Positions 1 through 64,000 of a stretch of DNA of 64,000 nucleotides are shown piece by piece. This stretch comes from Acholoe squamosa (lineage: Eukaryota; Annelida; Polychaeta; Phyllodocida; Polynoidae). The translations under genes were made by a program, and so were the position numbers. The DNA lies in contig OX439038.1 of NCBI GenBank assembly GCA_949317995.1, positions 73,480,659 to 73,544,658 of the forward strand. Reading direction: 5' to 3'. Below the pieces are notes generated by a model that did not search any database, was not told the origin of the DNA, and worked only from the letters and a program-made list of their open reading frames with translations. Numbering within the stretch: position 1 is the first letter of the stretch; every line of letters starts with the position of its first letter.

Positions 1-1008
1 GGTTGTGAACGGCGTCTCTGTGCTCTGAAAAAGGAACCGGAAGGGAAATTCCGTCTTTGAACATGTCAATGTTGCGATCCCTGAAAAATTTAGCGTGATT
101 ATTCAGCGCCTCTATGAAGGGTTTCAAGTCTTTGCTGTTGTAGTAGATCAAGTAATCTCTTCGGACCAAACTTTTTCACATTTGGCGTAGTCAGATTCAG
201 ACATCTTGGTGCCAGTCAGTTTGCTGTCAAATGCAGATCTTGGTGGAAGTGTTCTGTTATCCAGTTTCCTGGTAGATGTCATCCATTTGTAAGGAAAGTG
301 ACCTTTGTGCTGATTTCTGGTGAAAGCTAGTAAATAATTCGCATAGTTATAACCAGGTGCCAAATAGTTTACTACGTCCAAGAAAACAGTGTGCTGAGTG
401 TAAATCGCCAAGTATTGGTTACTGCTCTTTATATCGCTGAATTCTAAGACTGGAACTTGGCGGAGATATCTCAAAAGTCTCTTCTTCAGTTCAACTAAAG
501 GGTGTCTTTTAGGAGTTTCAGTGAAGTCGCTGCTGGGAGGACTGAATGCCTCCTCTAGGTGGAGAGCTTCATCTATCGTCTCGTCTAACTTCACTAACGT
601 CGACCGGTAAAGTTTTAGCGTTGCTTCCCTGATGACCTTGGCGGTGTCGTTTATGTAATTAAAAAATCTATCCAACAAGGGGTCGGAATCTGCGTCAGAC
701 TCTCTCACGAAGCAGACCGGACCTTCGTGTCCTGGAAAGTCGGATGCGACGCTAGCCGACAGAGGTGTGTGTTCCCACAGGACTGTCACGTGTTCGGTCG
801 ATGGTTGTTTGGCCGGTCTGAAGAAAGCTTCAAAATCGAAGGCGATTTTATAAGGGTACTTTTTTGAATTTCCGTCGGGAGGAAAAATGGAGAAATCTGC
901 TAGCACTTCAAAAATCGTTTTTGAATTTTGGTAGATCCCACCTACCTTCTTCCTGGCGACTTGTCTGCAATCAGAAAGCTGGTTCCTGTGTCTTTTCAGT
1001 AAGAACAT
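1..1008 (-). pseudogene. B-family DNA polymerase fragment, Polinton/adintovirus-like (N-terminal part)
   Basis: Reads leftward from an ATG at 1006-1008 as a 286-residue frame to a TGA at 148-150. A second frame, shifted by one base near 150-160, continues the same protein to the window edge. Visible motifs are FLDVVNYLAPG and FPYKWM in the first frame, then FIEALNNHAKFF and MFKDGISLP in the second. These resemble the stretch between the exonuclease domain and the palm of the protein-primed B-family polymerases carried by Polinton/Maverick elements and related adintoviruses. The Asp-containing palm motifs would lie beyond position 1 and are not seen. The enzyme would copy the element's linear genome from a protein primer. 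The one-base frame break suggests a decayed copy or a sequencing indel. No other element genes (integrase, ATPase, capsid) are visible to the right, so this is an edge of an element or a captured fragment. The family call is by recognition, not by search. Confidence 0.7.
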
Positions 1009-1064
1009 TCGTAGATGCCGGCGTATTCATTGACACCGTCCTGTGTCAGGAATTTCTGGGTTCT

Positions 1065-1379
1065 TCAACTATCGATGAAGAACTCCAATCTGGGGCCTGT
1101 GGAAGGTAAAGGTGCTGACGGTAGTGGTTGTGGTGGTAGTTCACATTTCACTACCGATTTTTTCTTCTTGGATGCCTGACCGTTGCCACTTTTGGTAAAC
1201 TTCCTCTTGATACCTGTAGAGGGTTTCAAAGGAGGAAGAGAAGGACCATCAGTAATAGCTGAATCAATAGCAGAACCAGCAACAAGAGGAGTGTCTGCGT
1301 CGCTATCTCGTGACTTCTTGGAAAAGGGATAACCACACGCCGTCGGTCGTGGAAGTCGAGAGGGAAAGAAAAAACTCAC
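1065..1379 (-). pseudogene. Low-complexity basic/proline-rich ORF next to the polymerase fragment
   Basis: A 104-residue frame on the same strand, just upstream of the polymerase fragment and in a different reading frame. It is rich in Pro, Ser and Lys, with a KKKK run and two PLPS-type repeats, and has no recognisable domain. It may be the disordered N-terminal extension of the polymerase gene separated by a frame break, or a small separate gene of the same element. No function is assigned. Confidence 0.25.
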
Positions 1380-1924
1380 TCCGACTCTGCTCGAGGTTGT
1401 CTATTCCCTATCAGCTATGATCTGGTTGTACTATGAGGTCCATCATCATGGCAGCATCGTGAACTGCCTTTCAGAATTCATAGTGGACCCTAAGTCCCCA
1501 GAGCTGGACCCATCCATAATCCGTCAGCCATTCCTGAGGGATTTCTGGGTATACAGTATACTGCTTCAGACTTCCTGGTCTATCCGTATATGGCGCTGGG
1601 CTTTGTCCAATCTCATTAGGTTCGGGTGAACAATGAGGTATTGGCTGTCAAAGGACGGATAATAATCCTCACTCACTCGATGTCGTCCTAGGGTTTTAGA
1701 ACCCGTCCTCTAGGAGCTTACCGTTGGCCTCAGCATCTGATTTTGCATGTTGGCTTCACCGGATTCCTTCATGACTGTATTGGATACTGTATCCCACACA
1801 GAATGGTGATCTCGACCTGGGTCATCATGACTTGGGGAGGTCAGCAACAGTGAAACCGGATTGCTACCCTGTCCCAGGTTGAAGTTCTTGAGATCATCGT
1901 CAAACTCCATCAATTCCTACTCAC
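1380..1924. other. Unassigned spacer between two minus-strand relics
   Basis: Only short unsupported frames occur here. A 67-residue minus frame at 1710-1913 shows no integrase zinc finger or DDE motif, so it does not extend the gypsy pol on its right. Nothing else was recognised. Confidence 0.4.
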
Positions 1925-4200
1925 CTACTCAGAGTTCTGGACTTCTAGCTCACTCCATTGCGCTAGAAATCGTCTCGTTTCCCTATTCTCCAGTGACGCA
2001 ATTGGTCTAGCTGGACATATACCCTTTGTTACTAATTGTAGGAGTTTAGCAGTAACCGAGTAAGCCTCTTGGAATTTCCTTATTGTGTCTAAGGACCAAT
2101 CCAATATACTGCCAATATGTCTTTCGTAAGGTATTTGAATCGAAGGTGTTACTGCTCTATGTATTCCACAATCAGTACAATTTGGACTATCACATTTCCG
2201 AAATGGTATTAGGGATAAGGCATCAGCATTTATATGCTTACTTCCTGCTTGATGCTGTATTTGACTATTCTCTAGCCCGAATTCTGAGAGATGTGCTAGC
2301 CATCTTCCCAACATTCCTTCAGTATCACGAAAGTTTAACAACCATTTTAATGATGAGTGCTCCATACGTAATGTAAAGTCAGTTCCCCATAAGAAATGTT
2401 TAAACTTCTTGGTTTATACAACGACGGCTAATAACTCCCGTTTAGTGGTACAATAGTTTTGTTGCGTTTTGCTCAATGTGTTGCTAGCAAATGCTATCGG
2501 GACCTTCACTTCACCTCGGACTTGGGAGAGGGCTGCCCCAATGCTTTCATTGCTAGCATCTGTATCCAGTATGAAATGTCCATCTTTAGATGGATATTGC
2601 AACACTGGAGTAGTCATGAACAAGGCTTTCAATTTCTCAAAAAGCTTGTTCTTGTTCGGTTTCCCATGGGAACTTATCCTTCCTACTACCGGGGGGTCCA
2701 ATTTGTTAAGACTTGTAATGGGTAACTCACCCGAGAATAATTCGGAATGAAGTCTCTGTAATGTGAACAGAATACCAGAAAAGATCTGATTTCCTTAGGA
2801 GTTTCCGGTAGTCCCCAGTCCGTTACTGCCCTTTTTTTTCTCGGGATCAGCTTTTATTCCATCATCAGCAATTATATGGCCCAAATAATTTATGGACTGT
2901 TTGAACAGGTTACATTTCCATGGTTTTAATTTTAAACCATTAGATATTATTCTTTCCAAAACTAGCTTGAGATTATTTAGACATTCTTCAAAGTTTTTTT
3001 CCAAATACAATAACACCATCAAGATATACAAGGCACCTTTTCCATAATAAATCAATTAAGGACAAGGGCTCCAGGTGGCCCAAAAATAAATTGACAAAGG
3101 ATTTCCTTGTAACTTGAAATATTTGTTCTTTATATAATGTGTCATTGAAATATGAAATAAAAAGTTGGGGTAGCAACACTACTTTCTTCAGTATTGGCGA
3201 TCATTTGTAGGACCCTTTAACATTGAGCTCAATGGGCCAATATCTAGCCACTTGGGATTTTGGAGGGATTTTTGTGAACATCTCAAAAACTGTACAAACA
3301 ATTTCTCTATAAAACTACAATTATGTCAATTGATGTATGCTAATCAAGATAAGATTGTAAAATCATATGGTTCCAAAGCTACTTTTTTTAGGTGAGTGCA
3401 AATAAAAGGGGGGTGGGCTCGTACTGCATAAGCCTATGGACTACATCCTCAGGGGGCTTCATAGTAATTTACAAAACTTTCTTCAAACCTAGTAAAAATG
3501 TTCACTTTTATCACTAGACTTAACTTTTGAACTAATAATGATAGAAACTTGCTTCAAAAAAATGCCAGATACCCCTCAATGAGCTAAATGCAGTATTTCA
3601 CAATACAGCCGCTAGGCACCTGCCGCTCTCGTCCTTAATAAAGTTTCCATCATGGATTCAAAGGTTGCCGGAGCGTTACATAGGCCAAAAGGCCTGACAT
3701 TATTCTGGAATAAACCAATATGACTGGATTCATTCCCACTTGCCAGTATCCGTGTTGAAGATCCAGGGTACAAAACCATTTATTTCCTCCTAATGAATCG
3801 ATTGTTTCATCAATTCTCGGCAATGGATACAAATTTTTGTCAAGCCATCTAATTCCCTATAGTCTATACAAAATCAAATAGACCAATCCTTTTTAGTCAC
3901 TATACATACGGGACTACTCCAGGGACTGTTGGAAGGAATGATAACATCTTGTTCCAACATCTTAGCTATTTCAGCTTTAGATATCTTCTTCTTCGGCAAA
4001 GCTAACCTCCTACAAGGGATCTTAAATGGAGCCACATCCCCTGTATCAATGGTATGCAATACCTTCAGGGTTTTCCATAAGGGTTCACCCGGTAGAGTAA
4101 ATGCTTTCTGATACTTTGTCAATAGTGGCGCCACACCGTAATACCTCCCAGATAGGTGCTGTAACCTATCTGACAAGTGGAGGGCTGACTCACCCACTGC
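1925..4200 (-). pseudogene. Decayed Ty3/gypsy pol (reverse transcriptase and RNase H), integrase missing
   Basis: On the minus strand, pieces in different frames follow the normal pol order. At about 4200-3874 lies the connector to RT, with IDTGDVAPFKIPCRRL, then NSPWSSPVCIVTKKD. At 3832-3650 come YPLPRIDETIDSL and CTLDLQHGYWQVGMNP, followed in another frame by PFGLCNAPATFE. At about 3070-2795 come CLVYLDGVIVFG (the catalytic YxDD reads YLDG) and NYLGHIIADDGIKADPEK. RNase H follows at 2701-2414 (DTDASNESIGAALSQ, TKRELLAVV) and 2365-1925 (HSSLKWL, then HQAGSKHINADALS). Gag, protease, integrase and LTRs are not seen. The relic has several frameshifts, a lost catalytic Asp and a foreign insertion inside RT, so it is old and inactive. 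Its sequence is clearly different from the gypsy element at 52 kb. Confidence 0.85.
3080..3625. repeat. Foreign insertion splitting the gypsy RT relic
   Basis: The RT coding match stops after PFGLCNAPATFE and the following few residues near 3625, then resumes at the YLDG motif near 3070. The roughly 550 bases between have no RT similarity and no coding frame. No clear terminal repeats were found, so the insert's class and exact ends are unknown. Confidence 0.45.
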
Positions 4201-4359
4201 GCCAAAGAACCATAATATATATAGGATATACCATACCTCTACACTTGTATTATAAATCCAAACATGACTTTGTGTGTTTACCACAACAATGAACTGTAGC
4301 AAGACATGACATTGGGGGCTGAAAGACTTTTTTAGTTGTTTCAGAGACAAACGTTCATT

Positions 4360-7300
4360 GTAAAAATTAAGTTAAAATACCATCACTATGCTGGCTAATT
4401 ATGATAAGTCCTCCAGAACCACATTCCCATTATACATGTGTGTCTGTTGTAACTCCATTCTTTTACAAGTTGAAGCTTGTGGTGAATATGACTCTCCTCC
4501 TGAAATGAGCCTCTCTATTGTAGGGGTAGCAGTGGCTGCCAATTCCTCCTAGTGGCACATGACCATTTGCTGCCTTTTACAGGGTGGGTCTTTGTGGTAT
4601 ACATATAAACCCAAATGAGTAGTTTTGACAACTTACTCCAATGAGAGGCAATCCTGTGGGTGGCTAATGCCTTTATCACCAAGTGACCATGGGAAGACAC
4701 GCCTTCTGGCAGTGCATTTGTGTATCACAGGATGAGTGTACCAAGCCTCCTGATGCTCTATAGCCTACTCAGTCCACTCAGGACAAAAAAAGGTCTCCAT
4801 TTTCTTGTCAAATGGGAGGGCACATGATCATCTGACCACACATGACCTGGGTATAGGTTGACCTGGTGGCTGCAATTATGGCAGCAAACAGACTGGAGCC
4901 CTTTTGCCACAGTGCCCTGTCATGTCCCAACCTTGTTCTCAGGGACTCTTAGTCTATAGATGGTTGTACAACTGCACACACAGACTTTAGGGATGCCATT
5001 CTCCTCCTATGGAACTATTAACAGTATTTTGTATGTGAGATGTACGGACAGAGAAACGACCATTGGTACTGATGAGTTCCTGTAACAAAAAACATCCATC
5101 TTAAATTCCCCAAGCAGACACTAACTGCCTTCAGCTCAATGTCATTTCATTTCCAGATTCAAGCAATGCAAGAAAATTATTGGTTATCCTGATTTTTATA
5201 TCAAAATATATGGAATCTGGATGGATCATGGACTGGAAGGGAAGAATTATTTTTGTTTTCTTTTTATGAGGACTGGATCAGATTATCCAATATACCACAG
5301 TGGGCACAGAGAACAATGGATTTCACACCTCTTATGTATTGCATACAGCCTATGGTATAAGTATAAGCTTGCTATTATACTTGGACAGTGTTGAAAGGGG
5401 TGTACAGCACAGGGGGCCTATATATCACTTACCTCTTACAATAACTTCTACGGTCAGCATGTCATGTCTAAGTGCAAAAACTTGTTTAATAACTTGTATC
5501 ATTTAATGTCATTCACATGATTCCGATATCTCTATTCTGCCTTTCTTCCAAACACTAGATTTATACAATTGGACAGACTACATACAGAGCAAACCATCAC
5601 TGGGGAGCATTCAAACCTGTTTGGCATTGTCACAACTTACCTAATTGGTGGTACATTGACAGTCATTTACCAACAATCACCCAAAACAATGATCCATTCC
5701 CATAAACAATAAATTACCTGATCCTTTATATATATATTTCTTAAGTACAGAATGGCTGTACCAATTGACAACAAATTGGCACCAAATCCCCTTGTGACCC
5801 TCCCCGCCAATTCCAGCCAAGCAGACAACAATTCACCTATATGTGTTGACAGTACAGCACATGCGCACTGATGAACCGATGGATGGCCAACACACAGAGG
5901 TTAACCACCTAATTCCAGCAGTGGCAGAAATGCCCAGGGAACAGGGTAAGAGGCATGGTTTTGGTGCAACAATCTCAAAAGTAGTCCCTAGGTCGTACAG
6001 AGTTTACGTCATGTGTGGTGGAGGGTATTGGCTGTTTACTAATGAGGTGGTAACAGGGCGCTTCCATGGTGTGGGGTGATAGAGGGCTGGGCATGAGTTA
6101 TACTTTCATTATTCGTTGATCATCTGTGTTGCTTGTGGATGGTAATGGTTTTATAAGCTAACTTGGGCAAATTATAGTGATCAAATGATGATATATTAAA
6201 CCGACTGCTTCATCTAAAGGTATGATATTTGGAAATAGTTTGTATGAATTAATGTAGAAATTTTTAAGAGAATAAGTAAATTTAAAGCATTCTGTCTTTC
6301 ATGCAAGGTCTATCTCATGATGAAATTAGTTTTGTCTGCCCTTCAGACATCTGCCACAGGGTGTTGATGTAGCGAGATATGTTAAAGGTGAAATTAAAAG
6401 AACCAAGAGTCAATGGGCATTGTTGAAGGCATGTATAAATATTGTTCACCTTTCCCCATTGTTAATGCAAGGCAAAAAGACATGTTATACTTCAGGCAAT
6501 ATAGCATATATCTTTTCCTGAAAATAGTTGTTGCGCAAGCTGATATAAAGAAAATATAACCAATACTGAGAAAGTTCTCATGATTCTTTTTTCCCCCAAA
6601 GTTTGAATGTCTCAAGGGCAATGACACATCGAGTATATACACTAAAACTACCTAAAGTGTACGTGAAAATATGTTTTTTTTTGCCTAAAAGATGAGTACA
6701 TAGACATTAAAAGAAGCTCATACAATTTGCCTGTTTTAAATAGAGGTATGGTAAATGTACCATGCTATTGTCAATGGACTATTCTATGTATTATAATTAT
6801 CAACGACATATTCAAACCAAGCTGACCAAGCTTCCCCTGTAGAATCCAAGGCTACCCTATTTTTAACCACCTGCGGATCCCCCACTGGAAGACATGATAT
6901 CATATGCTATTTTTAGCCTCACCTGCCCAGGTGACTCACTCCTGAGAGCAGCTCCCTCCCTCCTACTCTGGATTGGACTGGATCCAACCAGGGGCTGAGC
7001 TGCTCATTCCCCAGACTGGGTCACTGTGCACTTCCAGAAATAGCACATGAGTAACACTGAGTGGGACTCCCTTTATAAACAGGCAGAACCCACTCAGGGT
7101 ATCTTATTCTTCTCCAAAGCTAGACCCTACGACACTCAGGTGCCTTGGCCGAAGGATAAAGCTTGGTCTGACTGGCTAGTACCATACTGTTATACCATAT
7201 TGACTACTCTCATGCCAATCTTACAATGAAGCTGAATCATCAACTGAATTGTCTGGACTCCTGTTACCTCACTTCATTACATGTAACGACCTGTTGACAC

Positions 7301-7500
7301 TATTACAATCAATAGCCCCAATGTGTCACTAAGGGATGTTTGTCTGACCTGCTTGACAGAAAGGTTCGCCATAATCTCAGCAGGTATCTTATTCCATTTT
7401 GCAGTACTTGGATGCACCTGCTATATTGATTCGGCAATAAACAGGCATGTTTTCCTCTAGCTCATCCAAATAACAGGGGGGGGCATCAGCAATGCCTAAT
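4360..7500. other. No gene recognised
   Basis: AT-rich sequence with only short frames of ordinary random length, for example a 78-residue plus frame at 5843-6079 that matches nothing known to me. No repeats with clear ends were seen. Confidence 0.4.
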
Positions 7501-7504
7501 CCTA

Positions 7505-7704
7505 CACTGTAAAAAAAAACTCTTGAATCTACCAGGGATCCTCATAAAATGGCACTGTGAACAATGTAATTATAAAGTAGTGAACTATTGTAGTTTTTAC
7601 AGGAAGCTCCACATGGCAGTAAGGTAGTATAAGGGATCTCTGTGAAGATAATGAAGGATCTCTACCAACTTTGAGATTAGGATTCCATCATTCTTTTTAC
7701 AGTG
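7505..7704. mobile_element. 200-bp MITE with CACTGTAAAAA ends
   Basis: The left end CACTGTAAAAAA and the right end TTTTTACAGTG are inverted copies enclosing about 200 bases without coding capacity. TA precedes the left end and CA follows the right end, so a TA target duplication would be imperfect. The ends resemble those of the larger element at 27776-29384 (CACTGCAAAAA), which may belong to a related superfamily. Confidence 0.55.
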
Positions 7705-10566
7705 CACAGCAGTAGTTTGTGATAAGTTCATGTTTCGTCCCACCTATAGCGAGGAATCGGTCATGTAGGACATGAAAGTCGGTGACCGTCTGGTATTGAA
7801 ATGTACATACCAAACACCAATCCCAGCCAACTAGGTGCCAAAGTCTCGGCCAGATCATGGGCACCACTGTCTCCCTCAATGTCTAACAATGCATCCACGT
7901 CATGCTGGCAACTTTCTACGAGAACAGTGCTGTCATGGCCATGCCAACACATCCTCCAGATTCACCGCTATATGGTCTCTACTGGTTAGTAAGAACTGTT
8001 TACTTGTATATACTTCCATGGCATACTTAACTCGGGGAACTTTGAGAATTGTAAAAATACAGTAATATCATTTAGATCAGCTATGCCTACATATTTTAAA
8101 ACTGACTTTTTCTCATAGATTTCCAGCTACTTTACAAACAGCTAGAAATAGATGCTGAATTATTGATTTACAGATGAACAAGATTTTAATTAATGAAGTC
8201 TGATTGTTATTACTGTTAATTGGCCATGGGGGGTTGTTCATTCTTACATAATTATGCCTCCCATTAGGTCCTCAGCCCAAACTGCAATATTAATTCAAAT
8301 ATTGTTCTGACAAATGTCAAGGTCTGCAGACAACGATGTTAACAGAGCAGCAGTATTCATCAAATCCCACAGTCAAAGAAGGTACATGAGTTACTTCAAT
8401 TAGAATAATGCAGAGTCTGAAATAGCTAGGTAGAGAGAAAGATACACCCTTTATCATATGTGTGCTAGGACAACAATGAGAAATCCCAGAATCAATAGAG
8501 CCTCTAACATTTTTACTCAAGGCAGCCTCATGGTTTACCAAATACTTCATGTAGTCTGTTATCAAATATTGTAAACTGCCCCACAAGAAATCAAATGACC
8601 TTCAACTAATGAACTCATCAGAATACTATTTTCTCTAGATATGAATCTCTCTGAATTGAAAACATAAAAAGCTCAAGTGTGTCTATTATTCTTTGATAAC
8701 ATCTGATTACATTTTGAATAGCCAATACTGTAGAGTCAAGAGTGCTGTAGTCCAAAGGTGAAGACAACATGAATTACAAAATAGACTACACTATTGGGGA
8801 TCGATATTTGTATTTATCTCTCTCCTGTCTACAGTGTCTCAGGGCCTCACAGTAGATAATGTGGCTGACACTTTTAATGCCACATGTTGGCTCTAGGATC
8901 ATATCCCTTTCATTTGTCACTGGTGATGCATAAATGACGCACTGGTGAGTAGCCAGCACTGCATTTGTACATCATGTTGACTCCTCAGGAGCCTTTCATG
9001 CCAGAAGTTTGGCAAAGTGCAAGAATGTAGCACTAAAGGACAGACCCACCAAGGCAAAATTTTGCATCATGCATGCCCACCAAATACCATAATATATCAA
9101 AACATTTTGTGGCAGATAAAGAGCTAAGGACCCTCCAGCAAGCATCGGTCTATGCTGCCATTTTGATTATATCACCAGTAACCCAAAGCTTTTGATGTGT
9201 TTTTCTGTTGAAGTTATTTCTGTCTGCCAGAAATTGAATTTGCATTTCACAACCCATTACAATCCATCCTGTTTTTCTCAGGGATTTCTTTCTACTTATA
9301 TTGCTGCACCCAAGGCTGTGTTAGAGCTATTAACCAGCAGGACAGTGTTTCCTAGTAGACTCAGTGTGGAAAAAGACAAATGCTCCCAGAAGTTGATTCC
9401 CCCCAATAGAAATCAAATTCTGAAGGCAGTTGAAAGGAATTGATGCAACAGCCGGACCATCATCACGCCATTTATAATAGAAATTAATGTCTGTTTGTCC
9501 TAAGCCCTTGGAGATGTATATAGTGTTTAACTCTAATAGGACCACTTTTCTAATATCTAATTTCTAACCTAATATTGAATTGTCATCAGGATGGGCTAAT
9601 ACAGTACTAGCACTGTCAACTCTCTAGGACAGCTTTGTTGCATGCATCATTGCCAATTCTTCAGGAGTGTATCAATAGCATAGACAAGCCATAAGCTATG
9701 AATGCAGCCATAGCTCTTAGCAATACAAGCCATGGTTTAAATTTAAATTAATTTAAATGAGGTAAAAGATCTCTCTTTTTCTCCAAATTAGATTTAATAT
9801 CTATAGGTGCTACCTTATTCTGTAAGGTCAATTAACCTAAACACACAAACGATGTTATATATTGCCTTTTACCCCTTTATGCAGTTTACATTTCCAGCTC
9901 AGGCAAATTCTTAACGACCTGTGGCTAAATATTGATAGTTGGCTGGTAGAAAATCCATTTTATGTTTTAGTCATGATCCACCAAATCGGTAGCGGCGAGT
10001 CACTCACTGCTAAACATAATATGCACAGTGCATTGACCACTAAGCAGTACTTAAAGTTTAACTTAAAGGTTTCATGTTCATCAGATGTTGGATTCCCATC
10101 CTATAGCAGAGGGCAGTGGTGACTTGATATAGGCCCTGATTAGGGCCAGGCGTTTGGCCAGCAAACAGTAGAGAGTCGTCTTCCCAGGGGAGGATTTATT
10201 GCCACCCAACCCCTGCCCCTGCCATACAACCCTTCCAATTGGAAGCCCATGTTTGTTTTCCTGGTTGGTTTGTTTTTAATTCCGGAGCCAGCGACCAGAG
10301 CTGGAACTGGTCGGCAATTTACTCGGCAGCAAACTGCAAAGGTCGACTCCGATTGGTCGATTTAGGGTGTCACCTGATCCATGTGTGGGTGTGGTCTGCA
10401 CTGAAAAAAATATAGGTTCTCTGGGGTTTTTTAAATGGCCACTATGTAGGAAAGACACTTATGACAAAATTGGTATGAGCCCATAGGTAAATTTAGAATC
10501 AGCCATGGGACATGGTTTTCTGAAGAGTTGTAGAGCCTGTCATTCAATGGTTGCAAGTAGAAGAAC
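7705..10566. other. No gene recognised
   Basis: AT-rich sequence with short frames only, such as 83 residues at 9192-9443 plus. A palindromic AATTTAAATTAATTTAAAT run lies near 9740. No convincing exon, RNA gene or bounded repeat. Confidence 0.4.
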
Positions 10567-11220
10567 TACCAGGAGGTTAATTCAAAAGACCCTACCATCA
10601 GTACCCCAGGGATGGTAGGAATTCTTCTGCCGTATCGATTTAAGTGGTGGTAAGGTGTGACTGCTTTGCTTTAACACAGCCAGCCCTATGTATGTTCTGG
10701 TGGTAGCCTCAGCCCTGTGTACACTATCACAAGCAGAACACACTGTGCACAGTGACAAGAGGGCCAAAATAAATGAATACCTGTGGGAACACTCCTTTTC
10801 ACAACAGGATTACACAAGCATTCCCCTTCCCTATATGAGCTACTTATATATATATATATATATATTAAGAGAGAGAAGGGAAGCATGATGTTACAGTGCA
10901 CTTAATGAATGAATAGCCTTAAGAGCCCTCAAGGACCCTCAGCAAACATCATACCTCCCCTATTTATGTATACATCAGGCACATTCACTCTTGAGAGAAG
11001 GAGTGTTCCCTATAGGTGCTCTTTTACTTAGGGGAAACCACCATGCATTTCTTTTGGTACCACCACTGCTGGAAAAGGAATAGTGAATGATCCACAGGAC
11101 TTGCTGTGCCTGACTGGGCTGCCACCATGAAAATACTTAGGGTAGACTGACTATAAGATCTGCCTATGCTACCATCTCAGGGGTAGCGATGGCAGGATAT
11201 TTTGAATTAACCTCCTGGTA
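10567..11220. mobile_element. Foldback-type element, 654 bp, ends CCAGGAGGTTAATTCAAAA
   Basis: Left TACCAGGAGGTTAATTC and right GAATTAACCTCCTGGTA are inverted copies. The match continues inward for roughly 55 bases with some mismatches. A second paired block, GGGAACACTCCTT near 10783 and AAGGAGTGTTCCC near 11000, shows that much of the element can fold back. A short TA microsatellite lies near 10848-10866. The outer TA on each side could be the target duplication. No coding capacity. Confidence 0.65.
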
Positions 11221-12560
11221 CAGAATGTCTATATCAACAACCTTCAGTACCCACTGAACTTATAAGATCTCGAAAAGGTCTTGGGACTTTTTAAGTTCCG
11301 ACTTTTGAATATGTTAGAAATTGTCTGTCTCATGCTCGCCATTGAGAAGACTTACATCTTTTTCGGTGTGAGTGTGAGGATGATTCCTGTGGCAGGCAGG
11401 ATAGGAGTCATTTATCTCAAGTTTATTTGAAAAATAACACCAGGGACGATCATGACAGGACAATATTGTGAGAGGGGAAGGGGAGAGGGAGAGGTATGGC
11501 AGGCTCTGGGGAGTGGAGGAGTGTAGGAAATGGAAAGGCAAATACTTGTATGAGATTGATGTTGACTATTGTTGCCGCTGAGGCTGGTCTCGGCTGGTAT
11601 GTGTGGGAGAATATGACTGATGGTACCGACACTCCAACATCAGGGCCCATTCAGGCAGGCCTATCGACTTATCTTCAACATTCCTTATGTAACAGAACTC
11701 TGTTCATGCCGCTGCGGAGGGAAGGTGACAAAAATCAATCCCTCTTCCCAACAAATGGTGGGAGAAGGGAAATATGTGTTTCATGCTACATGATGTCTGA
11801 AAATATATTGGGTACCGGTAGCGGTCATGTTAAAAGAAATATTATTTCTCTCTTTACGTTTTAGGCTGATAACCGCAAGCTAATAATATGTGGCACTTTT
11901 CTACCTTAAAGTGTTAAGAAAAAACAAACAAACTCAAAGCGCCCTAAAATTAGGATTGTTCTCTAAAATAGGATTAAGATATTTAGAGTCATATTTTGCC
12001 ATGTAGAACCGGTCAACTGAAACACATATCTTTTTTGCCTATTGAGTAGTTGAGGGTTAGAGGTTGACTGGTCTCACCGAAGGAAAACATGTGTGGAGAC
12101 GTCTAGCGGAGGGCTTGAGGTGCTGGAGAGATGTGAGGTGTGTGGGCGTAGGTGCATCAGCGCATCGATAGGGAAACAAGTTTCAGGTATAATAACATAT
12201 ATTTTAGCATATGGCTTCCGTGAGATTAATGCAGCAACATGATATCCAATGGCAAAGTGAAGAATCGACAGGTGTATTAATGAATCAATGGTAAAATTGA
12301 GAATCTATCTAAACTCTTATTTGAATACTAAAACATAAATAAATGAAAACGAAAGGGAATATTCAAACAAATAAAAATGAAAGGGAATATTCAAACAACC
12401 CTTTAAGTAAATTGTTTAGGACCGTGTACCCATTTTCATTCCTTCACTTTTCATTCATGTCGCTGAAAGAGGAACGAACATTCATGTGTTAGAGCCAAAC
12501 CCATCGCAACCATGCAATGTAACACGCATCCACACCTTAGACCTATCGATTGACACTTTC
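11221..12560. other. No gene recognised
   Basis: Contains a 122-residue plus frame at 11496-11864 with no recognisable domain and opposing frames over the same bases. Nothing else stands out. Confidence 0.35.
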
Positions 12561-13200
12561 TAAAACCTCCCTCAACATTCCTCTTCTTCCAAGTCTCCCC
12601 ATTTTCACTGCATCACCAGCCGTTGTCCCGCCACAAATTACCCGCCGATTCTCCCCGCCTCTCGGTCGGCCATTCAAAACCGCGTCGGTTGTCGTCTGCT
12701 CTGACAAAAAAATGCGGGAAACCTGTAATGTGCGCCGCGTGCCCTCAATGGGCAGCAATTTTCCGCCAGGCCGGCCATCAATCTGCACCCCGGCCATTAC
12801 TACCACCTACTAGCGAAGGCACCATTGCTGATACTAAGCCTTTTACCCCCTCAGGGGCCGCAACCTCCTGTTACTTTGCTGTCATGATGCACCAATGTAA
12901 TGCTGGCAACTCTCCCCATCGACTCTATATTTGGTGCATCATACTGACCCTTCAGATGTGCATCAATCCCGTCGGGCCGGCTGGAGGCATGAATGTAGCC
13001 CTGGCGAGTAACTCGCCAGGGCGACATTCATGTGTCCTGTCGACCAAAAGGCGGTACACACAAGGCATCTGCCGACACTAAAGAGTAAGGCCACTAGCAG
13101 CAGAAGTATTGATGACGAATGCCGTCGTCTTGGGGTCGTTAATTGGCCAGGAAACCAACGGGGGTTAGAGCGATCAACTGCCGGCACCAAGACTCCCAAC
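12560..13200. other. CpG- and GC-rich patch in AT-rich surroundings
   Basis: Base composition changes visibly, with many CG dinucleotides (CCGCCGATT, CCCGCCTCTCGGTCGGCC, GTGCGCCGCGTGCCC). Overlapping open frames on both strands at 12543-12813 and 12623-13081 follow from low stop density and show no domain. It could be an unmethylated promoter-like island or a recently inserted element. No splice or start signal decides between them. Confidence 0.35.
12988..13032. repeat. 45-bp palindrome, 22-bp arms
   Basis: The sequence begins CATGAATGTAGCCCTGGCG and ends CGCCAGGGCGACATTCATG. The arms differ at one position and the loop is a single base. Such a short-loop palindrome can extrude as a cruciform, or be the remnant of a snap-back element. 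It lies in the CpG-rich patch. Confidence 0.8.
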
Positions 13201-13277
13201 ATCTGCCTCGTAAAGTATCAACTAGAATTTCTCCATTCCAGTCACACTCCACAGTAGCCAGAGTTTCACTATCTGGA

Positions 13278-13540
13278 AGACATTTCTAAAGACGGTACGA
13301 GTAGGCCCCTTTATATCGTACAGGGATCCCTCAATCTATTGTCAATACAGCCTTGCATCTAGCGGTATGAATAGTGCACTGATACAATGCCGTAATAAAC
13401 CCAAATCTAATTTCTATATTTATGTAAGTTCTGAACTTTCAGAGCAGTCGTAGCACATAACCTACGATCACACTCTCTTATTTTTGGGGTGTTTCAAATC
13501 GTACAGTCTATGTTCAGTCGTACCATGTAAAGAAATGTCT
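13278..13540. mobile_element. MITE family 1, copy 1 (about 263 bp)
   Basis: Left AGACATTTCTAAAGACGGTA and right ACCATGTAAAGAAATGTCT are inverted copies. The interior shares CCTACGATCAC and a GTTTCAAATCGTA-like block with the copy at 57013-57272. The left end also matches the partial copy at 21330. It has no coding capacity. Three related copies in one window show this is a mobile family. Confidence 0.75.
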
Positions 13541-13953
13541 TCTTAGTCTACTATACCTTCTCCCTGACTAACATCAAATATCCTGATTTCCCTCATGTAA
13601 TTCCCCCGACCAACCGACGACAGTGAGCCCCGCGCATTAAGGGCTGGTTCCACTGGGCTCTATACCAACCAAGCAACCAACACAGTGGACACACGGCCGA
13701 ATATAATGTCCTCAATGTTTCCCCTAAATCCTTTTATTATTTTTACAGAGGGAGGTCATAGCTACCCATAGGTTTTTGAATCTTAATAATCTATTAATTA
13801 GAACATAGGTACGTAATGTAAAATTTATTTTTGTTCTACCAGAGCCACACAGTCTGGGTGTGCCTTATGTATGGGATGTTATGGTAGTATGTGTGAGTAG
13901 TATATGGAAAGTAGTCGGTTTTAGTAGTATATGGAAAGTAGTAGTTGTGAGTA

Positions 13954-13954
<1 letters not shown>

Positions 13955-14022
<68 letters not shown>

Positions 14023-14025
14023 CAT

Positions 14026-14119
<94 letters not shown>
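13955..14119. repeat. Composite microsatellite (AT)n-(ACAT)n-(AC)n-(AT)n
   Basis: AT dinucleotides to about 14016, ACAT units to about 14041, AC units to about 14086, then AT again. The open frames across it are artefacts of the repeat. Confidence 0.95.
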
Positions 14120-14123
<4 letters not shown>

Positions 14124-14186
14124 GGAAAGTGGAAGGTGTGAGTAATAGCCTATATGGAAAGTAGTGGGTGTGCGTAGTATATAGAT

Positions 14187-14288
14187 AGAACTAAACGACC
14201 GTGGTGTACGAGGTGGTCGATCCACCACGAGGGAGACAACTCCCGAGGGGTGGATCGGCCACCGAGGACACCAGGGGAGTTTAGTTCT
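14187..14288. mobile_element. 102-bp near-complete snap-back (hairpin) element
   Basis: Ends AGAACTAAAC and GTTTAGTTCT are perfect inverted copies. Inside, GGTGT pairs with ACACC, GGTGGTCGATCCACC with GGTGGATCGGCCACC, and GGGAG with CTCCC around an ACAA loop. It is GC-rich inside AT-rich repeats. The next bases, 14289-14525, carry their own inverted ends (ATATTTATTTTATG and CATAAAATAAAATAT) and could be a second small element. Confidence 0.7.
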
Positions 14289-14670
14289 ATATTTATTTTA
14301 TGTTTTTAGAGGTTTAAATAAGGAAAAATTATCAAAATCCGTTACCGTAGTTCACCGCACGAGCACCGGTCCGCCATTTTGAATGTTTACACGCAGCCAG
14401 AACGAGGCTGCAGTGGTGGATCTGCCGCTGTGGTGGATCGACACACGTTACGCCACTGGGGGTGTGGCGATCGGCTCCGCAATGCTATCTCTACGGGAAG
14501 AAGTTATTCACATAAAATAAAATATATGGAAAGTAGAAGATGTGAGTAGTATATGGAATGTAGAAAATATGAGTAGTATATGGAAGTAGTGTATGTGAGA
14601 AGTAAATATATGCAAATTAGTAGGTGTGAGTAGTATAATATTTAAACCATATAGTAGGTGTAAGAAGTGG

Positions 14671-15553
14671 ACTATGTTGACATGACCATGTAATTAATCG
14701 ATTATCACTGTAAGAAATACATGAAAACGTCTTTGTGATAGTATTATAACTATGTAGAAACACCCATGCGTGCAGTACATGTATCACATGCAATGCTGGG
14801 AAATATCAGTGTAGATAGTGTATTCATGAGCTTGTGCGTGTGAATATCTTGACAAAGAAGAAGGTCGGGAGATGTCTGTCTAAGGAGTAGTACTAGTAAT
14901 CTATATTTTGAAATGTCCATAATATGAATAGTTCATGCAAATAGTTAAATGTCTGTGTAAATAATAGTTGTAAGTAGCATATAAATGATCGTTGAAGGGT
15001 TAATTGTAAAATGTCAGTCTAGGTTGTGTTTGTAAAACCAATGTCGATTTGAGTGGTAAATGGAAATACCTTCATAAGTAGTAGTAGTACTAGTATCTGT
15101 CATCCTACCCCCTAAAAGTCATGATAAAGCTATGAAAAGCGGTTGTTTCAAATAATCAAAAGAGCTTTCTCGGAGCATGCATGGAGATGAGATTGTAACA
15201 TCCATGTGCGATATGACATAACGGCAGCATTAACTGATAAAGGTTGTGGTTTATCTCGTCACGTGCAGACCTTCTTGGTATAATCAGTGCTGATATCCTC
15301 AATCTCAGAAAGATACGCCAGTGACATTCATCACAGCCTGTATAAGGACTTACCTTGGGCCTTGACATTTACTGACCCTTATCACACTGTGCCTACCTTT
15401 ATCTATCTGACATCTAGGTATGATATTCCATCATCTAAATGTAAGAGGTTCATTTACTACTATTATCCACTTCTTTGATTATCGGATTCTGTCTGCCTGC
15501 CTTCCTGTTTGGCTCTCTGCTTGTCTTCCTGTCAACCTGCCACGTACAGGGAT

Positions 15554-15555
<2 letters not shown>
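14671..15555. other. No gene recognised
   Basis: AT-rich DNA with short frames only and no bounded repeat seen. Confidence 0.4.
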
Positions 15556-15556
<1 letters not shown>

Positions 15557-15617
<61 letters not shown>

Positions 15618-15693
15618 CAGAGACAGAGAGAGACAGAGACAGACAGAGACAGACAGAGACAGACAGAGACAGACAGATACAGACAGACAGACA
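15557..15693 (+). repeat. GATA then GAGA/GACA microsatellite
   Basis: About eight GATA units pass into GAGA and then into GACAGA and GACA units. Confidence 0.95.
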
Positions 15694-17248
15694 GGCAGAC
15701 TAAAATCTATATCCGGGTGAACGAGAGAAGAAACAATCAGTTTGGAGCAATTGGCTTTCTATAAGCCCTCAAAAATTATCTTTTGATGAGGGGGTTTTGA
15801 GGTTATCGTCACAGTGGAGAATGGGGGCCATCAAGAAGAATATCCAGCTGCAGGTTCTTCACGTCCCCATGGGGAATAGCTGTGCATATGCTTTGTTATA
15901 AGAACTGCCGTTCTCAACAAAAGTGTCACCTAAGACGTGATGGGACATCATCAATTTAGTAGTTTAAAAACAGCCCCACCTGCGAATGGTAGGGCGGTTT
16001 AATTCATCGCATGGCCCCCTTTCCCTATTTCTTACACGATAGAGCTGTGTTTTAGCCAATGTTTGCATCAATTTCCTCCATGGGAAAAGGGTGCTAAATC
16101 CACGGTGCCTCCAATAAAACACGATGACTGCTCCATATTAAGTGTGAATAATAAATATGAATGGTGCGCCCACATGGCTGCATCCCATGTTCTCGCCGTT
16201 TTCTCGTCGTTTCTCGCGTAATCTCGCTGTCGGCCATGTTTTATTGGTTAATCTCTGGGACGGACCCCGCGAGCTGTGAATAATTCACATTCGTTGCCAG
16301 GGTCTTGGATCACGGTAGGTTAGGGCTGGGTGTGCTGCATCGTTAATCGTTTCATTACCAGCTCTGAGTCTTAGCCACACAACCGAGGAGGAAACCTCTC
16401 ATCAACCTTCAGGGCTAATCTGTGGGTTTTATATTTCCCTTTCCATCATGAAAAGGGAACTGCATTATTAGTATATCAAATGGTTAAAATAATGAAGCTA
16501 CAGGATCAAAAAGAGAGGGAGGACATTATGTACGAAATTTATGCGAGATGCAATCCACTTTCGTAACAAAAGTGTAGGAAAAGTGTAGTCATGTTTAATA
16601 TTTTAATCGCCTATTGCAAAAGTAGGTGTAGATATGAAAGAGGTATATCAGGTATCCTTCTGCTCTAATCAAAAGAGAATCTGTGATAGTAAAAATCTCA
16701 TAAAGAGGGTCACTCCGTGGTTTGGCCATCTCATCTCTCGGCTTGTACAAAAGATCATCCACTATAAGGACGACCATGCCTTTAATGAATATTTAACTCC
16801 TTCCTAGGACCATCACTCCCTTCATCCTGCTATTGAACACTCTCTGCGTCATATGCCTTGGTCGATGTTTTATACTTTTGCCAGGTTCTGTTTCCAATAA
16901 TGGGTAAAAAAAGCTAGTGCTATCTAAATCTCATTTCACATCTCGTCTTGCAAATGGAGAAATACCTAATTGGAAGACTGGGGCAGAGGTCTATGGGAGA
17001 GTGACAGTCGTAGAACATGTATGGAGAATGTGACAGAACAGGCTGTGTGAGTTGTTCAGTGAGCAACTCATGTAAAGGCGACACCTAAAGGAATCCCAAG
17101 GAACTACAGGGAAACTACCTGCGCCAGTGCTACCACCTGCAGGTCAGCATCTGAACCACAGCCTCCATGCCACTGGGTCATTGATTTAGTAGTAACAGTT
17201 TATCAGAGTTAAACATTATAACTTGATCAACATGATTAAAATTAATGG
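15694..17248. other. No gene recognised; CCAAT/TCTCGCG-bearing stretch near 16190-16270
   Basis: Around 16190-16265 there are several TCTCG repeats, a TCTCGCG and an ATTGG (inverted CCAAT), which are promoter-like words. No exon follows that I can support. The rest is AT-rich with short frames. Confidence 0.25.
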
Positions 17249-17342
17249 AATTCTCCCCCCTCGGAGGTCTCCCCCCAGAACCCCCCCCCCCCGGAAATAC
17301 CCCCGCTAGGAAATCTCCCCCAATAGGAATCCCCCCCCCCCA
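17249..17342 (+). repeat. Degenerate C-rich tandem units
   Basis: Successive units begin with GGAA or GGAG followed by a short linker and a run of five or more C (GGAATTCTCCCCCC, GGAAATCTCCCCC, GGAATCCCCCCCC). It abuts the telomere-like array to the right. Homopolymer C runs here may be unreliable in length. Confidence 0.6.
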
Positions 17343-17344
17343 TC

Positions 17345-17752
17345 AAGTTCGACCACAGTGACCTCTTACCTCACCCTGTCACTATTCCTATCCCTATCCC
17401 TAACCCTAACCCTAACCCTATCCCTATCCCTAACCCTAACCATATTCCTAACCCTAACCCTATCCCGAACCCTAACCCTAACCCTATCCCGAACCCTAAC
17501 CCTAACCTAAGTTTGACCACAGTGACCCCTTAGCTCACCCTAACCTGTCACTATTCCTATCCCTATCCCTAACCCTAACCTTAACCCTAACCCTATCCCT
17601 ATCCCTAACCCTAACCCTATTCCTTACCCTAACCCTAACCCTAACCCTAACCCTATCCCTAACCCTATCCCTAACCCTATCCCTAACCCTAATCCTAACC
17701 CTAACCCTAACCCTAACCCTAAACCTAACCCTATCTCTAAACCTCACTGGAT
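17345..17752 (+). repeat. Interstitial telomere-like (CCCTAA)n array in two blocks
   Basis: Many CCCTAA units (TTAGGG on the other strand) are mixed with CCCTAT and CCCGAA variants. The array is in two blocks. Each is introduced by the same leader, containing GACCACAGTGACC, CTCACC and CTGTCACTATTCC, at about 17349 and 17515, so the unit 'leader plus telomeric tract' was duplicated. It is flanked by ordinary sequence on both sides, so it is not a chromosome end here. Confidence 0.9.
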
Positions 17753-17765
17753 GAATCCCTAATGT

Positions 17766-17828
17766 GATGGATCTTTCAATGTTTACAGTGGATTTAATCA
17801 ATTCATTGTAAACATCGAAAGATCCATC
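17766..17828. repeat. 63-bp hairpin, 22-bp arms
   Basis: GATGGATCTTTCAATGTTTA pairs with TAAACATCGAAAGATCCATC with one mismatch across a loop of about 19 bases. It directly follows the telomere-like array. It could be a small snap-back element or an RNA hairpin; no flanking evidence decides. Confidence 0.75.
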
Positions 17829-19499
17829 AAATTTACATGTAGATGAATTCTATTTGTATAGATGAGAAACTGTTTGATTAGTCTCGCAATTTGTAATAAA
17901 TGTTGACCTAAAGAAATTGCTATTCTCGCTGTCTGGTGTTTCTCTATAATGGATTTCTATGTTGCAATTTGCATCAATATTTCCCCCAAATGCCTCAACT
18001 ATCAATACCATAATGCCATTTGTTATGAAACGCGTGTATAAGGCGTACCCTGTGTAAAAATACCGAAAAAAAGACATTGCTTCTATTCTGATCACTATAT
18101 TCTCAAAATTCGAAAAACCATTTCCATCTAGGAGTTTCTCCAAACCACTAAAACCACAGCGGCATTTTGAGAAAGCCTTAGGAACCACCTACCTCCATTG
18201 GATCTGAAAGGATCCATAATAGTCTACGCATGAATGAGGTACAATAGTATTGATGTTTCGCTTATATCCACCTTTAAAAAAACTGAACTGTCGAGGGAGG
18301 CCAAAGGTAAGATAAAAAAGTACACATACCAAGACAATTACATGCATAGACAGAGAGTCCATTCGATGTTGTAACATGTGCCATTTAGTACTTGAGCAAA
18401 TCGGTAGACGTCTCTGGTTTGAGTTGCTCGACCTGCTCGTGCCATTGGTCCCAAGTAAAGGGCGCACCAAAGCTTTAGTTCTGTGTGTCCCATTCTGATG
18501 TTCAAGATAATGGCCGATACTGGAATGTCCTGTATGGTGTTACGCTATTATTCTCAGAGATACTATCAGACTAATTGATCACCTGTGCATCCCTTTACTG
18601 AGGTAATGTCATTAGGACTTCTGCTTTTGTCTAGAATTAAGGTATGGAGAGTAAGTGAACTGCATTTGTTAACACTGTAAGGACCACATAACTCAGATCC
18701 ATGTTTTAGTTATCATGATGCAGTGCTAGTAAGTAGTAAGTCATCACTTCATTTGTGCATCAACCCCGCCCCCCACCTCCCTTTGGGACGTACCAACTCA
18801 TAGGATTGGTAAGATGTATGACTAGAAGGCTACATGCCAGAGCTGCAAAGATATGAAAGATAAGAATGGCTTGGGTACTAATTTCGAATATGTGGGTCTA
18901 GGCCTTACATAAAGTTAGAAGCTTAATGACAATGCAAATTGACTGAACGACTCCTTATCTCCACCCATGGGGAGTGTTACATCTTATTCCAGTGGTCAAT
19001 TACAGTGGTAATACTGTTATCTATAATCTACAATGAATGCTAGATAAGGTTGGTGATACTAATTACAATGGATCGATTCACATTGGCAGCTGTTTAGCAT
19101 TTTCACATTTCTGTACTAAAATAAAACAAGTGTATAGTATATACCCCCCCCCCTTCTTTCATTTGCAATTTCTAAATATCCAATTGCATATAACTTTGTG
19201 AATGTGCATCTGAGATTCACACATCATAACTCATTTTAACCACACATTTTATTTCTTTCAATTTCCAGGCAGTAGAAGGTCGGTTGCTCGGGACGGAATG
19301 CTAATGGAAGAAAAACGTTCTTTTTCATGTACTTTATTTCGGGGTACCATATAGGATGGAATGTCATTAAAATTGATTATTCTGACGATGTAAATGTAAT
19401 CTAGAGATAATTTAGGAGGGAACGATCTCTCATTTATTGGATATTCCAATTATTAAGGTCTATAGAGGTTGCTAAATGAAGAAAGTCCCCATTATTTTT
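17829..19499. other. No gene recognised
   Basis: Two overlapping-length minus frames of 112 and 93 residues (17850-18188, 18189-18470) show no domain. The left limit of the large duplication may extend into the end of this stretch: TTCACATTGGCAGCTGTTTA near 19077 resembles bases near 30678. Confidence 0.35.
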
Positions 19500-20042
19500 T
19501 TTTAGGCTTTGGTGAATTCCTCATTTTTTACTTATTTTCTACTTTAAGAAAAGCCACAGAGAATGCTACTTCTGATCTTAGCAGATGCGAGTGTCAAGAG
19601 TATTTGTGTTAATTGCCCACCACCTTCTCAGCTCACAAATATCATTCCTCATTATCAGCGCTTATTGATATTCGTTACATTGAATATACCTTCTTAACTA
19701 AATCTTTCCTACTCTTAATCAACAGGTCTAGACAGAAAGATGATGGAACTTCAGCAGAGACTTCTTCAGCTTTGCCTTTTTAGCCAGTAATCTGAAAAGA
19801 CTGCAAGGGAACGGGGATTCAAATTTTAACAAAGGAAGCTTAATACACAGAAAACCTATAGTTCCTGATCAGTAGGGGTCACCTTAGCTCAATATGACGA
19901 GGATGGGGGAACACTCTTTGGGTGGTCATATGTGATCACTTTGATTATTTTTTTTATTTCACCTTTCTGAGCAAAAAACAGAGTCATCAAATGATGACAT
20001 GGGTATTCACCCCCAACGCCGCCCGTCCATGCTGGAACATCA

Positions 20043-20264
20043 CCCAGCAAATTGTCGTGAGTCCTTGTCAACCTGTGTGAAGTGGCTCACGCATGTCGCT
20101 AGATGGAACACGACGTTGTTATAGCACAAGATCACCAGGAATAGCAATTGCTATGCCATGTGAGTCTAACACACACTGGTGAAAGATGACGGAATGAGTT
20201 ATCACTCAAAAAGGAGTCACCATTGATGACCAATCATGGCGACAGATGACGACAATTTGCTGGG
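20043..20264. mobile_element. Short inverted-repeat element, ends CCCAGCAAATTGTCGT
   Basis: Left CCCAGCAAATTGTCGTGAG and right GACGACAATTTGCTGGG are inverted copies. Its left part matches, in inverted orientation, the right end of the element at 43826-45260, including the CTGTGTGAAGTGGCTCAC block. Both are therefore one family, short here and repeat-expanded there. Confidence 0.75.
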
Positions 20265-20471
20265 ATGCATTGAGGTATACACCTATTTTGGAATTGAATC
20301 CATATGGAACAGGTTTGCATTTTACTGATGGATGCTTATTCTCATATTTCTGAATGAAACGTTTGAAACAAAAAAGGTGTTTATTCTCTAAATGTATCTA
20401 TTTTAGTAAAATCAATTCTGCATATTCAAATTTTTAATGTTGTCTTTTCATTAAGTTATTCAATATTCTCA

Positions 20472-20549
20472 ATATGTGGATCAACATGGTAAAAGGTATG
20501 CGCGCGTAGCCTCTTATGCACGTACCTTTTACCCTGTTGATTCACATAT
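20472..20549. ncRNA. 78-nt near-perfect hairpin (possible precursor-miRNA or snap-back)
   Basis: ATATGTGGATCAACATGGTA and the following 12 bases pair with a 32-base right arm ending TGTTGATTCACATAT. The pairing has two mismatches and two G-T wobbles, and the loop is about 14 bases. Size and stem length fit a miRNA precursor, but a miniature palindrome element would look the same. No promoter or conservation evidence is available. Confidence 0.4.
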
Positions 20550-21329
20550 AGCTTTGAATCAATACATTCCATTGAGTATGTTTCACATAGTTATAACATC
20601 TATAAGGAATGATCACCCAAACTCATCTGCACTGATGACCTTTCTACTATCTAGGTTTTCAGTGTAGCATATCTAATAAAAAGACCTATATTATTTCTAC
20701 TCTTCTGGATACATGGATGTGTTTCTCCCTACGTCTCCACCTAGTTTCTATCAAGAGCACAATAACCCATCACTGGATGTCATCTGGTCATGTATTAGAA
20801 TTTTAGAAGCAAAATGAGAACCAAACTCATACATTAGTAATGTTTCGTCTATACCTAAATGTAGCTCCTAGGCATTCACTGATCCCTGTGTTAAAACCAG
20901 TTCTATGAATCATCATGTGATCTGTCTGAACACACTCCATCATATACTATGGTAGTAGTTTCAGTATTCCACAGCAAATAGTCCAATTTGGATCATGCCA
21001 CTAGGGGTCAGGATATATACATGAGTAGCGCATGTCCACACTAAATAACCTCGATTCCATGCACATTGGGTCATAGTCACTAGTTTTGAGGTCATTTTGC
21101 CTCATCCAGTTAGAAGGCCATCTTTGAAAAGTTGTAACCAAAGTTAGGCTATATGGTGAGCCTAGGCGGAAAAAAGTGAATTGTCCTGTTTACAGACGCT
21201 CCCTGCTGCATAGATAGATGCTATGGATTACCTGAAGCTTTGCAAAAAGCTAGTCTCTGTAATAATAACCATGATAATCATGTGCTATGTATGTGGCAGC
21301 ATGACATTAAAGGATAAAAGACATCAGGA

Positions 21330-21500
21330 GGCCATTTCTCAAGATGGTACGACTAAGCCCCTTCAAGTCATACCAGGATCCACATGGACACAAAGCAATA
21401 TAAGTGGCTTTTCTGGTACGATCACCCATGAACTATTCCCCTTCCTGCACCCCACTAAGTTCTGAGCCCCAGTCATACAGCCCAATCGTACCAGGCTAGT
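21330..21500. mobile_element. MITE family 1, partial copy
   Basis: Begins CCATTTCTCAAGATGGTACG and continues with AGCCCCTTC as in the copies at 57013 and 13278. No intact right end is seen, only a CAATCGTACCA and TAGTTGTAG patch near 21490. It lies within a stretch of copy A that has no counterpart in copy B. Confidence 0.5.
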
Positions 21501-21615
21501 TGTAGTGGGAAAGGGCCTAATATACTGGCTGGCATAAGCTGGGAAATGGTTGGGTGCCCTCATCATCTCAAAAGGAAACCTTGATTCTATGTAGGCAAAA
21601 ACAATGTTTTAGACT

Positions 21616-21632
21616 GGGGGGGGGGGGGGGGG
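21616..21632 (+). repeat. Poly-G run
   Basis: An unbroken G homopolymer of about 17-19 bases. Its exact length is sequencing-sensitive. Confidence 0.9.
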
Positions 21633-22479
21633 CACTTCTTAACACTTTCAGCCTGGGTGTTGGATTTTCCCAGGTGTTTGGAAACCTGAACCTCCCCAGT
21701 GTACCTTCATATCACTGTCTTTTCAAGGACATTCTTTTCCCCTTTTTGCTTACTCTCTGATCTATAAATAAGAGGATTCAATCATTCGCTGAAGTGTCAT
21801 TACATTCAAGAGTTTTGTTACAATGTCAATTCTCTATTAATTATCATCATTACGGCAAAGAATCACTCTTGAGAGTTTTCCCCCTGATAACAACAGTAAG
21901 TCAGAGTTGAGAATAATTTTGGAGTGCACTTGAGGTTTCCGTGGTATACTAATCTATCAAAAATAGCATATTTTTTTTTTTTTACTATTTGGTTGCCATT
22001 ATTCAATAAAAGAATGATTTTAGTTCAACTTGTAAACACCCTAGATATTCTTACTGATCATGAAAACTATTTAGTATATATTATACTCAGTCTTATCAAA
22101 TTTTAGAGCAACCAATGCTAAGATAAACCTATTCAAAATCTAGTTTTATAGATACTGACCCATAAATTAGTACATGTAGCTATGTGTCACCACTGTGATG
22201 CAACTCTGAGCGTGAAGGTTTCTGAGCATGAAGGTTTCTGACCGGGGAGCTTTTGGACCAGACTTGACGGTGAGGAAAAAAATATTCCTGAACAATTATA
22301 GAGTAAAAATAAGCATTAAATATCATTACTACTCTAGCGGAGCAATAGTAAAATTAATAATTTTATTATGTACATGTTATATAAGATAACAATAGTAACA
22401 TTTTATTTATACAAGCAGTGATAATTGATTGTATGTAAAAACATGAAATATGTGTATTAAAGAGTAGGAATATAATGAA

Positions 22480-22812
22480 TACCCTATTGTGAGACATTGA
22501 ATGATATACATGTCATAGTGATAAAGGTGTGGGTGGGTGGGAAGAAATTGTGATGCGAACGGTGAGACAACGGAGTGATGAATGGGCGGAGTGAAGGGCT
22601 TACAGGTGTGAGGGGAGGGTGAGGACAGATATTGATTGTGTTAATTAGTACACCTGTAACAGTAAAGGTGGAGTTGTGTGTGGATTTTGGTGGGAGGGAT
22701 AGCTGCCAGCTGGCAGCAATGACCCCCCTGAGCGCACACACGCCCATGAGGTACCCCTGTAATATATTGTAATTGTATGATTTATGACCAATAAAAAACC
22801 TTTTCAAAATCA
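22480..22812 (+). repeat. Copy A-specific segment ending in AATAAA, possibly a retroposon 3' end
   Basis: The homology between the two large duplicates resumes at about 22820. Just before it the plus strand reads GACCAATAAAAAACC and then an A-rich stretch, which looks like a polyadenylation signal at the 3' end of a reverse-transcribed insert. No RT frame is present. The 109-residue minus frame over it has no domain. Start not determined. Confidence 0.35.
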
Positions 22813-23065
22813 AAACTCATTACCTTTACTGCAGATCAAAGAGTAAAAAGGGTGAGCTAACCATTAGATATGGGTTTGATAATGGTAATATAACAGCAAT
22901 TAATCATGTTTGAGGTAAAATCTGGTGTTTGTACATTTTTACTCTGCCACCAGCATAAGGTTATGTTATTTTTGAATTCCCCATACATGTACAAATACAT
23001 AGGAATAAATGTGATTTCAATGCTGCTCTTTTTTTCTGCAAAGTGAGCATTATTTTTGTAGAATA

Positions 23066-23215
23066 GTGCTATCTGTCTCTGTCTGTCTGTCTACCTGTCT
23101 GTCTGTCTCTGTCTGTCTCTCTATGTGTGTCTGCCTGCCTGCCTGTCTGTCTATTTGCCTGTCTGCCCGTCTCTCCCTCTCCCTCTCTGTCTCTCTTTCT
23201 CTATCCCCCTATGTA
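23066..23215 (+). repeat. CTGT/CTCT microsatellite
   Basis: Imperfect CTGT, CTGC and CTCT units. The equivalent position in copy B (38790-38872) carries a shorter version, so the microsatellite predates the duplication. Confidence 0.9.
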
Positions 23216-24657
23216 TTAACTGTTTGCCTCCCCAACACATCAGCTGAGGAGAATATTCCAACATCTAACTTGCAATGGGAAAGTGACAGTAGCTAGACAG
23301 TTCAACAGTGCCTGTTACAATGATTCCTGTTCACAGCAGGAATTCGAAAAGGTCACGTCCTAAATACAGACATTAATGCTGTAACTGAGGGGTAACAAGG
23401 ATGTCCATCCTGTCTTCTCATTCCATTCTGTCACAAAAATGTATATAGACCTTTACAGAATCAGTGAATACCTAAACTTACTATTCCAATTGGTGCATTG
23501 GTTGCATGGAGATCATCCTCATCAAGAATAAATTGTCTTGTTTCTAAGAAGCACAGCCAAACATGGATAACCCACTGTCTAATTTAATGCGCCAGCATTC
23601 TGGGAAAACCTTTGACAGTCTGCAGACAGCATACTCCCTCCCAACTGTCTCTCCCATGATGTTTCTGCTTCAGAGCATCGAGTGGGAAAGGCCAGGATCT
23701 ATAAATGATAAGAAATTGACTTACCCAGTGCCTTGATCATATGGCTGAAGGATTAGCGAGTTGGATATCCAACTCTTGATACCCATTTTGTATTTCTGCA
23801 CAAAGAGGCAGTCAATATGTTCCTTCTAAGACCTGTCTTATTGTAGCACAATTCTTTTATTTTATAATTGTTAGTGAGGTTCTTGTAAATCAGAGCTTTA
23901 CGTTCAATCAGGCTTATCAATCTACTTTATAAAGACACGGCAATATCATAGACATTTCTATCATTGAAACAATATTTGTGACTTCAAGCAATTGTATTTG
24001 GAATATTTTAGCGTGATAAGAGAAGCAAAGATCATATTAAATAGCTGCTCTTCCTAAACTCCTGCTATGACAGGAATTGGTCAAGATAAAATCTCAAAAC
24101 AACAGGAGCAAAGGAAAACGGAAGTAACGTTGGTCACGTAACACAGACACCCTGTGAATTTTCATTGGACAATTAACCAAGAAAGTGACATAACTAACAT
24201 TTAATAGCTAGGCATAAACAGCTCAGTATTCCATGCCAGCCAACCTAGTTTAGCATCTTCCAGACAATGTACCTGTCATGAATATACACAATTTGAAAAG
24301 TAAAATCACACATTTGCAAAAAGATCCTTTGTGTCCATCATTTAAGATGAAGGGCCATTTAAAGAAGAAATGTGATTCAATCAGAAATCTACTATCATGT
24401 TAGTAAAAATCTCAGAGGTATCTTTTTCTCATTCAAGTTTGGCTCATAGCCTATCATAAACTGAATGGAGTTTATTTCATTCGGTAGGCAACCTTGCAGT
24501 ACATTCATCACAGCAGCAGGCTATGCATGAATCAGATTGGGCTAGATCATTCAACACCATTATTTCCTATGCTCTATCAGTCAGTATCTACCAAACAATC
24601 ACAGGGTCACATCTGTCTATACCTGTGATGTAAAAAGCCTAAAAGTGATTTGCTAAA

Positions 24658-24776
24658 GGGCTGGTTTCAAAGGTCGGGCGGTTCTGCTAATCCGATGATT
24701 TTCTTCTATACATTTGCTATATATAAATCGGTCGAATTAGCAAAGAATGGATTGACCGACGCTGTGGAACCAGTCC
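24658..24776. mobile_element. 119-bp MITE in copy A only
   Basis: Ends GGGCTGGTTTC and GGAACCAGTCC are near-perfect inverted copies, and further pairs (GGTCGG/CCGACC, TGCTAAT/ATTAGCA) fold the interior. In copy B the bases on either side, GATTTGCTAAA and CTGTCAT-like sequence, are almost joined near 41430-41460, so this is an insertion into copy A. Confidence 0.7.
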
Positions 24777-27017
24777 TCAAATGGAACACTGTCATATTTT
24801 CACTTTATAGCTATGTGCATGTGTGGGAGGTCATTATTGTGCATAAGGGAATTTTTCCTTATGGGAAAGCGTGGGATTGGCAAAAGTAGAGAAACGCAAA
24901 AGGATACTCAACATCACTCAATAACATAGGGATAATTCACGTTTGTCCAGTTGCCTGAGCATTGTAAGTAAATTAAACAATTACCTGTTGTTAGTAATAT
25001 AGTGCATACATATGTCAATTAGAGTGTAAAACATACTTAATGGCTTGGGCATGCAACTCGTGGTGTGTGATTTCCATTGGGTTCTAAGATGTTTTACATG
25101 GGTCAAGTTTCGGGAAATATGTAAGAGGCCAGTATTTCAGAGGTTAAAAGGATGGACTAACATTGCTGATTACCTCTGGAGTAAATGGACTAATTGATCA
25201 GGTCAGATGAACCATTATCTACTATGAAGAGGTCACTTGGTGGCTGGGGAGCGTGCTTAATGGACTGAAAGTCTGGTGGTCACCGCTTAGAGCAGAAATA
25301 AAAAAGCCTGCTCATCCAAGCCCCATTGAGTCTTTTTCATGCATGCTCAAATTGGGCTACACCAAGGTAATGCCCATGCCTTTTAGAAATATTCTCTTGG
25401 TTTTATCTCTGATGGTTCTGTGTGCGGTTGGGAGTCAGCTGCCACTGACATACCTTACAATGCATCATGAACAACAGAGTAATGTTACGACCATCAGATA
25501 GAAATAGTTTTAAAATGAATATTTAGAGAGGGTTAGGGATGGTTTGCAGTCATTCTTGACCTTTTTTCCTAGGCCTTCTAAGACTTTCTTTATTTAGATT
25601 GGTCAAAGGCATTCTCCTGTTCCCCATCCCCACAATGGTTATTTGCTTTATGTAAGTGTGTAGCTATACCATAATTCTTATCTATGCAAATTGGTTGGAT
25701 ACAGTACGTCATATAATATACATTTTAACTGTGACAAACTATGCTAATGAAAAGCTTCTTCACAATATCTTGCAGCTTCTTGCTTGTCTCCTTTATCTTC
25801 TAACTCACCAGAAGAGCTCACATATTTATATCTTATTACCAGATTCCAGAAATCATATTGAACTAGGCCATTCCACTTAAATCCATTATACCCACGGTCA
25901 ACTAATTTACCAAATGCCATATAGGGTTTTATGGCTCAGTCGCATGGATAAAGCCAAGTGGAGTACCGGTTATATGCCCATAGGCTAGTAGGCTTCTTTC
26001 AACAGAATTTATACTAGATTTATATGACAGGGGCCAAGTGGTTTTAAACCCATAGTCCACTTAGCTTCTGTTGCACAACTGAGCTGTACAGACACTTTCT
26101 AAAATCTGGCGACAGAGGCCTTGTGGACTGTGGGTAGTATGAAAGCAGTTTCATGTAACAGAGAGAAGGTGGCAGTAGAAACAGAAACAGGCAGTTTGAT
26201 TGCATTGGGAATCATGATCTTCTAAGGTGATTATGAAAGTAGCATTCTCGACATTCATTGATGATAGCAATCATGGAAATGACACTCGTGGCTTGAATCC
26301 GGCCGGCAGAGTGTTGCATTATATTCTGCACAGGCCAACACATTATGATAAATGATAGAGTCTGGTTGTATTCCCTGGTTTACACTGCCACAAAACAACA
26401 ACAACTGTCCTACATTTGGCTAAGTGGCTTCCAGACATCAATTGATACCCAGAGCTAATGGAGTACAGCGGAAGGCGTGGGTGAATGACACTACCAGCAT
26501 ATACGCGCCCACATGCTGGTTGAGTGAACTTCAAGTCAGCATTTCTCAGCAAAGTAAACTAGCATTATAATTATAAGAATGCGTCCTGGTTGAACTTCAA
26601 ACATACAAGTAAGCATATCTTATCATGACCATCAACTTCGAAATATCAAGTAATCTATTGCTTTTCCATATTGCTTTTTATAATTATAGTGATGTATTTT
26701 TCTCAGATCTGCAATCAGTATTTCAAGACATGTAATACCCACTGGTAATTATACATATAAAGACCAAAATTAAACACACTCCAATGAGATTGCCTTCAAT
26801 TGAATTTCCGGCACCATAAGGTGATAAAGAACACAATTATGTTAAGGCAACCTTTCTCAAACTATTACACTTACATGTATTCCCTGAGTCTAGAGCTGAG
26901 AGAGTAAAATGGTGGCCAGTTAGGACACAACCATGCAAGCCCTTTTTTGGAGTTGCTTGCCACGTAGCGGCCAGGAGCGCAGCGACCGTAGCAACTTCAT
27001 TATGTTTTCGGTTTGTC

Positions 27018-27090
27018 AGTGACGTTATGGTCACCTTGTGACGCAATTTGTGACGTCATACGTCAGCCGTGATGTCACACATCGGCCACA
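27018..27090. promoter_or_regulatory. Cluster of CRE-like TGACGT sites
   Basis: Within about 70 bases there are TGACGTTA, TGACGCAA, a full TGACGTCA, TACGTCAG and TGATGTCAC. These match the CREB/ATF recognition family. A GC-richer patch with GCGCAGCGACC lies just left. The region could be an enhancer or promoter, but no exon was recognised beside it and the cluster could be chance enrichment in a repeat. Confidence 0.35.
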
Positions 27091-27775
27091 GAGTGGCAAC
27101 TCCTATCCGTGGTCCTTGCCACATTTTTCTTGTTTACTCCGTCATCGATTAAAACGAGCTAAGGTGCAAAAAACACACTAATTGATAAATCCACGTGAGG
27201 GATTGGTCCTCTCCCCAGTGACTTGTTATAATGAATGGGTCACCACTGATAGTCACCATTTTGAGAGGTTGCTGCTCACCGGAATCCCATCATGCTCATC
27301 TCAGGAGGGCATTCCCTAGCATGCTACGACTGGCACACTTCAGGTTGTATATAGTGGGAGCCCTCACAGTAGTGCTATAACAAACCCAAGTTGGTGGTTA
27401 CTAATGCTTCCACTGCTACGGCTTGACAAACGGTGTTCGAGGAACCTGTATCATACACTCTCTCTTGATTTATAGTTTATTTTTTAAAGAATGATATGCA
27501 GTCACGAAAACAACCTAAATCAGATTAAATCTGCTGCAGTTTTCACGTTTTCAGACTTTATTCCCCTATGAAGATAACACACTTTTCCTATACCTAGGTA
27601 AAATAATACCAATCCATTGTCAGCCATTGGCCAATATTTCTTCACATTTACCTTTTCTTATTGCATTTAGATAGTTAAAGGTTAATGGAGATAGCCAGTT
27701 CAATCTTCACAGCATTAATCATTTGATATTGATTATTTTACTTTGATGGTCACATATATAATTTTGAAGCATATA

Positions 27776-29384
27776 CACTGCAAAAATGGTGTTTAGATCC
27801 TAAACACAATTCTAAACATATTCTTGCAACGTTTTTGTAATCACATTAATTTCCTAAACATGTTTAGCCAAACAATGTGCTTAGCTCAAGTGTTTAGAAA
27901 TGTAGGTGTTTAGGTTAAAACTTTGTGTTTAGATATATGAATTTTTGTGTTTAGGTGTTTATGAATTTTTGTGTTTAGATCTTTAAATGATTTGATGGAG
28001 AGTTAAGGTTTGCAGACATATATGCATTAACCCCTAGGTGCCCAAGCGCGCTTTAAAGCGCGGTTTTGTGCTTAAATGCATGTACATTGAAGGAAATTAT
28101 CATTCACAAACTTCTACTGGTCCAATCTGCAAAGTTAGACCCTCTTTAGAATGGCCATGACTCCCCAGTTACGATACAACCATCTAATTTGCTCTATCTC
28201 CATTATATCAGGCACAGGAAGTCAAAACTTGAAAATAAGCTGTCATTTTATGTGATTAACTAGAGGGCAACCCTCCAGGAGCTAATATGTGATATGGTAC
28301 CAAAATGATGCTGTATTATATACACCAAAGTTCTTATGCCCCAATTAGATTTTACAAGCACTGTTCATATCTATAAAGACAATCCATGCATTGATTACTA
28401 CTAACACAGTATCCTTCCTGAGTGGCTGTACACATGCAGGCATTCTCAGCTTTGAATGTTCTGTAGGGCTCAAGATTGCAGGAATATGGACATAGATATA
28501 GCCCACGAGAGACCAAATTCCAACAAATGACAACAAAAGGAATGTTTCAGTAACTATGGTTACCAGACCTGACCAGAAATGTCACGTCCTTGACTTAAAG
28601 TCTTCATTGAGTTATAAGTAGTCAGAAAATATAATGCTGAGCCCATATCAAAAGAGAAGGTCAGAATAACACATGGTCTTATCAACAAATTGATATAATT
28701 GTGAAATAATGTAAAATCTTCAAATAATTCTGGGCACAAAAAGGTTAAACACAGAGATATATTTTGTTTGTTTTCTCATTTACTGGGGGGGGGGACATCA
28801 GCAGGTATTTACTTGTCAAAGTCTCCAAAGATGTCAGCCACAGCTATATACGTGTACATATATTACACACTGCATCAGAATGAGAGACTTGAGAAAGTAC
28901 AACAGCTTGGCGGGAAGGACATTGCCTTATCTATTCCAGAATAACATCAAATAGGTGTCAGTCATGGAGTTTATTGATCATTTTATGGTAATGATGGTGG
29001 CATGAGGTGAATCTAGTCAATTTTCTATTGCCCTTTCTTTTCACATGACATTCTATGAAATGAAACCATGATAAACATGGGATTTGGGGACATTTGTAAC
29101 AACATTTGATTATAACTGTGTGCAGATAGTCCAGTGCTGCTACCTGGTGTGGATTCAACATCCAAGTATCTAAACATATTGATGTTTAAATCTAAACACC
29201 TATTATTCAACTGTCTCAACTCTAAACATCTAAACATGTTTAGCATAAATGTTTATGTAGTTAGAATAAAAGTGTTCTTTTCCTAAATGTGTAGTCGATG
29301 AGACACCTAACTGACCTATATGTTTAGGTTTTAAACATGTTTAGACCTAAACATGTTTAAAATCTAAACACCATTTTTGCAGTG
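27776..29384. mobile_element. 1.6-kb inverted-repeat element, TA target site, TAAACATGTTTAG sub-repeats
   Basis: Left CACTGCAAAAATGGTGTTTA and right TAAACACCATTTTTGCAGTG are perfect inverted copies, and TA flanks each end (27774-27775, 29385-29386). The ends are followed inward by repeated AAACATGTTTAG-type words. The TA duplication fits Tc1/mariner-like transposition, but no transposase frame exists. The longest internal frame is about 73 residues and unrelated, so the element is non-autonomous. A perfect 16-bp palindrome of CGCGCTTTAAAGCGCG type lies at 28047-28062. Confidence 0.8.
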
Positions 29385-29640
29385 TAACCTAAAGATATCT
29401 AATAATAATTTTACGTCATTTGATATCATTATCATACTGTGCAATGTTGTTATACCTTCTGATGTGACTCAAAATAAGAAATGGTTAATTGGATCTTTTA
29501 CTTGATCTTTAGATCTCTTGGCCTTAAGCATTTTAATTGGGAAATAGAATCCTATAGATACACTCTGTACAGATTCTCAAATTGAACTTGTCCTTGTACC
29601 TTTACCCATCTCTTATGCTATATTAATCTTCAACTGCAAT

Positions 29641-30699
29641 CAAGATGTGAACAATTACTTTCAAAATTGTGAAATTTGCAAGTAAAAGAAATGTATGCAA
29701 TTATAATGTGAGGCAAGATCGTAATTTGGAGTTTGTAGACGAAGTATAAGAACATGAGTTAAACAAGTGTTTATATGATAACAGGAGATAATATGTCGAT
29801 GGAGCAGGAGAATAGAACAGAATAGGTTGAGAAACAGCTTTTGCTGAAAATTAGCATAGAATGAGCGGTGTTTCTGCACCCTTTGGTACCACAAAGTGTC
29901 AGTTTGACTTGAAAGCATTCACTGTCTAAACGATGGCAACCAATGCTCTGCACATTCAGAGGGCAGAATATTGCTCATGTGACTTACACAAAATCTCATA
30001 AGGAGGCCCTACCACCACTATTATGAGGAGAGATTGAAACTTATGAATCATTGTTTCCTAACTGTGTTTTAGGATATTGTGTTGATTTTATCAGTGGGGA
30101 GCACAGATATGTGTAGCCCTGTAGTGGGATGTTTTGGTGTGGTTTCAAGTTCAGTGTCTCATTGGGCATGGTCCGATAGATCTATTCTGCGCATGTAGGG
30201 CGGTGGATAGTCCTAAAGTAATTATTGGGAACACAGAGAGTGATTCTTTATTTTTTTTATGAAAAAATCAATGATTAATCAAATCACTAAATGGTTCCAA
30301 AATATCTGTTTGTAGAGTTTAGAGATTTGTCATAGTTGGGCTGCATAATTATATCAATTGCAGTTTAGAAAGCCTTCTCCCCATTAAATTTTGTTGGATA
30401 TTGGAGAAAACCCCCAGGTTACTCATAGGCCCTGGGTTGGAAACCTTCACAGAATATTTTAACAGCTTTTGCTCCGTCTGCACTAATATCTTCGCATTAG
30501 TGAACCTGAATGGTACCATTCAGGTGTGAAAAGTATTAAAAATAACAGGGTGCTGTGAATAATCGTGTGGCCACAAGGAGCACAATCTCAATTTCAAAAC
30601 TGATGGTTTCTTTATTAGGTCCTCATGAAATGACATGTCACAGAGACCACCTCACAATAAACCTGAAAACTTGGATACATTCACATTGACATCTGTTTA
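29641..30699. other. Junction between the two large duplicates, no gene recognised
   Basis: Similarity to the duplicates fades here on both sides. The sequence is AT-rich with short frames only. The exact breakpoint could not be fixed by eye. Confidence 0.4.
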
Positions 30700-33382
30700 A
30701 CATTCCTGTGTAGCTTACACATACAATGAAGAAGGAAAGAGGCTCAAATAAAAATGAGAAAAGACACAGAGAATGCCATTTCCATGAGAATTTGAGTATC
30801 ACAAGGATTCTAGATATCGGTTTTTTATTGCCCCCCATCTACACACCTTACATGGATGGTTCAAAGTGTTTCATTTGACATTTTTGATATTCGTTACACT
30901 GAATAAGCCGACTAATCCTTCTCAACTCCTCCTCTATAGGCCACAGGGTGAGGCACCAAATTATGAAGTTTCATTCCAATGAGAGGGGTACTACACAATT
31001 TTTGTGGATTTGCAAAGGGAATGACCCTAGTAATCATATACCAAAAGTTCTCCACTGACATTCCTGCAGTTTTTGCGTAGGTCAAGGTCAAAGTTCAGGA
31101 ATTTCCCTCTATATTCCTATATAAAGCTGTTTAACCCAGGAATTGATTGCATGTTCTCTCTGAACTAAGTTAAAGGGCTAACATTTTATGGTTTTGTTTG
31201 GGCCAGACAATCATGCTGATTCCAAATATACTTTGTATATTAGTCTGAGTATGCTGGAAGTGGCAAAAACTTGGTGTTCAAAAATAGAAATAATATTGAA
31301 AAATATGTGAAAATATAAAAAATCTGTAAAACATGAAATTAGCCTCTATCAATGCACAAAACACATAATTCAGCTAGCTGGTGGGTGAGGAGCATAATAA
31401 GTATGAAATAATTATGTAATTAAGCCTTGACCTACTTAATTAGGTCAAAGGTCACGGAAACCATATACGTCATATCTCTGGTTCTAAGAGGCCTTTCTAC
31501 ACACTTTTAAGTTCTAAATAGGGGTTTCTCACATATGTAAGGGGTTATGGCCTTACGGACCTGGGGGTTTGGGTCTTACGATTCGGAAAGAAAGAGTAAG
31601 ACGGTGTTTCAAGTGTATGCCAACGGTTAGATTTATTACTAATGCACACTCACGGCTACCCGATAGTATAGAAGGGGCAGCTAATAATGACTAATGGTGG
31701 TCTACATTCTTCGGAGGCCAGAAGGGCCTCTGACGTAGCGGCTAAGCCCTGGGCTTTATATAAGGACCCAGGTGTTCGTCGTCAGATGTCCCCACAGACC
31801 CGGATTGGTGCTGCCACCTATCCGGAACCTGAGGAACGTCCGACGACTCGACTCACCCGCCACGTCAGACGGTACCCAACTCTATGGTTAAACAATACAT
31901 ACCTCTACACCACTCCCCCAGACATTTAGGAGGGTGTTATAGTTATAGTAATATTACTAGGATAACATTTCCATATGTCTAAACCATTAGTAATAGAGGT
32001 ACAACCATAGATATAACATTAACACCAAGTTAAATATGATTCGAATGTCATATACATATATTTGATAGTGTATATAGTTACATAATAAATAAATTGGATG
32101 TTGTAATATGATACGAATTACTTGAATGAATAACAGTTGTATGTATCAAAACTGTTAAATAGCTTATTATACCTTTAGGATAACATATCATGTTTACGGT
32201 ATAAGTAATAGGACAAGTATCATAATTCGTATACATGTGATAGTAACAGTTATGTGTAACGGAACTGTTAATATTAAATAAATCACATAATAACATCCGT
32301 ATGCGTTTGTAGTTATTAATAACACATTTGATTATATAGTCTTGAAAAAGACTTTAAAAGTAACTACACTATCTAATGACATATAATCATGTATCATCAT
32401 AACATGATATAACCATATGAATCCGTTAAGGATTCCGTGAGTAGTACGAGTAGAACCATTTGTATTATACACTTGAAAGAAAAAAAATCATGGTGTAGTA
32501 ATGAATATGATAATATATATGATATCACCGTGTACCAAATAACCTCTATAACACCAGATTAATATATTTATGATACAATATGTCTCGCAGGACAGTAATA
32601 TGTACGTTCTGGTGTAGTTTACCGGATCTTATATTATTAATATGAACAGCAATTTGAGATCCGTACTAATAGATATGTATATACCCGTATCACAATATAT
32701 AGTAAGTCATGACCATAGTGTGAATATGCACATACAAATAACAAATAGATATGTGACATTATGTACAATATAAAAAAAATGGTAGATGCTGCTGGAGTCT
32801 TCTGCTGTAGTTTTCCGGATACTAGAAGGTAAGTGTGGTCAGCTAACCACGGGATGGACGTGCTAAAGTCTATGATTCCTGGTTATTAAAGTGAACACGG
32901 TAGATGAATTTGGGGCAGCTACCCACAATCCTCTGGAAGTGCTATAGTTCATAAGTATATCCGAATGGTGTAGAGTAGAAGTAGAGTGTAGATCCGGTTT
33001 TGTCAACAGTGTAGAATCGTAATCTATTTAAGTATTGTTGACATAAGTAAAAAGTCCAATATAGGCTGGTCCGGAAGTAGTAGTAACATGTAGTATAAGT
33101 CCATTCGGGAGTATAGGTGAAATGTAGAGGTAAATCGTAAAGTCCATCCTAGTATAGTGGTTAGCACAGATAGCAGCAGAAGTCTGGAACCGGCATCCGG
33201 ATACGTCTGACAGCAGCAAGTCTACTATCGGATTGTTTGTAAGTGTAGTTCTGAATCCGAATAGGCTATTCAGGGTATAATAAGAATTATACGGCCTGAA
33301 TCATACAATAATGCTGGTCATAAAAGGAACCCGGAACACAAAGAACAGGTGTTCATATACTAATAAAAGACATTCGCAGACC

Positions 33383-33602
33383 TGTAGGGTCAGCGGAAAA
33401 TGTCATGGAGAAACCGGGACTCGAACCCGGGACCCTCCAACTTCGAAGCGGAAGCTCTACCCCTGAGCTACTTCCCATGGCCTGACATTCTCTACCTTCC
33501 AACTACCCTGGATCGGTATGGTATACATAGGGGGAGTGACACAATCAAGTGAACAGTCCCTCTGAAGGCTCTGCGCACCCGACGGGGGAATGAACCCCTA
33601 CA
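33383..33602 (-). repeat. 220-bp LTR of the TRIM-like unit (3' copy on minus strand)
   Basis: Nearly identical to 33849-34069 across its length. Differences include GGGTCAGCGG versus TGGTCAGCGG at one end and single bases in the tRNA-like part. It starts TGTAGGG and ends CCCTACA on the plus strand. Confidence 0.85.
33407..33477 (-). tRNA. tRNA-like gene in LTR, copy 1
   Basis: Same 71-base sequence as the copy in the other LTR, with an intact D arm (GCTC/GAGC), A-box and B-box. The first acceptor base is T instead of G, so that pair is lost. Each copy thus has a small defect the other lacks. Confidence 0.55.
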
Positions 33603-33610
33603 CTCCTCCC
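33603..33610 (-). other. Polypurine tract of the TRIM-like unit
   Basis: Minus strand GGGAGGAG lies directly before the TGTAGGGG start of the second LTR, the position required for plus-strand priming. Confidence 0.6.
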
Positions 33611-33833
33611 AACCAGCTTCAACCGTATCCCGCCAGAACCGGTCCTCCAGTCCAGTCTGAACGGTACCAGTACTCGGTCACACACAGCCTTACGCAGCTC
33701 CTGTTCCCAGGTGCGACTGTGGGTGCCACCTGTTTCCAAGTCTCCCAGCACTAGCAAGTTGAAGTGCTTGTCTATACCATACCGGCCCAGGTACCGAGCT
33801 CTCTAAAGATCCTCCTTGCGAGGCAGGACCACT

Positions 33834-33847
33834 CGGTTTCTCCACCA
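33834..33847 (-). other. Primer-binding site matching the LTR-encoded tRNA
   Basis: Plus strand reads CGGTTTCTCCACCA, identical to the 3' end of the tRNA-like sequence plus discriminator A and CCA. On the minus strand it is the complementary TGGTGGAGAAACCG, one base inside the LTR, where a minus-strand primer site is expected. Confidence 0.75.
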
Positions 33848-33848
33848 C

Positions 33849-34069
33849 TGTAGTGGTCAGCGGAAAATGTCATGGAGAAACCGGGACTCGAACCCGGGAC
33901 CCTCCAACTTCGAAGCGGAAGCTTTACCCCTGAGCTACTTCCCCTGGCCTGACATTCTCTACCTTCCAACTACCCTGGATCGGTATGGTATACATAGGGG
34001 GAGTGACACAATCAAGTGAACAGTCCCTCTGAAGGCTCTGCGCACCCGACGGGGGAATGAACCCCTACA
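33849..34069 (-). repeat. 221-bp LTR of the TRIM-like unit (5' copy on minus strand)
   Basis: Starts TGTAGTGGTCAGCGG and ends GAACCCCTACA on the plus strand. Its outer end is also the outer end of the 2.5-kb insertion and is followed by the CATA duplication. Confidence 0.85.
33874..33944 (-). tRNA. tRNA-like gene in LTR, copy 2 (CGA in anticodon loop)
   Basis: Minus strand, 71 bases. Acceptor arm GGGGAAG pairs fully with TTTCTCC (two G-U). A-box TAGCTCAGGGG and B-box GGGTTCGAGTCCC are intact, and the T arm CCGGG/CCCGG is perfect. The D arm has one mismatch (GCTC/AAGC). The loop TTCGAAG would present CGA, but the anticodon stem has one mismatch and the variable loop is only 5 bases, unlike a standard tRNA-Ser. 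The CCA end is not encoded here. It is best read as an RNA polymerase III-competent tRNA-like sequence, not a proven decoding tRNA. Confidence 0.6.
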
Positions 34070-35990
34070 CATAGAAGAATTGATTGGAGTAGGTTTTAAA
34101 CTCATAGGATGTATTGTTTTGTGCATAAATCAGAAATCATCATTGATTGTCTATGCGAATGCAGATTTATGAGGGGAAGTATTAGCCACATATTTTCTGA
34201 AGTAATACTTGATCCCCTGCCCTAATGAAACAGTAAGTGTGTAACTAGTGTTATGAAGAAAGATATTTTAATTGACATTTACAGTTGATTAGGTAAGAGT
34301 GGCAACTCTTCTTTGATCAAATTTTCAAGAGATGTGTCTGTAATTGTCCTGCCTCTAGTTCTAAATTTAACTGCAATTGGTTGATAGGCCCTACTGGTAG
34401 GCTAGCTAATAAGATTAGTTGGATTTATTTGTAAATAATCACAAAAATGATATAATAAAGTTACACAGGATCCAGGTGCAAACTGATAACTTTTTGTATT
34501 GTATTTACACATCCTTGGATGGCCTTCATATCTGCAGAGGCAGTAAGAAAAGGCACACATATGGGGCAGCCAATGCAAATTTCTATGGGCTTTTACTCTT
34601 ATCAAAGTAAATGTACAATCTGGCCAGTTCCCAATTCTGGAAGGGCTTAAAATTAGTGTAGGGTAACACCAAGCATATAAGCAGTGGTTTATAAACCATT
34701 TCAGAGACCTACCGTGGCTTATAGAGTCTGCCTAAAGTATAGTTGCGGCTTACACATGGGGTTTTGTGTATAAAGAAGATGGTTAATGTCAGGGTGTGGC
34801 TGATATATGTGGGAGCAGTTAATACACAGGGTTTTATGGTAGGGTGTGGTAAATAGGTGTCTAGGTCTAGGGAACATTTGCCCAGCCCTTTGAAAAAAAG
34901 AAGAAATAGAATGTGTTACATACTATAGGACGGTCTTGTATAAGGCAGACCTCACAGATAAGGCACACGCTTAGTTGATAGAGATCCTATAGGGCACATT
35001 CTAGCCTTGATTTTCAGCAGTTATACTATAGGCATAATCTGTAATTCTACTCTGCCCGTAGACTCTGAGCATGATACTTTTTATTAAAGAAAGTATTCCA
35101 TCCATTCACCACAAAATGTTTAGGTGCAACTGATACCGATCCTATCAGACGCAAGATCAAGCAATGGCAATGCAGAAAAAGTGTCCCGCTTGTCAGGAAT
35201 ACGAAACATCTTCAAGATTCTTGAGTTCGGAAAGAAGCTGTAAGCCACAATATGCCTCATTCATTGGGTGCACCTTAAAGGCAGATCTGTACAAAAATGT
35301 ACTAAACCTTCAGTTTTCAAGCCCTAGTTGCTGCTTTTAGCTTCTCCTGAAGTGGGTGCACCTTGAATGTGGGAGCTGAGATGTGATCCAGGAATTGTTG
35401 GGGGAAGGTTTTGCAGTCTAAGGTGCTAAGGGGTTCTTGAACATTAGTGCCCAAGATAGTAAGGATTGCTCCTTTGTGAAATAATTTACACCTCCCATCA
35501 AACCTCACTTATCATTAGTAATAGCACAAGTCTTGCAGGGGCTGGGAATTGGTTACTACCATATTATTCTGTGTAAATCCCTAATGTAAAGTGACAGCAA
35601 GCATTCAGGAGAATCCTATCAGCTACAGTAGGAATCTGATTTGCCTATAAGTCATGGTTCACATATGGGGTTTTAGGCAAAATGCATGATAAAAGCTATA
35701 ACAGTAAAATGTTTTTTATGACTTTTGACCTAATTGAAGATGTCATAGTCTATCTAACTAATTACTGCAACCTTGTTCAGACACTGAACATGTAAGCCTC
35801 CTACCCAAATACAAATTGTTTCAATAGGCAGGTGATCCAGTATTACTTCAGACAATATGGGGCTAATACTTCCCCTCGTAAATCTGCATTCAAATAGACA
35901 ATCAATGCTGATTTCTGATTTATGCACAAAACAATGCATCCTATGAGTTTAAAACCTACTCCAATCAATTCCCCTATGTGAGAAACCCCT

Positions 35991-36744
35991 AATTAGAACT
36001 TAAAAGTGTGTAGAAAGGCCTCTTAGAACCAGAGATATGACGTATATGGTTTCTGTGACCTTTGACCTAATTAAATAGGTCAAGGCTTAATTACATAATT
36101 ATTTCATACTTATTATGCTCCTAACCCACCAGCTAGCTGAATTAGGTGTTCAGTGTATTGGTCAGAGCTTATTTCATGTTTTACTCACTTCTGATATTTT
36201 CACATATTTTTCAATATTATTTTTATTTTTGAACACCAAGTTTTTCGCCACTTCCAGCATACTCAGACCAGTATGTAAAGTATATTTGGAATTAGCATGA
36301 TTTTATGGTCCAGACAAAACCTTAAAATTCCCTTTTAGCCTTTTAGCCTAGTTCAGAGAGAATATGCAATTAGAACTTAGAAGTGTGTAGAAAGGCCTCT
36401 TAGAACCAGAGATATGACGTATATGGTTTCTGTGACCTTTGACCTAATTAAATAGGTCAAGGCTTAATTACATAATTATTTCATACTTATTATGCTCCTA
36501 ACCCACCAGCTAGCTGAATTAGGTGTTCAGTGTATTGGTCGGAGCTTATTTCATGTTTTACTCACTTCTGATATTTTCACATATTTTTCAATATTATTTT
36601 TATTTTTGAACACCAAGTTTTTCGCCACTTCCAGCATACTCAGACCAGTATGTAAAGTATATTTGGAATTAGCATGATTTTATGGTCCAGACAAAACCTT
36701 AAAATTCCCTTTTAGCCCTTTAGCCTAGTTCAGAGAGAATATGC
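35991..36744. repeat. Two tandem 377-bp copies in the right arm
   Basis: 35991-36367 and 36368-36744 are nearly identical; visible changes include AGAGC versus GGAGC near 36167/36544. The left arm has a single equivalent (about 31110-31520), so the duplication arose in the right arm and recently. Two 61-residue frames 377 bases apart (36115, 36492) are by-products. Confidence 0.9.
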
Positions 36745-37017
36745 AATAAATTCCTGGGTTAAACAGCTTTATATAGGAATAATTGACCTTGACATACGCA
36801 AAAACTGCAGGAATGTCAGCGGAGAACTTTTGGTATATGATTACTAGGGTCATTCCCTATGCAAATCCACAAAAATTGTGTAGTACCCCCCTCATTGGAA
36901 CGGAACTCATTTTCTAAGGACATTATTGCTACTCACCCTGTGGCCTACTAGAGATAATCAACAGGTCTACACATAAACATTATACATAATAGTCTCTTCA
37001 CCGGTTGCAAATCATGT

Positions 37018-37294
37018 GCCTTATCTTGTGGATTCACGCAGCTCTCAGTCAGGTTCCATGCAGTTTTCCCTCTTTGTGATGTTTACTTTCCACTCATTTA
37101 GCTCAATGAATATTCAAATCTTAGTGTTCTCTGATATATTCGTCCTCAAAATAGTTATCCTGCATCCAACTATATGCAGATGAAAATTGTGGAAATGTGT
37201 GGGTAATTTGTCAGTGGCCATAGAATTAAAAATCACAAAAAGGGAAACCTGCATGGAACCTCCCTGAGAGCTGCGTGATTCCAGGAGATAAGGC
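37018..37294. mobile_element. 277-bp MITE with about 60-bp arms
   Basis: GCCTTATCTTGTGGATTCAC at the left is the inverse of GTGATTCCAGGAGATAAGGC at the right, and pairing runs about 60 bases through CAGCTCTCAG and GGTTCCATGCAG. It is absent at the matching place in copy A (about 19765). No coding capacity. Confidence 0.85.
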
Positions 37295-37741
37295 CGTAGT
37301 TTGGTAGCTGGTGGATAGTCTATAGGAAGTAAAGCATAGAATTCTTTTTCCTGGCCAGTAATCCGGGAAGACTGTAATCGAACAGGGATTTAAGTGTCAA
37401 GAAAGGAGACTTATATATAGACACTGGGGATACACATACATAAGTACAGTATAAACTCCTGAATGGATTCCTACACATAAGATTTGTATTTGTATTTACC
37501 TGTGCAGAATAGTGAGGCAATGAGAAACAGTTTATACCAGTCTCATATTCCCCTCCCACATTTTCTTTGCAGCTTTGGCGTTTTTAATCCTTACCTAGTG
37601 AATAGACCTGTTCATATATTGGTCCTCCAGGGATGTTATGTATTGAAACTATTGAAACACAATTAGAACTGAGCTCAGCTATTGGGAATGTTCTGTCTCT
37701 ACCCCTCAATACATTTTTCAGCTCGATATTTCTTAGTCTCC

Positions 37742-37862
37742 GCACATCTGTTCATCTGTCTCTGTCCATCTGTCTAGCTGCCTGTCTCTGTCCATCTGTC
37801 TAGCTACCTGTCTGCCCCTACATCTTTGTCTGCCTCTCTGTGTGTCTATGTCAGTATGTCTG
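37742..37862 (+). repeat. CTGT-rich imperfect microsatellite
   Basis: Repeated CATCTGTCT and CTGCCTGTCT words. Confidence 0.8.
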
Positions 37863-38789
37863 CACTGTGTGATAGATCCAAAAACAAACATACCAATTAC
37901 ACCTATTTTGATGGTGCTGAATCTGAAAACAAGGTTATGATCTCAACTCCGTATATATTGGCCTAGAGTCTAAATTGTATCATGCCACTATGAGTAAGGA
38001 TTCATGCAAGTCCACACCAAATGGCCTATACCCCATGTACATTGGCTTTTTTAGGTTATGTTCTCTCATTATGTTAGAAGGACAGCCATCTTGAAAAAAA
38101 AAACAACACAAAAAACAGCCCAGTGCCCAGAAAACTTCCTCTAAAACCAAAGTTTTGGATTATTTTAGAGCACGGGTCCAGCAGCAATTCATGATTTTTG
38201 AGTGAGGTTGAATCTTAGCATTATGGTAATCTATCATGACTATTCATGACCATTTATAACCATGTGATTAGAGTGATATCAAAGCTAAAATTAGGATACA
38301 TAGCGAAGCTAGGAGGAAAAATGTATTTTCTTGTTTACAGATCCTCCTTACTGCAAAGATGGTGGACAACCGAGCTGCACTTTCATCATGGCATCTTAAA
38401 GATGAAAATCTCTACCGAAGAAAGTGGCTCCTATGATAGCAGACTTCTGTTGGGGTCTGAAGTGGGATGAGTCCAATGCTGTGTGCAAATGACAGGTGAA
38501 ATGGCCCTGGACGAGTGTCGACTGAGTATCATTTCGAGCTAAATCATTACGTTTACTGCTGATTAAAGAGTAAAAAGGGAGGGTTATCCATTAGATATGA
38601 GTTCGATAGTGGTAGTCTAAGGGAAATAAATTACGTTTGATATAAAATCTGGTGTTTGTACATTTTTACTGTGCCAGCAGATTAAAGTGGTGTTATTTTT
38701 TAATTGCCCATAACAAAATACATAGTGATGAATATGATTTCAGTATTGCCTTTTTATTGCAAAGTTAAAATTTGTAGAACACTGCTATC

Positions 38790-38872
38790 TGTCTGTGTCT
38801 GTCTGTTTGTTGGGCTGACTGTCCATCTGTGTCTGTCTGTCTCTCAATCTCTCTCTCTCTCTCCCTCTGTAT
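38790..38872 (+). repeat. CTGT/CTCT microsatellite, copy B counterpart
   Basis: Occupies the same place in copy B as 23066-23215 in copy A, but is shorter. Confidence 0.85.
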
Positions 38873-40499
38873 TTACTGTTTGCCTCTCCCCAAGCATCAG
38901 TTGGGGAGAATATTCTAACAGCTAACTTGGAATGGAAAAGTGACAGTAGCTAGACAGTTCAACAGTGCTTGTTATAATGATTCCAGTTCACAGCAGGGAA
39001 TGGAAAAGGTCATGCCCTGAATACCAACAATGAATTAGCTGATCCATTAATGCTGTGACCGACTGAGGGTTAATTAAAATGTTGTTGAGGGGAAGGTTTC
39101 CCAAATGTCTGCAACATGTATGTAGAATGACACTAATTAGTTGGTTTGGTTGATAATGAATGTCATTGTATTGTTTTGCTTTATTATTGTTTATTTTTCT
39201 TTAGGGAGGAGTGGGGGGATTTATACTTGTCATTTATCATGACGTGGTCTGACACATCAATCCACTTGGCAAATAAAGCTACTGTTGTTTGTTGCCTCTG
39301 CAGCCGGTTAGGAGGCATTAGCTCATATTCAACTTCTCTGCCCAAAGGATAACAGTGGTAATGACATAAAAAAAGAAACTCATCCGTGTTAGAAATCAAG
39401 TCAATTATCCCGAAACATCTATAGTTGGCTAGTTATGATTTGGTAACCATAGACATGCCTAACCTTCCCCACATAGTACAACTACAAGTGCAGTTCTTTC
39501 TCCCACAAGAAATACAAGGTAAGTAATAATGCAGCCCGCCCACCAGATCCAAATCTTGGTTTTGCTGAAATAACAGTTAAGAATGCTAGTCTTCATTGCA
39601 GTTGCTTACCAATTCATACAATGGTCTTTAGGTATGCATTATGCATGAGGCATGAATAAGAATTCGGCATATTACCTTGTATGTGATGCATCATTTTCTA
39701 TAACTTACATTTGTATTTGATAATTATTTTGAAACATGAAGCATGATTTACAATCATAATCAATAACTTCTAACAATTTAAGCCTTTAAGGAAGTAAAAC
39801 CAGATTTTCTTCACAATGATTTGCTTATGATTACAGGGTAATTTAAAAACCCAGGGAAGTGTTTGGTGCATGTACAAAATCAAATTGAAGCAGGTGATAT
39901 TTCACATCAAATGAAATTCCATTCTCTCACAAAAATGCATTCTGATCTTTACAGCATCAGTGAATACATGAGCTTAATAGAAGATTCCCATTGGCACATA
40001 TTGGCTGCATGGGGATTCTAAAAGGCACGGTCACCACATGAGCATCAAGATGTCATCAAGATTGAATTTTCTTATTTTTAGGGAAACACAGCCAAACAAG
40101 ACATTGCACAAACTCTCTCCCAACTGTCTCTCCAATAATGTTCCTGCTACAGAGAAGGGAGTGAAAAAGGCTAGGAACTAAATGATGAGCATTGATTTAG
40201 GCAATGTCTTGATCATGTGGCTAATAAAGGATTAGCAATTTGGATATCCAACGCTTGATATCCAATGTACTTCTGCATAGAGAATCAATAGATATTTTTT
40301 TTCATAAGAAACACTTTCTTGTAACACCCTTTTTCTTTATAATTGTTAGGGAGGTTGCTGTCATCAATTAAGCATAGACAGCTCCCTATTCCTTGCCAGC
40401 CAACCTAGTATAACATCTTCCAGATAATGCACCTGTCTTGAACACACATTATCGAAAGTGAAGTCACACATTTGCAAAAAGCCCTCTGAGTCCATCATA

Positions 40500-41122
40500 C
40501 TCTTCTTTTACCGGACGCGCATTTATGCGAGTAAATAGCCGATTTTGGGCACACTGTCTCTCCATCAATAACGGGTGGGATCTTCCGATTTTCTCAGCAA
40601 TTGCCCAATGGCATGTGGTTCCTATTTAGTTCAAACCATTAGTCTCTATTTCTCTTTGCTGATATATATGGTGAGGTTCTAAACATGGTTGAGAATTTAG
40701 ACAAGTTTTTTGATGATTATTTATGGCAAAAAATCATGAAAAAAGGTAAAATAATTTCATTTTTTAATGATAACCTACTATGACCATGTAATTCAAAAAT
40801 TCTAAAAGTATCCAACAATAGCTACCATGTGCCTTTCATTTCATGTCAATTGATAGAGGAAGTCCTAAGATAATTATCATCATTTGATGTTTCGTGACAT
40901 CATCATTTTGCAGGAAATGTATGCTATGTTATCCACATCCTATCTCCTTCATCAGAGGAGATACAGACAACTAGGATTCCATCCATTTTTGTCCATATCC
41001 TTACCTTGGACACTCATTACTTAGCTTCTAGTAGGAATATCAATACAATTCAGACAGTATTTGAAAGATAATGACTTCTCCTAGAGGCCAATTTTAAGCC
41101 AAAAACAATTTGGTAGAAGAAG
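40500..41122. mobile_element. About 620-bp insertion in copy B, ends CTCTTCTTxTACC
   Basis: The copies align to GTCCATCAT near 40496 (24340 in A) and again at the CATTTTAAGTAGAAAT region near 41140 (24355 in A). Between them copy B has about 620 extra bases that begin CTCTTCTTTTACC and end GGTAGAAGAAGAG, which are inverse of each other. No frame of note inside. The target duplication is unclear. Confidence 0.6.
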
Positions 41123-41999
41123 AGTTAAAATGAAATGCCATTTTAAGTAGAAATCTGCTTCAATCAGAAGTTAACTGTACTGTTAGCTAAATCCCACAAG
41201 TATCTCTTTCTCATTCAAGTTTGGTTCATCGCCTAAGGAGTCTATTTCATTTAGTAGGAAACTTGGGAGTACATTCATCTCAGCAGCAGGCTATGCACAA
41301 ATTAGATTGTGCTGGGTCCTGCCTATCATTCAACACCATCACTGACTTAAAGTACCTTATCAGTCAGTATGGTAGCAGCCACAGTGTCACACTCACATCT
41401 ATCAATACATGTTATTTAAAAGGCCCAAAACTGATTTGCTAAATAGACTATTGTCATTTTTTCTCTTTATAGCTACAGCATGTGTGGGAGGGCATTATTT
41501 TGCATCAGTGACCATTTCCTTATGTTATTAGAAAACATGGGATGGGCATAAGGAGAGAAAGGTAAAAGGGTACTCAATCTCACTCAATAACATAGTGATA
41601 TTTCATGTTCATCCAGTTACCTGATCATTGTAAGTAAATTAAACAATTAACTGTTGTCAGGAATATACAGCCATTTTAACTTTAAGTCCTATAGTGTGAA
41701 ACATATTTAATGGCTTAGGGATTTTATATCTATTTCCATTAGGTTCCAAGATATGTTTTACATGGGTGACATTTAGGAGAAAAAGAAACTGGTAAGAGGC
41801 CAGTATTTCAGTGGTTAAAAGGACCAATCAACATTGCTGATTCGCCCAGGGGTAAATGGACTAATTGATCAGGCTACAGTGACCATTATCTTCTATTATT
41901 ACACGATTTCTGTGATTCTGAGTGCTTTTCCTGGATATTCCCATGCACATACCTGTCGATATTGCATGGCATGATGCACGCATCATGACTTTTGTAAGG

Positions 42000-42060
42000 T
42001 GTGCAGTTATCCGAGGATAACAGGCACCCAGTGTGGTTATCCATGGATAACAGGCACACC
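42000..42060. repeat. Two tandem 30-bp units, each a small palindrome
   Basis: GTTATCCGAGGATAAC and GTTATCCATGGATAAC lie in two consecutive units that each end AACAGGCAC. Confidence 0.8.
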
Positions 42061-42583
42061 TTACATGTCATATGTAACATGTTAAAACCTATGAGAATGC
42101 TATAGCCAAGGACAGGGGTCGAACCCATACCCTACTCATCCAAAATCCAACTGTCATGCATTGCGGACTGATGAGAAAGTGTGTGTGTTTGCCTGTATAA
42201 TATACAATGTCATAGGTTGGGCTTGGTTAGGAGCGACCCTAGCAATTCTCACATGTGCAAGGTGTGAATGGCATTGTAATTATAGACATGACAGTGGCCG
42301 GGGCTGCCTCTCCCATAACAGCGACAGCCATGGTAAAGCTGCTGGACGTGAGGTGTGTGTACCAATAGTATATTGGTCAGCGAGTCGCGCTGCAAACCCC
42401 AAGCACAAGCGTTCGTGTCCTGGCCTGGTCCACCTGTTTGGCTTCATAGAAGATAATTATAGAGCAGTCAGTAGCATGTCGAGTCCCGGTCCTGGCATGG
42501 AGGTTAACGATTATTTTTATTGAATTTATTGATATTCTATTGATTATCTATTGATTAATCATGTAATAAAATAAGTAGTTAAT

Positions 42584-42620
42584 GGATATGTCATGACTTG
42601 TGACGCGTCATGACATATCC
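42584..42620. repeat. 37-bp palindrome, 14-bp perfect arms
   Basis: GGATATGTCATGAC and GTCATGACATATCC flank a 9-base centre. It lies near the right edge of the 735-bp insertion and may be part of its terminus. Confidence 0.8.
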
Positions 42621-43825
42621 AATAATCACTTGTCCATGAAGAGGTCACTTGGTGGCTGCGGAGTGTGCTTAATGGACTGAAAGTCTGGTGGTGACTGCTT
42701 AGAGTAAAAATAAAAATGTCTAATCATCCAAGCCCCATTGAGTTCCTTTCATGTATGCTCAAATTTATCTAAACCAAGCTTATGTGGTGACCATGCCTTT
42801 TAGAACCATTCTTCTGGATTTATCTGTGGTTTTTCTGTGTGAGGGGTGAGGGTTCACTGCCACTGACAAGCCTAACAATATATCATATACACCGGAACAA
42901 CACTATGGCCATTGGATAGAAATGATGTAAGTGTTTCTATCGTCGGGGATGAATAATGGAAGTATTTTATTGTTAGAAATGCACCATGGAAGAATTTTAT
43001 CCTCAGAAATAAACAGCATTACAAATTACAGTGTGGGCCAGATTATGAATAAGGAGTTGTATGGCTCATTCGTGCGATAGAGTGCCCAGTGCATTATGGG
43101 TTTTAGTGGAATGTCCTGGGGTTGTACTGCTTGTACTGATAGCACCATATTAACTTGACAAATGCTAAGTAGTTTTAAACCCATAGTTCACTTGGCCTGT
43201 GTTGTGTGATTGAGCCAAACAAACACTATACAAAATCTGGCGACAGAGGACTAGTGAACTATGGTCAATATAAAAGCAGCCTATTCTTCTAAAGTGGTGT
43301 GTCCACAGGGTGATAGAATTTGTAAAGGACAGAATATTTTTTATCCCAACGATAAGAATCAAACATATTTGATGTTTATTGTTAGAAATGAATGATGGAA
43401 GTGGTGCCTAGTAGTGCACTGTAAAAGAATGTTGTCATAATAACAATGAATCCTTTTCCCAAGGTTGCCAAAGATTTATCGTTATTTTCGCAGAGATTCC
43501 TTTCACCACAGTGTAATGTACTGCTTCTTCATAGAAACTACACTGTTTCACTACAATGCACTCATGGTAGTTCATTGTTCATTTTTACAAAGGTCCCTGG
43601 TAGATTCAACAGTTACTTTTACAGTGTGGGGAAACACATTGATTAATAACGTTACCAACATATCCACCTACATGCTGGTAGATTGAGTGGAACATGTCTT
43701 ACCAATGCTAAGCAACTTATTTAATAAATGTTAATTAGAACTGTAAGTGGGCATTTCTTAGCACCGTTAATTAGCATTATATGAAAATTCTTCCTAGTTG
43801 AACTTGACACAAATAAGAAATAACC

Positions 43826-45260
43826 CTAGCAAATTGTCGTCACCTGTCGCCATGATTGGTGATCCATGGTGAGGCCTTTTTTGAGTGATCACCCATGTCG
43901 CTAGATGAAATGCACCGTCGTGATCATGCATCGCATGGCCAATCATCACCGCTGTCGTCAACAATTTTCTCACCCACCTTGTGACTGTCCGTCACTGTGT
44001 GTCACCTTTCACTCAGCGTCATGACTCTTCACGGTTGTTGCCAACATTGTCCTCACTCATTGTGTCATCTTTTGTCACTCATAGTCAACTCTCACTCATA
44101 ATGGAGAATCTCCACCGCTCTGTCCAGCATGATTATCACCCAATGGGTGACTCTGTGCCACTTATCAACAACTCTCACTCAGTGTGGTGAAGTCTCACCA
44201 CTGTCGCCAACATGATTCTCACTCACTGTGTGACTATACAGCCCTAACTTTCACACAAATGTTGGAACCTCACTCATTTTCCTCCTTTGGTGTTCAGGTA
44301 GCAGCACTGTTCGCTGTCTGGACCATTAGAGAGGTGTGAGCCTATATCACTTCCAAAGATTATCCAATGTGTGTCTTGTTTAACATCAAATTCATGTAAT
44401 TATTATGAGTTGAATCAAACAAGATTATATAGAGAAATTATCAATTGAATTTAGATAGATGCATCTCTGAAATGAAAACAACTATCCATGAACACCCTTT
44501 CTTTGGTTAGAGCAAAAATATATAGTGAAATATCTACATGAACACCTTTTCTGTGGCTAGAGGGAAAATATAAATGGCAATACCTTTTCTGGCAAAACTT
44601 ACTTTGATTTGGCAGATGTGAGGCTGCACGATTACCAATGTCGATGAAGTGTCTGTGACATGAGCTTTTCATCTAGCGAGACGAGTGATCACCAGTGTCA
44701 CCATCTCTGGTGAGCCATCCATGGTGAACCTGTGCTATCACGAGGTGCGCGTTTTACTGATCACTAGCATCGCCATCCCTGGTGAGTCTGGGTGATCACG
44801 ATCCTTGCCATCTGTGGTGAACCTGTGTTATCACGAGGTACGCATTTCATCTAGCGAGGTGAGTGATCACCCTCGTCGCCATCCCCAGTGAGTGTGAGTG
44901 ATAACGATTCTTGCCATCCGTGGTGAATATGCCTTATGATGTGCTGCGCATTTCATCTAGCGAGGGGAGTGATCACCCGAGTCACCATATTCGGTGTGTG
45001 TGAGTGATCACGGTCCTCGCCATCCGTGGTGAACATGCGTTATGATGTGGTGCGTGTCTCATCTAGTGAGGTGAGTGATCACCCATGTCACCATCCCTGG
45101 TGAATCTTAGTGATCCCCATCCTCACCATCTGAGGTGAGGCCATGTGATCACCACCATGGCAATTCCTGGTGAACCTGTGCTATAGCGACGTCTTGTTCC
45201 ATCTAGCGACCTGAGTGAGCCACTTCACACAGGGTGACAAGGAGTCAAGACAATTTGCCA
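43826..45260. mobile_element. 1.4-kb repeat-expanded foldback element, ends (C)CTAGCAAATTGTCGT / CAATTTGCCA
   Basis: Its right end, read inversely, matches the left part of the short element at 20043-20264 over more than 100 bases, including CTGTGTGAAGTGGCTCAC and GTCGCTAGATGGAAC. The right half (about 44665-45230) is a tandem array of about five units of 105-110 bases marked by CATCTAGCGAG, GTGATCACC and CATCCxTGGTGA. The left half (about 43980-44230) has other imperfect repeats with CTCACTCA and GTCGCCAACAT. Copy A lacks it: ACAAGTAAGCATATCTTATCATGACC there is continuous near 26605-26630. No coding frame. Confidence 0.75.
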
Positions 45261-46920
45261 TATCATATTATGACCACCAACTTCAAAATATGAATATATA
45301 TGTATCGCTTTTTTCATACTGCTTTTTATATAGATATATATCTTCTCAGATTTGCAATCATTATTTCAAGTCATATGAAAGTCACTGGTAATTACATATA
45401 ATGACTGCAAAGTGAAGAGCAGACGTCAAAACATTAATTGTCATCTATCTATATTGAAGTATTTATAAGAACCAAATATGTGATATATGTGAGCAACAAT
45501 GGGAACTATTTAATCGTTATCAATTCCACTATCAAACAGAGTAAAAAGAAATCACACACCTGAGGCCAAAGTTAAACAAAGTTTTTTTTTACCTGAAGTT
45601 GATAACACAAGTAACTTCAATCGAATTTCCAGCACAAGAAGGTGGAAAAAGAAAAAAAAAATGTTAAGGCAACATTTGACATGTTTTTTTTTTTCAAACT
45701 ATCCCAACTATATGCATTTACTGAGTCGAGAGCTAACTGAGGAAAATGGTAGCCAATTAGGACATAACCAAGCCTTTTATCACTCCATTATGACTAAGAG
45801 CCATTGAGAAACAGGTAACAGGCAAAGATATCTCCCCTTAAATGGAAGAGGGCGGACCAAAAGGGGGCAAAATACCCTCTGGAGACACTAATTGAAAGAC
45901 ATTAAAGACATGTCACCGGCGGCTATATTCAATATGTTATTGTCATTCTGCTATTCTCAGCTCTATGTGAGCAATAACAGCCCTCGAGGTCTCCCGTTAA
46001 AAAAAAGGTGAGGACAAGATTACTAACCTTTATCATTTCAACAAAGGTGATTTCATGCATAGAATCCATGGTCAGACTAATTTCGGGGAAACCCTGAAGG
46101 TAGAATTACCAATCCATTAATATCTGAAATAGGTAGATCCTAACCCATCTTTAAGGCTTACAGATTGATTATTTGCATGATATGGTTTGCCATGACTGTA
46201 TTCATAGGGATTAGAAAAATTATGACATCTTCTTTTATACCACCTTTACAATTGGAGGGGTGTATTCTGTCTTCAAGGAACATGTACTATACCGGTACTC
46301 TCTCTCTCTCCTGATCTTCTTTTATAAAATTATATGAGACTTGCATTTCTTCCTCAATTGCACTCAGGAAAACAGGCCCTGTAGACATTGTGCTTATCAT
46401 GGGATTTGGCTCAAAAACGAACCTGTCTTTTTACCTTTACCCTCTTATAAGTACTGCATTATACTACAAGCAATGAGAATCTTTTGTCGTCGATGCAAGA
46501 ATGCTTAATTACCCACTAGGGCTACACTCGTGCATCATATGTGCTATTCAAATAGGATTGACACGACCACTGCCTTAGTATATTGATGATAGTAGGACCA
46601 GAACTTGGAGGCATCATGCTATCCTTTAAGTGTCAAATGAGAATTGTTTCAGACACATTCAATAATGTTTTACCAATCATTATAAAAGATTATTTTACGC
46701 TGTTCAGTCCCAGTTCATTCCAGATTAATAAAACCAATGATTGGGATGTCTGGTTGCAATGGGTCCATTGTCCTCGGGTTCCAGGCGCATGGCCTATATG
46801 CCAAATAGCCTAAATCCATGTAGCCCCCTGTCATATGACTGAAATTAAAGTGGCCGAAATGACAGATGGCCTCAAAGTCACATAGCCGAAACGTCACTTG
46901 GCCAAAATATTCTTTTTCAT

Positions 46921-47697
46921 CTTTTCCATACCACACATACGACCCAAATATGACCCACACGTAAGAGTTAGAACCACACTAATACAAAACCATACCACAC
47001 CATACCACACATATATACCATTCAACTATAATACCATGCCATACCACACCATACCACACCATACGACCCATATACCATTCAACTCTACTCCAATATCACA
47101 CTATTCCACACCATACCACACAACACAACACCATACAACACCATACCACACCATATGACACAATTATACCATTCAACTCTACTCTAATACCACACCATAC
47201 GACCCATATACCATTCAACTCTACTCTAATACCACACTATACCACACCATACCACACAATACAACACCATACAACTCCATACCACACCATACCACACCAT
47301 ACCACCCATATACCATTCAACTGTACTCTAATACCACACCATACCAAACCATACCACACAATACGACACATATACTATTCAACTCTACTCTAATACCACA
47401 CTATACCACACAATACAACACCATACAACACCATACCACACAATACGACACATATACCATTCAACTCTACTCTAATACCACACCATACCACACCATACGA
47501 CCCATAAACCATTCAACTCTACTCTAATACCACACTATACCACACAATACAGCACCATACCACACCATACCACACCATACGACCCATATACCATTCAACT
47601 CTACTCTAATACCACACCATACCACACCGTACCACTCATATACCATTCTACTCTAATACCACACCATACCACTCCATACAACACCATACCACACCTT
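46921..47697 (+). repeat. Left minisatellite arm (ACCACACCATACC type with higher-order unit)
   Basis: Short CCATACCACA words are organised into longer units, each containing a variant of ACCATTCAACTCTACTCTAA, about ten times at spacings of roughly 40-95 bases. Confidence 0.9.
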
Positions 47698-47787
47698 AGG
47701 GGGCATCCATTAATTATGTATGCACATTTTTGCAAAAAAATCACCGACCCCACCACCCATTTTGCACCTTGTACGCATTTAGTCTAG
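47698..47787. other. Central spacer of the foldback element
   Basis: About 90 non-repetitive bases, GGGGGCATCCATTAATTATG to GTACGCATTTAGTC. The arms begin again with CTAGGGTGTGG, the inverse of CCACACCTTAGG on the left. Confidence 0.6.
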
Positions 47788-48530
47788 GGTGTGGTATGGG
47801 TGTTGTACGGTGTGGTATGGTGTTGTATGGGTGTTGTACGGTGTTGTGTGGTGTGGTACAGAGTGTTATGGTGTGGTACAGAGTGTTAAGGTGTGGTATG
47901 GTGTTGTATGGGTGTTGTACGGTGTGGTATGGTGTGGTACAGAGTGTAAGGGTATGGTATGGTGTTGTATGGGTGTTGTACAGTGTGGTATGGTGTTGTA
48001 GGGTGTGTTATGGTGTTGTATGCGTGTGGTATGGTGTTGTACGGTGTGGTATGGTGTGGTAAAGAGTGTTAGGGTGTGGTATGGTGTTGTATGGGTGTTG
48101 TACGGTGTAGTATGGTTTTGTATGGGTGTTGTACAGTGTTGTATGGGTGTGGTATGGTGTGGTACAGAGTCTTAGGGTGTGGTATGGTGTTGTATATGGG
48201 TGTTGTACAGTGTGGTATGGTGTTGTACGGTGTGGTAGATATTGTTAGGGTGTGGTATGGTGTTGTATGGTGTTATATGGGTGTTGTACGGTGTTGTATG
48301 ATGTTGTATGGGTGTTGTATGGTCTGGTTCAGAGTGTTAGGGTGTGGTACGGTGGGGTGTTTTACGATGTAGTATGGTGTTGTACAGTGCCCTATGGTGT
48401 TGTATTTGTAATGAGATAGACACAGTGAGCTATGTAAAAAAAAATTCAGATGTGTCGACGTGTGGTTCAGGTGTTGTATGGTGTGGTACAGGTGTGGTAT
48501 GGTGTGGTATGGTCTGGTACATTGGAATTT
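47788..48530 (+). repeat. Right minisatellite arm (GGTGTGGTATGG type)
   Basis: Inverse-complement sense of the left arm, with GTGTTGTATGGGTGTTGTA and TACAGAGTGTTAGGGTG variants. The longer ACTCTACTCTAA-type motif of the left arm is not seen here. The two arms are therefore related in short unit but not in higher-order unit. Confidence 0.9.
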
Positions 48531-48772
48531 CGGCCATTTGTCGTTTAGGCCATATGTTGTTTGGGCTATGTGACTTTTCGGCCACATGTCTTTTCGGCCA
48601 CTTGGTTTCCGGCCAAATGACATGAGGCTATGTGAGTCTGGGCCATTTGTCTCAAGGGCCATAAACCAGGGACCCATTGTCCTCCTCAAATGGAATTTGT
48701 TGGTAGCCCCTGAAATTGGAATGATACACTAATATTAAGAAATTAAACGAGTACCAGCCTCTTCTTAAAGGG

Positions 48773-48956
48773 CGGGCTTCCCTAGCCCACTTAAAAGGGT
48801 CTTTGTCTCCTTTTTCCTATCCCCTCAGGATGTGTGTGGTGCACATATGCGCGGGCACTGACACATTCCTCTGTTAAATTATCAACCTGTGAAGCACGGG
48901 ATAGCCACTTAGTGCCGCTAAAGTGCTATAAAACACAAATCAATCAATCAATCAAT
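48773..48956 (+). mobile_element. SINE, copy 1, (AATC)n tail, 12-bp target duplication
   Basis: Begins CGGGCTTCCCTAGCCCAC and ends in four AATC units. CTTCTTAAAGGG occurs perfectly at 48761-48772 and 48957-48968 as the target duplication, as expected for LINE-machinery insertion. The first 110 bases match the copy at 57753. No tRNA-type A- or B-box is evident, so the head is of unknown origin. Confidence 0.85.
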
Positions 48957-48968
48957 CTTCTTAAAGGG

Positions 48969-49985
48969 AGTACACACGGTGTGCTTTGGAAGACGAGTGT
49001 ATGTAGAGAAACTATTCTTCTGAAAAGGTGTTAGGCAAAGCTGGACTCTCCCAAGGTTTCATGGAAAGTGTAGGAGGGGGCGTCTGTCTGACTCTGGAAA
49101 AGGCAAACTCTGCAGGAATCGGGTTTTATTCCATAAAAAACAAGATATATATTGTGGTATTCAGAAGCTGAAAGGGCCTAATAATAGGATTAAGCAAATA
49201 TAGACCCTTTTACAACTTCTCTATTTCCCCTTTATCTGTGCAACACTAGTCATTGTGATGCTTTGCAGACTCTGGATCATTGTTCTAAGCGAGCATCCAG
49301 GTGGGCAATTGTCTATGAGTGAGACAATTAACTTAAATTAGACATTATTCTAGCTTGATGACCTTATAATATTGCCTAATTTGATACAGACGCCTCACGT
49401 CATTACCTGATGAAAATAATCGTAAGGTAATTAGGCTCATATAAGGGAACTCATATCCACTCTACAAATTTAACTTAAGCCCATATATGCTACCGTTATC
49501 ATGAGAGTATGTATCTGAGACAGGCTTTAATATTTCCACTGATACATTTTAATTTTTTTTATATAAATGCCTGAGAAGAACAAAGGCGTTAAAGGGGAGA
49601 AGATGTTTAACTTTGCCTCCTTAAGTCCACACACTGTGCCAGACACCCTCTGTGCTGCAGCATAGCGTTCTACCTGCATACCGTCTACATAAATTATACC
49701 GATTGTCTTCCCCTGTCTGGCTCTCTGCAGTCCAACAATCTACTCTTTCTACGTCTAAAGATGAAAAGATAAGTTGATTCATTCATTCAATTGTACACTG
49801 ATTCACCCAAACCAAGATATCTAATTTTCATTCACTCGTTGACTAATTATGCATTTCTGACTACAACTATCAATCTTTCCATAGTCTGTCATTCAAATTA
49901 CCGACCTATCCATCTAATCCTACTTTCTTCCCCCCATGTCTACCTTCTAATTACAACTACATACCCTATCCATTGACCACCTGAT
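48969..49985. other. No gene recognised
   Basis: AT-rich, short frames only. Confidence 0.4.
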
Positions 49986-49989
49986 AGCC

Positions 49990-50386
49990 TGTTAGGGCGG
50001 GAGTCGTCCAGACGAAGGCTGTATCACATGTAAGTTGAGCACTACAGTCACAGGAGCAGTAGTTTGAGCAGTTCGCCCCATGCCCGCAGAGGTCGCTGCT
50101 GTGCTGGGTGAGCAGTTTGAGTCGTCACCAGGAGCAGCTGGGCATGGGTGAGCAGCTCCCGGGTAGACAGAGACGCTGGTAGAGCCAGACAGGGAGGACG
50201 GACCATACTCTAGGTGATAGAATGAAAGCTGCTTGTTAGACAGGACCCAAACATAATTATAGCGTCGTCTCTGAAATATTAACTTTGGACCTCCATTGTG
50301 TGATAATAATTTGATACTGTTCGAGACCAGCTGGAGGAGGATCCGCAGCTTTGTTGAGAGGACTTAATCATCAAGGACTTTATGGT
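49990..50386 (+). other. Candidate 5' exon with strong splice donor
   Basis: A GC-richer stretch with no long frame rises out of AT-rich sequence at about 49990 and ends TTTATG|GTGAGT, with the donor GT at 50385-50386. An ATG at 50382-50384 directly abuts the donor. This could be a largely non-coding first exon whose coding sequence begins at its last codon. Another GTAAGT lies at 50031. No TATA box or downstream exon was identified, so the call is tentative. Confidence 0.25.
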
Positions 50387-50389
50387 GAG

Positions 50390-52254
50390 TAATGGTTGAT
50401 GCAAAGATCTATAGTTCTTTTTTGACAATGGGAATAAAGTAATTTAGACTTATTAGTCATTTATGAATGACACGATAGGATCCTTCTAAAGTCCCAGGAC
50501 TGATTGCATATTGGTTACCCTTTGGCAGTAAGCATGATATTACTATTCTCTTTCCCTTTAAAATTAGGGTAATTGAATAGTTTGGTTTCAAAGCCCAATA
50601 AACAATTGGAAAAGAATGAAGAGAAGAAAAGGTTCACAAGAGGTGGTGAAGTATATTGAATGAACTATTCAATCCGAATTTTGAACAGCTGTCTAGGGTC
50701 TATTTAGTAAAAGATTCTTTTTTTAAAACACTAATATTGTATATTGGACCCGAAATCTTGAAACATACCTTGATACTCGTGGTTTTGAACACCAATAATT
50801 CTATGAATGTCCTGCACTGCGAGTTTCATCTAAATAGGAAATATGTTCCAAGAACAGAACAGGTTCAGGACTAACCTGTTTCTTAGTACACCCTAAGATT
50901 GAATGATAGGCCCTGGATCATGGTGTGTACGAAGAACTCAGTACCCTTGTTTATCTTCAAATTTCTCTTACTTTCTTATCAAAGTACATCATTTAGATGT
51001 CACCATAGGTAGAACTAAAATTGGAATATTTTGTGAGAAATGGCTATATTTACAATCAACCCTTCAGTCTTGCTTTACTAAAATTGATTGGCTATATTTT
51101 TTTTTTGTTTAATTGGCTGATAAATATGAACCCAAAAGATTAAAGAATAGACAAATGCCTACAAAGTGACGTTTTCATTTGAGGTAAGTGCTGTTTAATA
51201 AGGGAGTAAATGTATCATTTAATGTAAATATAAGTACCAAATGATCCCACCTTTGACCCCAATAATGTATGCACAGGTAGGTGTCATGGTCCAGTGACCA
51301 GGGCTCTGATTGGCCCATACATCTGTGGAGGTGAGTGTCATGGTCCAGTGCACACACAAGGGTACTAAGATGCCAGTACATTCTAAGACTGTGCATGGTA
51401 TCAGAATGCTAGTACAGACTAAAATCAGACTGTTGTACTATGATCCTGGTGTGTCCCAACAAGATAGTCCCTTCCCCAACCTGCAGAACGACTAAGGTTT
51501 TAAATAGATATTTGATTCGACTTTACACAACTTCGTCTTACCTGAACAAATGGAAATTGGATAAAAAAAAGCCTGAAAGTCGTTGTCTAACAGCCTGGAC
51601 AATGCCACCAGCGCAACCATAATTCAGGATCTCCTATGGTAAATTAATTTGCAAGTTTTAAATGTCGTGGTCTTTGCCACTTCGCCCATATTTATCATAA
51701 TGAGAACACTGAACAGGAAATTCATAAAGTGGAGTTTTATTACACTAACACGAGTAAATACAGTATATGATAAACATGTAACTAAACTAATGAGATACTG
51801 GTTTGTATCTAAGAGTTGAATGTAAATGAGGTAAGGCACTAACTTGTACCGTATGCTACAAAAAATGGATATACAGAGTCCATAGTATAAAGTTTGAGTA
51901 TAATATATAATTATGGTAAGTCAACATATCAAGGTACTACGAAGTCCTGAGTTTTATGAAAACCACACCATTAAAAAGAGGGTGGGAGTGGTGGGAAAGT
52001 TTATAAGGCGTATTGTTATGAACACTGATTGAGAAAAGGTAACTGGGGGTTGAGAGTTGCTCAGTGATTAGCAGAAGGTGGAGCCACCGAGCTGAGTCCT
52101 TGAGAGTCTGGTGAGTACTTGGAACCACCACTAGGTGGAAGTATGAATTTGCCTGTCAGTCTCATTACCCTCAATTTATCAATTACTGATAATTAGGCAT
52201 CAAAATAATAATCTTCCTGAAATCCACAGGTAACTATCTAGCTATAATTGTGTA
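50390..52254. other. No gene recognised
   Basis: AT-rich sequence with frames under 75 residues. If the candidate exon at 50.0-50.4 kb is real, this would be intron. Confidence 0.35.
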
Positions 52255-52259
52255 CCAAG

Positions 52260-52407
52260 TGTAGAATGTCGTAAAAGTAATGTCGTCATTCGTCCGTACG
52301 ACGATCGAGATTCGTTTTCATCTTGGCGCCAACCAGCGCGAGAACCGCAACTCATGATGTACTTCTAACAAGTCTTATATACAACACTGGTAGTCTATAA
52401 TCCTTCA
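52260..52407 (+). repeat. 5' LTR, 148 bp
   Basis: Starts TGTAGAATGTCG and ends ATAATCCTTCA. A TCTTATATACAA TATA-like word lies near the 3' side. It lacks 20 bases present in the 3' LTR after ACTTCTAA. Confidence 0.95.
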
Positions 52408-52425
52408 TGGTGATAGGGAGTGGGC
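52408..52425 (+). other. Primer-binding site
   Basis: TGGTGATAGGGAGTGGGC directly follows the 5' LTR. TGG would pair with the CCA end of a primer tRNA. The tRNA was not identified. Confidence 0.7.
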
Positions 52426-52714
52426 AGCTAGACAAGTGGACATCAATGACAAGTGCAGCTAAGTGAAACTCAACTCAAACTGATGTTTTGAAACTGTCAC
52501 TGTCAGTCACTCAACTAGGTCAAGTTGTGAACTCAGCAATACCAGTGTCTGTGTGTGTTTACTACTGACAACTACTCAGAATTGTTGTCATATGAACTAT
52601 TGTGTAGGACTCATTGACTCTACATAGGCCTATGCTTTACTCAGAAGTGCAACAGTGTCCATAAGTGAAAGTGCCACTCAAAATTTTGGCTAAAACTCAG
52701 AATAGTAGTTCAAC

Positions 52715-53570
52715 ATGGGTGATCAAAAGGCTTCTGGGGAAATTCCCTTTTATCCAACCTTTGATGAAAAATCAGCAGATCTGTCTCAGGAATGGGAAGA
52801 CTGGCTAGAGGGGTTGGAAGCTATGTTTGCACTGCAATCTTTTACGAAAGACTATGAAAACGAGGAGAAATATGACAAACTGTTTTATTATCTCAGAACT
52901 ACTAGGAAAATTCTCAAGAAATTGGACAATAATGGGGTTGTAACTAGAAGCTATAAGTTAGCTAAGGAGGCACTCACCAAGCATTTTTCCCCTGGAAAAA
53001 CCTCATTTGCCCTCCTGCATAAACTCTATCACACTAGACAGGAAAAGGGGGAGACTATGGATAGTTTCTACCATCGTGTCTGTGATGTCATGGACTCGCT
53101 AGATCTGACAAAGAAGAAGGTGGAAGAATTTGAGGAACTTCTAATTATTGCACAACTCGTAAACTGAACTCACAATGATGGCATCCGGCGTAAAACTTTG
53201 CGCACTCATGGGGCAATAAATCTGACGGAATTCCTCGATCGGGCTCGAAGTGATGAGTCCGCAATCAAAGAGTCGTCCGAAATTAGTGGTACAGCTAACG
53301 ACGCGGCGGCTGCTCTTGCAGTGAACAAGCATCACAATAAGAAGAAATCGGGTCAAGACTCTAAGTCTGCGGGATCGTCCCAGAAGAAGAAGACATCCGC
53401 ACCAGCTCAGTCAGGCAAATGTCCATTCTGCGGTGGTGGTCCGCATGACCGTCATCGTTGTCCTGCAAAGAACTCAGTCTGCCATAATTGTAAAATTAAA
53501 GGACACTTCATCAAGGTTTGCAAGAAACCGAAGTCCGTTAATGAGGTCGTCGAGAACGATAACTACTCGG
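52715..53570 (+). pseudogene. gag: gag (nucleocapsid with two CCHC knuckles), broken by a stop
   Basis: Starts at ATG 52715 (GGTGATCAAAAGGC follows) and runs 150 codons to a TGA at 53165-53167. The same frame then continues without a shift into the nucleocapsid part, which has two zinc knuckles of form CX2CX4HX4C at about 53420-53461 and 53480-53522, preceded by a Lys/Ser-rich linker. Gag packages the element RNA in virus-like particles. The first part has the charged helical composition of retrotransposon capsid proteins (EWEDWLEG, YHTRQEKGETMDSFYHR). The frame is open on both sides of the stop, so it is most simply a point nonsense mutation. Read-through is possible in retroelements, but here the stop lies inside gag rather than at the gag-pol border. 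Confidence 0.85.
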
Positions 53571-54340
53571 AGATACTGCAGACGCAAGAGACCTTCCTCG
53601 GTTCAGTCGACACTCCCCAGGGGGGGCTGTCTAAGAAGGTCACAGAGGTCGTCATCAATGGTATCCCCACACCTATGCGCATCGACACCGGAGCAGAGGC
53701 TACACTCATAGATAGCCAACTCCATGCCGAAAAGTTCAGCTCGGAGGAACTGCTGGCCTCCGACTGTGTGTTCCGGGGTACAAAACAAGGCCAGTTTTCA
53801 GCACTAGGCTTCTTTAATGGAGTCATTCAGCATGGACAGAAAAAGGTCAAAGAGCGGATCTATGTCATAGAAAATGCATCTAACCTTCTCAGCTGCAGAT
53901 CATCGACAGCACTCGGACTGGTAGTATTCACATGCTCTGTCTCACAGTATAAGGAGCAATACCCAACATTGTTCAATGGCCTGGGTAAACTCGAGAAGAC
54001 CTACAAGATTCAACTCAGGGATGACGCAGAGCCATATGAGGTTATGACTCCTCGACGCGTGTCCATCGCAATGCATGACAAGGTAGGCAAGGAGCTCGAA
54101 CGCCTACAGAATCTTGGAGTCATCACTCCGGTCAGCCAACCGACGGACTGGTGTGCACCAGTCGTGGTAGTTCCGAAGTCGAACGGAGACGTTTGCTTGT
54201 GCGTGGACCTCACCAGACTCAATAAGGCTGTTAAGAGACCTAGGTATGTGTTGCCATCAGTTGACTATGTTCTTGGACAAATCGGTGATGCCAAAGTATT
54301 CTCCAAACTCGATGCCAATAGTGGTTATTATCAGGTTGAA
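53571..54340 (+). pseudogene. pol: pol: protease and first half of reverse transcriptase
   Basis: Continues in the gag frame. Protease shows the aspartic active-site motif RIDTGAEATLID at about 53675-53713. RT begins near 54000 with YKIQLRDDAEPYEV and contains NLGVITPVSQPTDWCAPVVV, then CVDLTRLNKAVKRP and FSKLDANSGYYQVE, the first catalytic Asp region. The frame is lost near 54338-54346: the stretch leading to PFGITSAPEFYQ is in another frame. Protease would mature the polyprotein and RT would copy the RNA to DNA. Confidence 0.9.
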
Positions 54341-55271
54341 TTCTCCTCACTACATTCATCACTACCCATGGTAGGTTTGCCTACAACCGAATGCCATTTG
54401 GTATCACCTCAGCACCAGAGTTTTACCAGAAACAAGTCTCCAACATCATTGCCGGACTCCCAGGAGTTGTATGTCTCATGGATGACATCATGATATCTGG
54501 TAAAGATGAAGCTGAGCACGATCAGCGTCTACATGCAACGCTCAGTAGACTCGCAGCTGCAGGAATCACACTCAACAAAGACAAATGTGTCTTCAAACAG
54601 TCATCTATCAGCTTCCTGGGTCAGATCATATCAGCTGAAGGCATCAAGGCCGACCCAGAGAAGGTAGCAGCGATCAAGGAGATGAGTATTCCTTCCGACG
54701 TATCGGAACTCCGCCGTTTTATCGGCATGGTGAATCATCTGGGGAAGTTCACACCAGACCTCTCTACGGTAATTCAGCCACTATGTGAACTCCTAAGCAC
54801 CAAGAGTGAATGGTTCTGGGGACCATCTCAACAGGAGGCATTTGACAACATCAAGGACATACTAAGCAATACTCCTGTACTGGCACTGTACAAAGCCGAC
54901 CTTGAGACCAAGGTATCCGCCGACTCGTCGTCGTACGGACTAGGGGCAGTGCTGATGCAGAAAAACAACTCCATTTGGCGTCCTGTTGCCTATGCTTCCA
55001 GATCTCTCTCCGAGACTGAATGCTGCTACGCTCAGATAGAAAAGGAAGCTCTAGCAAGCACTTGGCGAGCGAGAAGTTCCGTGATTACCTTATCGGTAAA
55101 CACTTCACTCTAGAGACAGACCATAAGCTGCTAATACCTCTTCTTGGTTCTAAAGACTTGGACCTGCTCACTCCAAGAATCCAGAGGTTTAGAATGCGTC
55201 TTATGTGGTACGACTACAGTATCATCCATGTGCCGGGCAAGGAACTCTATACAGCTGACACCCTATCCTGA
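54341..55271 (+). pseudogene. pol: pol: second half of RT and RNase H
   Basis: Open from about 54341. It contains MPFGITSAPEFYQ, the catalytic motif CLMDDIMI (about 54470-54493), FLGQIISAEGIKADPEKV, then RNase H from about 54900 with SADSSSYGLGAVLMQ and YASRSLSETECCYAQIEKEA. A one-base loss near 55065 (in TTGGCGAGCGAG) shifts frame, and EKFRDYLIGKHFTLETDHK continues in the next frame to HVPGKELYTADTLS, closing with TGA at 55269-55271 where an Arg codon is usual in this motif. RNase H removes template RNA during reverse transcription. Confidence 0.9.
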
Positions 55272-56368
55272 GCCCCAGGCACAGGGCCACTCGCATCGTC
55301 ATCCCATCATCTCTTTGCCCAGACATCCTCAGTAAGTTACACGAAGGTCATCAAGGTATCACCAAGTGTCGTCAGCTGGCACGAGACAGTGTTTGGTGGC
55401 CCGGATGTAGCACAGATGTAGAAGAGTTAATCTCGAGATGTCATCACTGCCGGATCAAGAATCCGAACTACATGGAACCACTGATTCCATCTACTCTACC
55501 AGACCATCCATGGCAAAAGGTTGCCACAGACCTGTTCCAGCTAGGAGAGGTACACTACATCGTTGTCGTAGATTTCTACTCCAGGTTTGCTTTCTACAAG
55601 AAACTAGAATCTACAACTTCGAATACCATTGTTGAGACTATGAAGTCGATCTTCGCAGATCAAGGCATCCCTCAAATAGTGTGTTCAGACAATGGGCCTC
55701 AATATTCAAGCCAAGACTTTCAGAAATTCGCTAAAGAGTATGGATTCCTCCATATTACTAGCTCACCAGGGCATCCCTCCGGGAACGGTGAAGCCAAAAG
55801 GGCAGTCCGCACTCTAAAGGACATCATCAAAGCACCTGATCCTTATATTGCACTCCTTAATCTGAGAAACTCACCAATCAGAAATGGGTTTAGCCCAGCG
55901 CAATTGCTCATGGGACGTCGCCTTAACACTAAAATCCCAATCCTTCCATCTAAATTGGGAATAAACCCTCCAGATATGGACACCATCCGACAACGCGAGG
56001 AGGAATATAAGCGCAAGCTAAAGGAAAACTTTGATAACGATCACAGAGCACATGATCTCACTCCACTCAAACCAGGAGATGAGGTGTGGTCGTATATAGT
56101 TCAAACGCCTAAGAAGACTCTTGTGCGAAACAGAGTCCAGATGAAGGAACTGCCAGCTCCACAGTCAGCTCCACAGCCAGCTCCACAGCCAGTTCAACAG
56201 GCATCTCAGCCGGTGGAAACTCCACCAGTACCGCCAACACCTACTACACCAAAGGCAGTACCAGCTAGTCCAGCCAAATCAGTGACTCCTAGCCAATCAC
56301 AGTCACCTAAGATCACTCGTACCAGATTGGGTCGAGAGATCCGTAAACCAGACAGGTTTAAAGACTAG
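55272..56368 (+). pseudogene. pol: pol: integrase with a Lys at the catalytic Glu position, Pro-rich tail
   Basis: A third frame opens immediately after the RNase H stop. The zinc-binding HHCC segment is LHEGHQGITKCRQLA...CHHC (about 55330-55455). The catalytic core has Asp in ATDLFQLG (codon 55529) and Asp in CSDNGPQYSS (codon 55688). In the third motif, SGNGEAKRAVRTLK, the position 36 residues after the second Asp is the Lys codon AAA at 55796-55798, where Ty3/gypsy integrases have Glu; the Glu in this motif sits two residues early. The C-terminal part ends in repeated APQPAPQP, PVPPTPTTP and SQSQSP segments and a basic tail to 56368. If the alignment is right, this copy cannot integrate by itself. 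Confidence 0.85.
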
Positions 56369-56704
56369 TTTAGGGACATGAACGCTGAGGGTTCATGCGT
56401 GGAAGACGTGCTAGAAACCTCTCTCCACAAGTTTAGTTTTGTTGGTTATCGTTAAAACCCAAGTATCTGTATTATCATAAAGTTCAAAGACTAAAGGTTC
56501 TAGTCTATGTTTTATACTCAAGCATTATACCGAAGACTCGTATGAGATTATATCTAACTAAAAGACTTATCGTATCAAACTCAAAGACTCATATGAGACA
56601 TATATCATATCATCATATCAAAACTCAAAGACTCGTATGAGATACATCAAACTCCCTCATTTTATTAGACTCAATACTCACAGTATATATCATACTCAAA
56701 GACT
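56369..56704 (+). other. Non-coding 3' region with a short repeated word
   Basis: Contains three or more variants of CAAAGACTCGTATGAGA (about 56530-56640) between integrase and the purine tract. Function unknown. Confidence 0.6.
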
Positions 56705-56717
56705 AAAGAAAGGGAGA
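56705..56717 (+). other. Polypurine tract
   Basis: AAAGAAAGGGAGA directly precedes the 3' LTR, where plus-strand synthesis is primed. Confidence 0.9.
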
Positions 56718-56885
56718 TGTAGAATGTCGTAAAAGTAATGTCGTCATTCGTCCGTACGACGATCGAGATTCGTTTTCATCTTGGCGCCAACCAGCGCGAG
56801 AACCGCAACTCATGATGTACTTCTAAAGCATATTATTCAGTAAATACAAGTCTTATATACAACACTGGTAGTCTATAATCCTTCA
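56718..56885 (+). repeat. 3' LTR, 168 bp
   Basis: Identical by eye to the 5' LTR except for 20 extra bases, within AAGCATATTATTCAGTAAAT. Confidence 0.95.
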
Positions 56886-57012
56886 CCAAGGAGGTTGAAT
56901 CATCATAACTACAATATTTCTCATCCTTTAATTGATGTATAGTGGTAATAGTGCATCAAAGCTTCTGGATCAATAAGATCGGTGGCCATGATGCTTTAGT
57001 GCAGTCATGGGA

Positions 57013-57272
57013 GGCATTTCTCAAGATGCTTCGATTAGACCCCTTCGTAGTGGGATCCCTCACTTCAATGCCATCACAGCTCTGCATCATGGTAGTCTTG
57101 TGGTCACTATTTATTGCACTGGAACAACTGCCCTATCATACCCTATGTAATTACTACATAAAGGGCTGATCGTACAGAGTAGTTGTAGGGTATTACCTAC
57201 GATCACCCACTCTAATCTTGAGGGTTTTAAATTGTAGTGGCTGTGTCCAGTTGTACCATCTTGAGAAATGCC
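57013..57272. mobile_element. MITE family 1, copy 3 (260 bp)
   Basis: GGCATTTCTCAAGATG at the left is the perfect inverse of CATCTTGAGAAATGCC at the right. It shares AGACCCCTTCGTAG and CCTACGATCACCCACTCT with the copy at 13278. It is the best-preserved member in the window. Confidence 0.85.
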
Positions 57273-57752
57273 ATCCACACAGCCTGGCAGGTGATTTCTC
57301 ATATAGACTGGAATCTTGATGCCGCGGGCATTCTGCAGGTGTGAAGTAACATTAGTCTTGAAGCAATAACTGACTTATCAAGAAACTGGCCAACAGTTTT
57401 ACTGTGCACAGTTTCTTAATCTTTGATCGAAATCAACCACATATAATGCACAGATTATACAAGCGCATAGACTGCTGGTTTACATTATAGGTGTGGGGGA
57501 TTTCTTTTTCTATAATATTCCCAAGGCTCCCACCCACACAGAGTGGTATAACGGGGTGGGGAAGGCTCCAATATGCTCCAATGTTTTTGATTTCATTAAT
57601 TAGAGCACAAGATATGTAATTTCGTTTGAAAATCATATCCACAAAGTCTGTGTGCGCCTTATATGCAGAGGTTGTCCTATACCTGTGGTATTATGGCAGC
57701 TGCTACATCCTATGTATGCCATACATTTAACTAATTCAGGACATACATTAGA

Positions 57753-57942
57753 CGGGTGTCCCTAGCCCACTTAAAAGGGTCTATATCTCCTCTTTACTAT
57801 CCCCTCAGGATGTGTGTGGTGCACATATGCGTGGGCACTGACACATTCCTCTGTGAAATTGTGTAATGTAGTTCTCGCCATGAATATGACCTTAGCTGTC
57901 GAAATGGCGTTAAACATCTATTACTCACTCACGCACTCACTC
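57753..57942 (+). mobile_element. SINE, copy 2, CACT-type tail, 12-bp target duplication
   Basis: Begins CGGGTGTCCCTAGCCCAC. ACATACATTAGA occurs perfectly at 57741-57752 and 57943-57954. The body matches copy 1 through GGCACTGACACATTCCTCTG, then the 3' part differs: ATGACCTTAGCTGTCG, GGCGTTAAACATC and a CTCACTCAC tail. The 3' third therefore belongs to another LINE-tail type than copy 1. Confidence 0.85.
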
Positions 57943-58571
57943 ACATACATTAGATTGATATTGTCATCCCTTGATACGTCCCGTATAAGGTGTGGCTTGA
58001 GCACAAGGATAAGTCCTTGCTGTTCGCTATAGAACCTATCCTAAGTTGGCTGGCTGAGAGGCAAGGATTTTATACTTCAGACTTCAGTATGGATATTGTC
58101 ATATCAAATTAACTCTGATGAGAAGTATTTTGCCCAAAATGATAACACCCACACAATGCAGTAAAAAGTATATCCTGGCCGGTGTATCATGTCACATGTA
58201 AAAGTAACTCGCCTGCAAAAGAAATTGTTACTATAGGTCGAGACCGCAAGAAAGGGTGTCTTCTCAAAGAAGTTGTCAATGAAGTTATTTTTACACATTT
58301 CTGGGTTAATCCTTATGAGAATGCAAATATTCGCAATCCTTCCAAGCAATATCTATTATTTCAAATTGATGGTCGTGTGATTCCCTTGACGTAACCTATT
58401 GGTATATGGACACTAAAAGCAAAGTTATGAGCATTGTACTAAGATTAAACACAACTTTATTCATGAATAAGTCATCCTTTCTTGTTCCATGAGAGACTTC
58501 TTTTACTATAATTAGAATGGTCTGCCTGTACACGGAGTCTGCAAGGTTTGTTTGTCAGATGTCGGTCCTGA

Positions 58572-58573
<2 letters not shown>

Positions 58574-58635
<62 letters not shown>
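58574..58635. repeat. (AT)n microsatellite
   Basis: About 30 AT units. Confidence 0.95.
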
Positions 58636-58638
<3 letters not shown>

Positions 58639-58687
58639 CACCGTATCGTCGTGTTCAAGTGCCCTGGCAGTCTTTGATTTGTCGGCC

Positions 58688-58830
58688 CTATTTCCCCCGG
58701 CACTTATACAAGAGAGGCACTCATTCAGAATGCAGTTTTAGGGCTTAAGAAAGATTTCATGGCCCCTGTAACCCCGGCGCTTAATTGAGACAGGCGCTTA
58801 TTCAAATCCCGGCGCTAAATCATGACGATA
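58688..58830 (+). repeat. Tandem CCCCGGCGCTTA-type units
   Basis: CCCCGGCACTTATACAAGAG and CCCCGGCGCTTAATTGAG are each followed by a GGCACTCATTCA or GGCGCTTATTCA half, and a third partial CCCGGCGCTAAAT follows. The unit is about 36 bases with a gap between copies. Confidence 0.6.
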
Positions 58831-59696
58831 TATGATTTGCCCATGTGGCATTGATGCATCATGCTGATACTATTGGTTTGCCTCAATCATCTATAGGGTA
58901 TGGTGAGCCACGGAGAAATAAAGCTAAATCTATCACCAGCTGACAGCCATGTGAATTGGTGGTGAAACAGGAATATATAGCAGACTGTGATAGGCAATGC
59001 TACTTTAAGCTTGGGCATATATATGCGCCCAGCAGGCTTGGGAAAAGGTAATACAATGCCAACAGTGGACTGGGGAAAACGTTGGGCATATCTCTACTAA
59101 TAACACTGCATGTGGAGGAGCCTGAGCCCCTGTTGGAGAACTCTCCACAGTTGGACAGTGGGGGCCTTGAGCACTGTTGGACAACTCCCCACTGCTGGAC
59201 ACTGGCCCTCAGTGAGTGTCCTTATCTCCTGGTTGCCATAGCGATGGCTGATAAGAGATGAATGCAGGTGTTGGACCATCCTCCAACAGTGGGAGAATGC
59301 AGGTGGGGAGGTGAGAGAGGGGGTATGGAGTCTAAAAAAATGCATGATTTGAAAATATTTTGATACAGTAAATGCAGCATATCTCATCACATACAACTTT
59401 GTTTTGAATGTGTCCATAAATATACCTGGATAATTTTAAGGTCTACCACAATACAGGTCTATTGCTTTGCACAAATCATTATTGCCTTACACAAATTGCA
59501 TTTTCTATTCTTAAATTTATGGTGTATGAAATTGAACCATATTTGTTGGAGGATAGGCTAACGTTTCACCCTGCTCCTAGCGAGGAGGGTAGGCAACGTT
59601 TTCCAAGCCTGTCGAGTACATTCATATCAGGGCAACATAACACTATTATATACTCAATAAACCAGAAGTATAGATGTATATACATACATGAATCTG

Positions 59697-59702
<6 letters not shown>

Positions 59703-59752
<50 letters not shown>
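59703..59752. repeat. (AT)n microsatellite
   Basis: About 24 AT units. Confidence 0.95.
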
Positions 59753-59756
<4 letters not shown>

Positions 59757-59759
59757 ACA

Positions 59760-61614
59760 TATGTAACAATACTGCTGTGTCATATTGAAATCTACTCCCG
59801 ACTGCTCGTGGGTTTCAAGTATAGTCGTTAACCAATATACACTGAAAGCTACAGGGTCATCCCACCTGTCGTCTTTTATGAATATGAATAACTATTCACT
59901 GCCTTCTACAACAAATCTACCCTTACAAAAGCTGTAGTATGGATGTTATGTGCGAAATTGATGCAGGCTCCTTGAATTTTAGCCCCTCAAGACAGAAAGT
60001 GCTTAAATCTAGGAAAATTAATATGCCTTTTTTTTTTACAATGGAGAATGAACCAATGCCTGTGCTGTACATCATACTAACACTATGGGATTTTTAGATG
60101 AAATTGAAAAGCAAGTTTTGTATAAGCATCATGATCAATGTTCAACATTTCTGACCACAAGGTTACTTGACCCTAATGAACTAAAAGGAGTCCCCAAATC
60201 CTATACCTACCAATGAGGATGAGTTTGAAAATATTTTATTTGCTCAAATAATCACTAGAATTTGTTGTAATAGCAAACCAAGAACAGACGAAATGTTAGA
60301 AAACATTGTCATAATGACATCGCCGGTTCACATTAATCTAGATATCTTTAGGTAAGGAGCGATCATTTCAAACCACAGTACTTCTACTAGTGGGGAGATG
60401 GTGGGTTTAGAGAGGGGGGCACAATGTTAGAGCGCATCCACTCGAACTCCCATAGAAAAACTCCTTTACAATCTACCTTCCCCTCCGAAGAAGCAGACAC
60501 GTTCATACCATTCATAAAATACCACAGTGTTCACCCAATTCCTGGGAGTTCTACTTGATGCATGATCTACGTATCTTCGTACCTAGGCTGATTACCCCTC
60601 TCGGTTACCCTGCTAAAGATAAAAGTCTCCTGGGATACCAATCAGCACACCTTATAGTGAGGGATTTAATCCCTTATAGAGTTCATCGTGATTCCATAGA
60701 GCCAATTCCTAGCATCCTAGGTATTATTCGACCCAAATGCACCCTGCTAAGTTACTTTGCAGCCAGTGTCAGCAGTTCTAGGGATGCTCTAGTCATACTT
60801 CCATATACCCCCTAGAGTGTACCTTTCCCAACCTCATGGCGAAATGTAAATGTTATTTGGTACATCTGGAGGTCTTCAGAGTTTACTAGCTCTCTCTTGT
60901 TGTACCATGTCAAGAAATGTCCTCCAGGTTCATGTTCCTTGGTCAACATGCTGTACCAATGTAATTGGTCTCCACATGAATGCGGACCTGGCAGACATGC
61001 AGACCCACCAGTGCTGCATTCGTGTACCATATATGATAAAGGATGGAGTGTGGTAAACTGGTGTATGGTCCTGAAAGGGTTAGGTATGGGTTCTGAATTT
61101 TGGAGAAACAAGAAATGCGGTTGTGACCTCGTAAAAAAACGCCTCCCGCCGTTCATGTCGGTAAACGAGTGTTTGATGACATGTCTCATAAAAGCAGACA
61201 TAAAGATTTCACAATTATCAATTTAGAACTCTATTCAGTAATTTTGTATTGTGAGACCTCATCACATGGGGCAAATGCAATCATCATGGCGCACTCCTGT
61301 ACCGCTTTGCGGTACCGCCGCTACGCGGCGTGGGAGGCGCTAAAAAATGTCATTCAGGGAAAGAAAATAAAGACACCAAAGATATATTGTTCTACCTCAA
61401 AGATGGTGGTGGTGCTCTGTGAATATTCTCAGATCTTTCACAGGCACACTTGAAATGGCAGTTAATAGGGCAAAGGACAGGTATGTACATGGAAGTCAAA
61501 CATACAGACTTCATTATTTGAACATAAGGGGGAGTATTAAAGAAAACCCCTACCATATTTTTATGATAGCATATTTCGGTGGAGCTTTGATCATATAAAA
61601 GGATTCTGACATGA
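59760..61614. other. No gene recognised
   Basis: The longest frames (129 residues minus at 60812-61201 and 109 residues plus at 60897-61226) overlap on opposite strands and show no domain. TTGTACCATGTCAAGAAATG at 60899-60918 resembles a right end of MITE family 1, but no left end was found. Confidence 0.35.
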
Positions 61615-61617
61615 TTA

Positions 61618-62589
61618 GGCCAAAAAAAAAAAATTGTATGTTTCCGGTAACATGTGACGAAACAGGGAAAATGATAACATTAAGGGAAATACACACAAAT
61701 GCTCTAAATACAATATTTAAGGAGATATGACCAAAAGAGTAAAATATTAAGTGAAAACAAGTCTAGGGTAACATTTTCCGATGAATCTGATTATGCTATA
61801 GCCAAAGCTCTATTTTCATTCTAAAATTACCTTATTTAGAATCCAAAAAGAATGTTTTTCCTTAAATTCAGCAGATTTGTTGACATTCGGTTGTCATGGA
61901 AACTATAATTTTGTTCTTTTTGAATAAAACATTACTTTATCATATTAATCTGTCCATAAGGTTTTCATAACTGAAAACAGAATTGAATTATCCCTTCTAG
62001 ATCCAAAATTATGTATGATCATGTTTAAAAATTGTTATTTTTTCCAATTATGACATTTTTTATGAATTTTACCAGAATATTTCAATATGCAATTGAGTTA
62101 AGGGCTATCCTAAATTTCCCCATGTTGCTGACAACGAATGTTTGAGATCTCATAATTCTGTAGCTATTTGGACTATTTTATCATGCAAAGTACTAAAATG
62201 TAGCTGAAGACGTGAATTTGAAAAAAGGGATTTTCCCTTAATGTTACGCTTTTCCAAGTTTTGTCACACATAGCCAAAAAAGTTGAGATAGGTAGGTCGG
62301 ATTTTTTTTTTTTAATTTTTTTTTTTTACCTCAGAACTTATCAAGGTATACATTTGTATTGAAATGAGGATATCATAAGTAAGTTTTTTTTCGGAAATAC
62401 CATAACAAACAGTAAACAAGGGCATATATCTTCGATCACTTATTTAGCTGATAAATAACTCAAAATTAATCCAAAAAAATGTGAAATAATGCTAAAAATT
62501 TAACAAAAATTACCCAAAAAATCTGAGGTCGGCCCTGTTTGGCTGAGGTAGGTCGGGTTACCGGAAACAAACCTTTTTTTTTTTTGGCC
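61618..62589. mobile_element. 972-bp inverted-repeat element, TTA target duplication
   Basis: The left end GGCCAAAAAAAAAAAA, then GTTTCCGGTAAC, is matched at the right by GTTACCGGAAAC, then TTTTTTTTTTTTGGCC. TTA flanks both ends (61615-61617, 62590-62592). TTA duplications are typical of PIF/Harbinger. No transposase frame, so non-autonomous. A GTAGGTCGG word near 62293 and again near 62548 forms an internal direct repeat. Confidence 0.85.
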
Positions 62590-62869
62590 TTATTGAAGAA
62601 TGTGTCACCATAGAGGAGAGCAGCACATTGAGCTAGTGCGTCTGATGGCGTCCCGATTGCCAAAATTCATCCCAGTTGTACTTGCATAACCCTCTGTTAA
62701 TTTCAAAGAGAATGAAAGGGCTCAGTGTTTAAACTTACTTGAGTGTCTATAAATGCTATATATTTGTATTTAATCATTCCCATTTACATTATGTCAAGGT
62801 GAATATCGATGCCCCATTGACAATGCACTAAACCCCCGTATTGCACCCCGGTGTTAAATAACCACGCCA

Positions 62870-62970
62870 AATCCGCACCATGACGTCATAGGTCCATTGC
62901 GCATGCCCAGCCCTTTTGAAACGTAAACATCCAAGATGGCGGCAGTCAGCTTTTCGCGATGACAATGGGT
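62870..62970 (+). promoter_or_regulatory. Compact CRE-NRF1-YY1 promoter with possible first exon
   Basis: In order: TGACGTCA (62881-62888, CREB/ATF), TTGCGCATGCCC around GCGCATGC (62899-62906, NRF1-type), and CCAAGATGGCGGC (62931-62943, YY1-type, typically at or just after the start of TATA-less housekeeping genes). The ATG in the YY1 site (62936) opens only eight codons before TGA. A second ATG at 62959 is followed within ten bases by a possible donor, AATGG|GTAAAT (GT at 62969-62970). A possible next exon, 63210-63269, ends ATTTG|GTAAGT and has an ATG at 63243. The orientation suggests a host gene running right. Confidence 0.5.
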
Positions 62971-63044
62971 AAATAAGAGTTTATTTTGAAGGATATTGAT
63001 GAAATATTGATTGATTTTCCACTCAAAAACCTTGACATAAATGT

Positions 63045-63184
63045 AAAGATGAACTCTGATTAGTTTGAGCCTCCTGTTTCTTCACTCGTGTTTCCTGCCT
63101 GCTCCACACTAGGCCATGAGGCCATTAATGGGCAGGAAACGCTCTTGAAGAAACGGTTGGCTCAAACTAATCATCGTTCACCTT
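63045..63184. repeat. 140-bp imperfect hairpin
   Basis: GATTAGTTTGAGCC (63058) pairs with GGCTCAAACTAATC (63159-63172), with inner pairs TTTCTTC/GAAGAAA and GTTTCCTGCC/GGCAGGAAAC around a loop of about 30 bases. An outer GATGAAC/GTTCACC-type match extends it. It lies just downstream of the promoter-like cluster and may be a small snap-back element or an RNA hairpin. Confidence 0.7.
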
Positions 63185-63270
63185 GACCATTTTATTGTTG
63201 CGGCATCAGGAGGCCCCCTTATAACGTCTGGCACTAGTAGTGATGGATATCGATTTCACTGTACATTTGG

Positions 63271-64000
63271 TAAGTTTTAATCAACTTGACAGATAATCTG
63301 GTCTTTAATACAGCTATAATTAGTCTTCTTACTCAGCAGGAAGAGGCAGATGTTTGGGCGATCCCTGACATTACATAAAACAGTGGCTGATCTAAATACA
63401 GGAATGTATAAACCTCTTTATTATTTACAACAACTGTCAGGATATTGCCACACATCTTTCAAATCACAAGCTCTATTAATTATTTAGGCCGGTTATTAAT
63501 TTTATGCCCTTTCCATTCTCTAGCAATGGCATTTTGGATTATAATTAAAGAAGAGGAGCAGTCAGCACATTCTTCTCTATCATTTTATATCCATGGTCTT
63601 GCCGTGTTGTGAGTGGGAATGGGCGTTTTATACCAATCTAACAGTTAGGACTTCATGCTCACGTTGAATTCATCATGAATAGAAGATTGTTTGATAATTT
63701 CATATTTTATCCTCTAGTTAATGGAAAATTGCTTTTAATTCAACCGGTACAAGCAGATTATGAGGGCTAAAATGACGTAATGTCCCCAAAACCCAGGAAA
63801 CCTCTTTTGGATATCTTATTTGAGGCTGTGTTTTGAATATCACAAATAACATAATTATGATGTGCTGCTCATGAATTTAAAGTATGCCATGTATGTACTC
63901 TACACATGCACCCATGTGTACTCAAGGGTCAATCATGGTACTTGATGATTGAAAGGCAATAAAGAACATCGAGTAACCATTTCAGCTTTTGCAAGAACCA
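63271..64000. other. No gene recognised
   Basis: AT-rich sequence to the right edge. It could be intron of the gene suggested by the promoter at 62.9 kb. Confidence 0.35.

What the first reader, a model, noticed from the sequence alone, without database searches (positions are those of the whole stretch)
33383..34069. Miniature LTR element carrying its own primer tRNA in its LTRs
Two 220-bp LTRs (TGTAG...CTACA) flank a 246-bp non-coding interior with a purine tract and a primer-binding site. Each LTR contains a 71-base tRNA-like sequence with intact A- and B-boxes, cloverleaf-compatible in three of four arms. The primer site, complement of CGGTTTCTCCACCA, is exactly the 3' end of that tRNA plus CCA. 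The element could supply the primer for its own reverse transcription, or have captured the primer tRNA into its LTR during copying. Plant Cassandra elements carry 5S RNA genes in LTRs, which is a precedent for RNA polymerase III genes there; self-matching of primer site and LTR tRNA is the unusual part.
Basis: partly seen in the sequence, partly recalled or inferred. Interest (0 to 1): 0.9.

Follow-up and report, generated by a model that had tools for sequence, protein, structure and literature searches.

The report
Mini-retrotransposons carrying their own primer tRNA
An animal genome, probably a worm's, holds many tiny non-coding retrotransposons that carry a tRNA-like gene in their end repeats, and the site where copying into DNA starts matches that tRNA and differs along with it between two families, which suggests that they supply their own primer.

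Summary
Window 33383-34069 is a 687-bp non-coding LTR element on the minus strand. Each LTR holds a tRNA-Ala-like gene followed by TTTT. The primer-binding site (PBS) is the exact complement of that tRNA's last 11 bases plus CCA. Copies abound in the 1.48-Gb host genome; 36 of 47 complete copies compared have target duplications. The class is known: Helenus/TRIMp3, miniature elements with tRNA-like LTRs (Kojima 2024). That paper found no complementarity between LTR tRNA and PBS and concluded that the LTR tRNA does not prime. Here it exists, and it covaries: family B has tRNA end TGTCTCCA (not TTTCTCCA), and 12 of 15 B-type tRNAs read beside a PBS face one with the matching change; the other three are hybrids with A-type PBS and 3' LTR. 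None of 20 host tRNA-Ala genes read (of 214 pattern matches) has either end. Best explanation: LTR-encoded, CCA-tailed tRNA primes the family's reverse transcription. Priming is not shown; the covariation is one evolutionary event at one base; a host tRNA with the A-type end is not excluded; nine copies mutated at the next base show no matching PBS change.

The parts
33383..34069 (-). whole element (family A copy), 687 bp, no target duplication at this copy
33849..34069 (-). 5' LTR, 221 bp, TGTAG...CTACA
33873..33944 (-). tRNA-Ala-like gene in 5' LTR (A box about 33927-33937, B box about 33884-33894; box places read by eye)
33864..33867 (-). TTTT after the tRNA, likely RNA polymerase III terminator (inference); also in the 16 family B LTRs and the 20 further LTRs
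33834..33847 (-). primer-binding site TGGTGGAGAAACCG
33603..33848 (-). non-coding interior
33688..33716 (-). hypervariable block inside the interior
33603..33614 (-). polypurine tract GGTTGGGAGGAG beside the 3' LTR
33383..33602 (-). 3' LTR, 220 bp
33406..33477 (-). tRNA-Ala-like gene in 3' LTR, first acceptor pair lost
33397..33400 (-). TTTT after the tRNA in the 3' LTR

Best explanation
It is a miniature, non-coding LTR retrotransposon of the Helenus/TRIMp3 kind whose LTR holds a tRNA-Ala-derived gene that supplies the family's own reverse-transcription primer. Shown: the anatomy, the exact PBS match to the LTR tRNA plus CCA, the A/B covariation, the shared TTTT, the target duplications. Inferred: RNA polymerase III starts at the LTR tRNA; most transcripts stop at TTTT and are processed to a CCA-tailed tRNA; read-through transcripts end at the TTTT of the 3' LTR and serve as template; the tRNA of the same or another copy anneals to the PBS and primes; an autonomous element, probably of the Gypsy group, supplies the proteins. 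Because the PBS is normally rewritten by copying the primer's 3' end (established for retroelements, recalled), each family's PBS would be a record of the primer last used.
For: PBS equals LTR tRNA 3' end plus CCA, 14 of 14; the CCA is not encoded after the tRNA. Family B: tRNA end CGGTGTCTCCA and PBS TGGTGGAGACACCG; 12 of 12 B elements read at that junction carry the B base in the PBS, 11 of 12 match exactly (nine of them reread whole); three hybrid copies are told under 'against'. Acceptor pair 6:67 is A-U in A and U-G in B (read). Among 74 distinct tRNA-PBS junctions: A/A 59, B/B 10, B tRNA with A PBS 3, A tRNA with B PBS 0, other 2 (identical contexts merged). An LTR end with G or T at that PBS base: 0 in the genome. 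Host tRNA-Ala: 0 of 20 read have either end; each differs from each PBS by 1-2 bases (gene L112 counted by eye). Of 20 further paired LTRs from other subfamilies, 15 have the exact PBS, 4 differ by one base, 1 has none. B tRNA scores 68.5 bits in Rfam in L062. The last 8 tRNA bases vary less than the U3 part (0.0012 against 0.0089 minor alleles per site and copy, 106 LTRs).
Against: No RNA data. The covariation rests on one position and one family split, so it is a single event however many copies show it. Three of 15 B-type tRNAs read beside a PBS (L033, L042, L057) face an A PBS. Nine copies with a changed tRNA base 66 lack the complementary PBS change: seven keep the A PBS and two the B PBS. 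Only 20 of 214 host Ala pattern matches were read and no other host tRNA was surveyed; of 2031 further places with the A-type end only 20 were read, all picked because they lie in pairs, so a true host tRNA with this end may be among the rest. Variation is not low over the whole tRNA or in the PBS: 5' acceptor strand 0.0229, D arm 0.0382, T arm 0.0195 (U3 0.0089); PBS 0.0143 against 0.0108 for the rest of the interior. The anticodon stem is imperfect in A, and energy folding of the tRNA alone gives no cloverleaf in A or B. The PBS match stops at 14 bases.
Confidence: 0.6

Rival explanations
1. [quoted passage not shown] Two host variants would then stand behind families A and B.
For: The LTR tRNAs are Ala-like, with G3:U70 (G3:U70 as Ala identity is recalled); B is identical to host Ala-TGC, and to Ala-CGC, in 62 of 73 aligned columns. 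A host tRNA hidden among the 2031 places, or among host Ala genes not read, is not excluded.
Against: 0 of 20 host tRNA-Ala genes read have the A or the B end; two matching host variants would be needed.
Confidence: 0.18
2. The complementarity is a hairpin of the genomic RNA: the tRNA 3' end in R folds back on the PBS some 25 bases downstream, for packaging or for priming in cis after cleavage behind the tRNA, loosely like Tf1 self-priming (recalled).
For: Folding of tRNA-to-PBS RNA predicts this hairpin in A and B (-45.8 and -42.9 kcal/mol, z -2.4 and -2.0).
Against: It does not explain the TGG of the PBS, which pairs with a CCA that the DNA does not encode. The hairpin follows from the match, so it is no independent evidence for this rival.
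Confidence: 0.14
3. Ordinary Helenus: the LTR tRNA is only a promoter, and the PBS match is common descent without function.
For: Kojima 2024 found no LTR tRNA-PBS complementarity in the families he described (PMC10886601, section read). Copies with a changed tRNA base 66 show no PBS change, and the PBS is not less variable than the rest of the interior.
Against: The match is exact in 50 of 74 distinct junctions and within one mismatch in 69, and in family B both sides carry the change.
Confidence: 0.08

Closest known systems
Helenus (TRIMp3), Kojima 2024, PMC10886601
   Same: Short (311-1263 bp there), LTRs with tRNA-like sequence and A/B boxes, PBS and PPT, 4-bp target duplications in animals, up to thousands of LTRs per genome, tandem arrays in one zebrafish family.
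   Different: [quoted passage not shown] Here it matches exactly and covaries. Annelids are not in that paper's host table.
Cassandra and Ajax (TRIMs with 5S rRNA sequence in LTRs)
   Same: RNA polymerase III gene sequence inside the LTR of a miniature LTR element (as told in PMC10886601).
   Different: 5S rRNA, not tRNA; no link of the LTR RNA to the PBS is told in the parts read.
biv-TRIM of bivalves, PMC6934838
   Same: Terminal repeats of 202-218 bp, short interior, PPT, solo repeats and tandem arrays.
   Different: A canonical PBS could not be identified unambiguously there; no tRNA in the repeats is told in the part read (abstract, Results part 1).
Tf1 self-priming retrotransposon (recalled)
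   Same: Primer comes from the element itself.
   Different: Tf1 uses the first bases of its own mRNA, not a tRNA with CCA.

Membership tests
TRIM / Helenus | LTR element under 1 kb without coding capacity | tested here: met
   687 bp; no ORF of 150 aa or more overlaps it
TRIM / Helenus | PBS and PPT at the interior's ends | tested here: met
Helenus | tRNA-derived sequence with A and B boxes in the LTRs | tested here: met
   ARAGORN, Rfam; boxes by eye
Helenus (animal) | 4-bp target duplications | tested here: met
   36 of 47 complete A-type copies have 4 bp or more; 7 of 9 B copies; 4 of 4 complete single LTRs; not in the window copy
Helenus | transcription by RNA polymerase III (expected, not shown, in the paper) | not testable with these tools
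   no RNA data; boxes and TTTT only
Helenus (animal) | mobilised by Gypsy elements with the same PBS | not tested
   the pattern request meant for this (first made, last) did not complete; 4-bp duplications fit
Helenus as described | no complementarity of LTR tRNA and PBS (reported property, not part of the definition) | tested here: not met
   exact match
Cassandra / Ajax | 5S rRNA sequence in LTR | tested here: not met
   Rfam at gathering cut-off finds two tRNAs and nothing else in the window
Tf1-like self-priming | primer is the 5' end of the element's own RNA | tested here: inconclusive
   a fold-back is predicted but the pairing bases lie about 60 into the tRNA; transcript ends unknown

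The most novel reading that the evidence does not exclude
A retrotransposon family that encodes its own reverse-transcription primer: one RNA polymerase III unit in the LTR yields, by termination or read-through at a TTTT, both the primer tRNA and the template RNA, and the PBS evolves with the LTR tRNA.
Probability: 0.5. Interest if true: 0.9.

Novelty: new variant of a known kind. Interest (0 to 1): 0.78.

Why it matters
LTR retroelements are thought to depend mostly on host tRNAs as primers. The only survey of tRNA-bearing LTR elements that my searches found considered priming by the LTR tRNA and rejected it for lack of any match (PMC10886601). Here is a genome in which the match exists in several subfamilies and in which PBS and tRNA differ together between two families. 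It makes a direct test possible (is the LTR tRNA CCA-tailed and found on strong-stop DNA?), bears on how elements switch primers, and shows how mobile elements can fill a genome with tRNA-like genes.

Tried and rejected
Chance match of PBS and LTR: rejected (11 bases plus CCA, kept in many copies). Tandem duplication of unrelated DNA: rejected (target duplications, PPT and PBS, dispersed copies). Serine tRNA: ARAGORN's anticodon call (CGA) disagrees with the acceptor stem, which is Ala-like; taken as Ala by likeness to host genes. Host species: the mitochondrial contig C63 (genes named by eye from translations) has the gene order usual in annelids (order recalled), but none of the scale worm and earthworm assemblies seen in the listings fits 1,481 Mb, 18 large contigs and 15.64 kb, so the species is left open. 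A protein search with a window frame to place the host gave 8 nameless proteins. Search for the autonomous partner and for other PBS variants: requests did not complete. Genome-wide counts of tRNA end against PBS: not completed, so the table is from loci at hand.

Limits of counts. Copies came from the best-scoring matches to the window, not from a random sample. Of the 11 of 47 copies without target duplication, three (L025, L043, L052) have an LTR end cut short by the alignment. A first junction script returned nothing because of a faulty pattern, corrected. One search leaves out the 20 host tRNA loci, merges identical contexts, and demands at most one change in the LTR end and in the first 8 PBS bases, so more decayed junctions are not counted; its two 'other' rows are L038 (mutated) and L150 (no PBS). 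One search left out LTR and interior hits under 93% identity. The 20 host Ala genes were picked from the 100 places listed of 214, one of them from the tandem array. The 20 further LTRs were picked because they lie in pairs among the first 100 of 2031 places, all on one contig, and have the A-type end by selection. Papers: PMC10886601 outline and abstract, first part of the whole text, sections 6, 10, 19 and 29; PMC6934838 outline, abstract and Results part 1; all others search listing only; supplements not available.

Full report
What is there. The window holds, on its minus strand, a 687-bp LTR element without coding sequence of note. Its two LTRs differ at three sites. Each holds a tRNA gene found by ARAGORN and Rfam, in the sense of the element. 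In ARAGORN's cloverleaf the acceptor, D and T stems pair and the anticodon stem has one mismatch; energy folding alone gives another shape. The sequence ends TTTCTCCA and is followed by a short trailer with TTTT. One base inside the LTR lies TGGTGGAGAAACCG, the complement of the last 11 tRNA bases plus CCA.

Copies. Its 15.6-kb contig C63 is mitochondrial by its frames, which I name by eye: nad4L-nad4, then nad3-nad2-cox1-cox2-cox3-nad6-cob-atp6, on one strand, the order I recall as usual for annelids. The LTR search had 1512 first-look candidates and scored 40, all 98-100% identical; the interior search had 2178 candidates and scored 40. Of 47 distinct complete LTR-interior-LTR copies, 36 have target duplications of 4 bp or more (one is a 6-bp TA run). 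Four of four complete single LTRs have 4-bp duplications, and LTR-interior-LTR-interior-LTR arrays occur.

Family B and covariation. In three copies the 5' LTR carries another tRNA block, GGGGATG...TGTCTCCA. A search with it found a second abundant family, 3026 first-look candidates, 40 scored, 41 matches listed. Its LTR is 249 bp, its interior 209 to 249 bp, and 7 of 9 elements read whole have 4-bp duplications; its tRNA scores 68.5 bits in the two LTRs of L062. Its PBS is TGGTGGAGACACCG, the complement of its own tRNA end: of 16 loci fetched, 11 have an interior and all 11 show the B base, 10 exactly; the element in L062 makes 12 of 12 and 11 of 12. With the three hybrid copies, 12 of 15 B-type tRNAs read beside a PBS face a B PBS. 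The changed tRNA base is position 67; its partner, position 6, changes too, so the acceptor stem still pairs. In 74 distinct junctions the table is A/A 59, B/B 10, B/A 3, A/B 0, other 2; 50 match exactly over 14 bases, 69 with at most one mismatch, and none equals a host Ala end that I read. A pattern for G or T at that PBS base found nothing in the genome.

Further subfamilies. A pattern for the A-type tRNA end with a trailer base other than T, meant to find host tRNAs, gave 2031 places, 0 in the reversed control. Many of the 100 listed lie in pairs 412-741 bp apart. Of 20 such pairs read at the 5' LTR, all 20 have the tRNA 3' part (by selection) and TTTT, 19 keep the 5' acceptor strand GGGGAAG, 15 have the exact PBS, 4 a one-base variant and one no PBS. 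Two (L134, L136) have an interior that looks unlike that of A right after the PBS. A pattern for other bases at tRNA position 66 found only 9 places; seven have the A PBS and two the B PBS, none the complementary change. Four of the nine have the end of host Ala-AGC and one that of host Ala-TGC/CGC, yet their PBS does not follow. They look like mutated single copies, and they do not support covariation.

Constraint. Over 106 LTRs the last eight tRNA bases are the least variable part (0.0012 minor alleles per site and copy; U3 0.0089), but the 5' acceptor strand (0.0229), D arm (0.0382) and T arm (0.0195) vary more than U3, and the PBS (0.0143, 45 interiors) is no less variable than the rest of the interior (0.0108). 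So only the 3' end looks guarded.

Host tRNAs. A pattern for tRNA-Ala had 214 matches, many in a tandem array on C12. Of these 20 were read: ends GGGTTCTCCA, GGCATCTCCA, and one GGCGTCTCCA. Each has one or two mismatches with the A PBS and with the B PBS (the GGCGTCTCCA gene was not in that script and by eye differs from the B PBS by one base and from the A PBS by two). A full host list was not possible.

How it may work. Inference: RNA polymerase III makes a short transcript that ends at TTTT and matures to a CCA-tailed tRNA, and a longer read-through transcript from the first to the second LTR. The tRNA anneals to the PBS and primes. In retroelements the PBS is rewritten by copying the primer, so a family PBS that equals the family tRNA, and not the host tRNA-Ala genes read, points to the LTR tRNA as primer. 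The proteins must come from another element. The main weaknesses are the single covariation event, the lack of RNA data, and the incomplete host tRNA list. A fold-back of tRNA 3' end and PBS in the same RNA is also predicted and is a rival.

Unexplained. L033, L042 and L057 have a B block in the 5' LTR, an A block in the 3' LTR and an A PBS, all with 4-bp duplications; in L033 and L042 the LTRs differ almost only in the tRNA block. Standard reverse transcription makes both LTRs alike, so conversion after insertion or an intermolecular strand transfer is needed.

Comparison. By anatomy it is a Helenus-type TRIM (PMC10886601). It differs in the one point that paper looked at for priming and found absent. 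I file it as a new variant of that kind.

Noticed in passing
window 33688-33716 and the same place in the 47 copies: A block of the interior is hypervariable (0.13 against 0.011 minor alleles per site and copy, 45 interiors) around a conserved CCTGGGAACAGG core that could form a hairpin; by eye, flanking bases seem to change in pairs. Possibly a dimerisation or packaging hairpin.
   Followed up: partly
L033, L042, L057: Elements with target duplications whose 5' LTR has a B tRNA block and whose 3' LTR has an A block.
   Followed up: partly
G000 C12:51.451-51.477 Mb: Large tandem array of tRNA-Ala-AGC matches, mostly about 290 to 800 bp apart (the list was cut at 100 places).
   Followed up: no
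window 52709-56368: Gypsy-type retrotransposon: RT, RNase H and integrase domains in two frames, no Pfam match in the two frames before them; not tested as partner.
   Followed up: no
window 148-4371, minus strand: Three long frames, one with an RNase H-like domain, probably another decayed retroelement.
   Followed up: no
L015 and L125: An A and a B element on different contigs have the same 8 bases on the left and the same 8 on the right (ATTCATTG / ATTGTAAA).
   Followed up: no
L084 4417-4863: Long run of a short alternating repeat in the mitochondrial contig, seen only as repetitive frames.
   Followed up: no
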